64,000 nt of DNA, taken from assembly GCA_017553445.1 (NCBI GenBank), contig JAFZMD010000037.1:1-64000 (forward strand), written 5' to 3'. The notes below the pieces were generated by a model. It did no database searches. It was not told the DNA's origin and saw only the letters and a list, made by a program, of their open reading frames with translations. Position numbers and translations under genes: made by a program. This stretch comes from Methanobrevibacter sp. (GTDB lineage Archaea; Methanobacteriota; Methanobacteria; Methanobacteriales; Methanobacteriaceae). The stretch's first letter is position 1. Each line of letters begins with the position of its first letter. This document shows positions 1 to 64,000 of this stretch, one piece after another.

Positions 1-1724
1 CTTGGTACAACAGTAATGAGGTTCATTTTTTCTTCACCAGTAACTGGGTTGACTAATGTTACAGGGTAAATACCTTCACCTAAATTAATACCCATTGAAA
101 TGGTACCGTTAGCATCAGTAGTACGGGTAGAGTTAACTTTATTAATTTCAACTGTGACATTGGTGTCAGCTAAAGGAGTACCGTTAATGTCAGTAAAGGT
201 AGCTTCGAATCTGTCTGGAGATTTTTCGATTTTAATTAAATTTTTACTAATAATGGTTTCAGGTGGTTCTTCAATAGTAATGTTTACAATTTCAGTAGCC
301 ATAGCATAGTTTTCATCACCAGTGTAAGTAGCAATAACAGTGTAGTTTCCTGGAGCTAATAATGGCATTTCAAATCTTGCTCCGCCTTCATAAGCAGGAA
401 CATAGTAACCAATGCCGTCAACGTCAACTAATAAGTATCCGGTTGCATCTGCTGGTGTTGCTAATACAACTAATTCTTCATTAATAACTATTTCTGCAAC
501 ATCTTCTTTCATTAAAATATTGTTTTCGATAAATACATTTTTATCTTCAGATACAAAATTGTTGGATGTGAAAGTGTAGGTGTTGTTGTCATTAAATGCG
601 AATAATGTACCTTCATATTCATTATTGGTAACCATGAATTCTCCTTTAGGAGTAATCATACCACCTTGGCTTTCAGCAGCAACGGCTACTATATTGTCGC
701 CTAAGAATCTATTTTCATAAATGTGAATAGTTTCAATATTACTTGGAGCACCGTGAGCGGTATTACCTTCTTGCACGAAAATTGCAGTTTCGTTTTCTGG
801 AGTAAAGAATTCATTGTTGTATATTTCAGAATTTCCTGCTGCTTTAATGATTCCCATAGCGAATGCTTTTGAACCAAGGAATGTATTTTCTGTGGCTGTA
901 ATGTTGGTAACTCCACCACCGTAGAAAACACCATACCATACATGGTCCATCCAATTTTTATACATTTCTACATTAGCAGCACCGGATGCAATTGAAACGG
1001 CATCGAGCCAGTCTCCTTCAAAAGTGTTATTGATAACTGAAATGCCGGTTCCTCCCATGAGGTTAATTGCTTTTGAACCAGTTTCTTGTTTTGAGAAGTC
1101 TTTTTTCACGGTACTTGAATTTGTTGCACCTTCGTCAGCGAAGAAATAGTTATTTTCGATTGTTACATTTCCGGATGGTCTTTTAATGTAAATTCCTGCG
1201 TTACCATTTCTGAATGAACAATTTGCTATAATATAGTCACTTCCACCTTCGAAATCTAATGCACGACCATTCCAGAGAACTGGTTGGTAAACTTCAAAGT
1301 TTAAGTTATATACTTGTGATCCAGCAACGCTTTCTTCATCAGCTTCGAAAAGGAATCCTTGATAACCTTTTATTGTAGCGCCGTTACCTTGTAGGATGAG
1401 AGTGTGTTCAATTTTTATAGAATCACTATTATTACCAAAGTCATATGTTCCATTTTCTGCAAAATTAAGTGTGTCTCCAGCACTTGTATTTGCAATTATT
1501 GTTTCAATAGTTGACACATTTGCATTATCTGGCACATCATAACTGGCAGTTAATACATCATTAGCATCATTACTTGCTTCGACTACAGCATCATCAACAG
1601 GGATTGATAGAACATCATCGGCTGCAACATCATCGATTGCAACATCTTCTGCTGATACTGCGGAAATAGAAACAATAGCTATTAAAACAATTAATAAAGA
1701 TAAAAATTTCTTATTCAGTGTCAT
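1..1724 (-). CDS. Adhesin-like surface protein, partial (C-terminus beyond the window)
   Basis: The minus-strand reading frame is open from the ATG at 1724 to the window edge, about 574 codons. A strong AGGAGG site lies 6 bases before the ATG. The N-terminus (MTLNKKFLSLLIVL...VSA) is a signal peptide, followed by an acidic Asp/Val-rich stretch. The middle is rich in Asn, Gly and short beta-strand patterns typical of right-handed beta-helix (NosD/pectate-lyase-like) folds. The part nearest the window edge reads as Ig-like repeat segments (for example NPVTGEEKMNLITV). Such exported repeat proteins are abundant in Methanobrevibacter and are called adhesin-like. It probably sits on the pseudomurein wall and contacts other cells or surfaces, but the ligand is unknown. 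The real protein must be longer than seen here. Confidence 0.85.
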   Translation of the reverse strand, partial: MTLNKKFLSLLIVLIAIVSISAVSAEDVAIDDVAADDVLSIPVDDAVVEASNDANDVLTASYDVPDNANVSTIETIIANTSAGDTLNFAENGTYDFGNNSDSIKIEHTLILQGNGATIKGYQGFLFEADEESVAGSQVYNLNFEVYQPVLWNGRALDFEGGSDYIIANCSFRNGNAGIYIKRPSGNVTIENNYFFADEGATNSSTVKKDFSKQETGSKAINLMGGTGISVINNTFEGDWLDAVSIASGAANVEMYKNWMDHVWYGVFYGGGVTNITATENTFLGSKAFAMGIIKAAGNSEIYNNEFFTPENETAIFVQEGNTAHGAPSNIETIHIYENRFLGDNIVAVAAESQGGMITPKGEFMVTNNEYEGTLFAFNDNNTYTFTSNNFVSEDKNVFIENNILMKEDVAEIVINEELVVLATPADATGYLLVDVDGIGYYVPAYEGGARFEMPLLAPGNYTVIATYTGDENYAMATEIVNITIEEPPETIISKNLIKIEKSPDRFEATFTDINGTPLADTNVTVEINKVNSTRTTDANGTISMGINLGEGIYPVTLVNPVTGEEKMNLITVVP

Positions 1725-2089
1725 ATTTTTCCTCCTATGAGATAAATTAAAAATTAACTAATAACCGTATAGGTTAATTGATGTTTAGTAACCTAATATA
1801 TTTATTAGTCACTATTAGATTTAATTTATTATCTATATAAATATTGTTATAAATCGATAATTTTTCAATTTTATATTTTAGTTATAATTTTAATATTTTA
1901 CATTTTATTTTATTTTTTTCTATTTTGATACATATTTGTATAATTTATTTAGATATAAATATTCGAATTTAACTAATATATAATTCGATAGGATTTTTCA
2001 CATTATTGTATTAAATTTAAGTCGAATTATTTATATAGTCATATCAAGATAATGTAATTCATATAATTAACATGATGGGAGGTGATAAT
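1725..2089. other. Divergent intergenic region with two promoters
   Basis: This gene-free, very AT-rich stretch separates two divergent surface-protein genes. For the plus-strand gene a TATA-like box TTTATATA lies at 2030-2037, about 60 bases before the proposed start. For the minus-strand adhesin gene a TATA-like run lies around 1795-1808. No small reading frame or RNA gene was recognised. Confidence 0.5.
1770..1795. promoter_or_regulatory. Inverted repeat near the adhesin gene promoter
   Basis: TAGGTTA at 1770-1776 and its exact reverse complement TAACCTA at 1789-1795 are separated by 12 bases. The pair lies 46-71 bases upstream of the adhesin start codon, close to where transcription would begin. 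It could be an operator. The arms are only 7 bases, so chance is possible in this AT-rich DNA. Confidence 0.3.
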
Positions 2090-3982
2090 CTGAATAAGAA
2101 AATGCTTATAATTTCGATTTTAATAATTTTTATTTCAATTAATATTGTTAGTGCAAGTGATAATGTTACGGAATCGCCTGGTGTGGAAGATGTTATATTA
2201 AATACTTCTGATGCAGATTTATTGGGTGAAAATTTGGTTTACAATGCAACTCTATCATCAAATAACAACACTCCTTTGGCTAATCAGACAATAACTTTTT
2301 CAGTCAATGGAATCAATTATACCAAACTCACGGATTTGAAAGGAATTGCATCTTTAAACATTAACCTTAATGATGGTATTTATCCGATTTCAACCATATT
2401 TAAGGATTCAAACAGTCAGCAACTGATAAATAACAATACAATTTATGTTTCCCATATTGATGGAACATTGATTAAGGATAATTTGTCTGGCGACGAAATA
2501 CAAAAGATTATTGACAGTGCAAATGATAATGATGCATTGATTTTTGCAGGTGATAGTTACTCTGATGTATCAATCAATGTAAATAAGCCATTGAATATCC
2601 TTAGTATTGTAAAATCCGTTTTTAATGGAAAATATAATTCTCCAATTATTGTTGTAAGTTCAGATAATGTTAACATTTCCAATTTTGTACTTTCTGGAGG
2701 GTCTGTTGGAGTTCTTTTAGATAATGTTGAAAATGTTGGAATTTCATATAATGACATTATTAATAATTATAGGGGAATCTATCTTAAAAACTCAAATAAT
2801 GTAAATATTTCTGCCAATACTTTTTTAAGTAATTATGATGGAATTTATTTCGATGAAAATGTATTGAATACCCAAATCATTTCAAATTATATTTCAAAAT
2901 CTGAAAATGATGCTATCAGTTTTGCTAAATCTGGTTCTCATACAAACGTGTTTGGAAATACTTTAGAACAAAATCAAAATGGTATTTTTATTGATATGGT
3001 TGGGGATGAAGATTTAAACATTGAATATAATACTATTCAACGTAATAAGGATAGCGGTATTTACTTCGGTGAGAATTACCGCAAATCTGATGATGCCGGA
3101 ATATTGAATATTGGAAATAATTCTATTGTTTACAATAGGGAATTCAACCTCAAGGCAAAGGAAAGTGTTTACAATAAGATAGATTTGAATACCAATTGGA
3201 TTGCTTCTGATAATCCTAGATTTAATGGGGTTTGTGAAAAAATCAAATTTAAAAAATATCACATGAATGTAAATCAGCTAGACTCCAACACATTATCTGT
3301 AAGTGTTGATGGAATAAAAACTGATTCGTTACTTAAGTATTCAACAAATGGTGGCCGCAATTGGCAATATACCACATTATCTGATGGCAAAGGTACAATA
3401 AATGTTGCAAATGCAGATGGAAATCTCATGTTTGATTATTATGAAGACAATTCAAATTATCAATACAAAATGAAGGATTATGTGCCGCCTGCTCCAGAAA
3501 CTCCTGAAGTTCCTGTAACTCCCGAGGTCCCTGTAACTCCAGATGTTCCAAGTAAAACTGATGATTCATCATCCGGTTCCGGTAAATCCGGAGGTAATGG
3601 AACAAACAGCAATACTGAAAAAATTGATGGAAACGGAACTTCCACTAATCAGAATTCCGGCTCTTCCCAAAGTCAAAATCTAGATAATGTGGCTAATTCA
3701 AATAATGCTATTGAACAAGCTTCTGCTCAAAGTGCTGAAAGCTCTTCTAGTCAGGCATCTTCTCAAGAGCCTTCCCAGACTGATTCAAGTATTAGCGATT
3801 CACAGTCCGTATCAAAACAGATATCAGATCCAACGCAATCTATTGCTAAAACTTTGAATATTGATGAGGAAACTGTTAGAATTGCGGGAATGGGATTCAT
3901 AGTATTGCTTATTATTTTAGTTATCGCTGGATATTATAGGGATGATGTAAAATACATGTTAAATAAAAGAAATGGACAATAA
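2090..3982 (+). CDS. Secreted beta-helix surface protein with C-terminal membrane anchor
   Basis: This is an exported, probably wall-associated protein of about 630 residues. After a signal peptide ending near NIVSAS comes one Ig-like segment (FSVNGINYTKLTD). A run of Asn-rich repeats then resembles a NosD-type right-handed beta-helix (NSNNVNISANTF, NTIQRNKDSGIYF). Next come a Pro-rich stretch (PETPEVPVTPEVP), a long Ser/Gln/Asn linker, and a C-terminal membrane helix (MGFIVLLIILVIAGYY) with a short basic tail. Start choice: the full GGAGGTGAT site at 2078-2086 lies inside any ATG start at 2072 or 2075, so translation more likely begins downstream, at CTG 2090 (3 bases away) or ATG 2102. The C-terminal anchor, and the membrane cassette that follows in the same direction, hint at an envelope role. 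The ligand is unknown. Confidence 0.75.
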   Translation: MNKKMLIISILIIFISINIVSASDNVTESPGVEDVILNTSDADLLGENLVYNATLSSNNNTPLANQTITFSVNGINYTKLTDLKGIASLNINLNDGIYPISTIFKDSNSQQLINNNTIYVSHIDGTLIKDNLSGDEIQKIIDSANDNDALIFAGDSYSDVSINVNKPLNILSIVKSVFNGKYNSPIIVVSSDNVNISNFVLSGGSVGVLLDNVENVGISYNDIINNYRGIYLKNSNNVNISANTFLSNYDGIYFDENVLNTQIISNYISKSENDAISFAKSGSHTNVFGNTLEQNQNGIFIDMVGDEDLNIEYNTIQRNKDSGIYFGENYRKSDDAGILNIGNNSIVYNREFNLKAKESVYNKIDLNTNWIASDNPRFNGVCEKIKFKKYHMNVNQLDSNTLSVSVDGIKTDSLLKYSTNGGRNWQYTTLSDGKGTINVANADGNLMFDYYEDNSNYQYKMKDYVPPAPETPEVPVTPEVPVTPDVPSKTDDSSSGSGKSGGNGTNSNTEKIDGNGTSTNQNSGSSQSQNLDNVANSNNAIEQASAQSAESSSSQASSQEPSQTDSSISDSQSVSKQISDPTQSIAKTLNIDEETVRIAGMGFIVLLIILVIAGYYRDDVKYMLNKRNGQ

Positions 3983-4008
3983 TGCCCATTTGCTTTTTCT
4001 TTTTTTTA
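3970..4008 (+). terminator. Hairpin plus T-run after the beta-helix gene
   Basis: AAATGG at 3970-3975 pairs with CCATTT at 3986-3991 across the stop codon. Two T-rich tracts follow, fitting an archaeal T-run terminator. Confidence 0.5.
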
Positions 4009-4076
4009 TTAGCGATATGTTTATATATTTATATTGTAATATATTAGATTACATAATAATTTAATGAGTTATTGCT

Positions 4077-4709
4077 ATGTTAGATTTAATTTTAGGGTAT
4101 TTATTGGTAATTGTAATTTTATTTTCTGTAAATATAGGCCTTTTTTTAGGTAATTTTAAATTTAACGATAAGAAAAATACTTTTATATCTGCATTGATGG
4201 GAATAATATTGCTCATTGTTATGGCTATTTCAAGTATATTGACAATTAATTTATTAGATTATTTATCCTATGTTTTCATTTTAGTTTCTATAATTATTTT
4301 CACTGTATTATATATTTATTTGAAAAGGAATAATTTGAGGTTTTCACTTTCTATTATAATATTTATATATTATATGCTTGCACTCATATTGTCTTCTCAG
4401 TTGGCGGAGCATTCGATATTCAATTATTCGCTTGTGATAGTTTCAATAATCGTGATGATTGTGGCTGTCCAGTTATCTAAATTATTAATGTATGCTAAGC
4501 GATCTTATAATGTGATTATTGGTGAGTACATGTCTTTAATGGGAATTTTAATTTTTATCCTTGGTTTGACTAATGTTTCCATTATGCAACTAAACCATGA
4601 AATGTTTTCTTCATTTTTAATATTGACTCCAACATATCAGTTAATTTATGTAATTATAGGAATTATTTTTGTTTTAATTATTGGATTTTATTTAAACGAT
4701 AAAAATTGA
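4077..4709 (+). CDS. DUF2162-like multi-pass membrane protein
   Basis: The protein has 210 residues and is almost entirely hydrophobic, with about six or seven membrane helices separated by very short loops (one basic loop holds YLKRNNLRF, another YAKRSYN). No catalytic motif is visible. The next two genes, MotA/TolQ/ExbB-like and DUF2149-like, follow at 8 bases and with an overlap or near-overlap, so the three form an operon. From family knowledge, methanogens carry a conserved trio of a DUF2162 putative transporter, an ExbB-like proton channel and a DUF2149 protein; assignment of this gene to DUF2162 rests mainly on that context. It may be the transport partner energised by the ExbB-like channel. 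The ribosome binding site is weak. Confidence 0.6.
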   Translation: MLDLILGYLLVIVILFSVNIGLFLGNFKFNDKKNTFISALMGIILLIVMAISSILTINLLDYLSYVFILVSIIIFTVLYIYLKRNNLRFSLSIIIFIYYMLALILSSQLAEHSIFNYSLVIVSIIVMIVAVQLSKLLMYAKRSYNVIIGEYMSLMGILIFILGLTNVSIMQLNHEMFSSFLILTPTYQLIYVIIGIIFVLIIGFYLNDKN

Positions 4710-4717
4710 GGTAATTT

Positions 4718-5365
4718 ATGATAATTCAAGGTACTGAAGCTTTAACTTCATTAATTCATATAATTTCTGAGAGTTTGTTAACTCCTGTTGTAATTATATT
4801 GGTGATTTTTGTTGTTTTAGTTATTTTATGTCTGGGCGGAGCCATTAATGAAAAAATTTCACGTAAACCAATCAAATCCAGTGAATTTGAAAATTTGGTT
4901 CGTGACATTTCATTTTCTGATTCACCCTCAAAAATTGAGGAATATATAAATAATAGCAGTTTATTTGATTGGCAAAAAGAAGTTCTTGTTAAAATTGCAA
5001 AAAATCATGATATCGGGGGCAATGCTAGAAAAGCATTAGCCAGTGAATTAATTTCTAGTGAGGAAACAAGATTAATAAAGCTTACGAATAAGACGGATAT
5101 TCTTGTTAAATTGGGTCCGATTTTAGGTCTTTTGGGAACTTTAATCCCATTGGGTCCGGGTCTTGCTGCATTAGGAAGTGGTGATATTACCACTCTTGCA
5201 GAATCTTTGACTATTGCATTTGATACTACAGTAACAGGTCTTGCTGTAGGAGGTTTGGCTTTTTTAATTTCCAAATTTAAAAAGCAATGGTATGAAGCAG
5301 ATTTAATTGATGTGGAAACGTTGGCTGAAGTTGAACTTGAATCTTTAAATAATCGAAGTGATTAG
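4718..5365 (+). CDS. MotA/TolQ/ExbB-family proton channel protein
   Basis: This is a 215-residue membrane protein of the family that uses the ion gradient to drive partner proteins (ExbB, TolQ, MotA). An N-terminal helix lies near residues 18-42. A cytoplasmic segment follows. The diagnostic MotA/ExbB domain is at about residues 130-190: the Gly/Pro-rich first helix (GPILGLLGTLIPLGPGL), a conserved stretch LAESLTIAFDTT, and a second helix (TGLAVGGLAFLISKF). Translation starts 8 bases after the upstream gene, with GAGG before the ATG. The downstream DUF2149-like protein has the one-helix layout of an ExbD/TolR partner. The transported substrate cannot be read from the sequence. Confidence 0.88.
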   Translation: MIIQGTEALTSLIHIISESLLTPVVIILVIFVVLVILCLGGAINEKISRKPIKSSEFENLVRDISFSDSPSKIEEYINNSSLFDWQKEVLVKIAKNHDIGGNARKALASELISSEETRLIKLTNKTDILVKLGPILGLLGTLIPLGPGLAALGSGDITTLAESLTIAFDTTVTGLAVGGLAFLISKFKKQWYEADLIDVETLAEVELESLNNRSD

Positions 5366-5366
5366 C

Positions 5367-5666
5367 GTGCTTAGGAAAAAACGTAGAATAAGCGATTCGA
5401 TAGATGATGATCCGATGTCTGGAATCAGCAATCTCTCTGATGCAATGTTGGTTTTAGCTTTAGGATTTTTAGTATTCGCAATAATGGCTTTATCTGCAAA
5501 TCCAGATTTAATTTCTGATTCTCCATCCACTAAAGATGTTTCTACATCAGATACCTTTAATGAAACATATTCTGATGCTGGCGGAATTGAAGATGGTGGC
5601 TTTAATGAAGTCGGAAAGGTTTATGAAGACCCTTCTACAGGCAAGCTTGTAATGGTGTCGGGTTAA
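5367..5666 (+). CDS. DUF2149-like single-helix protein, probable ExbD/TolR-type partner
   Basis: This small protein of about 99 residues has a basic N-terminus (LRKKRRISDSID), the motif DPMSGISNLSDAMLVLALGF leading into a membrane helix, and an acidic outer tail (GGIEDGGFNEVGKVYED). One N-terminal helix with an Asp just before it and an outer domain is the layout of ExbD and TolR, which complete the ExbB or TolQ channel. I chose GTG 5367 because AGTGAT at 5357-5362 is correctly spaced for it. GTG 5358 is the alternative and would overlap the ExbB-like gene. The gene closes the three-gene membrane operon. The family name is from memory of methanogen gene sets. Confidence 0.72.
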   Translation: MLRKKRRISDSIDDDPMSGISNLSDAMLVLALGFLVFAIMALSANPDLISDSPSTKDVSTSDTFNETYSDAGGIEDGGFNEVGKVYEDPSTGKLVMVSG

Positions 5667-5970
5667 AATATATTCATTTTTTTGTTCGTAACAAATAGAA
5701 TGATTTTTTCTAGATAATTTTGTAGGATTTTGGTAAAACATGGTGAAAAAACATCGATATGAAAATCATTCTATCATGATTTATCATTAACTTTTTATTT
5801 ATTTATTTAATAGTATTTAAATATTTCTTTTAGCCTCCAATAACAAAGCCTTTTTATTATATGGTTACCATATATAATAACATAATACTATGGATTATAT
5901 TTTGTATGATAAAATTCATGTATTATACTATAAATTAATTTATAAGGGGATAAAAAAAGAGGTTGATATT
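5667..5970. other. Intergenic region carrying the fdhC promoter
   Basis: No gene was found in these 304 bases. The stretch holds a 17-bp perfect palindrome at 5858-5874, a TATA-like box TATATAATA at 5871-5879 that overlaps it, and a second TATA-like run (CTATAAATTA) near 5929-5938. An upstream ATG at 5890 is in frame with fdhC but lacks a ribosome binding site and is not used in this annotation. Confidence 0.5.
5858..5874. promoter_or_regulatory. 17-bp perfect palindrome at the fdhC promoter
   Basis: TATATGGTTACCATATA is perfectly symmetric around T5866 and runs directly into a TATA-like box. A dimeric regulator bound here would compete with TBP/TFB for the fdhCAB promoter. The GC-containing core (ATGGT/ACCAT) stands out against the AT-rich surroundings. 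The bound protein is unknown. Confidence 0.45.
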
Positions 5971-6762
5971 ATGAGTTCATCTTTTAAAAGTCCAGTAGAT
6001 ACTGCTAAAGCAATTTCTGCAACTGCTGGAGCAAAAGACTCTGCAAATATTGTAAATGTAATATTACTCTCCTTTTTAGCAGGAGCATATATTGCATTCG
6101 GTGGTTTATTAGCTGTAATTACCAGCGCAGGTATGTTAAAAGCAGGTGCACCTGTAGGATTAGAAAAATTCGTATTCGGTGCAGTGTTCCCTGTAGGTTT
6201 GATTATTGTAGTACTCGCAGGATCTGAATTATTTACCGGAAACGTAATGTTCATGACCCTCGGTGTATTAGACGGTTCCGCATCTGTTGGCGGACTTGCA
6301 AAAAATTGGGTATTAAGTTGGTTATTCAACTTTGTCGGTGCTTTATTTGTTGCATACGTTCTCGCATACATGGGAGGTCTTTTCCCAGCAGATTCAGCAT
6401 TTTCAGCAAAAGCAACTGCTGTTGCTGCCGCAAAGGTAAAAATGCCATTTGCACAAGCATTTATTAAAGCGATTGGTTGTAACTGGTTGGTATGTCTGGC
6501 TGTATGGTTAGCTAACGCATCTGACGATATCATTGGTAAAATCTTTGGTATTTGGTTCCCAATTATGGCTTTCGTTACCATCGGATTTGAGCACAGTGTT
6601 GCAAACATGTTCTTCATACCATTAGGTATGTTCTTAGGTGCTGAAGGCGTAACCTGGTCTACAATAATTGTTAACAACTTAATTCCTGTAACTTTAGGAA
6701 ACATAGTTGGTGGAGCTGTATTTGTAGCTTGTATATATTGGTACACTTATCTTAAAGACTAA
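5971..6762 (+). CDS. fdhC: Formate transporter FdhC (FNT family)
   Basis: FdhC is a formate/nitrite transporter family channel that takes up formate for the dehydrogenase encoded just downstream. The 263 residues give about six membrane helices. Family signatures include the small-residue-rich helix ending [12 protein letters not shown], the segment [12 protein letters not shown], and the C-terminal part holding [16 protein letters not shown]. The start is ATG 5971, preceded by GAGGTTGAT; the 27 codons upstream lack any signal and do not resemble the family. The gene is the first of an fdhC-fdhA-fdhB operon, the order known in Methanothermobacter. A 10-bp hairpin separates it from fdhA and may set the ratio of transporter to enzyme. 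Confidence 0.95.
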
Positions 6763-6775
6763 GTGTGAAAATGAT

Positions 6776-6800
6776 TTAAGAAGCATTCATTGCTTCTTAA
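6776..6800 (+). terminator. Intercistronic hairpin between fdhC and fdhA
   Basis: TTAAGAAGCA at 6776-6785 and TGCTTCTTAA at 6791-6800 form a perfect 10-bp stem with a 5-base loop. An A-run and then a T-run follow. It lies within an operon, so it may be a partial terminator, an RNA-processing site or an mRNA stabiliser and not a full stop. Confidence 0.55.
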
Positions 6801-6843
6801 AAAAATTTTTTATTAAATTTAATAAAATTTTGGAGATTATAAA

Positions 6844-9009
6844 ATGGTTGAGATTAAATATGTCCCATCTATTTGCCCATACTGTGGTACCGGTTGTGGT
6901 ATTAATTTCGTAGTTAAAGATGGCAAAATCATTGGGGTTGAACCTTACAAAAGACACCCTGTAAATGAGGGTAAAGTATGTCCAAAAGGTAACTTTGGAT
7001 ATCAGTTCATTAACAGAGAAGACAGATTGACTACTCCGTTAATAAAAGAAAATGGCGAATTCAGAGAAGCATCTTGGGATGAAGCATTAGATTTAGTTGC
7101 TAACAAACTCAAAGAAGTATCTGATGAAGACCCAAACAAAGTTGGATTCTACGCATGTGCTCGTTCACCTAACGAAAACATTTACATTACTCAGAAATTG
7201 GCAAGGGTTGCTTGTGGTACTCAAAACGTAGACCACTGTGCACGTATTTGTCACGGACCTACTGTAGCTGGTTTAGCTAATACTTTTGGTTCCGGTGCTA
7301 TGACAAACGGTTTCGACAGTATTAAAGAAGCAGATTATATTTTCTGTATTGGATCAAACAACATGGAAGCACACCCATTGTTTGGACGTAAAATGATTCA
7401 AGCAAAACAAAACGGTGCTAAATTAGTTGTATTAGACCCAAGATTCACTCCTACTGCTAAAATCGCAGATGAATATGTACAATTTGAAACTGGTACTGAT
7501 GTAGCTTTAATGAACGCAATGATTAAAGTAATCATCGATGAAGGATTACAAGATGAAGAGTTTATTCATTACAGAACCAAAGGTTTCGAAGAAATGAAAG
7601 AAGTTGTACAAAAATACGACTTAGAAATGGCTTCTGAAATTACTGGTATTAAACCTGAAGTAATTAGAAAATTAGCTATTGATTATGCATCTGCTGACAA
7701 AGCAGCTATTGTATACTCATTAGGTATTACCGAACACTCTCACGGTGCAGATAACGTTATGTCCACTGCTAACTTAGCAATGTTAACCGGTAACATCGGT
7801 AAACAAGGTACTGGTGTAAACCCATTAAGAGGACAAAACAACGTACAAGGTGCTTGTGATATGGGTGCATTACCTTCCGATTACGTAGGTTACAGAAAAG
7901 TTAAAGACCCAGAAACTACCGCATGGTTCAATGACTACTACAGTGGATACGGTTACGAAGTTAACTTACCAACCACTCCTGGTTTAACTTTAGTAGAAAT
8001 GATGAATGCTGCTCACGCTGGTGACTTAAAAGTATTATACATCCACGGGGAAGACCCTGTATTATCTGATGCTGACGTACAACACACCAAAGAAGCACTT
8101 GAAAACTTAGAAATGTTAGTTGTACAAGAATGTTTCTTAACTGATACCGCACAATGTGCTGATGTTGTTTTACCTGCAGCAGGTTGGGGTGAACAAGAAG
8201 GTACATTCACCAGTGGTGAAAGAAGAGTACAATGTTTACACAAAGCTCAAGAACCTCCTGAAGGCGCATGGTTAGATTGGAAAATCATGGAAGAAATCGC
8301 AGTCAGAATGGGTGTTCCAAGAGAATTATTCCACTACGAATCTGCTGAAGAAATCTTTGAAGAAATCAGAGAATGTGCTCCAATCATGGCAGGTATGGAC
8401 CGTAAAAGATTAGACACTCCTGAAGCACTTCACTGGCCTTGCCCATCTGAAGACGACCCATGTCAACCATTAATGCACAAAGTAACATTCGCACACCCTG
8501 ACGGTTTAGGAGTTTTCCAAGCATTAGAACACAAAGGACCAGTTGAAACTACTGATGATGAATATCCATTATTATTAACTACTACCAGAATCTTGTTCCA
8601 CTATCACGCTGCTATGACCATAAGATGTGAAACCTTAAACAATGAGGTAAAAACTGGATTCATCGAAATCAATACTAAAGATGCTGAAGCAAGAGGAATT
8701 ATTAACGGTGAAGTAGTAAGAGCTTTCTCAAGAAGAGGAGAAATCGCAATCCCTGCTCGTGTAACTGACGACATCAGAGAAGGTATTGTAAACATTCCAA
8801 TGCACTTTGTAGAATGTGCTGCTAATGTATTAACTAACTCCGATTCTTTCGACCCTAAATCTAAAATGGTTGAATTAAAAGCTTGTGCTATTGAAGTAGA
8901 AAAACTCCCTGAAAAATTAGAAATGAAAGGGGAAGTCTACAAAGATGGTACTGACACTGAAATTAAAGCAGAAAACATGTCAACTACCACTGTAAAAGTA
9001 GGTAAATAA
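6844..9009 (+). CDS. fdhA: Formate dehydrogenase alpha subunit, cysteine type
   Basis: This is the catalytic molybdopterin subunit that oxidises formate to CO2; with FdhB it reduces F420. The protein has 721 residues. An N-terminal [4Fe-4S] motif is formed by Cys11, Cys14, Cys18 and Cys46. The metal ligand is a cysteine (Cys136 in [13 protein letters not shown]), at the position where some relatives have selenocysteine. Pterin-binding segments ([34 protein letters not shown]) and a C-terminal molybdopterin-dinucleotide domain ([14 protein letters not shown]) are present. An acidic/basic C-terminal tail of about 40 residues seems longer than usual. GGAG lies 6 bases before the ATG. The metal could be Mo or W. 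The cofactor genes mobB and moaA are encoded nearby. Confidence 0.95.
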
Positions 9010-9025
9010 ATGGGAGTCGATTTAA

Positions 9026-10234
9026 ATGAGCGCAAATATTGAAAAAATGTATTATGCTTACTCTGCTAACGAAGACATCAAAGCTAAAGGTGAATATGGT
9101 GGAGTTGTAACTACCATCATGAAATACTTATTAGAAAGCGGAACTGTTGATGCAGTCGTTGGAGTAGAAGAAGGTCATGATTTATATGATGGAGTACCAT
9201 GTTTAGTAACCGAACCTGAAGACATTATGAAAACCGCTGGTTCAATTCACTGTGGTACCTTAAACTTAGCTAAATTTGTATACAAATACTTAGATGGATG
9301 CAGAGACATGAAAGTTGCAGTCTCATGTAAACCATGTGACGCAATGACCATTAGAGAATTAATCAAAAGAGGAAAAATCATCGGAGACAACATCATCTTG
9401 ATTGGTGTAAACTGTGGTGGAACATTACCACCTGTACCAACCATGAACATGATTAAAGAAGTTTACGAATTAGATCCTAAAGATGTTGTTAAAGAAGAAA
9501 TTTCCAAAGGTAAACTTATCATGGAAACTGCTGACGGTGAAGAAAAAGGATTCGGTATCGAAGACTTAGAAGAAGACGGAATGGGAAGAAGAGAAAACTG
9601 TCAAAGATGTAACTTAAAAATCCCATCCAATGCTGACTTAGCATTAGGTAACTGGGGAGTTATTGGTCCTTTAGCAGGTAAAGCTACTTTCGTTGAAGTT
9701 TTCACCGATAAAGGTTCTGAAATTTTAGCTGATGTAATTGATGCTGGTTTAATCGAAGTTGATGAACCAATCGAAAAAGGTATTAAAATCAGAGAAAACA
9801 TCAACAACTTCATGCTTAAACAAGCTCAAGCTAAGAAAGATGTCGACTATGCTGGTACTACCGGAGATATCATTGACGTATTCCACATGTACGATGAAGA
9901 ATTCTCCAAATGTATGAAATGTTACGGTTGTCGTGAAGCATGTCCATTATGTTTCTGTGAAGACTGCTGTCTTGAAGCTGAAGGTCCTGAATGGGTACCT
10001 GGTGGATACACTCCTGCAGCACCATTCTTCCACTTAACTCGTATGGTGCACATGGTTGATGCATGTACCAACTGTGGTCAATGTAGTGATGTCTGTCCTT
10101 GTGAAATCCCTGTAGCTAAAGTATGGAGTACTGTAAACAACAAAGTAAGAGAAGTTTACGGATACATCCCAGGATTCGACAGTGATGACAGAATCCCATT
10201 CACCGAACACATTTCAAAAGCTAAAAAATTATAG
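9026..10234 (+). CDS. fdhB: Formate dehydrogenase beta subunit (F420-reducing)
   Basis: FdhB passes electrons from FdhA through iron-sulfur clusters and FAD to coenzyme F420, giving F420H2 for methanogenesis. The 402 residues show the FrhB/FdhB layout. The N-terminal domain has the motifs KGEYGGVVT and [15 protein letters not shown], followed by [20 protein letters not shown]. Two ferredoxin-type motifs sit at the C-terminus, [14 protein letters not shown] (about 290-305) and [13 protein letters not shown] (about 345-360). The start ATG 9026 follows GGAGTCGAT and lies 16 bases after fdhA. A strong terminator ends the operon right after the stop codon. Confidence 0.95.
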
Positions 10235-10272
10235 ATAAAGCATTTTTGCTTTATTTATCTTTTATTTTTTTA
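10235..10272 (+). terminator. Terminator of the fdhCAB operon
   Basis: ATAAAGCA at 10235-10242 pairs perfectly with TGCTTTAT at 10247-10254 around a TTTT loop. T-rich tracts follow. It begins directly after the fdhB stop codon. Confidence 0.7.
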
Positions 10273-10366
10273 TGCACCTTTCTTTCATTTTCTATTTTTT
10301 TATTTAAAAACTAGTTTTTTATTATTTAAAGATATTGATTATATAAAAAAAGAAAATAAGATTTTT

Positions 10367-11299
10367 TTAATCAATATTAAAAGGTTCTCGTTTATTAATG
10401 CCTTTTAAAAATATATCTTCCAATTCATCATCGCTTGCATCATTTCTTATTTCTGTGATTATATCTACAAGATTATCGTTTCTAAGCAGGCAAGGTTTTA
10501 TTTTCCCATCAGGCGTTACTCTTAATCTACTGCAATTTGCACAAAATTTAGAGTTATCGACGGGTTTAACTACCTCAATTTCTCCACCGTTTATGTAATA
10601 TTTTTTACGTCCCTGCATAAATTTACGTTCTCTAACCCCATCAGCCATATCAGCTAACTTTTCTTCAACCACATCTAACTTATAATGATATTCGGATGAG
10701 AATTTATCATCGTCACAATTTTCGCTTTCAATAAGTTCTATTAGTTGGAGTACCATGTTGTTGTCTCTGCAGAATTCAAACATGTCTTTAATCTCATGCT
10801 CGTTAATGTCTTTCATGACAACCATATTGATTTTAACGGGATAAAGTCCGACTTCGACACTTTTTAGGATTCCTGCTTTTGCCTGGTTTAAATAATCCAT
10901 ATTTGTAACAAATTTGTATGTATCTCTATTTAAAGTATCTAAACTAACATTAATCCTATTTAAACCAGCTTCTTTTAAGTCTTCAGCATATTTTTCAAGC
11001 AGTACTCCGTTAGTTGTAAGTGAAATGTCTTTGAAATCTAGGCTACCTATTTTTTCAACGATTTCAACGATATCTTTTCTAACCAATGGATCTCCACCGG
11101 AAAGCCTAATCTTTTTAACTCCTAATTTTTTAGCTATTTCACATATTTTATATATTTCATCAGGAGTCATTTCATCTTTTGAAGTTATCATTCCGTCATG
11201 GTGACAATATATGCAATTCTCATTGCATCTATTGGTAATAGTGATTCTGAGTGATATTATTGGCCTTTCGAAGTTATCTTTTACAAATTCATCATCCAT
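10367..11299 (-). CDS. moaA: GTP 3',8-cyclase MoaA (radical SAM)
   Basis: MoaA catalyses the first step of molybdopterin synthesis, rearranging GTP to the cyclic pterin precursor. The 310 residues carry the radical-SAM cluster motif [10 protein letters not shown] near residues 25-34 and the SAM-binding GGDPLVRKD. The C-terminal cluster motif [19 protein letters not shown] is specific for MoaA. The family usually ends in a Gly-Gly tail; this protein ends REPFNID, as some archaeal members appear to. The start codon directly abuts the mobB stop, with the ribosome binding site inside mobB, so the two are co-transcribed and translationally linked. The product feeds the Mo/W enzymes Fdh and Fwd encoded on either side. 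Confidence 0.95.
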
Positions 11300-12337
11300 T
11301 TAATCACTCTCCACTTTGATTTTTATATTATTGATTTCATCATCTATCTTTAGAGTGTCAATAACTGCAAAAATAGTTTCTTTTAATATTCCTCTTGTGA
11401 ATTTATTGATATCTACTGGATTATCATTTGTTTTTAGAGTAATGTTGGCGTCATTTAAGCTTTTGTTGTAAATGTTGGATATTTCAATATCTATTTTTTC
11501 AACATTACCTTCAGTTTTTAGGGAGTTAACCATTGCATTTATTGAATTTGTTATAAGGTCATTTGTAAACTTGTTTATCATCAGATTTCTGTCATTTATT
11601 AAAATTGTTGTTTTTTTGTCTATTTTAGAAGTTGATTCTGTATCAGGTATGACCAATTCGATTTTGTTGATATCTTCAACGCCATACTCATCAAGGTTTA
11701 GTGTGCTGATAACTCCTAAAATGTTCTGTTTTAAATAGTCGCTGACAAACCTGTTTAATCCTACGACTTTATTGTCAATTGATAAGTAACTGTGTACTTT
11801 ATCCAAGTCTTCAACTTTAAGATTTCCTTCACGGATTTCTTCAGCAATTGCCTCACCATCATTGAATCCGCAGTTGTTTGCAAACAAGGTATCAACAATA
11901 TCATGACCTCTTCTTTCAATGAGGTCAGCCAATTCACTTATGCCTTCATCATCAATTGTAAAGGAATCCACTTCTTTTATGGTATATTCGTCCCTAACTT
12001 CTGGGGAAGTAATGATTTTTGGATAATTGTAACTTTTATATCCTTCAATTATTACGAAATCAAAATTGTCAAAGTGTTTAAGTAGGTATAATATTCTATT
12101 CAAGTCATATTCAGCTTTCACGTTAAAGAATGTTGTTGATCCAACACCCACTACCAGATTTGCTCCGGCCTGTTTATGTTTCCATGTGTCTGTATTTTCC
12201 TTATCCATTTCTATAGAATGATGTGAATGCTTTATTGAGGCTACATTATATCCTCGCTTTGTTAACTCTTCAATGACTTTCACTGTTAGTGAAGTTTTTC
12301 CAGTGTTTTTTTTACCAACAATTGATGCAATTTTCAT
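11300..12337 (-). CDS. mobB: MobB-type GTPase with a three-repeat C-terminal extension
   Basis: The N-terminal part (residues 1-about 145) is the MobB P-loop GTPase domain linked to attachment of guanine nucleotide to molybdopterin. It has Walker A GKKNTGKTS at 8-16, the motif KHSHHSIEMDKENTDTWKHK, and VIIEGYK near 96-101. MobB proteins are usually about 165-175 residues. This one has 345. The extension starts with a helical segment (145-185) and then holds three copies of a roughly 40-residue unit at about 187-231, 246-286 and 300-343 (compare NRFVSDYLKQNILGVISTL, NKFTNDLITNSINAMVNSL, NKFTRGILKETIFAVIDTL), each ending in a beta-strand. The repeats' function is unknown. A 19-bp palindrome lies 60 bases upstream of the start. 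GGGAGAT precedes the ATG. Confidence 0.88.
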   Translation of the reverse strand: MKIASIVGKKNTGKTSLTVKVIEELTKRGYNVASIKHSHHSIEMDKENTDTWKHKQAGANLVVGVGSTTFFNVKAEYDLNRILYLLKHFDNFDFVIIEGYKSYNYPKIITSPEVRDEYTIKEVDSFTIDDEGISELADLIERRGHDIVDTLFANNCGFNDGEAIAEEIREGNLKVEDLDKVHSYLSIDNKVVGLNRFVSDYLKQNILGVISTLNLDEYGVEDINKIELVIPDTESTSKIDKKTTILINDRNLMINKFTNDLITNSINAMVNSLKTEGNVEKIDIEISNIYNKSLNDANITLKTNDNPVDINKFTRGILKETIFAVIDTLKIDDEINNIKIKVESD

Positions 12338-12396
12338 TTCAAATCTCCCTTATATTATTATTGTTTTTTGTATTAATTAATTATTTCTAAATGATG

Positions 12397-12415
12397 ATGT
12401 GTAGTTACTACACAT
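12397..12415. promoter_or_regulatory. 19-bp palindrome upstream of mobB (operator candidate 1)
   Basis: ATGTGTAGTTACTACACAT is perfectly symmetric around T12406. It matches candidate 2 at 12722-12740 except for the centre base and one symmetric pair (position 8 and its partner). It lies 60 bases before the mobB start, downstream of a possible TATA-like run, so a bound protein would block mobB-moaA transcription. Confidence 0.65.
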
Positions 12416-12503
12416 TATTTAGTCAAGCCTTAAAATTTGGCTAAATTTTGTGTTTTTGTAATATTTTTGGGATAATTTTTTATTACTTTTTTACCCGAAA
12501 TGG

Positions 12504-12529
12504 TCGATATAAACAATAATAAATATCGA
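12504..12529. promoter_or_regulatory. Inverted repeat TCGATAT-N12-ATATCGA
   Basis: The 7-base arms at 12504-12510 and 12523-12529 are exact reverse complements, and their GC-containing ends are unusual in this AT-rich spacer. It lies in the middle of the divergent region. It could be a second regulator site; function unknown. Confidence 0.35.
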
Positions 12530-12704
12530 TAATTTATAGTTAAAAAAGATATAATTAATTAAAAATACTTATTTTTATTTTAAAATTATTTTAATATATT
12601 TATTTTAGATTTGTTTTATTTTAATTAATTTTTTAAATTTTTTTAGTGTAGTATTCCCACAGTAATATATAAAGATTCCGACTTAGATTTAGTAGGCAAA
12701 TATA

Positions 12705-12712
12705 TTTATATA
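12705..12712 (+). promoter_or_regulatory. TATA box of the fwd operon
   Basis: TTTATATA is placed so that transcription would begin about 12730-12735, inside the palindrome at 12722-12740 and just before the ribosome binding site GGTGG at 12741. A very short leader is implied. Confidence 0.5.
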
Positions 12713-12721
12713 GATAAACAT

Positions 12722-12740
12722 ATGTGTAATCATTACACAT
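12722..12740. promoter_or_regulatory. 19-bp palindrome at the fwd operon start (operator candidate 2)
   Basis: ATGTGTAATCATTACACAT is perfectly symmetric around C12731. It overlaps the expected transcription start and touches the ribosome binding site of the HTH-ferredoxin gene, a classic place for autoregulation. It is the sister of the site at 12397-12415. Confidence 0.65.
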
Positions 12741-12750
12741 GGTGGTTCAA

Positions 12751-13200
12751 ATGCCAAAACATATTGCGTCTGGTTTAAAATATTTGGCTGCGGTTAAATT
12801 AAAGGAAGCAGGTGAAAGTCACCAGGCAATTGCTGATGAGTTAGGAGTTGATAGGTCCACTGTATCACATTATCTGAATGGCAGGAACTTATCCTGGAAT
12901 TCAATTGATGTTGCAAGAACTATCACTGAACTATCTCCCAGGGATTTTTTAATAATGACCAATGCGGTATTTGATGAACCGGAGCAGAGTCGAAAAATTG
13001 TGAATATTTGCCGAGAAAAAAACTATGAAGCAATTATTGAAGATTCCTGTATTGGTTGCGGCTTATGTGTAAATGCGTGTTTAATGAAAGCTATTAAGTT
13101 AGAATCATTGACAGCGCATACAAACTCCGTACTATGTTGTGGTTGTCAGCTATGTAAAGATGAGTGCCCAACTGATTCAATTAAAATTTTGGAGATTTAA
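12751..13200 (+). CDS. HTH-ferredoxin fusion protein, first gene of the fwd operon (FwdH-like)
   Basis: This 149-residue protein joins an N-terminal helix-turn-helix (KLKEAGESHQAIADELGVD followed by RSTVSHYLNGR, about residues 15-45) to two C-terminal ferredoxin-type motifs, CIGCGLCVNACLM and CCGCQLCKDECP. The second Cys group allows a two-cluster ferredoxin fold. ATG 12751 is chosen because GGTGG at 12741-12745 precedes it; ATG 12739 would overlap the palindrome. The next gene, fwdF, follows after 2 bases. In Methanothermobacter the fwd operon also begins with a small iron-sulfur protein, FwdH, and this may be its counterpart. The HTH and the palindromes at both ends of the upstream region suggest an iron-sulfur-sensing regulator of Fwd and perhaps of mobB-moaA. 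A purely electron-carrying role is the alternative. Confidence 0.8.
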   Translation: MPKHIASGLKYLAAVKLKEAGESHQAIADELGVDRSTVSHYLNGRNLSWNSIDVARTITELSPRDFLIMTNAVFDEPEQSRKIVNICREKNYEAIIEDSCIGCGLCVNACLMKAIKLESLTAHTNSVLCCGCQLCKDECPTDSIKILEI

Positions 13201-13202
13201 TA

Positions 13203-14300
13203 ATGATAAGAAATTTGAAAGAAGTTAATGACAATAACTTTGACATTACTAGGTCAGCGGAGGAAGTAAGGAATTTATCTTTCAAAGACCATGTCTGTAT
13301 TGGATGTGGAATTTGTGAGTCCACTTGTCCTGTTGGTGCAATTACCTTGAATGAGATTGCTATTGACTCTCGTGTTCAATTAGCTAATAATGTCTATTTC
13401 AGTGGTCATGAAAAAATTGCACAAAATATCCATGACGAATTTGATGTTCAAAGGATTAGTATTAATGAAGACAAATGTGTATTGTGTGGTATGTGTAGCG
13501 GATTATGTCCTGTTGACGCATTAGTATTAACCATTGATGGTGTACCAATTAGTGAAATCGAAGCATATCCTCACTACATTGCATATTCCGAAATTGACGA
13601 TGACGAATGTGTCTATTGTAAAAAATGTGAAATTGCATGTCCACGTGATGCTATCGCAATTGACAGAACATTACCAGATCGTGCAGATTTAGTAACTGGT
13701 GAAATTGAAATAAATGATGATGATTGTATTTACTGTGGTGTATGTGAAGAATTATGTCCTGCAGAAGCAATTGTTGTTGACAAAGAAACTGGTAGGGAAT
13801 CTATCGAAGTTGACACCGACAAATGTGTTTACTGTTTAGTATGTAAAAAAGCATGTCCTACTAACGCTATTAAAGCATTATGTAGAATTTGTTCATACGG
13901 TGAATATGATATTGACCCTGCAAAAGCTGTTGTTACAGGTAATTCAGTCATTGACAGTGACCTTTGTGTTTACTGTGGATGGTGTGAAGGAGTCTGCCCA
14001 ACAGATGCAGCTAAAGTCAAAAAACCATTTGAAGGTACAATTGAAGTTGACCAAGATAAATGTCAAGCATGTGGTGCTTGTGTAGATATTTGTAAATGTA
14101 ATGCATTGGCATTCCCAGTTTCAACTGGTCCAGGTTCAAGATTAGACCACATTGTTGCACAACCTGATTACTGTATAAAATGTAAAGCATGTGCTAAAGC
14201 ATGTCCTAACGGTGCAATAACTGTAACAAGAACTGAAGTTGATCACACTCCAACCAATTCAGCAACTTGGACAGATGCTTTAAATGCAATTAAAGACTAG
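13203..14300 (+). CDS. fwdF: Polyferredoxin subunit FwdF
   Basis: FwdF is the multi-cluster electron wire of formylmethanofuran dehydrogenase. The 365 residues contain eight CxxCxxCxxxC[PK]-type motifs, beginning CIGCGICESTCP, CVLCGMCSGLCP, CVYCKKCEIACP and CIYCGVCEELCP and ending CIKCKACAKACP. Such a protein can hold eight [4Fe-4S] clusters, as known for FwdF of Methanothermobacter. An extra Cys-containing segment (LCRICSYGEYD) lies between the fifth and sixth motifs. The gene follows the HTH-ferredoxin gene after 2 bases and is followed by fwdG after 8 bases. It links reduced ferredoxin to CO2 reduction on methanofuran. Confidence 0.95.
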   Translation: MIRNLKEVNDNNFDITRSAEEVRNLSFKDHVCIGCGICESTCPVGAITLNEIAIDSRVQLANNVYFSGHEKIAQNIHDEFDVQRISINEDKCVLCGMCSGLCPVDALVLTIDGVPISEIEAYPHYIAYSEIDDDECVYCKKCEIACPRDAIAIDRTLPDRADLVTGEIEINDDDCIYCGVCEELCPAEAIVVDKETGRESIEVDTDKCVYCLVCKKACPTNAIKALCRICSYGEYDIDPAKAVVTGNSVIDSDLCVYCGWCEGVCPTDAAKVKKPFEGTIEVDQDKCQACGACVDICKCNALAFPVSTGPGSRLDHIVAQPDYCIKCKACAKACPNGAITVTRTEVDHTPTNSATWTDALNAIKD

Positions 14301-14308
14301 GTGATTCG

Positions 14309-14539
14309 ATGGAACTTAAAGTAAATCAAGATAATTGTTTAGGATGCGGAATTTGTGTAATTGCTTGTCCTGTTAATGCTGCTATTAGTCCAGAAAATGC
14401 TGGTGGTAATGGTGCAAAAACTGAAGAAGTAGTTATCATGGTAGAAAATGGGTTTATTAAACTTTTCAGTCCAGATAAATGTGAATTATGTGGAACCTGT
14501 CAAATGTTTTGCCCAGTAAACGCTATATGGTTAGAATAG
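14309..14539 (+). CDS. fwdG: Ferredoxin subunit FwdG
   Basis: This 76-residue ferredoxin has two cluster motifs, [15 protein letters not shown] near the N-terminus and [15 protein letters not shown] near the C-terminus, with a spacer of about 30 residues. This is the two-cluster FwdG/FmdG layout, which hands electrons between FwdF and the catalytic FwdB. It starts with ATG after GGTGAT and lies between fwdF and fwdD. Confidence 0.92.
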
Positions 14540-14550
14540 GGGGAATAATT

Positions 14551-15120
14551 GTGCATTATGCTAATACTTATTTAGAAAAACCTGTTGTACCTGATGTAAA
14601 AATTACCGGGGAAGGAACTACTGATGTTCTTAAATGTATGTTAAACACAGGATCAGACATCTACCAAGGTGCATGTAAGAAAAGAGGTTCCACCTTAAAA
14701 GAAGAATATAAAAACGCTTCCGGAACCTGTTACATGGATCCAAGAGATATGGCAAAATTAGGTGTAAACAATTGGGATACTGTTTTAGTAAAAACCGATT
14801 TCGGTGAAGTTGTTGTAAACTGTGCAGTATCAAGAGATGCACCTCACGAAGGTACTGTATTCATTTGTAAAGGACCTTGGGCTAACACTATTGTAAGTCA
14901 CGATACTTACTGCTGTTCTGACCCTACTTACAAAGGTATTAAATGTACTGTTGAGAAAACAGACAGAAAAGTATTACTCATGGCTGATTTAATGAGATGG
15001 GTATACAAAAAATATGTTGATGAAACTGATGATGACACTATTGAAAACATGGACTCATTAGGTGAATTACCAGTTTACAAAGGACGTAAATGGGAGGAGT
15101 TGATTGATCATGACTTATGA
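14551..15120 (+). CDS. fwdD: Formylmethanofuran dehydrogenase subunit D
   Basis: FwdD is the small molybdopterin-dinucleotide-binding subunit that completes the FwdB active site. The core ([43 protein letters not shown]) has the double-psi beta-barrel pattern of this family. The protein has about 189 residues, while family members are commonly near 130; extra residues lie at both ends, the C-terminal tail running from about 135 ([17 protein letters not shown]). GTG 14551 is used because GGGGGAAT directly precedes it; an ATG at 14488 lies inside fwdG. The gene's end overlaps the start of fwdB, a sign of coupled translation. Confidence 0.92.
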
Positions 15121-16486
15121 ACCACCTATAACTGATTACGATTACATTGTTGAAAATTGTACTTGTGCATTTTGTGGATGTAACTGTGATGATTTAGACT
15201 ACTTGGTCAAAAACGGTCACGTTGTTGCTGTAAGACACGCATGCAGACTTGGTGCAAGTAAAATCATGGAAGATATGGACCAAAGATTAATTGTTCCAAT
15301 GATTAGGGATGAAAATGGAGAACTTATGGAAGTTGATTGGGATACTGCTTTAGATAAAGCTGCTGAATACATTGCTAACTCAGTAAGACCAGTATTTTAC
15401 GGTTGGTCTGAAACTTCTACTGAATGTATGAAAGAAGGAGTAGCTTTAGGTGAATATATTGGTGCAGTTTTAGATAACCAAGCAACTATCTGTCACGGTC
15501 CTTCATTGCAAGCTGTACAAAATGCAGGTTATCCTATCCAAACTTTAGGGGAAGTACAAAACAGAGCAGACGTTATTGCATACTCTGGAAGTAACGCAAT
15601 GAACTCTCACCCAAGACACATGGCAAGATATGCTGTATTCTGTCGTGGATACTTCAGACAAAGAGGAAGATTTGACAGAACTGTTATTACCATGGATCCA
15701 AAATTCTCAGACACTGCAAAATGTTCTGACAAATGGATTGGATTTGAACAAAACGGTGACTACGGTTTCTACAATGCTATTAGGGCTGTATTAAGAGGAA
15801 AAGAATTATACCAAGATGTAATTTCCGGAATTCCTAAAGAAGATATTTATGAATTAGCTGAAGAAATGAAAAATGCTGAATTCGGTGTTTTATTCTTCGG
15901 TCTTGGTTTAACTCACACATTATCCAAACAAAGAAACATTGATATTGCTATTAAAATGGTACAAGACTTAAACAGATTCTCCAAATGGGGTCTTACTCCA
16001 ATGAGAGGACACTTTAATGTAAATGGTTTCAACATTTTCATGGCATTTGAATGTGGATTCGCTTTCGGTGTTGACTACTGTAGAGGATACCCAAGATATA
16101 TGATGGGTGAAACCAACACTATCGATTTATTAGTAAGGAAAGAACCAGATTGTTTCATGGTTATTGCAGCTGACCCAGGTGCTCACTTCCCTAACGGAGC
16201 AAACCAACACTTAGCTAACATTCCTGTTATTCAAATCGATATCCACTGGGGTCCATCAACTGAACTTGCTGATGTAGTATTACCAGGTTCATTCATTGGT
16301 GTAGAATGTGCAGGTACCAGTTATCGTATGGATGGAGTTCCTATTTACATGAAAAAAGCTATCGACAAACCAGAAACTTGTCGTGATGACGAATGGATTG
16401 TCCGTGAATTGAAAGAAAGAGTAATGAAACTCAGAGAAGAGCCAAATACAGCTCCAAAATTTGTGCCAAATCCAAATGCACTCTAA
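15104..16486 (+). CDS. fwdB: Formylmethanofuran dehydrogenase catalytic subunit B
   Basis: FwdB holds the W- or Mo-bis-pterin centre that reduces CO2 to formate, which FwdA then condenses with methanofuran. The N-terminus carries the [4Fe-4S] ligands ([12 protein letters not shown] and a later HACRLGASK). The metal ligand is Cys in [12 protein letters not shown], so this is the cysteine and not the selenocysteine form. Later segments [29 protein letters not shown] and [17 protein letters not shown] bind the pterin. Start: TTG 15104 lies 4 bases after GGAGGAG; ATG 15110 is the alternative, two codons shorter. It overlaps fwdD by 17 bases. Whether it uses tungsten or molybdenum cannot be told from the sequence. 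Confidence 0.95.
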
Positions 16487-16496
16487 AGGTGATATA

Positions 16497-18209
16497 ATGG
16501 AATATATTCTTAAAAATGGTATAGTCTACGACCCAGCTAACGAAGTTAATGGGGAGCAAATGGATGTCATGTTCAAAGACGGCATTATCGTAGATGAAGT
16601 TTCCTCAGATGCTAAAGTCTTAGACGTTACCGATAAAATAGTCATGCCGGCAGGTATTGACCCTCACGCACACGTTGCAGGTCCAAAATTAGTAGTTGGA
16701 AGATTGTACAGACCTGAAGATTCCAGAAGAGGTGTTACTCAAAAAACTAAAGTATTAAGACCTGAATCTGGTTTCTCAATCCCAAGTTGTCCTGCAACTG
16801 GTTACAGATACTCAAGATTAGGTTACGGTACTGTTGTAGAAGCAGCTATGCCTCCTCTTGAAGCAAAACACACTCACGAAGAAATTGCAACTATTCCACA
16901 ATTAGATATTCCAGCTTTACCATTATTCGGTAACAACTGGTTTGTAATGGAATATGCAAAAGATAATAATATTGAAGATATTGCAGCATTTATTGCAGCA
17001 TGGTTAAAAATCTCAAAAGGTTACGGTGTAAAAATAGTAAACCCATGTGGAAGTGAAGCATGGGGATGGGGTATGAACGTACATGGTTTCAATGATAAAG
17101 CCCCATACTTTGATGTAACTTCTAAAGAAGTTGTTATTGCTTTAGCAAAAGCTAACGAAATGTTAAACTTACCTCACTCTATTCACATTCACCCTAACGA
17201 CTTAGGTCACCCTGGTAACGTACCAACTACCTTAGAAACCATGGATGCTATGGATGGCATTAAAAAAGGTAAAGGTGCAGCTGAAGTCAGGGATCAAGTT
17301 ATGCACATGACTCACTTGCAATTCCACTCTTACTTAGGTAACAGTTGGAAGGATGTAACATCCGGTGCTGAAGAAGTCGCTAAACACTTCAACAAAAAAG
17401 ACAACATAACTTGTGATATTGGTCAGGTAACTTTCGATGAAACCACTACCATGACTGCAGATGCTCCTATGGAATACGATTTATTCAGATTATCTGGTCT
17501 TAAATGGACTAACAAAGATATTGAATGTGAAACTGCAGCAGGTATTATTCCATGTATTTACTCCAAGAAAAGTCCTGTTAGTACATTGCAATGGGCAATT
17601 GGTCTTGAATTATTCTTGTTAATCGAAGACCCATGGAGAGTATGTTTAACTACTGACCACCCTAATGCAGGACCATTTACTAGATACCCAAGAATTATCT
17701 CTTGGTTAATGAGTAATCAGAAAAGACAAGACATGTGTGAAAATGAAGTTCACAAATGGGTTAATAAAAGAACCCTTCTCCCAAGTCTTGAAAGAGAATA
17801 CGATTTCTACGATATTGCAACTATTACAAGAGCTGCTCCAGCTAGAATTTATGGATTCACTGATAAAGGAGCTCTTACTCCAGGATACAGAGCAGATATT
17901 GCAGTATATGACATAAATCCTAATGATATTGACCCATCCAGACAAGCTGATGAAATCGAAAAAGGTTTCAATGTAGCTGAATACACAATTAAAGATGGTC
18001 AAATCTTAGTTAAAGATAAAGAAATTGTTAAAGTTAAAGAAAGTCAAAACGTTTGGGTTAACGTAAAAGGATGGGAACAAGAAGAACAAAAAGTCATCGA
18101 CAACATTATGCCGTTCTTCACCCAATACTACTCAGTTAAATGGGAAAACTATCCAGTACACGATCACTACGTATCTAACCCAATTAGAATAGATGTTGAT
18201 GGTAAATAG
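16497..18209 (+). CDS. fwdA: Formylmethanofuran dehydrogenase subunit A
   Basis: FwdA is an amidohydrolase-type subunit that joins formate to the amino group of methanofuran at a binuclear zinc site. The 570 residues start with the beta-sandwich of the family and then [10 protein letters not shown], the first metal-binding His pair. Later come [26 protein letters not shown] and [10 protein letters not shown], which carry further metal and catalytic residues. A C-terminal beta segment ([15 protein letters not shown]) is typical of dihydroorotase and hydantoinase relatives. ATG 16497 follows GGTGAT; the 12 codons upstream lie inside fwdB and are ignored. In this operon fwdA comes after fwdB, unlike the fwdHFGDACB order known from Methanothermobacter. 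Confidence 0.95.
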
Positions 18210-18220
18210 GGGTGTTTAGT

Positions 18221-19087
18221 TTGAAAACAATTACATTTGATCAAATAAAAACTTCTTCAATCGCTTTAGAATTCGATGAATTGATTCCTGATGAAATTTA
18301 TTCATGGACTGAAGCTGATTTCGCAAAATATCAAGTTCCTATTGGAAACTCCAGATTCCCAATCACTGATTTCTTCGACATTACCGTTGAAGGTGAAGCT
18401 GAAGGACCTGCTGAAGTTAAAATGATTCTTAACGGGGACTTAAACAGAGTTAAATACATTGGTTGTAAAATGAGTGCTGGAGACATTGTCTGTAACAGTA
18501 GTGTAGACCTTCACGTTGGTGCTGAAATGAGTGGTGGATCCATTCTCGTTAATGGTAATGCTGCTGCTCACGCTGGAAGAGAAATGTCTGGCGGATACCT
18601 TGAAATTACTGGTAATACCAAAGAATTCACTGGTGCTTCCTACATTGGTGAATGGAGAGGTATGACTGGTGGAGAAATTGTTGTTGGCGGTAACGCTGGT
18701 AAACAATGTGGTGAATGTTTAACTGGTGGTAAAATCCATGTTAAAGGTAACTGTGATATCTTAGCCGGTATTCACATGACCAAAGGTATTATTGAAATCG
18801 ACGGTGATGTAAACCGTTGGCCTGGTGGACAAATGAAAAACGGTACTATTGTTATTCACGGGTTCTTAGGAAGATTGCTTGAAGGATTTGTCCTTGAAGG
18901 TATTGTAGAAGATCCTGAAGACAGTGGTGTTGTATTCAAAGGTAAATATATTAAATATACTGGTGATATTGGTCTTAACGGTAAAGGTAATTTATACTTG
19001 GATGCTGAAGCAAACAAAGAAAAATTATCCTCTTACGGTGAATTGGACGACGAATATACATCAATCAGAGAATATAGGAATTTATAA
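18221..19087 (+). CDS. fwdC: Formylmethanofuran dehydrogenase subunit C
   Basis: FwdC is a beta-helix subunit related to the C-terminal domain of glutamate synthase and serves as a structural part of the Fwd complex. The 288 residues show about seven GXXGGXX repeats (for example [49 protein letters not shown]). The likely start is TTG 18221 after GGGGTG; a GTG at 18212 would sit within that ribosome binding site. It is the last gene of the operon. T-rich sequence follows its stop codon. Confidence 0.94.
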
Positions 19088-19133
19088 TTCCTTCCTCTCT
19101 TTTTTATTTTTTTTAGATTGTAAGGTGGTTATT

Positions 19134-19427
19134 ATGGTAGAAGAGCTTTTAATGAGTGTTGATGAAGCAATTGAATATGTTAGGAATAATGTTAATGTGG
19201 GTGATACTTTAGAAGTTTCTTACAATCGTATTTTTGCTCCAGGTGAAGTTTTAGGCATTACTGAAGAAGATGAAGAAACTGGAGAAGGTCTCAGAGTTGG
19301 TTTACAGTTAAACGGTGAAATATTAAATCAGGCCGTTGAAATTGATTTTAAAGAAATATATGAAGATTTACTTGAAATCAATCACATTACTGAAGATAAA
19401 GAAGTTACTATTGAAATTGACTTCTAA
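19134..19427 (+). CDS. Small uncharacterised methanogen protein, copy 1
   Basis: This acidic protein of 97 residues begins MVEELLMSVDEAIEYVRNN and contains TLEVSYNRIFAPGEVLGI. It is followed 95 bases later by a clear paralogue. The ATG at 19134 has AAGGTGG upstream; the long in-frame upstream extension lies inside fwdC. It resembles a small family seen in methanogens (possibly DUF2097, from memory). No catalytic motif, Cys cluster or membrane segment is seen. It could be an accessory factor for Fwd because it follows that operon, but this is inference only. Confidence 0.7.
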   Translation: MVEELLMSVDEAIEYVRNNVNVGDTLEVSYNRIFAPGEVLGITEEDEETGEGLRVGLQLNGEILNQAVEIDFKEIYEDLLEINHITEDKEVTIEIDF

Positions 19428-19522
19428 AATAACTCTTTTTTTTATTAATTTTTAATTTTGTTTTATTACCTACGAACAATTTATATATTATAAGATATAA
19501 GTATAAGTAAGAGGTGAATTCT

Positions 19523-19816
19523 ATGAAAGAATTGTCATTATCTGTAGATGAAGCTGTAAATTACTTGAAAGAAAATGTAAAAATCCATGATAATCTTGAA
19601 ATTTCATATAATAGGATTTTTGCTGAAGGTGAAATTTTAAATGTGGATTTTTCTGAATATTTTGGAAAACCGGGATTTAAAATCTTATTGTCTTTAGATG
19701 AATCACATCTCAACCCTACTATTGAAATCGATGTATATGAAATTCAAGAAGATTTAATTGAATTTACTTATAAACCTCAAAATGATGGTGAAATTGTGGA
19801 AGTAACTGTAGTTTAA
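19523..19816 (+). CDS. Small uncharacterised methanogen protein, copy 2
   Basis: This protein of 97 residues is a paralogue of the preceding gene: both read LSVDEAxxYxxxNVxxxDxLExSYNRIFAxGEx near the N-terminus and end in an acidic EID...EDLxE...EV stretch. It has its own TATA-like run (TTTATATATTATAAG near 19480-19495) and an AGAGGTGA site before ATG 19523, so it can be expressed separately from copy 1. Its stop codon lies inside an 18-bp palindrome shared with nrpR. Function unknown. Confidence 0.7.
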   Translation: MKELSLSVDEAVNYLKENVKIHDNLEISYNRIFAEGEILNVDFSEYFGKPGFKILLSLDESHLNPTIEIDVYEIQEDLIEFTYKPQNDGEIVEVTVV

Positions 19817-19823
19817 ACTACAG
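19806..19823. terminator. 18-bp palindrome spanning two convergent stop codons
   Basis: CTGTAGTTTAAACTACAG is perfectly self-complementary. It contains the TAA of the plus-strand gene (19814-19816) and the stop of nrpR on the other strand (TAG, 19818-19820). RNA from either direction would form a hairpin at its very end. No long T-run follows on the plus strand, so it may act as a 3'-end stabiliser or a weak bidirectional terminator. Confidence 0.5.
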
Positions 19824-21500
19824 CCTATCCATATTTTCAAATGGCATTAATTTTGTATCTGCTTTTACTTCAATGTCTATTCCTTTTTCTTTAATGGCAG
19901 CTATTGTATTTAGACCGCTACCTGTTACAAGGCCGAAATAATAATTGTCCGCTTTTGCATTATAGGTTAATTCTCTAGGTTTACCGATTTTATAAATAGG
20001 CAATCCTAATTTTGACAGCTTATCCAGGAAATAAACACTGTGGTCTCTTGCAACATATGGTATTTCTTTTAAACTTGCAAGCAGCCTTTTTGGCCCGTTA
20101 TCGTTAATTATTGATGTCATGTCCTTAGCGATGAATATTTTATGGGGATCTATTGAAGAACCTGTGTATGAAATCAAATCAATGAATAATGGGGGTTCAG
20201 TCAGTTCCAACAATCCCCCGTATTTTGGCGTAGATTTAATCCCATTTTTTATTAATAATCCATCTATGCTTAAACTACATATGGTGGCTATGCCTACTTT
20301 TTTGTCATCTTCAGGATGAGGTATGATTTTGAAATGAGGATTTACATATTTTTGGTTTAGTTCATAACTTTTTTTCATGGTTTGCATTGCTTCATCCAAA
20401 TCATCTTTATTTATATAAGATATGTTGGCTACAATGTTGCCGCTTTTCTTTTCAATGTCCAAGTCAACCTGTTGGATTAGATTCCATGATTTTGACAGGA
20501 TAAATGAAATATTGGTTTTTATATTTTGTTTGTGTTCTTTTAATTCATGGTTCATGTTGGAGGCTATAGGTGTTAATTCATTGAAATTCTCTAGTTCTTC
20601 TCCAATTTTGATATTGATGTCATGACCTAATTCCTGTAATGCACAGAATGGTGTTATTCCTCCAATTATTCCAATTCCAACCATTCCTTCATCAACATGC
20701 AATCCCAATATGTTTTCTCCTTCTTCAGATATGGCTATTATACCTCCGATACCTATTTTTTGCAGTTTGGATAGAATTTTCATTGTTTTTTCTTTGCCTA
20801 CACTAGGTATTAGTCTGAAATTTGCAGGTATGTATCCTGTACCTTCATTCATCACATCCAATACGGATGTCATTTTGGGAGCTATAAACGCATCTAAAGG
20901 TGATATTGAGGTTTTCTTGTAGGATATTAGTTCTTCATAAGCTATTGGATGATAATCTTCAATTTTTAATAAACCTCCATATTGCGGCTGTGATACAATT
21001 CCTTCATTCAAAAGTATTCCATCGATTGTTGTGCCGCATATGGTTTTTATCTCTATGGGGTCCTTACCTTCAACTCTATTTATATTAACATAAGGGCTCA
21101 CAGAAAGACCACTTGTGAAAATATTTTTAAGTAAATCGTAGCTTTCTTCGCTATAAATGGTTGACGTGTTAACAACAACATTTCCTTTTTTATCCATATA
21201 GTTAAAGTCAGTCAAATATATCAATTCTTGAAATTTTGAATAGATGAAATCAACTTGATCATAAATCAATCCTTTTTCTAATTTTTCACGCCCTAAATCT
21301 GTAATCTGTCGCCCAGAATAACCCATCCTTTCAGTGAAACCTTTTTCGTCTAAAATTTGCATGTGGTATCTTACTGCACGTTCACCTAAATTAAAGCCTT
21401 TTTCTTTTAACTCATCGGCTATTAATTTGGAACCTGTAGGTTTTTCTTGTTTATTTAAAATTCTTAAAATTTCAATCATCCGGCGTTCTGATTCTGACAT
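19818..21500 (-). CDS. nrpR: Global nitrogen regulator NrpR
   Basis: NrpR represses nitrogen-assimilation genes when 2-oxoglutarate is low. The 560 residues start with a winged-helix domain (RRMIEILRILNKQ to RQITDLGREKLEKG). Two related regulatory domains (DUF128/NrpR domain) follow at about 85-320 and 325-560. The duplication is visible: KIEDYHPIAYEELISYKKTSISPLD and LLELTEPPLFIDLISYTGSSIDP, and TICGTTIDGILLNEGI and TICSLSIDGLLIKNGI. ATG 21500 follows GGGAGAT; the six codons upstream are not needed. The gene lies directly downstream of glnA in the same direction, and a GGAA-N6-TTCC operator stands before glnA. In Methanococcus the two-domain protein is the single-chain repressor type. Confidence 0.93.
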   Translation of the reverse strand: MSESERRMIEILRILNKQEKPTGSKLIADELKEKGFNLGERAVRYHMQILDEKGFTERMGYSGRQITDLGREKLEKGLIYDQVDFIYSKFQELIYLTDFNYMDKKGNVVVNTSTIYSEESYDLLKNIFTSGLSVSPYVNINRVEGKDPIEIKTICGTTIDGILLNEGIVSQPQYGGLLKIEDYHPIAYEELISYKKTSISPLDAFIAPKMTSVLDVMNEGTGYIPANFRLIPSVGKEKTMKILSKLQKIGIGGIIAISEEGENILGLHVDEGMVGIGIIGGITPFCALQELGHDINIKIGEELENFNELTPIASNMNHELKEHKQNIKTNISFILSKSWNLIQQVDLDIEKKSGNIVANISYINKDDLDEAMQTMKKSYELNQKYVNPHFKIIPHPEDDKKVGIATICSLSIDGLLIKNGIKSTPKYGGLLELTEPPLFIDLISYTGSSIDPHKIFIAKDMTSIINDNGPKRLLASLKEIPYVARDHSVYFLDKLSKLGLPIYKIGKPRELTYNAKADNYYFGLVTGSGLNTIAAIKEKGIDIEVKADTKLMPFENMDRL

Positions 21501-21573
21501 GAAATATCTCCCATTCAAAATTAAATATAAGTGATTTTAATTATATATCAAAAAATAAAAATGATATTTAGAT

Positions 21574-22929
21574 TTAAATATCCAAATATTTTCTTTGTTC
21601 GTATCCGAATACCTGTACTCTGTATTCGTCCCATTCTTTATACTTGAGTTCAAGGAATTTTTGGCTGACATGATTTCCAAGTGCATTCAAGATAAGAGGA
21701 TCTTCTTCAAGTGCATGATATGCTTCCCATAAACTGGTAGGTAAAACTTTTATTCCCATTGATTCCCTTTCCTCTTCAGTCATTTTATAAATGTCCAGTT
21801 CTATCGGTTCGCCAGGATCAATTTTATTCACGATTCCATCAATACCTGCTTCAAGCATAACTGTAAATGCTAAGTATGGGTTACATGCTGGGTCAGGAGA
21901 TCTGTATTCGATACGGGTTGCTTTGCCTCTTGCAGCAGGAACCCTAATTAAAGCAGATCTGTTTTTAAGACCATATGCTCTGTATACTGGAGCTTCAAAA
22001 CCCGGCACTAAACGTTTGTAGGAGTTTACAATTGGGTTAGTGATTGCAGTGATTGCTGGGGCGTGTTTTAATAGCCCGCCCATAAAGTGAAGTGCATCTT
22101 TTGAAAGACCGGTTTCTGAATCAGGGTCTGAAAATAAGTTTTTGTCTCCTTTAAATACGGATTGGTGACAGTGCATACCACTGCCGCTCACACCAAAGAA
22201 CGGTTTTGGCATGAATGTTACTCTATAATCTAGCTGATCGAAAGTAGCCATATTATCTACAATTGCTTTAATTGCCTGTTTGAATGTAATAACTGCATCG
22301 GCTGTTTTCAATGCATCCTTAAATTTAAATGCGATTTCATTCTGGCCTGGAGCTACTTCGTGGTGTGATGCTTCTACTTCAAAATCAAGTTCTTCTAAAT
22401 TTAAAGTCAGTTCCCTTCTGAAGTCAGGTCCCTTATCACGAGGTTCAACATCGAAGTATCCCGCCTGGTCGTAAGGCATCGGATATCCATTTTCATCGAT
22501 ATCTACAATGAAAAATTCCGGTTCAGGACCGATGTTATATTGCAATCCCATTTTTGCGATATGTGATAATGATTTTTTAAGCACTCCTCTTGGATCTCCT
22601 TCAAACGGTTCTTTTTCAGCGGTCCACACATCACAAATGAATCGGCATGTTGCTGATTCTTCTGGTCTCCAGGAAAGTCTTGAGTAAGTGTCAATGTCTG
22701 GCTTTAAAACCAAATCACTGTCATTCACTCCAACGAATCCTTCAATTGATGATCCATCGAATAACATTCCTTCATTGAATAATTCATTCATATCTTCGCC
22801 ATTAAATGGAATAACAATATTTTTAACGGTTCCATTAATATCTACGAATTGTAAACGGATAAATTTGATGTTGTCTTCTTTCATTTGTTCTTTCATTTGT
22901 TCTATTTTTTCTTCGCTGATGTCGCTCAT
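21574..22929 (-). CDS. glnA: Glutamine synthetase type I
   Basis: This enzyme makes glutamine from glutamate, ammonia and ATP and is the main ammonium-assimilation enzyme at low nitrogen. The 451 residues show the N-terminal beta-grasp domain ([19 protein letters not shown]), the signature FDGSSIEGF, the metal-binding segments [26 protein letters not shown] and [12 protein letters not shown], and the C-terminal [24 protein letters not shown] do not see the usual adenylylation-type tyrosine motif near the C-terminus, so control is probably by transcription and metabolite binding. An NrpR-type operator lies 35-48 bases upstream of the start. Confidence 0.96.
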
Positions 22930-22963
22930 TAAATCATACTCCGATAGTTTTTTTTCGTTAATC

Positions 22964-22977
22964 GGAAAATATATTCC
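22964..22977. promoter_or_regulatory. NrpR operator GGAA-N6-TTCC upstream of glnA
   Basis: GGAA at 22964-22967 and TTCC at 22974-22977 are separated by six bases. This is the operator pattern known for NrpR in Methanococcus maripaludis. It lies between the glnA TATA box (23005-23013) and the start codon, close to the expected transcription start, so bound NrpR would block initiation or early elongation. Confidence 0.85.
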
Positions 22978-23004
22978 TATTTAAAAAAATCTTTCCATTT
23001 TATA

Positions 23005-23013
23005 TTATATAAA
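23005..23013 (-). promoter_or_regulatory. TATA box of glnA
   Basis: Read on the minus strand the sequence is TTTATATAA. Transcription would start near 22983, just upstream of the NrpR operator. Confidence 0.55.
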
Positions 23014-23164
23014 TCTTTTGAAAAGATATTGATTAATTTATATTTTATAGTATAATAATATATAAGATAATTTTAATTTAATATATTTTTGTTTATATTT
23101 TTAATTAAGTAGTATTAATTTGTTTAAAATTAATTGTAAAAAAATAAGAAAATGTGGGGAAATG

Positions 23165-23920
23165 TTAAATTTCCTCAATTGAAAAAGAAGCAAAGTTCAA
23201 TAAATCAAAAGTTAAAATTTTAGGTGCAACAGTAACATCTCCAACACCAGTAATAATTTTAAAGGCTTCAATAGCTTCCAAGCAAGCAATTAGATTAGGG
23301 GTCGGGCCAATGACTGGTGGAACTCCTGAAGTAACATTCAAAAGTTCTTCTATAATGTTGGGAGTTAATTCTCTGCCTTTTGAAGGTAAATTAAACATTT
23401 CTTCGTATGTTTTATCACCATCAGGTAAAAATGTAGTTATTTGCCCCAATGTGCCATGAATTGCACCATGAATGTACGGTATTCCCTTTTCTTTTGCTTT
23501 TCTTGAAACGATTACTCTTGTTAAGACATTATCAAGTGCATCAATAACGATATCCGAATCGGAAATAATCTTGTCAATGTTTGTTTCATCCACATGTTCA
23601 TTATAATTAGTCACTTTTACGTATGGGTTAATCAATCTTACTTTTTCAGCTGCAACAGCACTTTTTTCAAGACCTACGTCCGCTAGGGTTGAAAACGTTT
23701 GCCTGTTAAGGTTTGAAATATCAAATACATCTTCATCAACTACAATAAGTTCGCCGATACCCATTCTTGCCAGCATTTCAATTGTTTGGCCTCCGATTCC
23801 TCCACAGCCAATGACCGTAATTTCAGCGTCTTTAAACCTTTGCTGTTCGCTTCTTGTAACAATGCTCATCTGTCTGGAAGCAATTTCCCAATATCCGTCA
23901 CCTATATATCTTGTTGGCAT
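23165..23920 (-). CDS. ThiF/MoeB/HesA-family adenylyltransferase
   Basis: E1-like enzymes adenylate the C-terminal glycine of ubiquitin-like sulfur carriers such as ThiS, MoaD or SAMPs. The 251 residues have the nucleotide-binding motif GCGGIGGQTIEMLARMG near residue 38, the conserved DxDxxxxSNLNRQ (VDEDVFDISNLNRQ), and the Asp-Asn motif VIDALDNVLTR. The zinc-binding CxxC pairs of many MoeB proteins are not seen, so it may be a HesA-like or archaeal variant. The minus-strand neighbour upstream is an aldo/keto reductase, 8 bases away. A link to molybdopterin sulfur transfer is possible, given moaA and mobB 12 kb away, but unproven. Confidence 0.85.
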   Translation of the reverse strand: MPTRYIGDGYWEIASRQMSIVTRSEQQRFKDAEITVIGCGGIGGQTIEMLARMGIGELIVVDEDVFDISNLNRQTFSTLADVGLEKSAVAAEKVRLINPYVKVTNYNEHVDETNIDKIISDSDIVIDALDNVLTRVIVSRKAKEKGIPYIHGAIHGTLGQITTFLPDGDKTYEEMFNLPSKGRELTPNIIEELLNVTSGVPPVIGPTPNLIACLEAIEAFKIITGVGDVTVAPKILTFDLLNFASFSIEEI

Positions 23921-23928
23921 TTTCTCAC

Positions 23929-25095
23929 CTAAAAATGATCAAATTCACTACCGAAGTACTCATAGACTTTTTGAAGTTCTTCTGGAATGTTCAACATTTG
24001 AGTACAGAATGGTAAACATTCCATACATTCTACACAGCTGTCTGCCCTTGAATCATCATCAATTAAAGAGAAATACTGCATGGCACTGGCTTTAGGATCA
24101 TTCATCATATGTGCAATATTATATTCATTTAAACAGTTTATTATATCAACACCATGTGGGCAGGGCATACAATAGCCGCATCTGGTACATCTATTTCCTA
24201 AGAATGTCCTATAAGTTCTTGCAACTTCCCTAATTAATTCCTGATCATATTCACTTATAATGTCTTCTGTTGAAGCAATTTTTATGTTTTCTTTAACCTG
24301 TTCTAAACTAGTCATTCCGCTTAAAACACAATCGACATCATCCCTATTCCATAAGTATTGCAATGCCCATTCAACAGGAGTTCTCTTAACTTCAGCCATA
24401 TTCCATATTTTTTGAACTTCTTCCGGAATATTTTGAACTAATCTTCCTCCACGAAGAGGTTCCATTATCATGCTTCCGACATTTACCTGCTTTAGATAAT
24501 CAAGACCCATCACTCCGGATTGATAATATTCATCAAGATAATTCATTTGAGTCAAAGCGACTTCCCATTTGGGATATTCATCCAATATTTCGATTAGATA
24601 ATCGACTTCAATATGTGATGAAAATCCAACATGTTTAACTTTGCCGCTTGCTAAACAATCATCTAAAAAATCTAAAACATCTAATTCTCTAACTTTATTC
24701 CAATCAGGAACAGTTAATGAATGAAGCAAATAAATGTCAATGTAGTCAGTTTGTAGTTTATCAAGTTGAATATCCAGATAATAGTCAAAATCAGATTTTT
24801 TCTCCATTAGCCATGACGGGGACTTTGTGGAAAGTATTATTTCGTCCCTATAACTATTTTCTTTTAAAAAGTTTCCAACAAATCTTTCACTGTTTCCATC
24901 GCCGTCCAGCTCTTTGCTGTGATATGGATATGCAGTATCAATTAAATTAATTCCATTTTCAATACCATATTCAAGCATTTTGGAAGCTTCAGTTTCATTA
25001 ATATCTGCATTGGAATTAAAAGTCGGCAATCTCATAGTTCCAAAGCCTAATCTTGAAACTTTTAAACCACTTTTTCCAAGTTCATTATATAGCAT
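23929..25095 (-). CDS. Aldo/keto reductase with C-terminal ferredoxin domain
   Basis: This is a 388-residue oxidoreductase. The N-terminal 280 residues form the aldo/keto reductase barrel: GFGTMRLP, the catalytic Asp/Tyr region INLIDTAYPYHSK, the Lys segment ILSTKSPSW, and LLHSL. The C-terminal part carries cluster motifs CTRCGYCMPCPHGVD and CVECMECLPFCTQM. Such fused proteins are common in anaerobes and methanogens; their substrates are mostly unknown. It lies just upstream of the ThiF-like gene and is probably co-transcribed. Confidence 0.9.
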   Translation of the reverse strand: MLYNELGKSGLKVSRLGFGTMRLPTFNSNADINETEASKMLEYGIENGINLIDTAYPYHSKELDGDGNSERFVGNFLKENSYRDEIILSTKSPSWLMEKKSDFDYYLDIQLDKLQTDYIDIYLLHSLTVPDWNKVRELDVLDFLDDCLASGKVKHVGFSSHIEVDYLIEILDEYPKWEVALTQMNYLDEYYQSGVMGLDYLKQVNVGSMIMEPLRGGRLVQNIPEEVQKIWNMAEVKRTPVEWALQYLWNRDDVDCVLSGMTSLEQVKENIKIASTEDIISEYDQELIREVARTYRTFLGNRCTRCGYCMPCPHGVDIINCLNEYNIAHMMNDPKASAMQYFSLIDDDSRADSCVECMECLPFCTQMLNIPEELQKVYEYFGSEFDHF

Positions 25096-25199
25096 ATCAT
25101 TCCCTCAATGATATTTTTTTTAAAAAAAGTATATAAAATATATGTTTTGAAATTGAATTTGTAAAAAAAGTTTTAATAGTGTATACCTGGGATTTAAGA

Positions 25200-25313
<114 letters not shown>

Positions 25314-25430
25314 TATATAACATACATATATTAGTTAATTGTCACATTTAAAGTTTTGCTTTTTAACCACATTTTCTTATATTTTAATAAAATTTAAATT
25401 TTTTTAATCAGGGTAACTTATATTTGAACC

Positions 25431-25454
25431 TCTCCGGCTTGCAGAAGCCAGAGA
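25431..25454 (-). repeat. End hairpin downstream of tnpB (likely right end and omega-RNA 3' part)
   Basis: On the minus strand CTCTGGCTT, loop CTGC, AAGCCGGAG form a strong stem just 4 bases after the tnpB stop codon. In characterised elements the 3' end of tnpB and the right-end hairpin form the scaffold of the guide (omega/re) RNA, with the guide reading into flanking DNA (here GGTTCAAATATAAG onward). That role is inferred here. Confidence 0.6.
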
Positions 25455-25457
25455 TTC

Positions 25458-26711
25458 TTAGGTCATACATATAGTTTTTACTTCACAATTACTTATAAAT
25501 ATTTTTAAGTATTCTTGTGAAAACATATGCATGAAATCTACTAAGCTAAGCACTGATGAACCAGCAGCGCGTAGATCTTCGTCTAAAATATTTAATGCAG
25601 CATTCAAATCCCTTAATAAAGGAGCATGACAATATGGGCATTCCCATTCTCTTTCTCCACGTTTTAATCCATGCTTTATTTCACCGCAGGCCCAGCATTT
25701 TTTACTTGATGGGAACCATCTGTCTATTTGTATGAATTGTCTGCCGTACCATTTTGCTTTGTATTTTATCATTTCGACTAGTTTTCCCCATCTGATTTCG
25801 TGTACGCTTCTGCTTAGGTTGCTTTTAAGCATTCCACGGATATTTAGCTTCTCCATTGCGATGAATCTATAGTGTTTAACTATATTATAGGATATCTTAT
25901 GATAGTAATCGTTTACTACATTGTTCTTTTTGTTTATCCATTTGTGGAGTTTTTTGAGAGTTTTTTTCCAGTTGGATCCGCCTTCTTTTTGTCGGGCTAG
26001 TTTTTGTTGATAGTATCTTATTCTTCCGTTTATTCTTTTTAAGTCGGGTTTGGCTATCACTCGGCCATCGGAGAATGTCAAGAAGTCTGTTAATCCAAGG
26101 TCTATGCCCAGGTAGAATCCATATGGAAATTCCTCTCGAGGATTAATTTTCTCTAATTGGTACATTATACAAATATACCAACGTCCATTTTCTTTTTTAA
26201 TAGTTGCTTCTTTGATTTTTCCGTTGATGTCTCTTTTATGTTTGATTTCGATGTATCCGAGTTTGTTTAATCGGAATTTATCTTTTTCCCATCTTAGGGA
26301 GCCTTTAATTCCTTCTTTTGTTTTATAATCGTTGTTTCGTAGTGTGATGGATGTTACTGGATTTCTTTTAAATGATTTGAATTTGGGAAATCCTGTTCTG
26401 TGACTGTAGTATCCTTCATAGGCTTTTATTAATCTGTCTGTTGATGCTTGAATGCATGTTGAGTCAGCTTTTTTCAAGAAAGGCTTTTGTTTTTTTAGAG
26501 TTTTAACTATATCCTGAGTATAACTGCGGTTTACTTTAAATTTAGAGCCTATTCCAAATTCATTAACTAAATTGCTACGATAGATACTGAATTCTAATGT
26601 TTTATTATAAACATAAGCACAAGCACGCATATTAAACTCCAATACCCGTTTTAATTCTTCATCAGGAACAAATTCACATTTATCCGTCAAAATAAAAAAT
26701 TCTTCACACAT
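25458..26711 (-). CDS. tnpB: TnpB RNA-guided nuclease / IS605 OrfB family
   Basis: This is a 417-residue TnpB-family protein. The RuvC-like active site appears complete: Asp in GIDLGLTDF, Glu in AMEKLNIRG, and Asp in RDLNAALNI. A zinc ribbon lies between the last two (CWACGEIKHG...CPYCHAP). An N-terminal helical region holds YTQDIVKTLKKQKPFLKKADSTC. In known systems TnpB cuts DNA guided by an RNA made from the element's own 3' end, which helps the element persist. ATG 26711 is chosen; the five codons before it carry no ribosome binding site. The reading frame is intact, so the nuclease could be active. No tnpA is nearby. Confidence 0.92.
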   Translation of the reverse strand: MCEEFFILTDKCEFVPDEELKRVLEFNMRACAYVYNKTLEFSIYRSNLVNEFGIGSKFKVNRSYTQDIVKTLKKQKPFLKKADSTCIQASTDRLIKAYEGYYSHRTGFPKFKSFKRNPVTSITLRNNDYKTKEGIKGSLRWEKDKFRLNKLGYIEIKHKRDINGKIKEATIKKENGRWYICIMYQLEKINPREEFPYGFYLGIDLGLTDFLTFSDGRVIAKPDLKRINGRIRYYQQKLARQKEGGSNWKKTLKKLHKWINKKNNVVNDYYHKISYNIVKHYRFIAMEKLNIRGMLKSNLSRSVHEIRWGKLVEMIKYKAKWYGRQFIQIDRWFPSSKKCWACGEIKHGLKRGEREWECPYCHAPLLRDLNAALNILDEDLRAAGSSVLSLVDFMHMFSQEYLKIFISNCEVKTICMT

Positions 26712-27126
26712 AACCAAAAAAACCAATCCACAACTAAATTATTATTAAATAACATATTACCATTCTTTAGGAAAAAACATGAAAAAATATAATGGACAAA
26801 GAAAAATGACCCATATCTTTGATTCTAAATTATAAAAGATAAAACTGTTTAGTAATCTAAATAACTATTTAAATCAATTAAATACATATTTCTCTCCCAT
26901 AACTATACTTATAATACCCCCATATATAAAGACTTTAACCAAGAGCAATTGACAAGTAATAATCCCACACCATCATTGAGACCAAAAAAAATAAGTAACA
27001 CTGAAAAATAATATAATAATGCCTTTAAAGTGCAATTAATCTCCGGCTTGCAGAAGCCGGAAAATTCTTGCACAAAAATGTTAAAATGATTTATAAAAGT
27101 TATAATAATTTATGGAGATATTATTT
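26712..27126. other. Intergenic stretch between tnpB and ahcY
   Basis: These 415 bases carry no gene. They should hold the tnpB promoter and the element's left end on the tnpB side, a second end hairpin at 27041-27062, and a TATA-like run (TTTATAAAAG near 27090-27099) and ribosome binding site (GGAGAT 27114-27119) for ahcY. The middle part is plain AT-rich DNA. Confidence 0.5.
27041..27062 (-). repeat. Second copy of the tnpB-element end hairpin
   Basis: CCGGCTT-GCAG-AAGCCGG (27043-27060) is a perfect stem-loop. It shares AAGAAT, a 3-base gap and then GGCTTCTGCAAGCCGGAGA with the hairpin after tnpB when both are read on the minus strand. It lies 65 bases before the ahcY start, with no tnpB of its own, so it may be the remnant of another element. 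Confidence 0.65.
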
Positions 27127-28377
27127 ATGAGTAAAGTTAAGGATATGTCTCTTGCACCTGAAGGTGTTAGAAAGATTGAATGGGTTCAAAAACATATGCC
27201 TGTTTTAGAACACATTAAAAAAGAATATGAAGAAACTCAACCTTTCAAAGGAATTACTATCGGATCATGTTTACATTTGGAACCTAAAACAATCAATTTG
27301 GGTTTAACATTAATGGCTGGTGGAGCTGAAGTTGCAATGACTGGCTGTAACCCATTGTCCACCCATGACGATGCTGTGGCTGGAGCTGCTGATTTAGGAT
27401 TAAACGTTTATGGGTGGAGAGAACAGGACGACGAGGAATACTACCAAACCATTAACATGGTACTCGATCACAAACCAGACATAATCATCGATGACGGAGC
27501 AGACATGATTATGGTACTTCACAACGAAAGAACAGAATTACTAAGCCACATCAAAGGGGCATGTGAAGAAACCACAACTGGTGTACATAGATTACAGGCA
27601 ATGCATGCAGACGGTGCATTAAAATTCCCAGTAATCGCAGTAAACGATGCTTATACCAAATACTTATTCGATAATCGTTACGGAACCGGACAATCAAGCT
27701 TCGATGCAATAATGGGAACTACCAACATGGTAATCGCAGGAAAAACCGTAGCGGTATGCGGATACGGATGGTGTGGTCGTGGATTAGCACTCAGAGCAGC
27801 AGGTCTTGGAGCAGATGTTATTGTCACAGAAGTTGATCCAATCAGAGCACTCGAAGCAAGAATGGACGGATACAGAGTAATGACCATAAGAGAAGCAGTA
27901 AAACAAGCCGACCTAATCATTACAGTTACCGGAAACGCAGACATTATCTGTGGGGATGACTTCAAATACATGAAAGACGGATGCATGCTTGCAAACTCCG
28001 GACACTTCAATGTAGAAATCAACAGACCAGATCTTGAAGCAATCTCAACTGAAGTAAAAGAAGTAAGAGAAAGTATAGAAGAATTCACAACCAAAGACGG
28101 AAGAAAAATCTACCTTTTAGCGGACGGCCGTTTAGTTAACTTATCAGCCGCAAGAGGACAAGGACACCCTGCTGAAATCATGGACATGAGTTTTGCAGTA
28201 CAGGCACTTTCAGCAAAACACATACTTGAAAACGATTTACCTGTCGGTGTAACCAAAGCACCTGACGAAATCGACTACAATGTAGCAAGCATGAAACTAA
28301 AAGCAATGGGCATTGAAATCGACTCATTAACTGACAAACAAAAGGCTTACATGGCTAACTGGCAAGAAGGAACATAA
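27127..28377 (+). CDS. ahcY: S-adenosylhomocysteinase family enzyme (likely S-inosylhomocysteine hydrolase)
   Basis: The enzyme removes the product of methyl transfer reactions. In methanogens the characterised homologue (M. jannaschii) prefers S-inosyl-L-homocysteine made by deamination. The 416 residues show the catalytic segment VIAVNDAYTKYLFDNRYGTGQSS, the Rossmann NAD motif GKTVAVCGYGWCGRG, and the C-terminal VNLSAARGQGHPAEIMDMSF. ATG 27127 is used because GGAGAT precedes it; ATG 27112 would contain that site. A T-rich tract after the stop leads into the next gene. A solo hairpin of the neighbouring mobile element lies in the upstream region. Confidence 0.94.
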   Translation: MSKVKDMSLAPEGVRKIEWVQKHMPVLEHIKKEYEETQPFKGITIGSCLHLEPKTINLGLTLMAGGAEVAMTGCNPLSTHDDAVAGAADLGLNVYGWREQDDEEYYQTINMVLDHKPDIIIDDGADMIMVLHNERTELLSHIKGACEETTTGVHRLQAMHADGALKFPVIAVNDAYTKYLFDNRYGTGQSSFDAIMGTTNMVIAGKTVAVCGYGWCGRGLALRAAGLGADVIVTEVDPIRALEARMDGYRVMTIREAVKQADLIITVTGNADIICGDDFKYMKDGCMLANSGHFNVEINRPDLEAISTEVKEVRESIEEFTTKDGRKIYLLADGRLVNLSAARGQGHPAEIMDMSFAVQALSAKHILENDLPVGVTKAPDEIDYNVASMKLKAMGIEIDSLTDKQKAYMANWQEGT

Positions 28378-28398
28378 TTCCTTCTCTTTTTTTATTTC

Positions 28399-29049
28399 AT
28401 GTCTTTTTTTAAATATATTGACAATGGTAATGGACCTACTAAACTTTTTTTAGGGGGCGTTCATGGAAATGAAGGGAAAACCTCTATTAAATTTATTAAA
28501 GCTATTAAACATGATGACTTATCCTGTGGACAATTCTATTTTTATAATTTTGATAGAACGGACTATATTTCAACCCTTAAAAAGGAATATTATGAGTCCG
28601 AATTAGGTCAAAGGATTTTAAAGTTAATTGAATATTTCAGACCTGATTTTTATACAGAACTTCATTGTTTCAATTTGGAAAATTATGATAGATTGACCTC
28701 GATGGAACGTTATAGAAAAACAGGTGTTCCTCCATTGATTCCTGCGGGAAATCATGTTTTGGTATCATCTGTTTCACCGTTAATTAGAATGACTTATTTT
28801 TCAACGGATACTGTCTGCAAGACTTTAGAATTTCCTTGTCTTGAAAAATTGACTCCTGAAGTCGTGGAGAAATATAATTTTAATAAAAAATTAGCTGTTG
28901 AACGGTATATGGATTTGCTTAGATTGATAACAAAATGTGAAACAAGAGTTGATTTTGAAAATGCAATGATGATAAAGTATAATGCTCAGGTCAAATTAGC
29001 TATGGATTATGCAAAAAAAGTGTTTGGGGAGGATTTTCCTCCATATTAG
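28399..29049 (+). CDS. DUF2119-like predicted deacylase
   Basis: This 216-residue protein has GGVHGNEGKTS near residue 19 and FYTELHCF near residue 90. The His-x-x-Glu pattern followed by a later Glu-x-His resembles the zinc site of aspartoacylase/M14-type deacylases. A methanogen family of this type is known as DUF2119 (from memory). The substrate is unknown. No ribosome binding site is visible before the ATG, which follows a T-rich tract 21 bases after ahcY, so translation may be leaderless. Its stop overlaps that of fen on the opposite strand by 4 bases. Confidence 0.75.
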   Translation: MSFFKYIDNGNGPTKLFLGGVHGNEGKTSIKFIKAIKHDDLSCGQFYFYNFDRTDYISTLKKEYYESELGQRILKLIEYFRPDFYTELHCFNLENYDRLTSMERYRKTGVPPLIPAGNHVLVSSVSPLIRMTYFSTDTVCKTLEFPCLEKLTPEVVEKYNFNKKLAVERYMDLLRLITKCETRVDFENAMMIKYNAQVKLAMDYAKKVFGEDFPPY

Positions 29050-30029
29050 AACCATGCATCAAGGCTTCCTTGTGATGAACTTAAATTTTTAAGTCTATCT
29101 GATGCCTTAACTACACGACTTTCTGAAAAACCATGTTCATAGCATAAGAATTCAACAAGACCTTCTTTATCAGGTTTGGTCCATTTTATTTTATAATCTG
29201 TGTTAACATTATGGTTTAGGAAAATATCTCTGACTTCATTTAGGTCATGTTCACTTTCCTTTTGCAGTTCATCTATTTTTTCTTGTAATTTCCCGGTTTT
29301 GGCTAGTTTTAATGCCGTTTTAGCACCTACGCCTTTTAATCCATCACAAAAATCAGTTCCAATCAGAATTCCCATGTCTATTAACTCTTCACGAGTTATG
29401 TTCAGTTCATGTAAGACATGCCTTAATTCATAGTATTCTAAGTTTCCTAGGTTTGAATTAACTGCAAGATTTCTTACTACTCTTTTTGATCCAAACAGCA
29501 GACAATCATAATCCTGTGAAGCAACTGCATAGGCATCTCCTTTTTCAACCAGATATGCTGCTTGCGCTTCTCCTTCACCTTTTGCCTCAACATATGGTAT
29601 TCCCATTAATGTTAATAATTTTTTAGATGAGTCTATGATTTCTGGAGATAATTTGGATGACCTCATAGCATATTTGCGTGCTTTTTCCGTATCTCCACTT
29701 TTTAAAGCTTCTTTATAAATTTTTTCTGCTTCGTCCCTTACTTCTCTTCTTTTGGCCTGGGTGTCACTTTTAAGTTCTGGAGCTTTACCATCAAAGACAT
29801 AAATGGGTTTTATTCCCTTTTCAACCATTGATGAGTTTCTATACAATATTCCGCTTAAGTGGGAAGTTATATTCCCGTTTTCATCACATAATGGCTGACC
29901 GTCTCTTTGCCTTATTGTTGATAAGAATTGATATAATGTATTGAATGCATCTATGGATACGGCTCTACCTTCTAAATCTTTGAAATTTATTTTTTCAGGT
30001 TCAATTATGTCCTTAAGTTTTACACCCAT
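29046..30029 (-). CDS. fen: Flap endonuclease FEN-1
   Basis: FEN-1 removes 5' flaps during Okazaki fragment processing and repair. The 327 residues contain the N-terminal XPG region (VSIDAFNTLYQFLSTIRQRDG), the internal XPG region (GIPYVEAKGEGEAQAAYLV, ASQDYDCLLFG), and a helix-hairpin-helix (GTDFCDGLKGVGAKTALKLAK). The C-terminus QGSLDAWF is a PCNA-binding (PIP) box. The DUF98 gene lies 8 bases upstream in the same direction. Confidence 0.95.
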   Translation of the reverse strand: MGVKLKDIIEPEKINFKDLEGRAVSIDAFNTLYQFLSTIRQRDGQPLCDENGNITSHLSGILYRNSSMVEKGIKPIYVFDGKAPELKSDTQAKRREVRDEAEKIYKEALKSGDTEKARKYAMRSSKLSPEIIDSSKKLLTLMGIPYVEAKGEGEAQAAYLVEKGDAYAVASQDYDCLLFGSKRVVRNLAVNSNLGNLEYYELRHVLHELNITREELIDMGILIGTDFCDGLKGVGAKTALKLAKTGKLQEKIDELQKESEHDLNEVRDIFLNHNVNTDYKIKWTKPDKEGLVEFLCYEHGFSESRVVKASDRLKNLSSSQGSLDAWF

Positions 30030-30037
30030 ACTACCAC

Positions 30038-30601
30038 CTAAATGTCTGTAAATTTGCTGACAGGAAATACTTCCTTAATCCACATCAATATTTCATTTTT
30101 ATGTATTATGGCGTAATCTCTAGCCAGCATGTCTTCTGTTGTGTCGAATAGTTTCTGCAATGTTTCATTTGGCTTTTCAATATAAATGTTATTGATTTCT
30201 CTTCGGGATTCGATATTATAATTTTTCAATATTCTTCCAATCGGGATGTCTGCCCTGACCAGGTCACAGCATATTTCATCCGTAAGTCTTTTCAATGGAA
30301 TGTATGAGATTGCATAAATCAAGTTTTCATCGTCTTTATGCATTATCACTTCTCTGAAATTAACTTTTTCCCCAACTTCGCCATTGACTAGTTTCGCGCT
30401 TTCTTCTGTTGCATCTTCAAAATGTTGTTCTAATGTAGATAAGGTTATTTTTCCGTATAATACGTCTAAAATTGCTGTAATTGATCCGTCTGTTGTTAAT
30501 AGTATCTTTTGTGTGTTTGAAAAGTTTTTTGGGTATGTATCTTCAACAGCATTTATTTTTTCAATAAGCCTTTTATTGGCTTCATTTTTATTCATTGGCA
30601 T
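30038..30601 (-). CDS. DUF98 / chorismate pyruvate-lyase-like protein
   Basis: This is a 187-residue protein with the chorismate-lyase-like fold pattern: LLTTDGSITAILDVLYG in the first third, VNFREVIMHKDDENLIYAISYIP in the middle, and ADIPIGRILKNYNIESRREI near the end. The DUF98 family includes enzymes that release 4-hydroxybenzoate from chorismate. In a methanogen this could feed an aromatic cofactor, but the product here is not known. It lies 4 bases downstream of the hacA-like gene on the minus strand, so it is likely in the same operon, and is followed by fen. Confidence 0.75.
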   Translation of the reverse strand: MPMNKNEANKRLIEKINAVEDTYPKNFSNTQKILLTTDGSITAILDVLYGKITLSTLEQHFEDATEESAKLVNGEVGEKVNFREVIMHKDDENLIYAISYIPLKRLTDEICCDLVRADIPIGRILKNYNIESRREINNIYIEKPNETLQKLFDTTEDMLARDYAIIHKNEILMWIKEVFPVSKFTDI

Positions 30602-30605
30602 TTAA

Positions 30606-31862
30606 TCACATCAAATCTTTTGGATTTTTTATAACTCCTTCAATTGCAGAAGCGGCTACAACTTTTGAATTGGAAAGATAAACTGAGGATTTAGGATCGC
30701 CCATTCTGCCTTTAAAGTTTCTGTTTGTTGTAGAAATACAGACTTCTCCTTCGGATAACACTCCCATATGCCCACCGAGACATGGTCCACATCCAGGATT
30801 GCATATTATGGCTCCAGCATCAATAAAAGCTTCGATATATCCCAGATTCATTGCTTGCTTGTATATTTCGCGTGATGCAGGTAATATTAATAATCTTACA
30901 TTATCGTTAATTTTTTGACCTTTCAATATTTCATATGCATCTTTTAAATCGGATAATCTGCCGTTTGTACATGAACCGATTAAACATTGGTCAATTGCTG
31001 TTCCTTCAACCTTGGAGATGTCACATACATTATCCACATCATTTGGGCATGCAATTTGAGGTTCCATATCACTTATATCAAAAAGCATTTCTTTTTCATA
31101 AACTGCATCGCTGTCGGATTTAACAATTTTCAGTTCATTTTCTTTTTTTGAAGTTCTTTTGCATATGTAATCAATCACTTCTCTATTTGGTTCCATTATA
31201 CCGTTTTTAGCACCCATTTCAATTGCCATATTGCACATGGTTGCCCTTCCTTCAACGCCCATGTTTTCAATTGTTTCGCCGCAGAATTCTGCAGTTTTAT
31301 AAGTTGCTCCGGCAATTCCAATTTTTCCGATTATATTTAGAATTATGTCTTTTGGTGCTATGTATGGATTTAATTCTCCAATGACTTCCATTTTAATGGC
31401 TTGCGGGACCATAAACCAAGTTTTTCCTGTTGCCCAGACCATTGCCAAGTCTGTTGCCCCCATTCCTGTTGAAAATGCTCCAAATGCACCATATGTGCAG
31501 GTATGTGAATCTGCACCGACGATTACTTTTCCGGGTTCGGCCAAACCCATTTCCGGAACTACCTGATGGCATATTCCTTCTCCATGAATGTAATGGTTTT
31601 TTATACCTTGCTTTTTTATAAAATCACGGCAAACTTTTTGAAATTCGGCAGACCCTATTGTATTGGCAGGAACATTATGATCAAAAATAATGGCTATTTT
31701 ATCCGGATTCCAGACTTTATCTGCTACTTTTTCAAATGTTTTTATTGCTGGGGGTGAAGTTCCATCGTGAGACATTGCAAGGTCAACAGGAATTTCTATT
31801 ATTTCTCCAGGAGTTACTTCATGTCCTGCTTTAGAAGATAGGATTTTTTCAGTAATATTCAC
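30606..31862 (-). CDS. Aconitase-family large subunit, homoaconitase or isopropylmalate isomerase
   Basis: This 418-residue large subunit has the aconitase signatures GADSHTCTYGAFGAFSTGMG, CLIGSCTNGRLSDL and CNPGCGPCLGGHMGVL; the cysteines bind the [4Fe-4S] cluster. The family makes either isopropylmalate (leucine) or homoaconitate (2-oxosuberate, coenzyme B). The gene upstream, 5 bases away, is an aksA-type homocitrate synthase, which favours the coenzyme B pathway (HacA/AksD). The small subunit is not in this window. It starts with GTG 31862 after GGTAGAT. Confidence 0.88.
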   Translation of the reverse strand: MNITEKILSSKAGHEVTPGEIIEIPVDLAMSHDGTSPPAIKTFEKVADKVWNPDKIAIIFDHNVPANTIGSAEFQKVCRDFIKKQGIKNHYIHGEGICHQVVPEMGLAEPGKVIVGADSHTCTYGAFGAFSTGMGATDLAMVWATGKTWFMVPQAIKMEVIGELNPYIAPKDIILNIIGKIGIAGATYKTAEFCGETIENMGVEGRATMCNMAIEMGAKNGIMEPNREVIDYICKRTSKKENELKIVKSDSDAVYEKEMLFDISDMEPQIACPNDVDNVCDISKVEGTAIDQCLIGSCTNGRLSDLKDAYEILKGQKINDNVRLLILPASREIYKQAMNLGYIEAFIDAGAIICNPGCGPCLGGHMGVLSEGEVCISTTNRNFKGRMGDPKSSVYLSNSKVVAASAIEGVIKNPKDLM

Positions 31863-31867
31863 GTTAT

Positions 31868-33031
31868 CTACCTTTTTGTATTTTTAACGATTTCCTTAAA
31901 CACACTATCGTTAATGTATTTTCCTTCTTCTCTTGACTTTTTAACTTGACTTACAATTTCTATAAGTTCATCATCAGTAACTTCCAGGCCACATTCATTT
32001 AATTTTGCCCTGACTGCTCTGCAACCGGAATGTTTACCTAAAACAAGTTTTCTTTTACGGCCAACCAATTCAGGAACATAAGGTTCATAACATAGTGGTT
32101 CCTCTATTACTGCATCAACATGGATTCCGGATTCGTGTCTGAACACGTTTTTTCCAACAACAGGTTTGTTGTAAGGAATCGGTAATTGGCTTGCTTTTGA
32201 TACCAAATCAGATAATTCTTTAATATATTTAATTTTAAAACCTAAATCTTTTCCATACAATATTTTTAATGCCATAATAAGTTCTTCTAATGATGCATTT
32301 CCTGCTCGCTCACCAATACCATTGACTGTAGTTGAAATACCTTTTGCTCCAGCCAATACTCCTGTAATGGAGTTAATAACGGCTAAACCGAAGTCATTGT
32401 GGCAGTGAAGTGCTAAATTGACATTCAAGTCTTTTACAAGCTCTCTAACTAAATAATCGATTCCCTGTGGGGTAATTGCACCGGTTGTATCGGCAATGTG
32501 GACTCTATCCGCACCGCATTCTTCAGCTTTTGAATATATCCTTTTTAAAAATTCAATATCTGTTCTTGTAGCATCTTCTGCTGAAAATGCAACATATAAA
32601 CCATGATCTTTAGCATAATCAACTGCAGTTTCACATAAATTAATAGCATCCTGACGTGTTATATGCATTTTATGATCTAGGTGAATGTCTGATGTTCCGA
32701 CAAAAGTTATAATGCCGTCAACATCACAATCAAGCGCAGCGTCAATGTCATCGGTCTTTGTTCTGGTCAATGCTAAAATTTCAGCATTCAAACCTTCACT
32801 AGCTATTGCCTTTACGGTTTCCCTTTCCTTTTCAGAAACTATTGGAAATCCTGCTTCAATTTGATTGATTTTAAACTGATCAAGTTTGCGTGCAATCTCT
32901 AATTTTTCTTCAAAACTAAAGCAGACGCCAGGGGTCTGTTCACCATCTCTTAATGTTGTATCATATATTATAAAATCTTCTGGAAATGTTATTTCACATT
33001 CTTTATTGTAATGACTTATAAAATATTGCAA
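31868..33031 (-). CDS. aksA: Homocitrate synthase-type enzyme AksA
   Basis: AksA condenses acetyl-CoA with 2-oxoglutarate and longer 2-oxoacids at the start of 2-oxosuberate and coenzyme B synthesis. The 387 residues carry YDTTLRDGEQTPGV near residue 24, the metal-binding HCHNDFGLA, and NGIGERAGNASLEE. There is no long C-terminal leucine-feedback domain as in LeuA, which fits the homocitrate type. Isopropylmalate or citramalate synthase remain alternatives. It starts with TTG 33031 after GTGAG and is followed by the aconitase-family gene. Confidence 0.88.
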   Translation of the reverse strand: MQYFISHYNKECEITFPEDFIIYDTTLRDGEQTPGVCFSFEEKLEIARKLDQFKINQIEAGFPIVSEKERETVKAIASEGLNAEILALTRTKTDDIDAALDCDVDGIITFVGTSDIHLDHKMHITRQDAINLCETAVDYAKDHGLYVAFSAEDATRTDIEFLKRIYSKAEECGADRVHIADTTGAITPQGIDYLVRELVKDLNVNLALHCHNDFGLAVINSITGVLAGAKGISTTVNGIGERAGNASLEELIMALKILYGKDLGFKIKYIKELSDLVSKASQLPIPYNKPVVGKNVFRHESGIHVDAVIEEPLCYEPYVPELVGRKRKLVLGKHSGCRAVRAKLNECGLEVTDDELIEIVSQVKKSREEGKYINDSVFKEIVKNTKR

Positions 33032-33081
33032 TTATCTCACTTCTTTATAAATTATAATTATTATAGTATTTTTCTTTAATG

Positions 33082-33623
33082 TTAATATAATTTTTCTAAA
33101 AGTTCCAAGTATGATGTTCTTTCAAATCCGTCTGTAATTCCCAATTTTGCAAATAATTCAAAAATTTTTTCTTGAGCTTCACTGTAATCGTTTCCTTCTT
33201 CCAGGGCAATTTCTATTTCCATATATGGGTCCAGTCCTTCAACATCATCCAGACTAATCTCAAAGTTTTTGTAAGTGTAGTATTGTCTGTTTTTTTTCAC
33301 GGCTCTTACTTTGTCAAATCCCAAATGTTCAAATATTTTGCTGCACTTTTCACTGTCTTCTATTGCAATTTCAATTTCTTCACGTGTTTTACTCTTAGAA
33401 TCTATTTTTGGACCTTTGTAAGTTATAAATATGTTTGTATCATTGTTTTCTTTTGTTGTTCTTATTCTTAAAGCTTCATCGCTTTTTGCGAAATCTACAA
33501 TTGGACTGTTAAAATAAATATCTTCTTGAAATTCTTTTTACTTTTTGTAGCTCCAAGATTTTCTAACTTTTTTTTCATATCTTCAAAATTTTCAATTTTT
33601 GCTTTAACTTCAACTTCTATCAT
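33082..33623 (-). pseudogene. CYTH-domain (class IV adenylate cyclase/thiamine triphosphatase-like) gene with a frameshift
   Basis: The gene begins at ATG 33623 after GGGGA and encodes MIEVEVKAKIENFEDMKKKL, the typical ExExK start of CYTH/CyaB proteins. After about 30 codons the frame shifts at the run of five A (33535-33539, minus strand). The rest continues in the -1 frame as KEFQEDIYFNSPIVDFAKSD through LRIRTTKENNDTNIFITYKG to LELLEKLY at 33082. One extra A would restore a full frame of about 180 codons. The zero frame stops at 33495-33497 after 42 residues. It may be a sequencing error, a true pseudogene, or a site of frameshifting or polymerase slippage. The rest of the sequence is well conserved in CYTH features. 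Confidence 0.8.
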
Positions 33624-33803
33624 GTTAATTTCCCCATTAATTTATTATTTAAAATTTTTTAAATTTTAATTTTTTTGTTGTATATATTTAAATAAACATA
33701 AGTTTATATACTATTTAAATAAAATATTTTATTAGTAAAAATTTAATTTTTGTTTTCTTAATTTTTACTTACTACTTTTAAAAACTTAATTGGAGGTTTT
33801 AAT

Positions 33804-34349
33804 TTGACCGATGTTGACATTAAAATAGAAAACATTGTAGCTTCCGCAAGCATTGGGAAAGATATTGTCTTGACTGATGTATCTCAAGCTTTAGAAGGAG
33901 TTAATTTTAATCGTGAACAGTTTCCGGGTTTAGTTTTCAAACTTAAAGATCCGAAAACAGCAGCATTAATTTTCAGCTCTGGTAAGCTTGTTTGTACTGG
34001 AGCAAAATCTATAGATGATTCCAAATTGGCAATCAAAAAAACTGTAGATTTGATGAGGGAAGTAGATACAGAAATTCCTCATGAATTTGAAATTAAAATT
34101 CAAAATATTGTGGCATCTGCAAATTTGCAATCCACATTAAATTTAGAAGCAGTAGCTTTAGAACTTGAAGATACTGAATATGAACCGGAACAATTCCCTG
34201 GTTTAGTATACAGATTATCTGACCCTAAAGTTGTGCTATTATTGTTTGGTTCCGGTAAAGTTGTTTGTACTGGAGCAAAAACAAAAAGCGACGCTAAATT
34301 AGGTGTCGAAAGAGCTTACGATAGATTAAGTGAGCTAGATTTAATATAA
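33804..34349 (+). CDS. tbp: TATA-box-binding protein
   Basis: TBP recruits the basal transcription machinery to archaeal promoters. The 181 residues consist of two imperfect repeats (about 1-90 and 91-181): IKIENIVASASIGKDIVLTDV and IKIQNIVASANLQSTLNLEAV; REQFPGLVFKLKDPKTAALIF and PEQFPGLVYRLSDPKVVLLLF; GKLVCTGAKS and GKVVCTGAKT. It starts with TTG 33804 after GGAGG. serB follows directly. Confidence 0.97.
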   Translation: MTDVDIKIENIVASASIGKDIVLTDVSQALEGVNFNREQFPGLVFKLKDPKTAALIFSSGKLVCTGAKSIDDSKLAIKKTVDLMREVDTEIPHEFEIKIQNIVASANLQSTLNLEAVALELEDTEYEPEQFPGLVYRLSDPKVVLLLFGSGKVVCTGAKTKSDAKLGVERAYDRLSELDLI

Positions 34350-34361
34350 TTGGTGGTATTA

Positions 34362-36101
34362 TTGATTAAACTTGTAGTATTTGACTTAGATAACGTTATT
34401 ATTGATGGTGAAGCAATAGATGAGATAGGAAAATTAGCAAATGTTGAAGATGAAATAGCTGAAATTACTGAAAAAGCTATGCAAGGTGAAATAGACTTTG
34501 AAACTTCTATTAAAGACAGAGTCCAACTTCTAGAAGGAACCTCTATCGAAGAAATCGAAAAAGTCGCAGATGAACTTCCATTGATGCCTGGTGCTTGTGA
34601 CACTATCGCACGTTTAAAAGAAGAAGATTTAGATGTAGCTATCATTAGTGGTAGTTTTGATGTAGTGGCTGATAAGGTTAAAGATAAACTTGGTGTTGAT
34701 ACAGTCTATACCAATAGTTTCACAGTCGAAGATGGTAAATTAACTGGTGAAGTGACTGGTCCTTTAGTATCTTGTTCTAAATTAGATGTTTTAAATGACC
34801 ATGTCGAAAAAGCAGGTATTTCTTTAGATGAAGTAGTTGCTGTTGGAGATGGCGCAAATGACATTTCCATGATTGAGTCAGCTGGTTGCGGAATTGCATT
34901 CAATGCAAAAGATTCTGTAAAAGAAATAGCTGATGTAGTAGTAGAAGAAAAAGACTTGACAAAAGTCTTAGACGAAATTCTTAATCAATTAACCACTGAA
35001 GATACTGAAAACGACGCTGTTGAAGACGAAGAAGCTGAAGAAGTTGAAGTTGAAGCTACTGAAGAAGTAGAGGAAACTGAAGAAACTGAAGATGCTGAAG
35101 CTGAAGTCGAAGAAACTGAAGAAGTTGAAGCCGAAGATGCTGAAGAAGTAGAAGAAGTAGAAGAAGCTGAAGTTGAAGCTGAAGATGCTGAAGAAGTAGA
35201 AGAAGCTCAAGAAGAAGAAACTGAAGCTAAAAAGTCTAAAAAAGATCTTCCAAAATCTGAATTTGTTCTTGCTGACACTATGGAAGGTGTAAGAAAACAA
35301 AAAGACGAAAAAGAAGCCGAAATAGCTCAAATTGCTGAAGAAAGAGAAGAATTCAATAAAATAGCTAAAGAACAACGTAAAATCCGTGATGAATTAAATG
35401 CATCATTGAAAGAAAACTTAAACAAAGCTATTGAATACAGAAACGAACGTAATGAGATTAATAAAGCTGTTGAAGCAGCTAAAAAAGCTCGTAACGATGC
35501 AAACAATCAGATTAAAAATCTCGAATGGTCTTCAGGTAAACGTGATAAAGTAAAAATCGAAAATGAAATTAAAAAAATCGATAAAATTATTGAAACTCGC
35601 GTTTTAGATATCAAAAAAGAAAATCAGCTTGTTAAAAATGCTAATGATTTAAGAAAACAATTAATGGATATCCAAGAAGATGAATCAGTTAAAGAAGAAG
35701 CTCAGGAATTAAGAAAATTATCCGAAGAAGAGCACGAAAAAGTTATTACACTTTCTGAACAAGCACAGGCTGCTCATGAAGAAATGTTAACTTACTTCAG
35801 AAAAACTGATGATATCAGAACTGCAGCTGATGATGCACATAAAAAATTCATTGAAGCACGTAACAATGCTTCTGCAAAACATGAAGAATTCAAAGCTGTA
35901 TTAAGCGATATTCACGTTATTAACAAAAAATTAGGTTCTAACAAACCTAGAAAAAGAAGATCTGATAAAAAATCTTCTTCCGGTTCTAATAAAAATCGTG
36001 AAGAAAAAGAAAGAGCTGAAGAAATCTTTGAAAAATTCAAACAAGGTGGCAAAGTATCTACTGAAGAGCTCTTGCTTTTACAAAAATATAATATAAATTA
36101 A
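34362..36101 (+). CDS. serB: Phosphoserine phosphatase SerB with acidic linker and long coiled-coil tail
   Basis: The first 210 residues are a complete HAD-type phosphoserine phosphatase, the last step of serine synthesis: FDLDNVIIDGEAIDEI (motif I, with the E-A-I-D-E signature), ISGSFDVVAD (motif II), the Lys region CSKLDVL, and GDGANDISMIESAG (motif IV). Then come about 80 very acidic residues in imperfect repeats (EEVEEVEEAEVEAEDAEE) and about 280 residues of charged coiled coil (EKEAEIAQIAEEREEFNKIA to KPRKRRSDKKSSSGSNKN). SerB alone is about 210 residues, so the protein is more than doubled. Similar coiled-coil proteins occur separately in other archaea. TTG 34362 follows GGTGGT. It follows tbp. 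Confidence 0.88.
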   Translation: MIKLVVFDLDNVIIDGEAIDEIGKLANVEDEIAEITEKAMQGEIDFETSIKDRVQLLEGTSIEEIEKVADELPLMPGACDTIARLKEEDLDVAIISGSFDVVADKVKDKLGVDTVYTNSFTVEDGKLTGEVTGPLVSCSKLDVLNDHVEKAGISLDEVVAVGDGANDISMIESAGCGIAFNAKDSVKEIADVVVEEKDLTKVLDEILNQLTTEDTENDAVEDEEAEEVEVEATEEVEETEETEDAEAEVEETEEVEAEDAEEVEEVEEAEVEAEDAEEVEEAQEEETEAKKSKKDLPKSEFVLADTMEGVRKQKDEKEAEIAQIAEEREEFNKIAKEQRKIRDELNASLKENLNKAIEYRNERNEINKAVEAAKKARNDANNQIKNLEWSSGKRDKVKIENEIKKIDKIIETRVLDIKKENQLVKNANDLRKQLMDIQEDESVKEEAQELRKLSEEEHEKVITLSEQAQAAHEEMLTYFRKTDDIRTAADDAHKKFIEARNNASAKHEEFKAVLSDIHVINKKLGSNKPRKRRSDKKSSSGSNKNREEKERAEEIFEKFKQGGKVSTEELLLLQKYNIN

Positions 36102-36144
36102 ATATTTTAATTTATATTTTTTCTTTTTTTTAAGGGGTTATAAA

Positions 36145-36291
36145 TTGTCTGAAGAGAAAATTGAAACTTGTTTTATCTGCGGTAAAAAATTTGACATGAA
36201 TAACTCAGAATTAGCATATTATCGTAATGGTAAATTTCCTATTTGTGATTTTTGTGCAGAATTCTATTCTTTCTATAAGGAAGATTTATAA
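36145..36291 (+). CDS. 48-residue zinc-ribbon protein
   Basis: A TTG start at 36145 follows AGGGG. The reading frame encodes SEEKIETCFICGKKF, a short middle, and FPICDFCAEFYSFYKEDL. Two CxxC pairs (CFIC and CDFC) about 25 residues apart form a likely zinc ribbon. It lies between serB and topA, both on the same strand. Its size and Cys layout support a real gene, but no function can be assigned; zinc-ribbon proteins of this size often bind RNA, DNA or other proteins. Confidence 0.7.
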   Translation: MSEEKIETCFICGKKFDMNNSELAYYRNGKFPICDFCAEFYSFYKEDL

Positions 36292-36389
36292 TTTTTTTAG
36301 AATTATTATTTTCATAGAAATTTTTATATATGATAATTTATTCTATATTTTATCTATATTGAGAAAAATTATATGGGGTACTTGTTAGA

Positions 36390-38549
36390 ATGCATGAAGT
36401 AATTATTTGTGAGAAACCTAGTTCAGCTGAAAAAATAGCAAAGGCATTATCGCCAAAGGCGAAAAAAAATTTATACAATAAAAAAATCAAATACTGGACA
36501 TTAAATAGGGATTCAAAGGATATCACAGTTTTATCCGGTGTTGGTCATTTATACTCTTTAATTCCTAACACTTCTAAAAGTACTATTTCATTTAATTTAC
36601 ATTGGGCACCGGCTTATGAAGTCAATAAAAAAACCAGCGGATATACTCGTGATTATGTTAGAGCTATCAAAAAATTTGGTAAAGGTGCTGATTCTTATAT
36701 TCATGCATGCGATTATGATGTTGAAGGAACCTTGATTGGATATAATGCTTTAAAATATGCCTGTGGTGAAGAATCTTTATCTAAAGCATCCCGTATGAAA
36801 TTTTCTACTTTAACTAAAAAAGATATTGTTGAAGCATATGAAAATAGAATCAATATTGATATGCATCAGGTAGATAATGGTATTGCCCGACACATTTTGG
36901 ATTATTATTTCGGTATGAATATTTCTATTGCATTGTCAAATGCAGTACGTAAATCTAAAAGACGATTTTTAAAATTATCTGTAGGTCGTGTTCAAACTCC
37001 TACATTATCCATATTGGTCGATCGTGAAAAAGAAATTGAAGAATTTGTTCCTGAACCTTACTGGGTTATTAGGGCCATTCTTGATTTTGAAGATATTGAA
37101 ATTAAACATGTTGATGGAAATATTTTTGACCGTGAAAGAGCCGAAGAAATTTTCAATAAATGTCAGGGTAAAGATGCTATTGTTGACAGCATTGATCTTT
37201 CCAATTCAAGAACAAAACCTCCTGTGCCATTTAATTTGGGCGGTTTGCAATCTGAAGCATATAATGTATTCGGTTTTACTCCTAAAAGGACTCAGGTCAT
37301 TGCTCAAAATCTTTATAGTTCTGGTTATACTTCTTATCCTCGTACTTCATCTCAAAAATTACCTGAAAGTTTAGGTTTTGCTTCTATTTTTAAACAATTG
37401 GCTAAAAATGATGAATATAGGAAGCATATTTCTCAATTGCCTGCAAAATTAAAGCCTAATAATGGTAAGAAGGATGATGAAGCTCACCCTGCTATCCATC
37501 CTACTGGAATATTGCCTTCCGGTTTGTCTAGGGATGAACAGAAGATATACGATTTAATTGTTTATAGGTTTATTTCAGTATTCTTTGAAGCCGCTAAATT
37601 TGAAACGATGAGCACTACTTTAGATATTGAAGGTGAAAAATTCCGTTTCAGACGTAGAAGAGTTACTCATAAGGGTTGGATGGAACATTATCCATTTAGA
37701 AAAATTGACGATGAAAAATTCCCTGAAGTTAAAGAAGGGGATGCCATGAGTGTTAAAGAACTCATTTCTGATGAAAAAGAAACCAAGCCTCCTGCCCGTT
37801 ATAATCAGGCTTCTTTAATTAAGGAATTGGAGAAAAGGGAACTTGGTACTAAGGCTACTCGTGCTGACATCATTGATAAATTGTATGATCGTAAATATAT
37901 AGATGGAAATAAGATTTCTGTAAATCAATTGGGTAAAAATCTTATTGATACTCTAAGCAGCTATTGTAATAATCTAACTAGTGAAGAGTTGACCAGGGAT
38001 TTGGAAGATAAGCTTGAGGGTATTAACAAAGAGGAGACCACTAGGGATAGTGTTATCGATGAGGGTGAAAAGGATGTTAAAGAAATTTTAGTTGACATTG
38101 ATAAGAACACTGAAGAAATCGGCTCTAAACTTTATGACGCTTATCAGGAGAGCAATATTGTCGGCAAGTGTAAATGCGGCGGAAACCTTATTAAAAGGTA
38201 TTCTCCTAAAAATAAAAGCTATTTTGTAGGTTGTTCCAATTATCCTGATTGTAACAATACTTATTCTATTCCTAAAGGCGCACGTTTCTTGAAGAAAACA
38301 TGTGAGAAGTGCGGTTTGCCGATAATTTCATTTGGCAGCAAGCCTCCTAAGCATGCCTGTCTTGATTCCAATTGCGGCAAAGAACATCTGGAACCTGAGC
38401 AGATTGAAGTTCTTGGTAAATGTCCTGATTGTGGTAAGGATTTGATTAAACGTTCAGGTCGCTATGGTGATTTTGTCGGATGCAAAGGTTTTCCTAGATG
38501 CAGGTTTACCTGTGCATTGGATGAACTGAAATATAAACTTAAAAAATAA
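36390..38549 (+). CDS. topA: DNA topoisomerase I (type IA)
   Basis: This enzyme relaxes negative supercoils by single-strand passage. The 719 residues show the TOPRIM motifs ([14 protein letters not shown] with the catalytic Glu; [13 protein letters not shown] with the Asp pair), the active-site Tyr in [13 protein letters not shown], and [20 protein letters not shown]. The C-terminal 130 residues hold zinc-ribbon modules with CxxC pairs ([41 protein letters not shown]). The start is ATG 36390, about 10 bases after GGGGT. It lies in a plus-strand run of information genes with tbp upstream and aglB downstream. Confidence 0.95.
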
Positions 38550-38914
38550 TTTTTAAAAATTCATTTTTTTTTCAAGTTGCGATTATTTTTAATAATTTAA
38601 TGTTAAATGCATAATATTTAATAATGTTAAAAATAATATATATGATTTAATAGGAATATTTTCAATATTTTGTATTGTTAATATTTTTATCTAAATGCGA
38701 TATAAAATCAATTCTTTCGATTTAATCGTGTTATATATTATATAACTAAATACTAATTTCGATTATTGATTATTAACTCCTCAGATGGAGGCATTAATTG
38801 GTAATCTTGCACTTATTGTGTGTAACTTATGAATATGTAACTTTATTGAGTTATATTATTCAATTAGTCTTATAATTAATTTTAATTTAAAAAGAACTGA
38901 AATAGAGGATTTTA
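38550..38914. other. Intergenic region with promoter palindrome and long leader of aglB
   Basis: No gene was found in 365 bases. A 17-bp perfect palindrome GTTATATATTATATAAC lies at 38730-38746 and probably includes the TATA box. If so, the transcript leader of aglB would be about 140 bases, long for this genome. It contains a short CTCC/GGAG stem near 38778-38792. No known riboswitch or C/D-box RNA pattern was recognised. Confidence 0.4.
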
Positions 38915-41638
38915 ATGAATAAAGAAACAACTATAACAATAGCTAAATCTGTCATCATCATATTGATTCTTTTAGCTGTTGTTTTTGCATTAAGAGCTCC
39001 TGCAGCCGATCTTAACATCCTTCCTAATGAAATTAAAGGGGAGTATGTTGATTCTTCCGGTCTTCCTTATTTTAGTGAAATGGATTCATATTATAACTTA
39101 AGGTTAACCGAGAATTATGTAGATCATGGTTATGTTGGAGATATAAAATATGATAATGGTACTCAGATGGATATGCATAGGTATGCTCCTGATGGTAATG
39201 TAATTAATTATGAGTTGGGTATTGTATATGTAACTTCGTTCCTGCATGATATGGTAAATCAATTCTATGGAAACCATGGTGTTCGGGAAGTTGCATTTTG
39301 GACTGGTGCGGCCATTGCATCATTAGCTGTTATTCCCGCATTCATATTTGCTAGGAGATTGACTAATGATTATGGTGCTATTGCCGCAACGTTGATTATA
39401 GTTTTAGCTCCGAATTACTTTGCACACACATTCCCAGGATTTTTCGATACGGATATGTTTTATTACATATTTTCACTCTTCTTCATATTCTTCTTTGTTG
39501 AGTGTATACGGACGGACAATATTGCTTTAAAAGTAATTTATGCTATACTTTCTATTATGTCAATAGGATTGTTTTCAATATCATGGACGGGTTATATCTT
39601 TTACGTAGGTTTAATGGGTATATTTGCTGTTGTATATTTAATTGCATGTTATATATTCAATATTGGTGATGATACTCAAGACCAATATTCCAATAAGATT
39701 TTATGGCTTGTTCACCAGAAAGAATTTTTATCAATTGTTCTATTGGTGGTTATCGGTGCTATAGGACTCGCTATTTTCAGAGGTGTTGATACTGTAATAG
39801 GAATATTCGGAAATTTGCTTAGTTTGCTTTCATTGCAATCCACTTCCAGGGTTGTTGGTGGTTTTCCAAACGTACTTATTTCCGTTGCAGAGATGCAAAT
39901 GCCAAACTTGCTTGGTGCAGGTATGGGTTCAGCATTTTTAGCTAATTCAAATGGTGTTGTAAATGGTATGGGTGGAATATCTGTAATGTTTGCTGGTTTA
40001 ACTGTTTTATATGTATTGGTTTCAAGAGTATTTAAACTTAGAAAAGTTGATGAACCTAAACAAAATCTTAAATCAAAACCAAGCAAAGCTGAAAGGGTTT
40101 CCGCTTCTAAAAAAATCGATGAGAAAAATAAATTTAAAATATCTTTAGGTCAATTAGATAGCTTTGGCAGTACTCAAGATGAAATTTCCAAAACTAAACG
40201 TTTATCTATTTTATATGCTTGTTTATTCTTAGTTTGGACTTTAATTACTATTTTGGCTGTAACTAGAGGTTCAAGGTTTATTACTACAATTGTTTTACCA
40301 TTTGGATTAATGACGGGTATATTTATAGGCTATGCTACTGATTACATTAAAAATAAATTAAACAATGACAATTGGTTAACATTTATTATAGTACTTTGTG
40401 CTGCTCTTGCAGCTTATCCATTAACTCAAATCAATTTAATTTATGGTTTAATATTGCTTGTTGTTTTATTGGCTATTGGATTGGCTTCAATTCATGTTTT
40501 AAAACCAAATAAGTCTGCAGACAATACTAGCATTCCTATTAAGAAATATATTGCAATCGCTCTTGTAGTTCTTGCATTAGTGTCACCTACTGTTTGTGGC
40601 GCTTATATTACTGCAAATCAAGTAGTTCCAGGTACTAATGATGCTATGTGGAATTCAATGACTTGGATTAATGAAAATACTGATAACAGTACTGTAATCA
40701 CATCCTGGTGGGACTTCGGTTACCTCTTTGAGATTGCTGCTGATAGACAAGTAACATTCGATGGAGGTTCTCAGTCAGGAGACCGTGCGTACTGGCTGGG
40801 TCAGGCGATGACTACAAGTGATTTAGAATATTCTGCTGGTGTTTTCAGAATGTTGGATTCTTCAGGTACAAAACCTCAACAGGCGTTGTATAACATCACA
40901 GGAGACTATGGTAAAACAACTGATATCCTTAAAGAGATTTTGCCGATGACTGCTAAAAATGCTTCAGACACTTTAGTTAATAAATATCATTTAACTAATG
41001 AACAAGCTCAAGAAATTGTTAACGGTACTCACCCGGCAAATCCACGTCCAGTAACATTTGTTGCAAGTTCAGACATGCTTCAAAAAGCGGGCTGGTGGAG
41101 TTACTTCGGTGACTGGAACTTTACAAACCAAAGTTCTCAAAACTATAATTACCATGTTCCTACTCAGCAAGTAACTGTGGAACCAGAATCAACCGGTAAA
41201 TTAGCTTTATATAACAATTCCGGTTTACTTGTAAATGCAGTTATTCAAAGAGGATCAGGTAATAATTCAACTACCGCATACACTGAAGCGTTATCCACAT
41301 ATAATAACAGTGAAATTATTTTAAATGGTACTCCATATAATCCATTGAATATTTCTCACATGATTGTTATTGAAAACGGATATTTAGTTAAAAATGAATC
41401 AGTTGGAGATGTTAAGGATGCAAACTACACCTTGTTCTTGATGGGTGAGAATAATACATACACTCCAATATTGATGGATAACAAACTGTCCAATTCCATG
41501 TTCACTCAATTGTATCTATTGGGTGGTGCAAACCAAAATGTATATACAATGGTTCACATGGAAAATGGTGTGTCATTATGGCAAGTAAACTTTAATAATA
41601 CTGTTGCTGGAGGAGCTTCTTCCAACAACAACAAATAG
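38915..41638 (+). CDS. aglB: Oligosaccharyltransferase AglB (STT3)
   Basis: AglB transfers a lipid-linked glycan to Asn in N-x-S/T of exported proteins. The 907 residues start with a membrane helix, then the catalytic EMD-type motif (PYFSEMDSYYNLRL). About 12 more membrane helices follow, with the DTDMFYYIF segment (DxD-like). The outer domain has the WWDFG form of the WWDYG signature (ITSWWDFGYLFEIA). A charged cytoplasmic loop (LKSKPSKAERVSASKK) interrupts the helices near residue 390. Surface proteins encoded in this window are rich in N-x-S/T sites and could be substrates. A terminator hairpin follows. Confidence 0.95.
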   Translation: MNKETTITIAKSVIIILILLAVVFALRAPAADLNILPNEIKGEYVDSSGLPYFSEMDSYYNLRLTENYVDHGYVGDIKYDNGTQMDMHRYAPDGNVINYELGIVYVTSFLHDMVNQFYGNHGVREVAFWTGAAIASLAVIPAFIFARRLTNDYGAIAATLIIVLAPNYFAHTFPGFFDTDMFYYIFSLFFIFFFVECIRTDNIALKVIYAILSIMSIGLFSISWTGYIFYVGLMGIFAVVYLIACYIFNIGDDTQDQYSNKILWLVHQKEFLSIVLLVVIGAIGLAIFRGVDTVIGIFGNLLSLLSLQSTSRVVGGFPNVLISVAEMQMPNLLGAGMGSAFLANSNGVVNGMGGISVMFAGLTVLYVLVSRVFKLRKVDEPKQNLKSKPSKAERVSASKKIDEKNKFKISLGQLDSFGSTQDEISKTKRLSILYACLFLVWTLITILAVTRGSRFITTIVLPFGLMTGIFIGYATDYIKNKLNNDNWLTFIIVLCAALAAYPLTQINLIYGLILLVVLLAIGLASIHVLKPNKSADNTSIPIKKYIAIALVVLALVSPTVCGAYITANQVVPGTNDAMWNSMTWINENTDNSTVITSWWDFGYLFEIAADRQVTFDGGSQSGDRAYWLGQAMTTSDLEYSAGVFRMLDSSGTKPQQALYNITGDYGKTTDILKEILPMTAKNASDTLVNKYHLTNEQAQEIVNGTHPANPRPVTFVASSDMLQKAGWWSYFGDWNFTNQSSQNYNYHVPTQQVTVEPESTGKLALYNNSGLLVNAVIQRGSGNNSTTAYTEALSTYNNSEIILNGTPYNPLNISHMIVIENGYLVKNESVGDVKDANYTLFLMGENNTYTPILMDNKLSNSMFTQLYLLGGANQNVYTMVHMENGVSLWQVNFNNTVAGGASSNNNK

Positions 41639-41670
41639 ATTGGGATTAAATTTCCAATCTCTTTTTTTAT
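41637..41670 (+). terminator. Terminator after aglB
   Basis: AGATTGG at 41637-41643 pairs with CCAATCT at 41654-41660. The run CTTTTTTT follows. Confidence 0.65.
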
Positions 41671-41695
41671 ATTTTTTATATGATATGGTGATTTA

Positions 41696-42790
41696 ATGGG
41701 TATTGAAGATAAAATTAAAGATATTGAGGAAGAAATTCAAAAGACCCCTTATAATAAAGCTACTTCTCACCATATTGGGAAATTAAAAGCTAAACTTTCA
41801 AGATTAAAAGAGGAATCTCTTCAACGCAGTAGTTCCGGTCATAAAGGCCAAGGATTTCATATGAAGAAAACTGGAGATGCAACTGTTGTGCTGGTCGGTT
41901 TTCCTTCTGTCGGTAAATCCACATTGTTAAATGAAATTACTAATGCTGAAAGTAAGGTTGGAGCTTATCAGTTCACTACTTTGGATATTGTTCCGGGAGT
42001 TATGGAACATAAAAATGCAAAAATACAGGTTTTTGATATTCCTGGGATTATTACTGGAGCAAGTAGTGGTAAAGGGAGAGGTAAAGAGATATTGTCTGTT
42101 GCAAGGACTGCAGATTTGATTTTAGTAGTTTTGGATACTTTAAATCCACAGCATCTGAATGTCATTTTAACTGAACTTAGAAATATTGGTATCAGACCCA
42201 ATGAACGCCCTCCTGATGTAACTGTCAATAGAAAAAAACTTGGTGGAGTTAAGGTTTCATCAACTTGTCCTTTGACTCATTTGGATGAAAAGACAATAAG
42301 GTCAATCATTAATGAGTATGGAATGCATAATGCGGATGTTCTATTTAGGGATGATGTGACGATAGATCAGTTCATCGATGTTTTGGACAGAAACAAGTCT
42401 TATGTTCCAATGCTGATTCTGTTGAACAAGGTGGATTTGGTTGATGATGCTTATCTGGAGGAACTTAAAAAGTATATCCCTGACTTTATTCCAATTTCTG
42501 CTGATAAAAAGACTAACATTGATGAATTAAAAGATTTAATATTTGATAATTTGGATTTGGTTAGGGTTTATTTAAAACCGCAGGGCAGAAAAGCGGATAT
42601 GGAAGATCCCTTGGTTATCAAGAAAGGGTCTACTGTTATTGATGCATGTGGAAAGCTGCACAGGGAATTCGTTAAGAACTTCCGTCATGCTAAGGTTTGG
42701 GGCACATCCGTTAAATTCCCTGGTCAGAAGGTTGGACCGGACCATGTCCTTGAGGATGAAGATGTTTTAAGGATTATCTTAAAAAAATAG
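41696..42790 (+). CDS. drg: DRG-family GTPase with TGS domain
   Basis: This Obg/DRG-type GTPase is thought to act on translating ribosomes. The 364 residues start with a helical segment ([23 protein letters not shown]). The G-domain motifs are [16 protein letters not shown] (G1), [11 protein letters not shown] (G2), [11 protein letters not shown] (G3) and LNKVDLV (G4). A C-terminal TGS domain ([20 protein letters not shown]) follows. The start ATG follows GGTGAT. An AK6-like kinase gene follows after 6 bases. Confidence 0.94.
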
Positions 42791-42796
42791 ATTTAC

Positions 42797-43339
42797 ATGT
42801 CTAATATTATTTTTATCAGTGGCACTCCCTGTACGGGAAAGACTACAATTAGTGAAGTGTTATCACAAAAATTGAATTGGGATCTGGTTAAAGTCAATGA
42901 TTTGGCAATTTCCAACAATTTGGTTTTGGGCATCGATGAGGATAAAGGCTATAAAATCATTGACATCGATGCATTAAATGAAACTCTTTTAAACATCATT
43001 TCAAAATCAGATAATTTGATTGTTGAAGGTCATTTAAGCCATTTATGTTCTGGTGCAGATAAACTAATCATTTTAAGATGCAGACCTGAAATTTTAGAAA
43101 AGAGACTTGCTTTGAGAGATTATTCTGAAGCTAAAATTCATGAAAACCTGGAAGCTGAAGCATTGGGGGTTTGTTCTGCTGAAAGCCTTGATATATATGA
43201 AAATAATGTCTGTGAATTGGACGTTAGTGATTTAGGTATTGATGAGACTGTTTCAATACTTTTTGATGTGATTAATGGTGAAAAAGAATTGGGTTTTGGT
43301 GAAATCGACTTCATGGATTGGTTGCTTATACATCCATAG
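42797..43339 (+). CDS. AK6/Fap7-like adenylate kinase family protein
   Basis: This is a 180-residue P-loop kinase: ISGTPCTGKTTISEVLSQKL at the N-terminus, VEGHLSHLCSGADKLIILRC in the middle, and LALRDYSEAKIHENLEAEALGV as the lid region. The Fap7/AK6 family has adenylate kinase activity and helps 40S/30S ribosome maturation in eukaryotes and archaea. It is likely co-transcribed with drg, also a translation factor. The C-terminal MDWLLIHP end is short, as in the family. Confidence 0.85.
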   Translation: MSNIIFISGTPCTGKTTISEVLSQKLNWDLVKVNDLAISNNLVLGIDEDKGYKIIDIDALNETLLNIISKSDNLIVEGHLSHLCSGADKLIILRCRPEILEKRLALRDYSEAKIHENLEAEALGVCSAESLDIYENNVCELDVSDLGIDETVSILFDVINGEKELGFGEIDFMDWLLIHP

Positions 43340-43654
43340 ATTTAATTTTACTTTTTTTATTGGCTATTGTTTTTTATTTGAATTTTGATATGATTTAACG
43401 GCATGATTTCGGCAATACCTAGTTAATTACGGTACGTACTTTCATGTATTTTGGATTTAATTTCCTAGGTTAAATCGAATATAATTTTATAATGATGCAT
43501 TTTTGCATAACATTTATATGTATTGAAAATCATATTTATTTTTAATATTCATGTTAACCTAAGGTTATCATTAACTATGGTTTTTGTTTTAATTTGCGCA
43601 AATCATTTTAATTCAATTTTTGAATATTATATCCGACAATTAAGGAGGATATTT
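43340..43654. other. Intergenic region before the rnp4 operon
   Basis: The 315 bases contain no gene. Two small symmetric elements are visible: ATGCATTTTTGCAT at 43495-43508, just before a possible TATA-like run (ACATTTATATGTA, 43509-43521), and AACCTAAGGTT near 43556-43566. They may be control elements of the ribosomal/RNase P operon. In-frame upstream codons from 43523 have no ribosome binding site and were not counted as coding. Confidence 0.35.
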
Positions 43655-44020
43655 TTGAGTAGAGGAAAACGACCTAAATGGATGATTGAAATAGCTATTG
43701 AAAGAATGAACATCCTTTTTGAGCGTGCTGAGATGGAATTCATCACCCATCCTGAACGGTCTCACAGGTATGTTGAATTGGCTAGAAAATTATCCACTAA
43801 ATACAATACGAAGATTCCTGAAAAGTGGTCTAGAAGATATTGTAGGAAATGTGGCAAGTTCCTTTACTATGGTCATAATTCATCCGTCCGGCTAGTTGAC
43901 GAGAAAGTTAACATTTTTTGTGGAGAATGTGGCCATGTTATGAGAATTCCTTACAATAAGGAAAAGAAAAATAAAAGGAGAGCTAAATATGAGTCAATCA
44001 AAAAAAGAAATGATGAATAG
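43655..44020 (+). CDS. rnp4: RNase P protein component 4 (Rpp21/Rpr2 family)
   Basis: Rnp4 is a protein subunit of RNase P, which matures the 5' ends of tRNAs. The 121 residues contain IAIERMNILFERAEMEF, the basic segment SRRYCRKCGKFLYYG and the second Cys pair CGECGHVMRIPY, forming the family's zinc ribbon. The C-terminus is very basic. TTG 43655 follows a perfect AAGGAGGAT; the longer upstream frame is unlikely. Its end overlaps the yhbY-like gene by 32 bases. Confidence 0.9.
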   Translation: MSRGKRPKWMIEIAIERMNILFERAEMEFITHPERSHRYVELARKLSTKYNTKIPEKWSRRYCRKCGKFLYYGHNSSVRLVDEKVNIFCGECGHVMRIPYNKEKKNKRRAKYESIKKRNDE

Positions 44021-44246
44021 AGCTCTTTCCGCGATGACAATTAATATTGGTAAAAGTGGCGTTAATGACAATGTCATTGAAGAAATCAAACGCCAATTAA
44101 AAGCTAATGAGATTGTCAAACTTAAATTTGCAAAAAATATCGCTAGAGATAAAGATACTTATATTGCAGAAATTGTCGAAAAGACTCGATGCAAACTCAT
44201 CGATGTCAGAGGACATGTTGCTGTAATTTACAAAAAGAAGCCTTAA
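43989..44246 (+). CDS. YhbY/CRM-domain RNA-binding protein
   Basis: This is an 85-residue CRM-domain protein: INIGKSGVNDNVIEEIKRQLKANEIVKLKFAKN and a C-terminal RGHVAVIYKKK. YhbY-type proteins bind pre-ribosomal RNA. Overlap with rnp4 and GGAGAG before the ATG indicate operon expression. The ribosomal protein gene S19e follows 99 bases later. Confidence 0.9.
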   Translation: MSQSKKEMMNRALSAMTINIGKSGVNDNVIEEIKRQLKANEIVKLKFAKNIARDKDTYIAEIVEKTRCKLIDVRGHVAVIYKKKP

Positions 44247-44345
44247 AAATTACTTAAATTTAGAGTTACAGGCCCTATTTTTTAGGTCTTAAATTTACAG
44301 TGGATTAAGAGGACAATTATTTAATAAAAATATTGGAGAATTAAT

Positions 44346-44783
44346 ATGACTACTGTATTTGATGTACCTGCAGATTTATTAATTAAAAAAGTCGCAGAAG
44401 AATTTAAAGAAAATGATAAAATCAATTCCCCTGCATGGTCCAATTTTGTTAAAACCGGTGTTCACAAAGAAAGAAAACCGGAAAATGCTGATTGGTGGTA
44501 TGTAAGATGTGCATCTATTATTAGAAGGGTGTACATGGATGGACCTGTTGGAGTAATGAGTTTAAGAACTTTCTACGGTGGTAAAAAAGACCGTGGTGTA
44601 ACTCCTGAAGTATTTAGAAAAGGTAGTGGAGCTATCATTAGAAATGCTCTTCACCAATTAGAAGACGCAGGTTTAGTTGAAAAAGTTGAAGGAGGAAGAG
44701 TTGTTTCTCCACAAGGAAGATCCTTTTTAGATAAAACCGCTGGTGAAATCATTAAAGATATTCCTGAACTTGCAAAATACTAA
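44346..44783 (+). CDS. rps19e: 30S ribosomal protein S19e
   Basis: This small-subunit protein of archaea and eukaryotes has 145 residues with [41 protein letters not shown] and [12 protein letters not shown], which are hallmark segments. ATG 44346 follows TGGAG. It lies in the rnp4-yhbY-rps19e-PDCD5 cluster. Confidence 0.96.
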
Positions 44784-44807
44784 TTAAATTATATTGGAGA
44801 GTTTGAT

Positions 44808-45164
44808 ATGAGCGACCTTGATGAAATTCGTCAAAAAAGAATGGCTGAGTTGCAAGCACAGCAGGCTGCTGCACAACAACAAGCGCAACAGCAACAAGCT
44901 GCTCAAATTCAACAGCAACAAGCACAAGCACAACTTGAAGCTCAGAAAAAACAAATTTTAGGTCAAATCATGACCGCTGAAGCTCGTAATAGATTAGCTA
45001 ATCTTAAATTAACTAAACCTGAGCTTGTAAATCAAATTGAATTACAGTTAATTCAGTCTGCTCAAGCTGGTAGTTTAAGAGGAAAAGTCACTGATGAACA
45101 ATTAAAAGTTCTTCTAAGACAAATAGCTGGTCAAAAAAGGGAGATTAAAATTACAAGGAAATAA
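44808..45164 (+). CDS. PDCD5-like DNA-binding protein
   Basis: This is a 118-residue archaeal PDCD5/TFAR19-family protein. A long Gln/Ala-rich N-terminal helix (QAQQAAAQQQAQQQQAAQIQ) is followed by the conserved core ILGQIMTAEARNRLANLKLTKPELVNQIE and a basic tail (GQKREIKITRK). It usually follows S19e in archaeal genomes, as here. The stop overlaps the next start by 1 base. The poly-Gln stretch is longer than I would expect, but in frame. Confidence 0.9.
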   Translation: MSDLDEIRQKRMAELQAQQAAAQQQAQQQQAAQIQQQQAQAQLEAQKKQILGQIMTAEARNRLANLKLTKPELVNQIELQLIQSAQAGSLRGKVTDEQLKVLLRQIAGQKREIKITRK

Positions 45165-45754
45165 TGTCCATGAAAGCGGCTGTATTATATAGTGGTGGTA
45201 AAGATTCATCTTTTATGGCTGTCATGCTTAAAAGATTAGGTCTTGATGTTGAATTGTGCACTGCAAATTTTGGTGTTTATGATTCATATATTCCTGCCGG
45301 TAAATCAGCAAAATCATTAGGTTTCAATCATAATGTCTTGGAATTGGATTTTGAGATTTTAGATAAGACCTGTGATATGATTATGAAGGATGGATTTCCA
45401 AATGATGGGATAAAATTCATTCATGAAACTGTCATTGAAGAAGTTGCTGATAGATATGATATTATTGCCGATGGAACAAGAAGGGACGATAGAACTCCAA
45501 AACTCAATGTTAATCAAATAAGAAGTCTTGAAGATAGAAAAGATGTTCAATACATTAATTTGGACAGTTTTGGTCACAAATCTGTTAGACTAATAACATC
45601 TAATCTTTTCGAAATATCTCATGAAAAAAGCAATAAGGATAACAGCTCTGACTATGAGGTTGAAATAAGGACTTTGATTGATGAGAAAGGAGGAAATTCG
45701 CTAGATATATTTCCAGAACATTATCAAACTCGGGTTATAGGATATAAGAAATAA
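45164..45754 (+). CDS. PP-loop ATPase-like protein (archaeal alpha-hydrolase type)
   Basis: The protein has 196 residues and begins [22 protein letters not shown], the SGGKDS PP-loop of N-type ATP pyrophosphatases. This family adenylates tRNA bases or other substrates. Later segments include [12 protein letters not shown] and [12 protein letters not shown]. No Cys pairs for a sulfur-transfer zinc site are seen. The location in a ribosomal/RNase P operon suggests an RNA-modification role, but the substrate is unknown. ATG 45170 is an alternative start. Confidence 0.8.
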
Positions 45755-45782
45755 TTATTATACTTTATTCACAGGTGAAAAA

Positions 45783-45938
45783 ATGAGTAAAAATAAACCA
45801 TTAGCTAAAAAATTAAGAATGGCAAAAGCAAACAAACAAAATAGGAGAATTCCAATCTGGGCTTATGCTAAAACTAATCGTAAACTTAGATACAGACCTA
45901 AACCTAGACATTGGAGAAGAAACAGCCTTAAATTATAA
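45783..45938 (+). CDS. rpl39e: 50S ribosomal protein L39e
   Basis: This very basic 51-residue protein begins [20 protein letters not shown] and contains [14 protein letters not shown] and the C-terminal [14 protein letters not shown], the L39e signature. It lines the ribosomal exit tunnel. ATG 45783 follows AGGTGA. It is followed by rpl31e after 12 bases. Confidence 0.95.
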
Positions 45939-45950
45939 GGGGGATTTATC

Positions 45951-46196
45951 ATGGAAAGAGTTTACACAATTCCACTTAGAAACGTAAAAAATGTTAAAAG
46001 GACTATCCGAGCTCCTAGAGCTATTAGGGAAGTTAGAAACTTCTTAACCAAACACATGAAAGCTGAAGAAGTCAAACTTGATGAATCTATCAATCATGTA
46101 ATTTGGGCAAGAGGTATTCAAAAAATACCTTCTAAAATCACTGTAAAAGCAGTTAAAGATGAAGATGGTGTTGTAGAAGCTACTTTAGCAGAATAG
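45951..46196 (+). CDS. rpl31e: 50S ribosomal protein L31e
   Basis: An 81-residue protein reading [20 protein letters not shown], then [20 protein letters not shown] and [17 protein letters not shown], the core of L31e. GGGGGAT precedes the ATG. It belongs to the conserved L39e-L31e-eIF6 series. Confidence 0.96.
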
Positions 46197-46238
46197 CTAT
46201 CGTACTTTTTTCAAATACTTAATAGGTGAGGTAACAAT

Positions 46239-46910
46239 ATGTTGAGAAGAATTGATATTGTAGGAAATCCGAATATTGGAGTTTTCATTCAAGCAACTGA
46301 TAATATTGCTATTGTTCCTTATAATTTAATTGATGAAAAAGTTAAATTGGTTGAGGAAATATTAGAAGTCCCTGCAGTGAAATCTTCTATTTCTGGAAGT
46401 AGCCTTATTGGATCTTTATCTGTAGCTAATTCAAATGGTATTGTTGTTTCCCCACACGTTTTAGATAGAGAAGTTGAACAGTTCAAAGATTTAGGTCTTG
46501 AAGTAGCAGCTATTCCTGGTAATTATACTGCTGTTGGAAATATTGTCGCAGCAAATGACAATGGTGCTATTGTAAGTCCTTTCTTATCTGAAGATGCTAT
46601 TAATACAATTGAATCCACTTTGGATGTCGATGTCGAATCAACCTCGATGGTTGGAAGCGACATTATTGGATCATTAATATCTGTAACTAATAAAGGATTT
46701 TTAATTAGTAGCACTGCTGTTGAAAGTGAAGTTGACTTTTCTCGTAAAGTATTTGGTGTTGAAGGAGACATTGGTACTGTTGGAAGAGGCATTTCTTTAG
46801 TTGGAGCTTGTTCCATTGCCAATTCAAATGGAGCAATCGTTGCTAAAAACAGTACAGGTCCTGAAATGGCTAGAGTTGAAGAAGCGTTAGGCTTTTTAGA
46901 TGATTTATAA
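46239..46910 (+). CDS. eif6: Translation initiation factor 6
   Basis: aIF6 binds the large ribosomal subunit and prevents premature joining of subunits. The 223 residues form five quasi-repeats with the recurring patterns S-L-I-G-S-L-S-V-A-N-S-N-G, A-A-N-D-N-G-A-I-V-S, and ISVTNKGFLIS, which build the pentein-like propeller. GGTGAGG precedes the ATG. LX/L18Ae follows after 21 bases. Confidence 0.96.
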   Translation: MLRRIDIVGNPNIGVFIQATDNIAIVPYNLIDEKVKLVEEILEVPAVKSSISGSSLIGSLSVANSNGIVVSPHVLDREVEQFKDLGLEVAAIPGNYTAVGNIVAANDNGAIVSPFLSEDAINTIESTLDVDVESTSMVGSDIIGSLISVTNKGFLISSTAVESEVDFSRKVFGVEGDIGTVGRGISLVGACSIANSNGAIVAKNSTGPEMARVEEALGFLDDL

Positions 46911-46931
46911 TTTATTATCTGAGGGATTAAT

Positions 46932-47156
46932 ATGATAACTAAAATTTACAGAGTTAAAGGTACTTTTGTAATGGGCGATGAGTTTCATAAATTTGTAAAA
47001 GAATATAAAGCTACCAGTGAAGCGGATATTGAACAAAAGATTTATGAACGTTTCGGAAGCAAACACGGTATCAACAGAAATCAAATTAAAATTTCTGAAA
47101 TCACTGAAATTGCTCCTGAAGATGTTGTCGACCCAATTGTAAAAGAGATTTTATAA
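46932..47156 (+). CDS. rpl18a: 50S ribosomal protein LX/L18Ae
   Basis: A 74-residue protein: ITKIYRVKGTFVMGDEFHKF and EADIEQKIYERFGSKHGINRNQI match the LX/L20A (L18Ae) family of archaeal large subunits. GAGGG lies before the ATG. It sits between eif6 and the prefoldin gene, its usual place in Methanobacteriales. Confidence 0.94.
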   Translation: MITKIYRVKGTFVMGDEFHKFVKEYKATSEADIEQKIYERFGSKHGINRNQIKISEITEIAPEDVVDPIVKEIL

Positions 47157-47177
47157 GACACTTTGCGAGGTGTTATT

Positions 47178-47609
47178 ATGGAAGATCAGCAAAAATTAAA
47201 TGAACTCATTAATGAAATTAATGCATACAATCAGCAAGGTGAGTTAATTCGCCAACAGATTGAATTAATTCAATCTTCTATTGCTGAGGTTGATGCATTA
47301 TCCAACACTTTAGATGATTTGAATGGTGAAAAAGCTATTGAAGCTTTTGTACCTGTGGGTGCTGGTTCTTTCATTAAAGGGGAACTTAAAGATACTGATG
47401 AAATTATTATAAGTATTGGTGCTGGATACGCCATTAAAAAAGATGCTGAAGGTGCTAAAGCAATTATTGCTGGGCAAAGAAAAGATTTGGAAGACAGCTT
47501 AGATAAGATGTTGGCTAATTTACAGCAAGTAACTGATATCATAGCTACTCTTCAAGGTCAAGCTCAACAGATTCAGGCAGCAGCTCAAGGCGGCATAACC
47601 GGTTATTAA
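47178..47609 (+). CDS. pfdA: Prefoldin alpha subunit
   Basis: Prefoldin captures unfolded proteins and passes them to the thermosome. The 143 residues show an N-terminal coiled coil (QQKLNELINEINAYNQQGELI), a central beta-hairpin region (AFVPVGAGSFIKGELKDTDEIIISIGAGYAIKK) and a C-terminal helix. ATG 47178 follows GAGGTG. In relatives the next gene is often ftsY; here two surface-protein genes lie in between. Confidence 0.95.
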   Translation: MEDQQKLNELINEINAYNQQGELIRQQIELIQSSIAEVDALSNTLDDLNGEKAIEAFVPVGAGSFIKGELKDTDEIIISIGAGYAIKKDAEGAKAIIAGQRKDLEDSLDKMLANLQQVTDIIATLQGQAQQIQAAAQGGITGY

Positions 47610-47736
47610 TTACTTATAAACTCTTTTTTTCTTTTTTCATGTTATAAAATTAAATGTTTAATCAATTAATTTTTAACTATTTTTTAGTAATATATTTTTA
47701 TCACTTCATATAGATATTACATAATGGGGTGTTATC

Positions 47737-50088
47737 ATTAAATTTCATTCAAAGTTTTTTATATTTATTATATTAATTGTTTTCTTAACCAGTATTTCAG
47801 TTGTTTCAGCAGATTCATTGAATGATACTGTTGTGGATGAAGTTTCTGAAATTGGTGATATTAGTGAAGTCCCTGAATTTATTGGGGAGGTTAACGAAGT
47901 AAAATACTTTGCTGACGGGGCTCCAAAAAATGGTGTTGAAGAGACATCTGCGGATGATGAATTGATTAATTTAAGTGAATGTAGTTCCATAGTCCTTCAG
48001 GTAAATGATAATGAAGGGGTAATAGCTTTTAGACGTGATGCTACTAATCAGGTAGATATACAGATAAAAAGTGGTGTCTGGGGCGATATTCAATATGTTA
48101 AACAATACAAAGAACCTGATGGGTATTTTGCACATGTTTTTGTAACTTCTAACGGCTGGATTATTGGAAACGGAGGTATAACTGACGGCTCTGTATTTAG
48201 GCAAATTGAAAGTATAGCCTGTGAAATGGTTGTTAATAATCAAATCAATGATGCTTATCTTTCAAGAATCTACAATATCTTGTCTCAATATTCTTTAGGT
48301 CATTTTGTTATTAAAGCTGCCGATGGAACTTATGGTGTTGTTTTTCCTAATTTATATCATACTGGAAAATTGCAGCCGGGCCAATATGTTGTTTGTCCTA
48401 ATGTTTATTCATATTCCCAAAAGGGAAGTTATGATGCTAGTTTAAGTCCCGTTGATGCCGCTATTAGGCTAGGATATACGGATTCTTATGGTGTCAACAG
48501 AAGAAACATTATAACTTATCATTGGAAATTGACCACCACTCCTAATGGTTTATATTGCAGTGTGGATACTTATGCATCAAATGATAACGGTGATGGTGTT
48601 GGCAGATCCACTTGGGGTTTAGCAGATAATATTAATTATTTGGATACAAGTTATGTTTCTAGAGACTCACTTTCTGGAACTCCAAATAAAGTAGGTTTGG
48701 GAACATATGTGTTTGAAAATACTAGGATTGAGATTTTTAAATTACTCAGTCCAATTAGCACAGCTCTTGTCGGCGAAAGTTTCGATGTCAAGTTTCAGGT
48801 AAACTATATTGCAAGATCAAGCCCTACTGTTCGTTTTGCTGTTCCTGATGGGTTTGATTTCAATGGTGCGAGTGTATCTAAAGGATCATATGAGTATGAT
48901 GGAGGGTCCCATGTTGTAACCTGGCATTTAAACGATTGTGATACAAATAATTATATTACACTTTCACTTAAGGCAGTTAAATCCATCCAAACGGATTTAT
49001 TCTTCTCATTGGATAACAATTTTGTCAACAGCGTAAAATTAAATGCAAATCAATATGGTGCTTTGATTTCAACCGCCAATGTTAACAAATATTATAAAGG
49101 TCCTCAAAAATTGGATGTTTGTCTAAAGGACAGCAGCAATCGTCCTATCATTGGTGAAAATGTTGTCATCAAGATTAATGGTAAGAGTTATACAAGACAA
49201 ACTGGCGGCAATGGTGTTGCCTCACTTGGCTTGAATTTAAATGCAGGCAGCTATGTTGCAACTGTAAGTTATAATGGTCGTTTTGGTAGCAGTTCAGCAT
49301 CTGCCAATATTAAAATTTCGGATACAATTTCAGGAAATGATATTGTAAAATTGTATAAGAATGATACTCAATATTATGCCAAGTTTTTAGATACTTCAGG
49401 AAATCCTTTGGCAAATAGGGATGTTTCATTCAATATTAATGGAATCTTTTACACCAGGACAACTGATGGCACTGGTGTTGCCAGATTGAATATTAATTTA
49501 ATTCCTGGTGATTATATTTTAACCGCTATCAATCCGGTAAATGGTGAACAGCACAGCAATAAGGTCAAAGTCTTGACAGTTCTGAGCGATGGACATGACG
49601 TAACTAAATATTATAGAAACGATTCCGTATATTCCGTTAAAGTATTGGATGGAAAGGGCAATCCTTTAGCCAATGCCGATGTCAAATTCAATATTAACGG
49701 CATATTCTATACACGACAAACTAATGATTCAGGTTATGCAAACCTTAACTTGAGATTGCAGCCTGGAAAATATATTGTAACTGCCGATTATAAAGGTTTG
49801 AAATATTCAAACAGGGTAAATATTCTTCCGGTATTGTTTGCAAATGATACTGTCGGCCATACAAATGAGAGCAATTTTAAGGCTAAGTTGATTGACGGGA
49901 AAGGAAATCCTTATCCTAACCAAACTGTAGAATTTAATATAAACGGTGTCAAATATACAAACATTACTGATGGTCAGGGTATGGCTAACTTGTTTGTTGT
50001 TTTACCTGATGGCCAATATATTGTCACTTCATCCTATGATGAATTCAGCATTAGCAATAAAGTTACTATTAAAAATGAAGCTAAATAA
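47737..50088 (+). CDS. Exported Ig-repeat surface protein with an AUU start
   Basis: The signal peptide (KFHSKFFIFIILIVFLTSIS, then VVSADS) is in frame with the long reading frame, but no ATG, GTG or TTG stands before it; an in-frame TAA lies at 47722. The likely start is ATT 47737, 5 bases after GGGGTG. The 783 residues contain an N-terminal globular domain (residues about 60-300, no clear family), a DUF11-like beta domain (FDVKFQVNYIARSSPTVRFAVP), and four Ig-like repeats of about 90 residues with the recurring xFNINGIFYTRxTxxxGxAxLNINL. It is an exported adhesin-like protein. There is no evident C-terminal membrane helix or sorting motif. Confidence 0.82.
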   Translation: MKFHSKFFIFIILIVFLTSISVVSADSLNDTVVDEVSEIGDISEVPEFIGEVNEVKYFADGAPKNGVEETSADDELINLSECSSIVLQVNDNEGVIAFRRDATNQVDIQIKSGVWGDIQYVKQYKEPDGYFAHVFVTSNGWIIGNGGITDGSVFRQIESIACEMVVNNQINDAYLSRIYNILSQYSLGHFVIKAADGTYGVVFPNLYHTGKLQPGQYVVCPNVYSYSQKGSYDASLSPVDAAIRLGYTDSYGVNRRNIITYHWKLTTTPNGLYCSVDTYASNDNGDGVGRSTWGLADNINYLDTSYVSRDSLSGTPNKVGLGTYVFENTRIEIFKLLSPISTALVGESFDVKFQVNYIARSSPTVRFAVPDGFDFNGASVSKGSYEYDGGSHVVTWHLNDCDTNNYITLSLKAVKSIQTDLFFSLDNNFVNSVKLNANQYGALISTANVNKYYKGPQKLDVCLKDSSNRPIIGENVVIKINGKSYTRQTGGNGVASLGLNLNAGSYVATVSYNGRFGSSSASANIKISDTISGNDIVKLYKNDTQYYAKFLDTSGNPLANRDVSFNINGIFYTRTTDGTGVARLNINLIPGDYILTAINPVNGEQHSNKVKVLTVLSDGHDVTKYYRNDSVYSVKVLDGKGNPLANADVKFNINGIFYTRQTNDSGYANLNLRLQPGKYIVTADYKGLKYSNRVNILPVLFANDTVGHTNESNFKAKLIDGKGNPYPNQTVEFNINGVKYTNITDGQGMANLFVVLPDGQYIVTSSYDEFSISNKVTIKNEAK

Positions 50089-50103
50089 CTTCATTTTAAT
50101 ATT
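50072..50103 (+). terminator. Hairpin spanning the stop codon between the two surface genes
   Basis: AAAATGAAG at 50072-50080 and CTTCATTTT at 50089-50097 form a perfect 9-bp stem with the TAA stop in the loop. AT-rich sequence follows. It probably separates transcription of the two genes. Confidence 0.5.
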
Positions 50104-50140
50104 ATTTAATAATTTATGATTAAATATAGGAGGTTTTATT

Positions 50141-52927
50141 ATTCGAAAATATTTTTCATTTCTTTTAATCGTGCTTTTATTCCTGAGCATGTCTTTGGTT
50201 TGCGCTGAGGATAATGCCACTGCATCTTTAGAAGAGGTTAATATAGATGCAAAAGATATATCTATGCATTATAAAAACGGAGAGCGCCTGAGTGCCGAGT
50301 TATTGGACTTGAATGATACTCCATTGCCTGATTGCAATTTAACGTTTAATATCAATGATCAAAATTACACAAGAACTACTGGCAATGATGGAAAAGCTTC
50401 AATAGCCATTAATCTGATTCCAGGAACATATCTGGCCAATATTTATTTTTTAGGCAACAGTCAATTTTTGCCTTCAAACAAATCTGTTAACGTAACCGTA
50501 TTGCCTACCATAGAGGGCAGTGACTTGGTCAAATATTATAAAAATAATTCACAGTATTATGCCACATTTTATGACGGTTCTGGGGAAGTATTGGACAATG
50601 AAAATGTAACATTCAATATCAATGGTGTCTTTTATACTCGCCAAACCAATCAAAATGGTGTTGCTAGGTTAAATATTAATTTGAACTCTGGAAATTACAT
50701 ACTGACTGCTTATAATCCTGTTGATGGATATTCATTTTCAAACAATATTAAAGTACTTCCAACAATTAACGGTACTAATCTAAAAAAGATTTATCGCGAT
50801 AATCATCAATATTGGGTGACTCTTAGAGATTTTAAAGGAAATCCAATATCATATGCTAGTGTTGAATTTAATGTGAATGGTGTTTTCTATACTCGTCAGG
50901 CCGACAAATATGGAAATGCCAGGCTCAATATTAATTTGGGTGATGGAAAATATATAATAAGTGCAAAAAATAAGCTTACTGGAGAGTTAGCTTCTAATAA
51001 TATTGTAGTCAGTGCCAATTCAGATACTAAATTGACTACGAAAAATTATGTTTTCAAGTTGAGTGATGATGATACGATTGAAGCCAAATTAACCAATAAA
51101 TTGAATTATGGGGTAAGTGGTGAAGTAATAGACTTAACTATTGGAGATAAAAAATATTCCGCCACAACCGATGATGATGGTATAGCCAGTTTCTATTTGA
51201 ATTTGGCTCAGGGCAATTATTCATTAAACTTCAATCATAAAGCCAATTCGATTTATGGTGCTTCATCAGCTAAATCTACTGTAGAAACTTATGATGGTGT
51301 TAAAGTAAATCTGAAGTGTTCTGATGAAGTAGTTATTAAGGATAGGGTTATTGGTGGCAACTATTATGAAGTCAAGCTTTATAATGAGAACAACAAAGCA
51401 TTTTCAAATCAAACAGTTTATATGAAATTGGGTTCCAAAATCTATTCTAATGTAACTGATGCTAATGGAGTAGCTAAATTTAAAATAGATGCGCCTGATG
51501 GAGTTTATAGTGCCAAAATATTTTATAATGGAACAGGATATAAATTTAGCCAGAAGATTCAACAGATTACCTTGCTTGAAAGTAGTCAAACTACATTGTT
51601 CCCATTGACATCCAGTGTAACTGAAGGCTGTGGCGAAAAGTTATATGTTAGCTTATCTGCATCTTCCATTATATTATCCAAAAAAGATGTAATCTTTGAA
51701 ATCAATGGAAGAAATTATACTAAAAAAACTAATGAGCAAGGTGTTGCCAACATAACTATCAACTTAAATCCGGGTACTTATGACATCAAGTACTATTATC
51801 TTGGAGACGGCACTTTTGACAGCTGCTTTAATTCATCAAAGTTAGTTGTAAAGCCGAGGATTCAAACAAAATTGGATGTTATTTCCGGTTCAACTTTCCA
51901 TAAGAATTCGGGAATTACTTTTGATATTCAATTGGTGGGAGATAAGGTATTGGCAGGTAAAGAGATAACAGTTAAGATAGGTTCAAAATCATATAGTCAA
52001 ATCACAGATTCAAACGGTGTTGTTCATTTGAATATTAATGACATTGGTGAAGGGAATTATGTTGCAGAGTATTCATTTGCAGGAGATAAGGTTTATGGTC
52101 CTTCCAAAGGTGCTGTAACTTTATCAATTACTCCAGAAATTCCATATGGTTATGGGTACTGGTTGTTATATTCAAATATGTATGATGTGGACTTAGCCAG
52201 TTTGGCTTCACAGGGAACAAGACACATTTTCTTGCATTGTTATGCCGTAACTGCATATGGTGAAGATGCCGTTTCTTCATGGGCAAGACAAGCAAATAAT
52301 TATGGAATTAGGGTACATCTTTGGATGCAGATTGCTTACGATGGCAGCTGGCACGGTATTGGAAATAAGGATGGATCATATAATTATGATCTTATTAACT
52401 CTAAAGTAAGTGAAGCCAGATATTATGCAAGCATTCCTGGCATAGGTGGAGTTCACTTTGACTATTTAAGATTTGGTGGAACAGCATATAAATTCCCTAC
52501 CGCTGCTGAATCTATAAATTACTTTGTAAAAACTGCAGTTTCAGCAATAAAGTCAGTTAATCCTGATTGTTTGGTGTCTGCTGCTTTAATGCCTGAACCA
52601 GATAGAATGCTTTATTATGATGGTCAGGATTATGCAACCTTATCCAGATATCTGGATGCCGTTCTTCCTATGGTCTATAAGGGAAATTACCATCAGGACA
52701 CTGCATGGATTCAAAGTATGACAAAATGGTTTGTAGATAATTCCAATGGTGCAGAAGTCTGGACGGGCCTTCAGGCTTACAGGTCTGATGATGATGTTAC
52801 AAGACTGTCTGTTTCCGAACTGAGTGGTGATGCACAGGCAGCTTTAAATGCTGGTGCCAGAGGTGTTGTAATGTTCAGGTGGGGTGTAACCAACTTCATC
52901 AATTTCAACAGTTTGAAAGTGCACTAA
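50141..52927 (+). CDS. Exported Ig-repeat protein with C-terminal glycosidase-like barrel; AUU start
   Basis: The signal peptide (RKYFSFLLIVLLFLSMSLVC) is again in frame without an ATG before it. GGAGG at 50129-50133 is followed by ATT 50138 and ATT 50141; the latter gives the best spacing. GTG 50171 would cut the signal peptide in half. About 928 residues: six or seven Ig-like repeats (VEFNVNGVFYTRQADKYGNA) up to residue 650, and then a domain of about 270 residues reading YGYGYWLLYSNMYDVDLASL, HIFLHCYAVTAYG, GIRVHLWMQIAYDGSW, GVHFDYLRFGG and ARGVVMFRWGVTNF. That pattern fits a TIM-barrel glycoside-hydrolase-like fold, with Asp in HFDYLR as a candidate acid. The target could be a wall or host glycan. 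The repeats are close to those of the preceding gene. Confidence 0.82.
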   Translation: MRKYFSFLLIVLLFLSMSLVCAEDNATASLEEVNIDAKDISMHYKNGERLSAELLDLNDTPLPDCNLTFNINDQNYTRTTGNDGKASIAINLIPGTYLANIYFLGNSQFLPSNKSVNVTVLPTIEGSDLVKYYKNNSQYYATFYDGSGEVLDNENVTFNINGVFYTRQTNQNGVARLNINLNSGNYILTAYNPVDGYSFSNNIKVLPTINGTNLKKIYRDNHQYWVTLRDFKGNPISYASVEFNVNGVFYTRQADKYGNARLNINLGDGKYIISAKNKLTGELASNNIVVSANSDTKLTTKNYVFKLSDDDTIEAKLTNKLNYGVSGEVIDLTIGDKKYSATTDDDGIASFYLNLAQGNYSLNFNHKANSIYGASSAKSTVETYDGVKVNLKCSDEVVIKDRVIGGNYYEVKLYNENNKAFSNQTVYMKLGSKIYSNVTDANGVAKFKIDAPDGVYSAKIFYNGTGYKFSQKIQQITLLESSQTTLFPLTSSVTEGCGEKLYVSLSASSIILSKKDVIFEINGRNYTKKTNEQGVANITINLNPGTYDIKYYYLGDGTFDSCFNSSKLVVKPRIQTKLDVISGSTFHKNSGITFDIQLVGDKVLAGKEITVKIGSKSYSQITDSNGVVHLNINDIGEGNYVAEYSFAGDKVYGPSKGAVTLSITPEIPYGYGYWLLYSNMYDVDLASLASQGTRHIFLHCYAVTAYGEDAVSSWARQANNYGIRVHLWMQIAYDGSWHGIGNKDGSYNYDLINSKVSEARYYASIPGIGGVHFDYLRFGGTAYKFPTAAESINYFVKTAVSAIKSVNPDCLVSAALMPEPDRMLYYDGQDYATLSRYLDAVLPMVYKGNYHQDTAWIQSMTKWFVDNSNGAEVWTGLQAYRSDDDVTRLSVSELSGDAQAALNAGARGVVMFRWGVTNFINFNSLKVH

Positions 52928-52935
52928 TCTAGATG

Positions 52936-52997
52936 AACTAATTTAAATTTTGTATTTTAAAATTAGTTATTGATTTAACTAATTTTTATTTTTATTA
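52936..52997 (+). terminator. Hairpin and T-rich tract after the second surface gene
   Basis: AACTAATTT at 52936-52944 is complementary to AAATTAGTT at 52960-52968. Several T-runs follow. Confidence 0.45.
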
Positions 52998-53163
52998 TTT
53001 TTATATTTTCAATAAGTTTTACCATAATTATTGGGGCTATTTTTCATTTAATTCATTTTATTTTGGGCATGGTTTTGAAAATTAAATTTCTTTTAAATAC
53101 TATAAAAAATATAAATAAGTTATAATTAAACTCTTTTAAAAAAACTAAAAGGTTGGGTTAATT

Positions 53164-54786
53164 TTGTTTGAATCATTAAAAAAGAAATTGTCACGTACAA
53201 GTGATAAATTGGAAGAGGAAATCATCGAAGAAGCAAAAGAGGAAGACAACCTTCAGGAAGAAGAAGGTAAAAAACGTTCATTTTTCTCATTTGGCCGTAA
53301 AAAAAATAAAGATGAGTCTAACTTAATAGAATCTGGCGAAGATGAGGTTGAAGAGGAGCCTAAGGAGGAGAAGAAGTCTCGTTTTTGGTCCAGGTCTAAA
53401 AGTTCTGATGAAGAGGAATCTGTTGATGATGTTGAAGAGGAAACTCCTGTAGATGATAAAGTTTCTGAAGAGGAACCTATAGAAGAGGAATCTGTTGATG
53501 ATGTTGAAGAGGAAATTCCTGTAGAGGATGAGGTTGTAGAAGAGCCTAAGGAGGAGAAGAAGTCTCGTTTTTGGTCCAGGTCTAAAAGTTCTGATGAGGA
53601 TGAATCTGTTGATGATGAGGTTGAAGAGGAGCCTAAGGAGGAGAAGAAGTCTCGTTTTTGGTCCAGGTCTAAAAGTTCTGATGAAGAGGAATTTGAGGAT
53701 GATGAGGTTGAAGAGGAGCCTAAGGAGGAGAAGAAGTCTCGTTTTTGGTCCAGGTCTAAAAGTTCTGATGAAGAGGAATTTGAGGATGAAGTTTCCGAAG
53801 ATGAAAGCGAGGAAGAAAGTGAAGAAAAATCTCACTTCTGGTCTAGAAACAAAAACAAAGATGAAGATGATTCTCCTGAAGGAAAAGGCGGATTGTTTTC
53901 ATTTGTTCGTGAAAAAACAATCTCCGAAAAGCATGTAGAAGACACATTATGGGAACTTGAAATGGGTCTTTTAGAAGGGGATGTGGCAATGGAAGTGGCC
54001 ACTGCGGTTGTTGATTCTGTAAAAGATGATCTTGTCGGTCGTAAAATCAAAAGAAGCAGCGACATTACGGAATACACATATAATGCTTTAAGAAATGCAG
54101 TTGCAGAAATCATTGATATCCCGGGCAAATCAATGACTGAAATGATTGAAGAGAAAAAGGCTCGGGGAGAACCGTTGGTAGTGATGTTTGTCGGTATAAA
54201 CGGGACTGGAAAAACAACAACCATAGGTAAACTGGCCAATTATTACTTGAAAAAAGGTTATACTCCAGTCATTGCGGCTTCAGATACCTTCCGTGCAGGA
54301 GCTATTGAACAGGTTACTCATCATGCAGACAATGTTGGAGTTAAAATCATAAAGCACCAAAAAGGATCAGATCCTGCAGCTGTTGCTTATGATGCAGTTG
54401 AACATGCTAAGGCTCAAGGAAAAGAATTGGTCTTAATCGATACTGCTGGAAGAATGCAAACCAATACAAATCTTATGGATGAAATGAAAAAAATCAAAAG
54501 GGTTTCAAATCCTGATTTAGTCATTTTCGTTGGAGATGCGCTTACCGGAAACGATGCAACTCAGCAAGCAGTTAAATTTAATGAAGCTATTGATATTGAT
54601 GGTGTAATATTGACTAAAGCAGATGCAGACAGTAAGGGCGGAGCATCCCTATCAATCGGTTATGTAATTAAAAAACCAATCATGTTTTTAGGTGTTGGTC
54701 AAGGTTACGATGATATTAAAGAATATGACGCTGAATGGATGTTGAATCAGTTGTTCAGTGAGGACGAAGCTACAATCGAGGAATGA
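53164..54786 (+). CDS. ftsY: Signal recognition particle receptor FtsY
   Basis: FtsY docks SRP-bound ribosomes at the membrane. The C-terminal 300 residues form the NG domain: GINGTGKTTTIGKLANYYLK (P-loop), ASDTFRAGAIEQVTHHA, DTAGRMQTNTNLMDEMKK, TKADADSKGGASLSIGY and GVGQGYDDIKEYD. The N-terminal 220 residues are an acidic linker made of repeats (EEEPKEEKKSRFWSRSKSSD), four near-identical copies. The family's usual length is 300-400, so the linker is unusually large. TTG 53164 is the start; GGTTGGG lies upstream. CapA follows with overlap of the untranslated start. Confidence 0.95.
   Translation: MFESLKKKLSRTSDKLEEEIIEEAKEEDNLQEEEGKKRSFFSFGRKKNKDESNLIESGEDEVEEEPKEEKKSRFWSRSKSSDEEESVDDVEEETPVDDKVSEEEPIEEESVDDVEEEIPVEDEVVEEPKEEKKSRFWSRSKSSDEDESVDDEVEEEPKEEKKSRFWSRSKSSDEEEFEDDEVEEEPKEEKKSRFWSRSKSSDEEEFEDEVSEDESEEESEEKSHFWSRNKNKDEDDSPEGKGGLFSFVREKTISEKHVEDTLWELEMGLLEGDVAMEVATAVVDSVKDDLVGRKIKRSSDITEYTYNALRNAVAEIIDIPGKSMTEMIEEKKARGEPLVVMFVGINGTGKTTTIGKLANYYLKKGYTPVIAASDTFRAGAIEQVTHHADNVGVKIIKHQKGSDPAAVAYDAVEHAKAQGKELVLIDTAGRMQTNTNLMDEMKKIKRVSNPDLVIFVGDALTGNDATQQAVKFNEAIDIDGVILTKADADSKGGASLSIGYVIKKPIMFLGVGQGYDDIKEYDAEWMLNQLFSEDEATIEE
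53343..53790 (+). repeat. Near-identical DNA repeats in the ftsY linker
   Basis: A block of about 65-70 bases starting GAGGAGCCTAAGGAGGAGAA and ending near TCTAAAAGTTCTGATG occurs four times (about 53355, 53543, 53631 and 53717). A second block starting GAGGAATCTGTTGATGATGT occurs twice (about 53414 and 53486). Synonymous positions are nearly identical, which indicates recent duplication or recombination-driven homogenisation. Confidence 0.8.
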
Positions 54787-54788
54787 TT

Positions 54789-55871
54789 ATGAATTTTAGA
54801 ATGTTTTCATTTATTCTTGTAGTTGTTTTGGCTGTTTTGATGTTAATAGCAACGACTGCAACGATTTTTACAGATGGTAATGGACCAAGTTTGGCTCAAG
54901 CAAAAGACGATGTTTCAATAGCTGTCACTGGTGATGTCATGTTTGCACGTAACATGGAAGGTGTCTTAAGTTTGGGTTCCTCTCCATTTGCAGGTGTTTC
55001 AAATGTAACTTCAAATGTTGATTTACTAATAATTAACTTTGAAAATGCAGCTACAAACTCTGAAAGTGCGGTTAAAGGAGATGTTCCTCTAAAATGTAGT
55101 CCGCAATATGTGCCTCTTGCAAAGGCAAATAACAATACTATTGCAACCCTTGCAAATAACCATGTATGTGACTATGGATTTACTGGAATGCGCGATACTA
55201 TTAAATACCTTAACGATGCAGGCATTGTTCCAATGGGTGCCGGTGAAAATGAAAGTGACGCTCACAAGGCAGTTACTCAAAATATCAACAATAGGGACAT
55301 AACGGTATTGAATTATATGGATTCAAACAATTTTGCAGAATATGACTACCAGTCACTGCCTTATGCTAATGCTTCATCTCCAGGATATTCCGCATATAAT
55401 TCTGCTGATGCAAAAAAACAAATTGAAGAAGCTCGTGGCAATGGTTCTGATTTTATTATGGTTTCAATGCATTTTGGAAATGAATATTCAATGTCCCCTA
55501 ATACTGATCAGGAAAAAATAGCCCACGAATTAATTGATTATGGTGCGGATATTGTTGTGGGAGCACATCCTCATGTGCCTCAGGGAGTTGAAATGTATAA
55601 AGGAAAACCAATCTGTTACAGTTTAGGTAACTTCATGTTCGATTTGGGAACTGAATCTACTTTAAATGATTATATGATTAAAATAGATCTGGTTAATGAT
55701 ACTGGTGTGTTAACTCTCTATCCGGTTAATATTAATGGGTATTTGCCATACTTCATGAGTCCTGAAGACGGTAAAACATTTTTACAGAATCTGTCTCCTC
55801 AATGTAAGCAATTAAACATTACTGATGATGGAACAGGAAAATTAACTTTCAATTTAACAGAGGATAAATAA
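54789..55871 (+). CDS. CapA-family (poly-gamma-glutamate synthesis-like) metallophosphatase protein
   Basis: The 360-residue protein starts with a membrane helix (FSFILVVVLAVLMLIATTAT) and has a PGA_cap domain: ISVTGDVMFARNME-like start (here IAVTGDVMFARNME), INFENAAT, LANNHVCDYGFTGM and GAHPHVPQGVEMYKGKP. Family members are calcineurin-like phosphoesterases, some required for poly-gamma-glutamate capsule formation. Here an envelope role is likely but not proven. ATG 54789 is 6 bases after GAGGA; ATG 54783 overlaps the ftsY stop. It is likely co-expressed with ftsY. Confidence 0.88.
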   Translation: MNFRMFSFILVVVLAVLMLIATTATIFTDGNGPSLAQAKDDVSIAVTGDVMFARNMEGVLSLGSSPFAGVSNVTSNVDLLIINFENAATNSESAVKGDVPLKCSPQYVPLAKANNNTIATLANNHVCDYGFTGMRDTIKYLNDAGIVPMGAGENESDAHKAVTQNINNRDITVLNYMDSNNFAEYDYQSLPYANASSPGYSAYNSADAKKQIEEARGNGSDFIMVSMHFGNEYSMSPNTDQEKIAHELIDYGADIVVGAHPHVPQGVEMYKGKPICYSLGNFMFDLGTESTLNDYMIKIDLVNDTGVLTLYPVNINGYLPYFMSPEDGKTFLQNLSPQCKQLNITDDGTGKLTFNLTEDK

Positions 55872-55880
55872 TCCTTTGTT

Positions 55881-56570
55881 TTAAATTTTTAAACTTCCGA
55901 TATAGGCATATCCTTTTATATCGGATTTATTTTTAAATTCAAATTGGAATGTATCTTTGTTTGAAACATACAAATGTGCAAGAGCTATTCCAATGTCAAT
56001 ATCATTCCATTTGCCAACTATTTTTCTTTTTACAATATTGTGCTTTACTTTAAAGACATCATATCCTTCTTCTGTATGTTTAAAGTACCATGGCTGTAAG
56101 TTAATTGCTGATGGGGCTAGCTGTGCTGCTTTTAGCTTTTCATCTTCTGCATCAGATATTTTGGATAGGCTTTTTCTTTTGAATCCACTAATATCTCTTT
56201 TCAGGTCATTTGATTTTCCAAAGGATATTAAAATTACAAATTCCGGATTTTTCTTTTTAACGGAACCCATTCCAACCCAACAACTTCCAATATTTAGGCT
56301 TTGCATGTAAAGTGAAAGCTGCTGGAAGATGAATCCAACATTAAGTCCATAGTTTTCCTTTTTCTCAGAGTAGATTGCAAGATAATATGGTGCGCTCCAC
56401 ATTGTCTTTATAGACACTTCATCTTTAGTTAAGACTTTATAGGAATAGCAGATTTCTGAAATCAATGGCTTAACGTTTGACATAAATTCATGAATTGGAG
56501 TCATATCAATTTCATCATCCAAATACTTTCTGCAGGATTTTCTTTTGTATATTTGGCTTGCCAGATCCAT
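55881..56570 (-). CDS. Nitroreductase-family protein
   Basis: This 229-residue protein has the nitroreductase start DLASQIYKRKSCRKYLDDEI and the mid-section NVGFIFQQLSLYMQSLNIGSCWVGMG. The C-terminal half (LAPSAINLQPWYFKHTEEGY, KWNDIDIGIALAHLYVS) fits the TM-nitroreductase-like group. Such proteins bind FMN and use NAD(P)H or F420H2-type donors. The substrate is unknown. It ends convergently with the CapA gene. A small conserved gene lies 2 bases upstream in the same direction. Confidence 0.85.
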   Translation of the reverse strand: MDLASQIYKRKSCRKYLDDEIDMTPIHEFMSNVKPLISEICYSYKVLTKDEVSIKTMWSAPYYLAIYSEKKENYGLNVGFIFQQLSLYMQSLNIGSCWVGMGSVKKKNPEFVILISFGKSNDLKRDISGFKRKSLSKISDAEDEKLKAAQLAPSAINLQPWYFKHTEEGYDVFKVKHNIVKRKIVGKWNDIDIGIALAHLYVSNKDTFQFEFKNKSDIKGYAYIGSLKI

Positions 56571-56571
56571 T

Positions 56572-56949
56572 TTACCATTTCCTTTTCGCTATTGCTTTGA
56601 GGCGTTTTTTCTCAATATCCTTTCGTTTATCTGATTGATATTTCTTCTTTTGGCGATTGGTTGCAGTTTGAAAATTGGGCATTATTGTAACTAAATCAAT
56701 CGTGTTTTCATGACATGCAAAGATTAATTTCAATTCTTTATAATCCTTATTTGCCGGAGCTTCATATATTACTTCATATTCGTTGTTTCCATTTTTTTCA
56801 TATCTCAATGGCTCTTCATACATTACACAATCAACAATGTAGTCTCTTTTAATTCCATTATCTGATAATCTTTGGTTAAAGTGGGTATTTTCAAAGCACC
56901 AGTCAATACTTTCGGTATCTCCAAGAATAAATTTGTCAAAAACTTTCAT
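56572..56949 (-). CDS. Small basic protein resembling DUF4258-type domains
   Basis: This is a 125-residue protein with TESIDWCFENTHFNQRLSDNGI, YIVDCVMYEEPLRYEKNG and ELKLIFACHENTIDLVTIMP, followed by a very basic tail (RQKKKYQSDKRKDIEKKRLK). The core resembles DUF4258/MqsA-toxin-partner-like domains in pattern, but this is weak. A nucleic-acid-binding role is possible because of the tail. ATG 56949 is chosen; GTG 56952 is adjacent. It probably shares a transcript with the nitroreductase gene. Confidence 0.6.
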   Translation of the reverse strand: MKVFDKFILGDTESIDWCFENTHFNQRLSDNGIKRDYIVDCVMYEEPLRYEKNGNNEYEVIYEAPANKDYKELKLIFACHENTIDLVTIMPNFQTATNRQKKKYQSDKRKDIEKKRLKAIAKRKW

Positions 56950-57169
56950 CACTATTAACTTATATTCCGGATTTTATAAATGTATTGTTTTTCCCTCTGC
57001 CATTATAATAGTAATATTACTTTATTTTATCATATAAAAAAGTAATATTCTTTAAAAATTGTAGTAAATCAATTTAAATGGTTTTTATTATATATTATAT
57101 ATGTGTTGCATATTATTATTAAAGTTATCTAGTTTAATTATTTAAGTGTAAAAATTTAAACATTAATAT

Positions 57170-58621
57170 ATGAGTGAAAAAGCACAATGGGATTCATCTT
57201 TATCATTTATTTTCGCAATGATTGGGGCTGCCGTAGGTTTAGGCAACATTTGGCGTTTCAGTTATGTGCTTTATTCTAATGGAGGAGGATCATTTTTCAT
57301 CCCATACTTCATTGCAATTGCTATAATGGGTATTCCATTTTTAATATTGGAGTATGGTGTTGGATTTAGTTTTAAAGACTCATTTTCCAATATTTTAAAG
57401 AAAGTTAATCCCAAATTTGAGATTATTGCATGGATTTTAGTATCCTTTGTTTTTGTAGTGGTTATTTATTATATGGTTATTTTGAGCTGGGATTTGGTAT
57501 ATCTGTTGTCTAGCTTTACTTTTGGATGGGGAACAGATACGGTACATTATTTCACCCATGTTGTTGGTGGAAGCTCTAATTTAGATACAGCAGGATTTTT
57601 ACTCATTCCAACAACTGTTGGTGTAGTTATATTATGGGTAATACTGTGGTTTATTTCCCATAAGGATGTTGATAAGGGAATCGGTAAGTTTTCAAAGGTT
57701 TTAATCCCTGCATTATTTGTTATAATGGGATTTATTGTAATTTATGCTTTAACATTGCCTGGTGCAGAAATTGGAATTAATACTCTATTGACTCCAGACT
57801 GGTCTAAATTATTGGATGTAAATATTTGGCTTGCAGCATTTGCTCAAATTATTTTCTCATTGAGTATGGGGCAGGCGATTGCAGTTACTTATGCAAGTTA
57901 TCTGCCTGAAAACTCACGTTTAACGGATAATGTATTAATAGTTGTAGCATCAAATTCTTTATTTGAAATATTTACAGCATTTGGTGTATTCTCTATTTTG
58001 GGGTTCATGTCAAAGAGTGTAGGAACTCCAATGATTGAGTTAATTACTGAAGGAACCGGTTTGATTTTTATTGTTTTTCCTATGATATTTAATATAATGG
58101 GACCTATTGGAAGAATCATTGCTCCATTGTTATTCTTAGCTATTCTGTTTGCGGGAGTTACTTCTGCTTTGGGATTTTTCGAACCGATGTTAAATTCATT
58201 TTCGGCTAAGTTAAATATGTCCCGTAAAAAGGCAGCAACAATACTGTCAGTTGTTGGATGCATATTTTCATTGATGTTAACAACAGGAATCAGCAGCTAT
58301 CTGGTTGGTATTATCGATTCATTTGTTAATGAGTTTGGAATATTGCTTTTGATAGGAGTTCAGTGTATTATTTTTGCATGGTTCTATGGTCTTGATCATT
58401 TTGTACCTATCTTAAATGAACATGGACTTTTAAAAGTAGGAAAAATATGGAAAACTATTATTAAATACATATTGCCAATATTTTTAATTTTAATTTGGGT
58501 AATTGGTATTTTACAGTTATTTGGAAATGCACAAATGTTTGAATTAATGGTTGATTCCATAATTATAGTTGGTGTTATTGTAGTTAGTTTTGTTTTAACT
58601 AGAACTAAATCAACTAAATAA
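57170..58621 (+). CDS. Sodium-dependent neurotransmitter-symporter (NSS/SNF) family transporter
   Basis: This is a sodium-coupled amino-acid-type transporter of LeuT fold. The 483 residues give about 11-12 helices. Helix 1 carries the sodium site GLGNIWRFSYVLYSNGGGSFF. Helix 6 has SLSMGQAIAVTYASYLP, and helix 8 LFAGVTSALGFFEPM. The solute is probably an amino acid but cannot be read from the sequence. No ribosome binding site stands before ATG 57170; a TATA-like run lies upstream, so the transcript may be leaderless or nearly so. Confidence 0.92.
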   Translation: MSEKAQWDSSLSFIFAMIGAAVGLGNIWRFSYVLYSNGGGSFFIPYFIAIAIMGIPFLILEYGVGFSFKDSFSNILKKVNPKFEIIAWILVSFVFVVVIYYMVILSWDLVYLLSSFTFGWGTDTVHYFTHVVGGSSNLDTAGFLLIPTTVGVVILWVILWFISHKDVDKGIGKFSKVLIPALFVIMGFIVIYALTLPGAEIGINTLLTPDWSKLLDVNIWLAAFAQIIFSLSMGQAIAVTYASYLPENSRLTDNVLIVVASNSLFEIFTAFGVFSILGFMSKSVGTPMIELITEGTGLIFIVFPMIFNIMGPIGRIIAPLLFLAILFAGVTSALGFFEPMLNSFSAKLNMSRKKAATILSVVGCIFSLMLTTGISSYLVGIIDSFVNEFGILLLIGVQCIIFAWFYGLDHFVPILNEHGLLKVGKIWKTIIKYILPIFLILIWVIGILQLFGNAQMFELMVDSIIIVGVIVVSFVLTRTKSTK

Positions 58622-58652
58622 TATATAATTTAAATAGTAAAAAGAGTGGGAT

Positions 58653-58678
58653 AATTAGCCATGTAATAATGGCTAATT
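58653..58678. terminator. Bidirectional terminator between the NSS transporter and dnaJ
   Basis: AATTAGCCAT at 58653-58662 and ATGGCTAATT at 58669-58678 form a perfect 10-bp stem with a 6-base loop. It covers the end of dnaJ on the minus strand, where a T-run follows, and stands 31 bases after the transporter stop. Confidence 0.6.
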
Positions 58679-59815
58679 GAATACTTCCTTGAATTTATCT
58701 TTTAAGCCTTTTTCAACGTGTTTTATTTCTTCTCCGCTGACTTCGGCGAATTGGGTTAATAAATCTTTTTGTTTTGAGTTTAATTTTTTAGGAACAACGA
58801 CTGTTACAGTAACATAGAGGTTTCCTCTTGCTTGATGCCTTACGGAATTCATTCCTTGACCTTTTAATTTAAAAACGGTTCCGCTTTGGGTTCCAGGACT
58901 TATTTTAAACTCTACTTCCTTACCTTCAATTGTTGGAATGCTTATAATGTCACCTAATGCTGCTTGAGGGAAACTGATTTGCTGTTCGAAGTATAGGTGA
59001 TCCCCTTCACGTTCAAACTGTTTATTTCTTTTGATGTGAACGGATACTATAAGATCCCCTTCAAGACCTTCTGCTTCACCGCAGTTTCCTTCACCAGATA
59101 CCCTTAAGTGATTTCCTTCATCAACACCTTCTGGTATTTCGAGTTTAATAGTTTTAGTTTTTCTAATGCTTCCTTTTCCATGACATTCTTCACAGGGGTC
59201 GGTAATTATTTTACCTGTTCCTCCACATTGGCGGCATGGCCTGACATTCACCATTTGACCTAAAAATGTGTTGCTCACTTCTTTTATCTGGCCTGTACCA
59301 TTACATGTTGGACAGGTTTGAGGATCATGGCCAGGTTTTGACTTTGAACCGTTACATGTTGGACAAAGTTCACTTCTTGTGACTTTAATTTCTTTTTCAC
59401 AACCATTGAAAGCTTCTTCAAGAGTTATTTGAACATCAGTGTAAATATCGGATCCTCTTTGTGGTCCAGTTCTGCCTCTTGAGCGTGAACCTCCACCAAA
59501 ACCGAATAAATCGAAGATATTACCAATATCAAATCCTTGGAATATGTCATCAAAGTTTACATTTTGATAGAAGTCTTCAGCGGTAAATCCTTCCATTCCT
59601 GCATGACCGAATTGATCGTATCTTTGACGTTTTTCATCGTCAGACAATACTGCATAAGCTTCACTTATTTCCTTGAATTTTTCTTCGGAACCTTCTTCTT
59701 CACTTACATCGGGATGGTATTTCATAGCTAATTTACGATAAGCTTTTTTAATTTCCTTTTCATCAGCTGTTTTATCGACTCCAAGGACTTCGTAGTAATC
59801 TCGCTTGTCTGCCAT
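58673..59815 (-). CDS. dnaJ: Chaperone DnaJ
   Basis: DnaJ stimulates DnaK. The 380 residues comprise the J domain with HPD ([11 protein letters not shown]), a Gly/Phe region, four zinc-finger CxxCxGxG repeats ([45 protein letters not shown]) and the C-terminal substrate domain. A GGTGAA site stands before the ATG. It is the third gene of the grpE-dnaK-dnaJ set, separated from dnaK by 132 bases. Bacterial-type DnaK systems were gained by some archaea by transfer. Confidence 0.97.
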
Positions 59816-59947
59816 TTATTCACCTTGAAATTTCTTTAGAAAAATTAGATAAAAAAATAAAAATGTTTCATCTCATCGTTAGTTTATTTTTTTTATTGAT
59901 TCTGATTCTGATTACCTACATCAGAGATAAAACATTTATTTATAAAT

Positions 59948-61831
59948 CTAATCCTCTTTTACTTTGTAATCCGCATCGATTGTGTCATCATCATCTGCAG
60001 GTGCATCTTGGGCTCCGGCATTTGGATCTTGTCCGGCTGCTTGCTGAGCTTGTGCTTCAGCCTGTGCCTGTTGATATATTTTTGCACCGATTTCTTGGAT
60101 TACTTTTTCTAATTCTTCGGTTTTTGATTTGATAGCTTCGATATCTTCTCCAGCTATGAGTTCTCTTAACTCACCAACTAATTTTTCTACATTTGATTTT
60201 TCATCTTCAGATACTTTGTCTCCAAGTTCGTCTAATGTTTTTTCAGATGTGTAAATTAATGAGTCTGCATTGTTTCTAACTTCAATTTCTTCTTGTTTTT
60301 TCTTATCTGCTTCAGCGTTCATTTCGGCTTCTTTGATTTTTTGTTCGATTTCTTCATCAGATAATTTGGTTGAAGAAGTAATTGTTATAGCTTGTTCTTT
60401 ACCGGTTCCTTTATCTTTTGCAGTTACATTGATAATACCGTTTGCATCAATATCAAAGGTTACTTCAATTTGTGGAACACCTCTTGGTGCAGGTGGAATT
60501 CCAACTAATTGGAAACGGCCTAATGATGTATTGTCTGCAGCCATTCTTCTTTCACCTTGTAATACATTAATGTCTACAGATGGCTGGTTATCTGCTGCAG
60601 TTGAAAAGATTTGGCTTTTCTTGGTAGGAATAGTGGTATTTCTTTCAATTAATGTGGTTGATACTCCACCTAATGTTTCAATACCTAAGGATAATGGAGT
60701 TACATCTAAAAGAACTAAGTCTTTGATTTCTCCTGCCAATACTCCTCCTTGGATAGCTGCTCCCATGGATACACATTCCATTGGGTCGATTCCTCTTTCA
60801 ACTGGTTTGCCTATGAATTTTTCAACGTATGCCTGTACACATGGCATTCTGGTAGGTCCACCAACTAAGATAATTTTATCAATTTCACTTTTGCTCATTT
60901 TAGCATCATCTAGAGCTTGTTGCATTGGTTTACCTGATTTTTGAACAATTCCATCAACTAATTCTTCTAATTTGGCTCTGGTTAAGCTTTCAATTAAGTT
61001 TTTAGGAGTTCCATCAGTTCCCATTGCAATGAATGGTAAGTTAACTTCAGTAGTTAATGTAGTTGATAATTCGATTTTTGCTTTTTCAGCAGCTTCTCTT
61101 AATCTTTGTACTGCTTGATCGTTATCTCTTAAGTCAATTCCTTCTTTTGCTTTAAATTCATCAGCCAAGTAATTGAGTAATACATTATCCATATCGGTAC
61201 CACCAAGTTGAGTGTCCCCACTAGTGGATTTTACTTCAAATACTCCGCCACCGAATTCCATAATTGTTACGTCTAAGGTACCTCCACCTAAATCGTAAAC
61301 CATAATATTAATGTCATCATCATCCTGTTTGTCAAGACCATATGCTAGGCTTGCTGCGGTAGGTTCGTTAACAAGTCTTACAACATCCAATCCTGCAATT
61401 GTACCTGCATCTTTGGTTGCGGTTCTTTGATTGTCATCAAAGTAAGCTGGTACGGTAATGACAGCTTTTTCAATTGGTTCGCCTAAGAATGTTTCAGCAT
61501 CCTTTTTGATTTTTTGCAAGATGAATGCTGAGATTTCTTGTGGTGAGTATTGTTTTCCGTTTGCGGTTACTTTTTTATCAGTACCCATTAATCTTTTAAT
61601 TGCACTGATAGTGTTTTCTGGGTTTGTTACTGCTTGTCTTCTTGCGGGTTCACCAACTAACATTTGTCCGTCTTCAGTAAACGCAACATAACTTGGGAAT
61701 GATTTACCGTATTGACTTGCTCCTTCTGCTGAAGGGATTGTGGTTGGTTTTCCTCCGACAAGTACTGATGCTGCTGAGTTACTTGTACCTAAGTCGATTC
61801 CAATAATTTTTTCTTTTTTATTATCTGACAT
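59948..61831 (-). CDS. dnaK: Chaperone DnaK (Hsp70)
   Basis: This 627-residue Hsp70 binds unfolded peptides under ATP control. It has [15 protein letters not shown], the phosphate-binding [16 protein letters not shown], the adenosine-binding [15 protein letters not shown], and the substrate-binding domain [13 protein letters not shown]. The C-terminal lid is Gln/Ala-rich ([20 protein letters not shown]) and ends with an acidic tail. ATG 61831 follows GGTGAT; four upstream in-frame codons lack support. It lies between grpE and dnaJ. Confidence 0.97.
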
Positions 61832-61876
61832 AATTATCACCAATTTTTTAATTATTTAATAATTTAATAAACTTGA

Positions 61877-62428
61877 TTATTTTTTACAAACGATTACTTT
61901 TGAGTATTTTAAAACTTTATCTTTATACATGTATCCTTTCATTAATTCTTCTATAATATATCCGTTTTCAACATCTTCACTGTCTTGAACCATTAATGCT
62001 TCATGTTTGTTCAAATCGAATTTTTCTCCTTTTGCAGGAATCTCTTCAACTCCTTCTTTAGTTAAGACGTCTGTAAATTTATTATAGATTAACTCAATGC
62101 CTTCTCTGAAATCTTCATCATTTTCAATTGTAAGGGATCTTTCAAGGTCTTCATAACAATCAAGGAATTCTTTTATAAGATTTTCATTTGCAAATTTTAC
62201 AATTTCAACATTTCTTTTATCTGTAATTTTTTTGAAATTTTCAAAATCTGCCTGAAGTCTTTGAGATAATGAAACGTATTCTTGGGTTTCGCCTTCTTGT
62301 TTTTCGAGGTCTTCCTTTAGGGAAGCTATCTCTTCATCTTTTTTGGCTAACTCCTCAAGAAGTTTATCATATTCCTCTTGAATATCTATTTTTTCTTCAA
62401 CTTCTTCTTCTTTTTTCTTTTTTGCCAT
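61877..62428 (-). CDS. grpE: Nucleotide exchange factor GrpE
   Basis: GrpE releases ADP from DnaK. The 183 residues have an acidic coiled-coil N-terminus (DIQEEYDKLLEELAKKDEEI), LQADFENFKKITDKR, LLIKEFLDCYEDLERSL-like helices, and the beta-domain GEKFDLNKHEALMVQDSEDVENG. AGGTGAG precedes the ATG. It is the first gene of the chaperone set and faces an HTH regulator gene. Confidence 0.95.
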   Translation of the reverse strand: MAKKKKEEEVEEKIDIQEEYDKLLEELAKKDEEIASLKEDLEKQEGETQEYVSLSQRLQADFENFKKITDKRNVEIVKFANENLIKEFLDCYEDLERSLTIENDEDFREGIELIYNKFTDVLTKEGVEEIPAKGEKFDLNKHEALMVQDSEDVENGYIIEELMKGYMYKDKVLKYSKVIVCKK

Positions 62429-62591
62429 TAACTCACCTTTTTTGTTATTAAAAACTCTTTGTAATAACTCCAGTAGAGAATTACTATTTTTGTACTTTAA
62501 ATATTTAGTTTTTAGGAATTTATGGACATATAGGAAAATGGTTCATCTTTTAAGAGTTATTACTCTGAGTTTTTTGAAACCAAATATTAAA

Positions 62592-62641
62592 GTAACAAAA
62601 AGTTATCTTTCTCCTACATTATTATAGTAACAAAAGGTTAT
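62592..62641. promoter_or_regulatory. Two copies of GTAACAAAA(A/G)GTTAT in the grpE/regulator spacer
   Basis: GTAACAAAAAGTTAT at 62592-62606 and GTAACAAAAGGTTAT at 62627-62641 differ by one base and are 35 bases apart. Each is a partial inverted repeat (GTAAC...GTTAT). The second overlaps a TATA-like run (TTATATAAA, 62638-62646) of the regulator gene. They are candidate operators for the regulator encoded next to them. Confidence 0.55.
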
Positions 62642-62668
62642 ATAAAGGTTTCGATATAATGTATAATC

Positions 62669-63241
62669 ATGACTGATACAAATGATATTAAGAAAAATGC
62701 CAAGTTCCAAAATAGAGGTAATTCTTCCTCAGACACTATAGAAATAAGAGGAAATTACGGAAGTGACATTGGTAAGATAGATAAAGAAGATATTTTAGAT
62801 GTAATGGGATGTAAGACAAGAAGAGATATCATTGACCTCTTAAGACAGGAACCAATGTTTGTAAGTGAAATTTCAAATGAACTGAATGTTGGACAAAAAG
62901 CAGTAATTGCACACTTGAGGGCAATGGAAGAAGTAGGTATTTTAAACTCTTCCTATAAAAAGATATTGAGGGGAAGACCGCGTAAATACTATGATTTGGA
63001 TAATGAGGTTACTATACAGATAACAATTAATAAAAACTCATTTGATGTAAACTTCCAAGATTCTCGTGACACATTACAATTGCCGTCTGGTGATGAATGG
63101 TCTAAATTATTAGATATTGAAAAAAGATTAGATAATGGTCAAATGGAAGCTCTTGAAGAATTAAAAAATCAAATCAGATTATATGATAATCTAAAAGCAA
63201 GAGCGGAATATATGCTTGAGAGAACATTAAAAAATAGATAA
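62669..63241 (+). CDS. ArsR-like winged-helix transcriptional regulator
   Basis: This is a 190-residue DNA-binding protein. After about 40 charged residues the winged helix begins: DVMGCKTRRDIIDLLRQEP, then FVSEISNELNVGQKAVIAHLRAMEEVG (recognition helix) and the wing LRGRPRKYYDL. A C-terminal part (EALEELKNQIRLYDNLKARAEYML) is a helical, probably dimerising region. No metal-binding Cys pattern is visible. It faces grpE-dnaK-dnaJ and may be their heat-stress repressor, as Phr/HSR1 in other archaea. There is no ribosome binding site before ATG 62669, and the TATA box lies about 25 bases upstream, so the mRNA should be leaderless. Confidence 0.85.
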   Translation: MTDTNDIKKNAKFQNRGNSSSDTIEIRGNYGSDIGKIDKEDILDVMGCKTRRDIIDLLRQEPMFVSEISNELNVGQKAVIAHLRAMEEVGILNSSYKKILRGRPRKYYDLDNEVTIQITINKNSFDVNFQDSRDTLQLPSGDEWSKLLDIEKRLDNGQMEALEELKNQIRLYDNLKARAEYMLERTLKNR

Positions 63242-63310
63242 TTTTATTAATTTGTATTAGTTATACTCTTTTTTCTCTTTTTTTTAAAAGATGATTTTAC
63301 ATTTTAAACA

Positions 63311-64000
63311 TCAAACATTTCTTGTTTTTGCAACTATTGCTTGACCTAGGCTCACTGAACCGTCTCCACAACATGTATTTTTATGTTGTATAAAATTATA
63401 ATCGTTTGATTCAATATAATTTTTAACGGCATTGGTTATTGCTTCATTGTAGAATACTCCGCCTGTAGCTCCAATGGTTTTTATTCCTTTTTTATCTGCT
63501 GCTTGGATTGCAAGTTCGCTTAATCCATTAGCTATAGTTTTTTGAGCCGCATTTGCAATGTCAGCTTTTTTATGTCCGTCTAAATAAAGTTTTACAGCTT
63601 CTTCTAATATTTCACTAGTTTTCAATTCATTTTTTTCAATAATTAACGGCAATTCCAGTTCTGTTGTTGAATAATATGCGGCTGATTCCAGTTTCATTGA
63701 TGCTTCTCCTTCATATGTTCGTTCATTACATATTTCTAATGCAGCAGAAACTGAATCCAGAACTCTACCAGTACTTGTGGTTATGCCAACATTAATGTCT
63801 GCTTCAAGTTGTTTAAATATGTTTTTAATTTCCATTTCTCCATATTTGAAGTATTTGATATAATTTTTAATTAATTCTTCATTATTTAAAATACTTAAAA
63901 GCATACGTATAGGATATTTTGTTGCAAGGTCTCCTCCAGGCATTTTTTGCCTTTCCAAATGTCCCATTCTTTCATAGTTTTTAATGTCAGTATAGAGGAT
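63311..64000 (-). CDS. hypF: Carbamoyltransferase HypF, C-terminal part (N-terminus outside the window)
   Basis: The frame is open from the window edge through ILYTDIKNYERMGHLERQKM to the stop at 63311, so the gene continues upstream. Segments PGGDLATKYPIRMLL, STGRVLDSVSAALEICNERTYEGEASMKLE and GVFYNEAITNAVKNYI, and the end CCGDGSVSLGQAIVA, match the C-terminal Kae1-like domain of HypF. HypF makes the thiocyanate group for the cyanide ligands of [NiFe]-hydrogenases. This fits a hydrogenotrophic methanogen. Confidence 0.92.
   Translation of the reverse strand: MLYTDIKNYERMGHLERQKMPGGDLATKYPIRMLLSILNNEELIKNYIKYFKYGEMEIKNIFKQLEADINVGITTSTGRVLDSVSAALEICNERTYEGEASMKLESAAYYSTTELELPLIIEKNELKTSEILEEAVKLYLDGHKKADIANAAQKTIANGLSELAIQAADKKGIKTIGATGGVFYNEAITNAVKNYIESNDYNFIQHKNTCCGDGSVSLGQAIVAKTRNV

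Follow-up and report, generated by a model that had tools for sequence, protein, structure and literature searches.

The window analysed here, a 64,000-nucleotide stretch of a Methanobrevibacter sp. contig, carries a fwd operon in the order fwdH-F-G-D-B-A-C, and the position of fwdH as its first gene, proposed in an earlier note on this DNA, agrees with the gene order in both the window and its relatives. The fwdH coding sequence (12751-13200, forward strand) encodes 149 amino acids. Its start is corrected from the ATG at 12739 given previously, as alignment places the true start at the ATG of 12751 (MPKH, common to homologues), while most homologues lack the upstream ATG or have it in another frame. 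A ribosome-binding site, GGTGG, lies at 12741-12745 on the same strand, and GGTGA or GGTGG is conserved ahead of the start codon. The polyferredoxin gene fwdF (13203-14300, forward strand; NCBIfam NF042909 FwdF, 436 bits against a cutoff of 375) begins directly after the fwdH stop codon, and fwdH also immediately precedes fwdF in relatives. The genes fwdG, D, B, A and C follow (14309-19087, forward strand), assigned from their open reading frames and order and from fwdC co-occurrence. The divergent neighbour is a mobB-like gene (11300-12337, reverse strand), found in 17 of 20 genera and not in Methanosphaera, which is adjoined by a moaA-like radical SAM gene (10367-11299, reverse strand); both were read from open reading frames. 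Two related small proteins of unknown function are encoded after fwdC (19137-19427 and 19514-19816), and a homologue also lies 3' of fwdC in Methanosphaera (L222, L223, L224). An NrpR-like nitrogen repressor gene (19818-21518) adjoins glnA (21574-22929), both on the reverse strand.

FwdH consists of an XRE/cI-type helix-turn-helix (HTH), a helical linker and a 2x[4Fe-4S] ferredoxin domain, in that order, as had been claimed of an HTH joined to two [4Fe-4S] motifs. The HTH (residues 13-46; 12787-12888, forward strand) scores above the Pfam gathering threshold for HTH_23 and, in the window protein itself, slightly below that for HTH_3, while 15 of 15 homologous N-termini match HTH_3 at E <= 0.01 (best 1.6e-8). 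The ferredoxin domain (residues 95-149; 13033-13197, forward strand) gives two Pfam Fer4 matches and contains both CxxCxxCxxxC motifs of 2x[4Fe-4S] ferredoxins, and all eight cluster cysteines (C100, C103, C106, C110, C129, C132, C135, and C139) are invariant among 45 homologues. Single-sequence structure prediction was poor (pLDDT 48), and an alignment-based AlphaFold model was used in its place (mean pLDDT 94.5, pTM 0.87). This model predicts the ferredoxin domain and, in the N-terminal region for which the earlier note had suggested such a check, the HTH helices 24-31 and 35-43, the latter being the recognition helix (12853-12879, forward strand). The most conserved part of the protein is this helix and its flank (residues 34-48), with a mean entropy of 0.23 as opposed to 1.13 for the whole protein and 1.06 for the ferredoxin domain. 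The window protein is 97% identical to FwdH of an M. millerae assembly. A PDB fold search with FwdH recovered chiefly ferredoxin domains, and a scan of the genome contigs was dominated by generic ferredoxins. Proteins of the lambda-repressor and C.Esp1396I types are among the nearest HTHs of solved structure.

Three candidate operators with the consensus TGTGT-N7-ACACA, given here without strand, are found at the fwdH promoter. The palindrome on which the idea of an autorepressor was originally based is op2 (TGTGTAATCATTACACA, 12723-12739), an exact dyad; it proves to be one member of a set whose other two members, op1 at 12645-12661 and op3 at 12398, had been missed. op1 (AGTGTAGTATTCCCACA) is an imperfect copy located 78 bp upstream of op2, where it abuts, at the BRE position, a TATA-like box (ATATATAAA, 12665-12673, forward strand). 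A conserved TAGTAGG (12690-12696, forward strand), which appears as a footprint in Methanobrevibacter, lies ~25 bp from the TATA centre, the distance expected for a transcription start, and would mark its putative position. Conservation of the intergenic region among Methanobrevibacter genomes is concentrated mainly in op3, in the block formed by op1, TATA, TAGTAGG and op2 and, more weakly, at ~12452-12487. The op1-TATA-op2 module is found in nearly every Methanobacteriales genus examined. Its two operators are separated by 77-80 bp in ~64 of the 72 different upstream regions compared, and the end of op1 lies 2-4 bp before the TATA box in most genera. Scores of at least 9/10 are reached by op1 in 22 and by op2 in 21 of 28 representatives, compared with 0.3% in Markov nulls. 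A number of Methanobrevibacter and g15 genomes have an eroded left half-site in op2. Exact TGTGTARTNAYTACACA sites occur only twice in the 1.96-Mb genome, at 12723-12739 and 12398-12414, and a slightly looser form of the operator, with 0 mismatches, gave 0 control matches in 41 genomes. With 3 mismatches allowed, the motif is not enriched in the 1.96-Mb genome (24 matches vs. 58 for the reversed control), so the significance of the operators rests on exact matches and conservation. A chance palindrome was ruled out by this conservation together with the fixed spacing. A wider regulon was likewise rejected, as convincing matches across the genome map to the fwdH locus and the other exact or near-exact ones examined fall in coding or convergent regions, and the matches listed for Methanothermobacter include no FwdH-type operator close to its second fwdC locus, the Mo-type one.

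The distal operator, op3 (TGTGTAGTTACTACACA, 12398-12414), is an exact match 247 bp upstream of op1 and ~60 bp upstream of the mobB start codon. It recurs in about half of the Methanobacteriales genera examined, at a distance from op1 of 244-260 bp in many genera or 280-282 bp in g15 and Methanoflexus, and is absent from Methanothermobacter, from the f4 lineage (a Methanothermus-like genome, G037) and from several other genera. Of 21 lineage representatives, 12 score at least 9/10, where the null expectation is 0.0025. This null overstates independence because the lineages are related, and for one of the 12, Methanothermobacter, the match is probably another site near op1. Genus g15 (L200, L198, L197, L199, L201) carries two or three tandem distal operators, 23-24 bp apart, upstream of fwdH. 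Helical phasing of the op3 distances (246, 257, and 281 bp) was considered and is too inconsistent to claim. Between mobB and fwdH, many Methanobrevibacter genomes carry an inserted second gene for a FwdF-like polyferredoxin, with its own operator copy beside it (L217:2556-3827, L215:2025-3392, L214:3452-4483, L213:2502-3515, and L216:1953-2934); it is preceded in some genomes by a small ferredoxin gene, and the L217 protein scores 398 bits against NCBIfam FwdF.

From its position, op3 could instead belong only to the divergent mobB-moaA operon and coordinate the synthesis of molybdopterin with that of Fwd. This explanation, possible but less likely than not, draws on the proximity of op3 to mobB in Methanobrevibacter and on the genomes with a second FwdF-like gene, which have a copy next to mobB too. 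Against it, op3 holds its distance to the op1 of fwdH where mobB is displaced (g12, ~317 bp away) or not adjacent (g15), and the distance to fwdH is also kept where a ferredoxin/FwdF-like operon is inserted between the two genes. The distance is therefore tied to fwdH and not to mobB, which points to a function at the fwdH promoter, possibly through looping. The site may serve both genes in Methanobrevibacter and also control mobB-moaA there.

The N-terminus of FwdH was found in 112 of 152 genomes of the phylum, representing 17 of 20 genera, while fwdC is present in 128 and mobB in 113 of these genomes. Genus and family names not printed in the record titles are our reading from gene content, by which genus g18 was identified as Methanosphaera. 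This genus has fwdC and lacks both fwdH and mobB, and at three of its loci fwdGDBAC occurs without fwdH, without fwdF and without the op1/op2 module. Methanosphaera lacks molybdopterin synthesis (PMC6120340). The functional pathway has been lost entire, and the co-loss of fwdH and its operator module is thus not specific for regulation. In one Methanosphaera fwd promoter region (L222), GTGTA/TACAC repeats of a different spacing are clustered ~110-190 bp upstream of fwdG and are perhaps an operator relic. An apparent loss of fwdH in four Methanobrevibacter genomes (G007, G082, G088, and G116) was discounted, as the contig ends before fwdH. In 23 genomes of one other archaeal phylum, a search run without a positive control gave no match to the FwdH N-terminus.

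FwdH of Methanothermobacter, in its fwdHFGDACB operon, is an orthologue with ~57% identity that, on the alignment suggested by the earlier note, has the same HTH and ferredoxin domains; the operon position and the op1/op2 module are also the same, and the locus differs in having no op3. In the literature searched, FwdH is described only as an enzyme subunit, and no DNA-binding role was found. With lambda cI and the XRE-family repressors (HTH_3; C.Esp1396I, HK620 cI), FwdH shares the class of HTH, dyad operators at its own promoter and a possible distal operator, and it matches phage HK620 cI at 47% over 53 aa. It differs from these repressors in its archaeal promoter and in having a 2x[4Fe-4S] ferredoxin in place of the sensor/dimer domain. 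The N-terminal 98 aa are also co-linear with an XRE-type regulator (hhalign 97%, homology over 82 aa), which we take to be COG2522-like and which has a Cys-rich C-terminus and no ferredoxin domain. This protein is encoded in two relatives (L225:968-1387 and L226:626-955), in L226 near a cysK/cysteine synthase gene, and is possibly a sulfur or Fe-S regulator.

The known Fe-S cluster regulators IscR, FNR, SoxR, and NsrR combine a DNA-binding domain with a cluster-binding domain, as FwdH does, and each of their protomers holds a single cluster within a dedicated sensor fold. FwdH is unlike them in that a full two-cluster ferredoxin is fused to a cI-like HTH, an architecture not found described in the literature searched, which covered few subscription journals. 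To our knowledge, Tfx of Methanothermobacter has no ferredoxin domain. Like FwdH in its proposed role, it is a DNA-binding regulator whose gene lies next to an operon for formylmethanofuran dehydrogenase (fmdECB), whereas FwdH is encoded in fwd and its operators are anchored to the fwd promoter. The target of Tfx is the Mo-enzyme operon, and tungstate represses transcription of the gene for Tfx itself (PMC3087415).

Taken together, these observations make it very probable that FwdH binds DNA and regulates its own operon, fwd, instead of serving as a subunit of the enzyme. The earlier proposal that it regulates fwd through its own promoter has strong backing from genome comparison: the recognition helix is invariant, the conserved operators stand at fixed spacing around the promoter, fwdH and the module are lost together in Methanosphaera, and FwdH is present in no solved structure. 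From sequence comparison, we consider it highly likely that FwdH binds op1, op2, and op3 and thereby regulates fwd. The erosion of op2 in some genomes and the lack of op3 in several genera weigh against this view. Another factor could use the same operators, and that FwdH itself is their ligand is to be expected with similarly strong confidence. The competing explanation that FwdH is an electron-transfer or assembly subunit of Fwd, its HTH a protein-docking relic and its operators bound by some other factor, is very unlikely. FwdH has been named as a subunit (PMC3087415), fwdH adjoins fwdF wherever it was seen, and both are lost in Methanosphaera. However, conservation is higher in the residues predicted to contact DNA than in the ferredoxin domain, and in a PDB search that included Methanothermobacter Fwd structures no chain matched full-length FwdH, even though Methanothermobacter has the gene. 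In the solved Fwd complexes of the PDB, FwdH is thus not a stoichiometric subunit. It is even less plausible, to the point of being highly improbable, that op2 acts not as a DNA operator but in the RNA, as a hairpin or translational element. The right half of op2 is its best kept part and op2 abuts the ribosome-binding site in nearly all genomes, but op1 and op3 share the motif and sit outside the putative transcript. In Candidatus Methanoflexus (L056), moreover, the op1-TATA-op2 module lies ~190 bp further upstream of the start codon with its 79-bp spacing intact, so that op2 belongs with op1 and not with the ribosome-binding site. This displacement and the lack of an Rfam match led to the rejection of such an element.

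The direction of control is less certain. An autorepressor is likelier than an activator, and it seems reasonably probable, judging from the placement of the operators on both flanks of the promoter, that FwdH represses fwd. Archaeal activators can act from the upstream edge of BRE/TATA, and op1 is situated there at a near-fixed distance, from which FwdH in a given cluster state might recruit TBP/TFB. Such an activator is a rather unlikely alternative, as op2 downstream of the putative start site is in a roadblock position and the two-sided arrangement is typical of repressors. In the repressor model, a FwdH dimer would read the TGTGT-N7-ACACA dyad through its cI-like recognition helix, with op1 covering the BRE and upstream edge of the TATA box and op2 located ~30-45 bp into the transcribed region, and the promoter would be shut when both are occupied. 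The distal op3, ~250-280 bp upstream, may strengthen this shut-off through looping to the promoter operators, a step that we put forward tentatively. The 2x[4Fe-4S] domain would gate binding by cluster occupancy or redox state, and fwd output would follow the iron-sulfur or low-potential electron supply. That the clusters are the signal is, on balance, the favoured view, and it is drawn from the intact cluster ligands. The complete picture, in which a phage-repressor-like FwdH with a low-potential two-cluster ferredoxin sensor closes a ~325-bp loop between distal and promoter sites and cluster state sets fwd transcription, is speculative and on the whole doubtful. The W-enzyme, with FwdH counted as a subunit, is listed as "formed constitutively" in Methanothermobacter (Kaster et al., PMC3087415), which speaks against strong control, and any regulation of fwd is therefore not a simple Mo/W switch.

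The control of formylmethanofuran dehydrogenase in hydrogenotrophic methanogens is poorly understood. The enzyme catalyses the entry step of CO2 methanogenesis, a main route in the rumen and gut. FwdH, so far listed as part of this enzyme, here looks like a dedicated regulator with a defined operator set that has been kept across an order. If true, this would link iron-sulfur or low-potential electron status to methanogenesis and would constitute a control point in gut methanogens.
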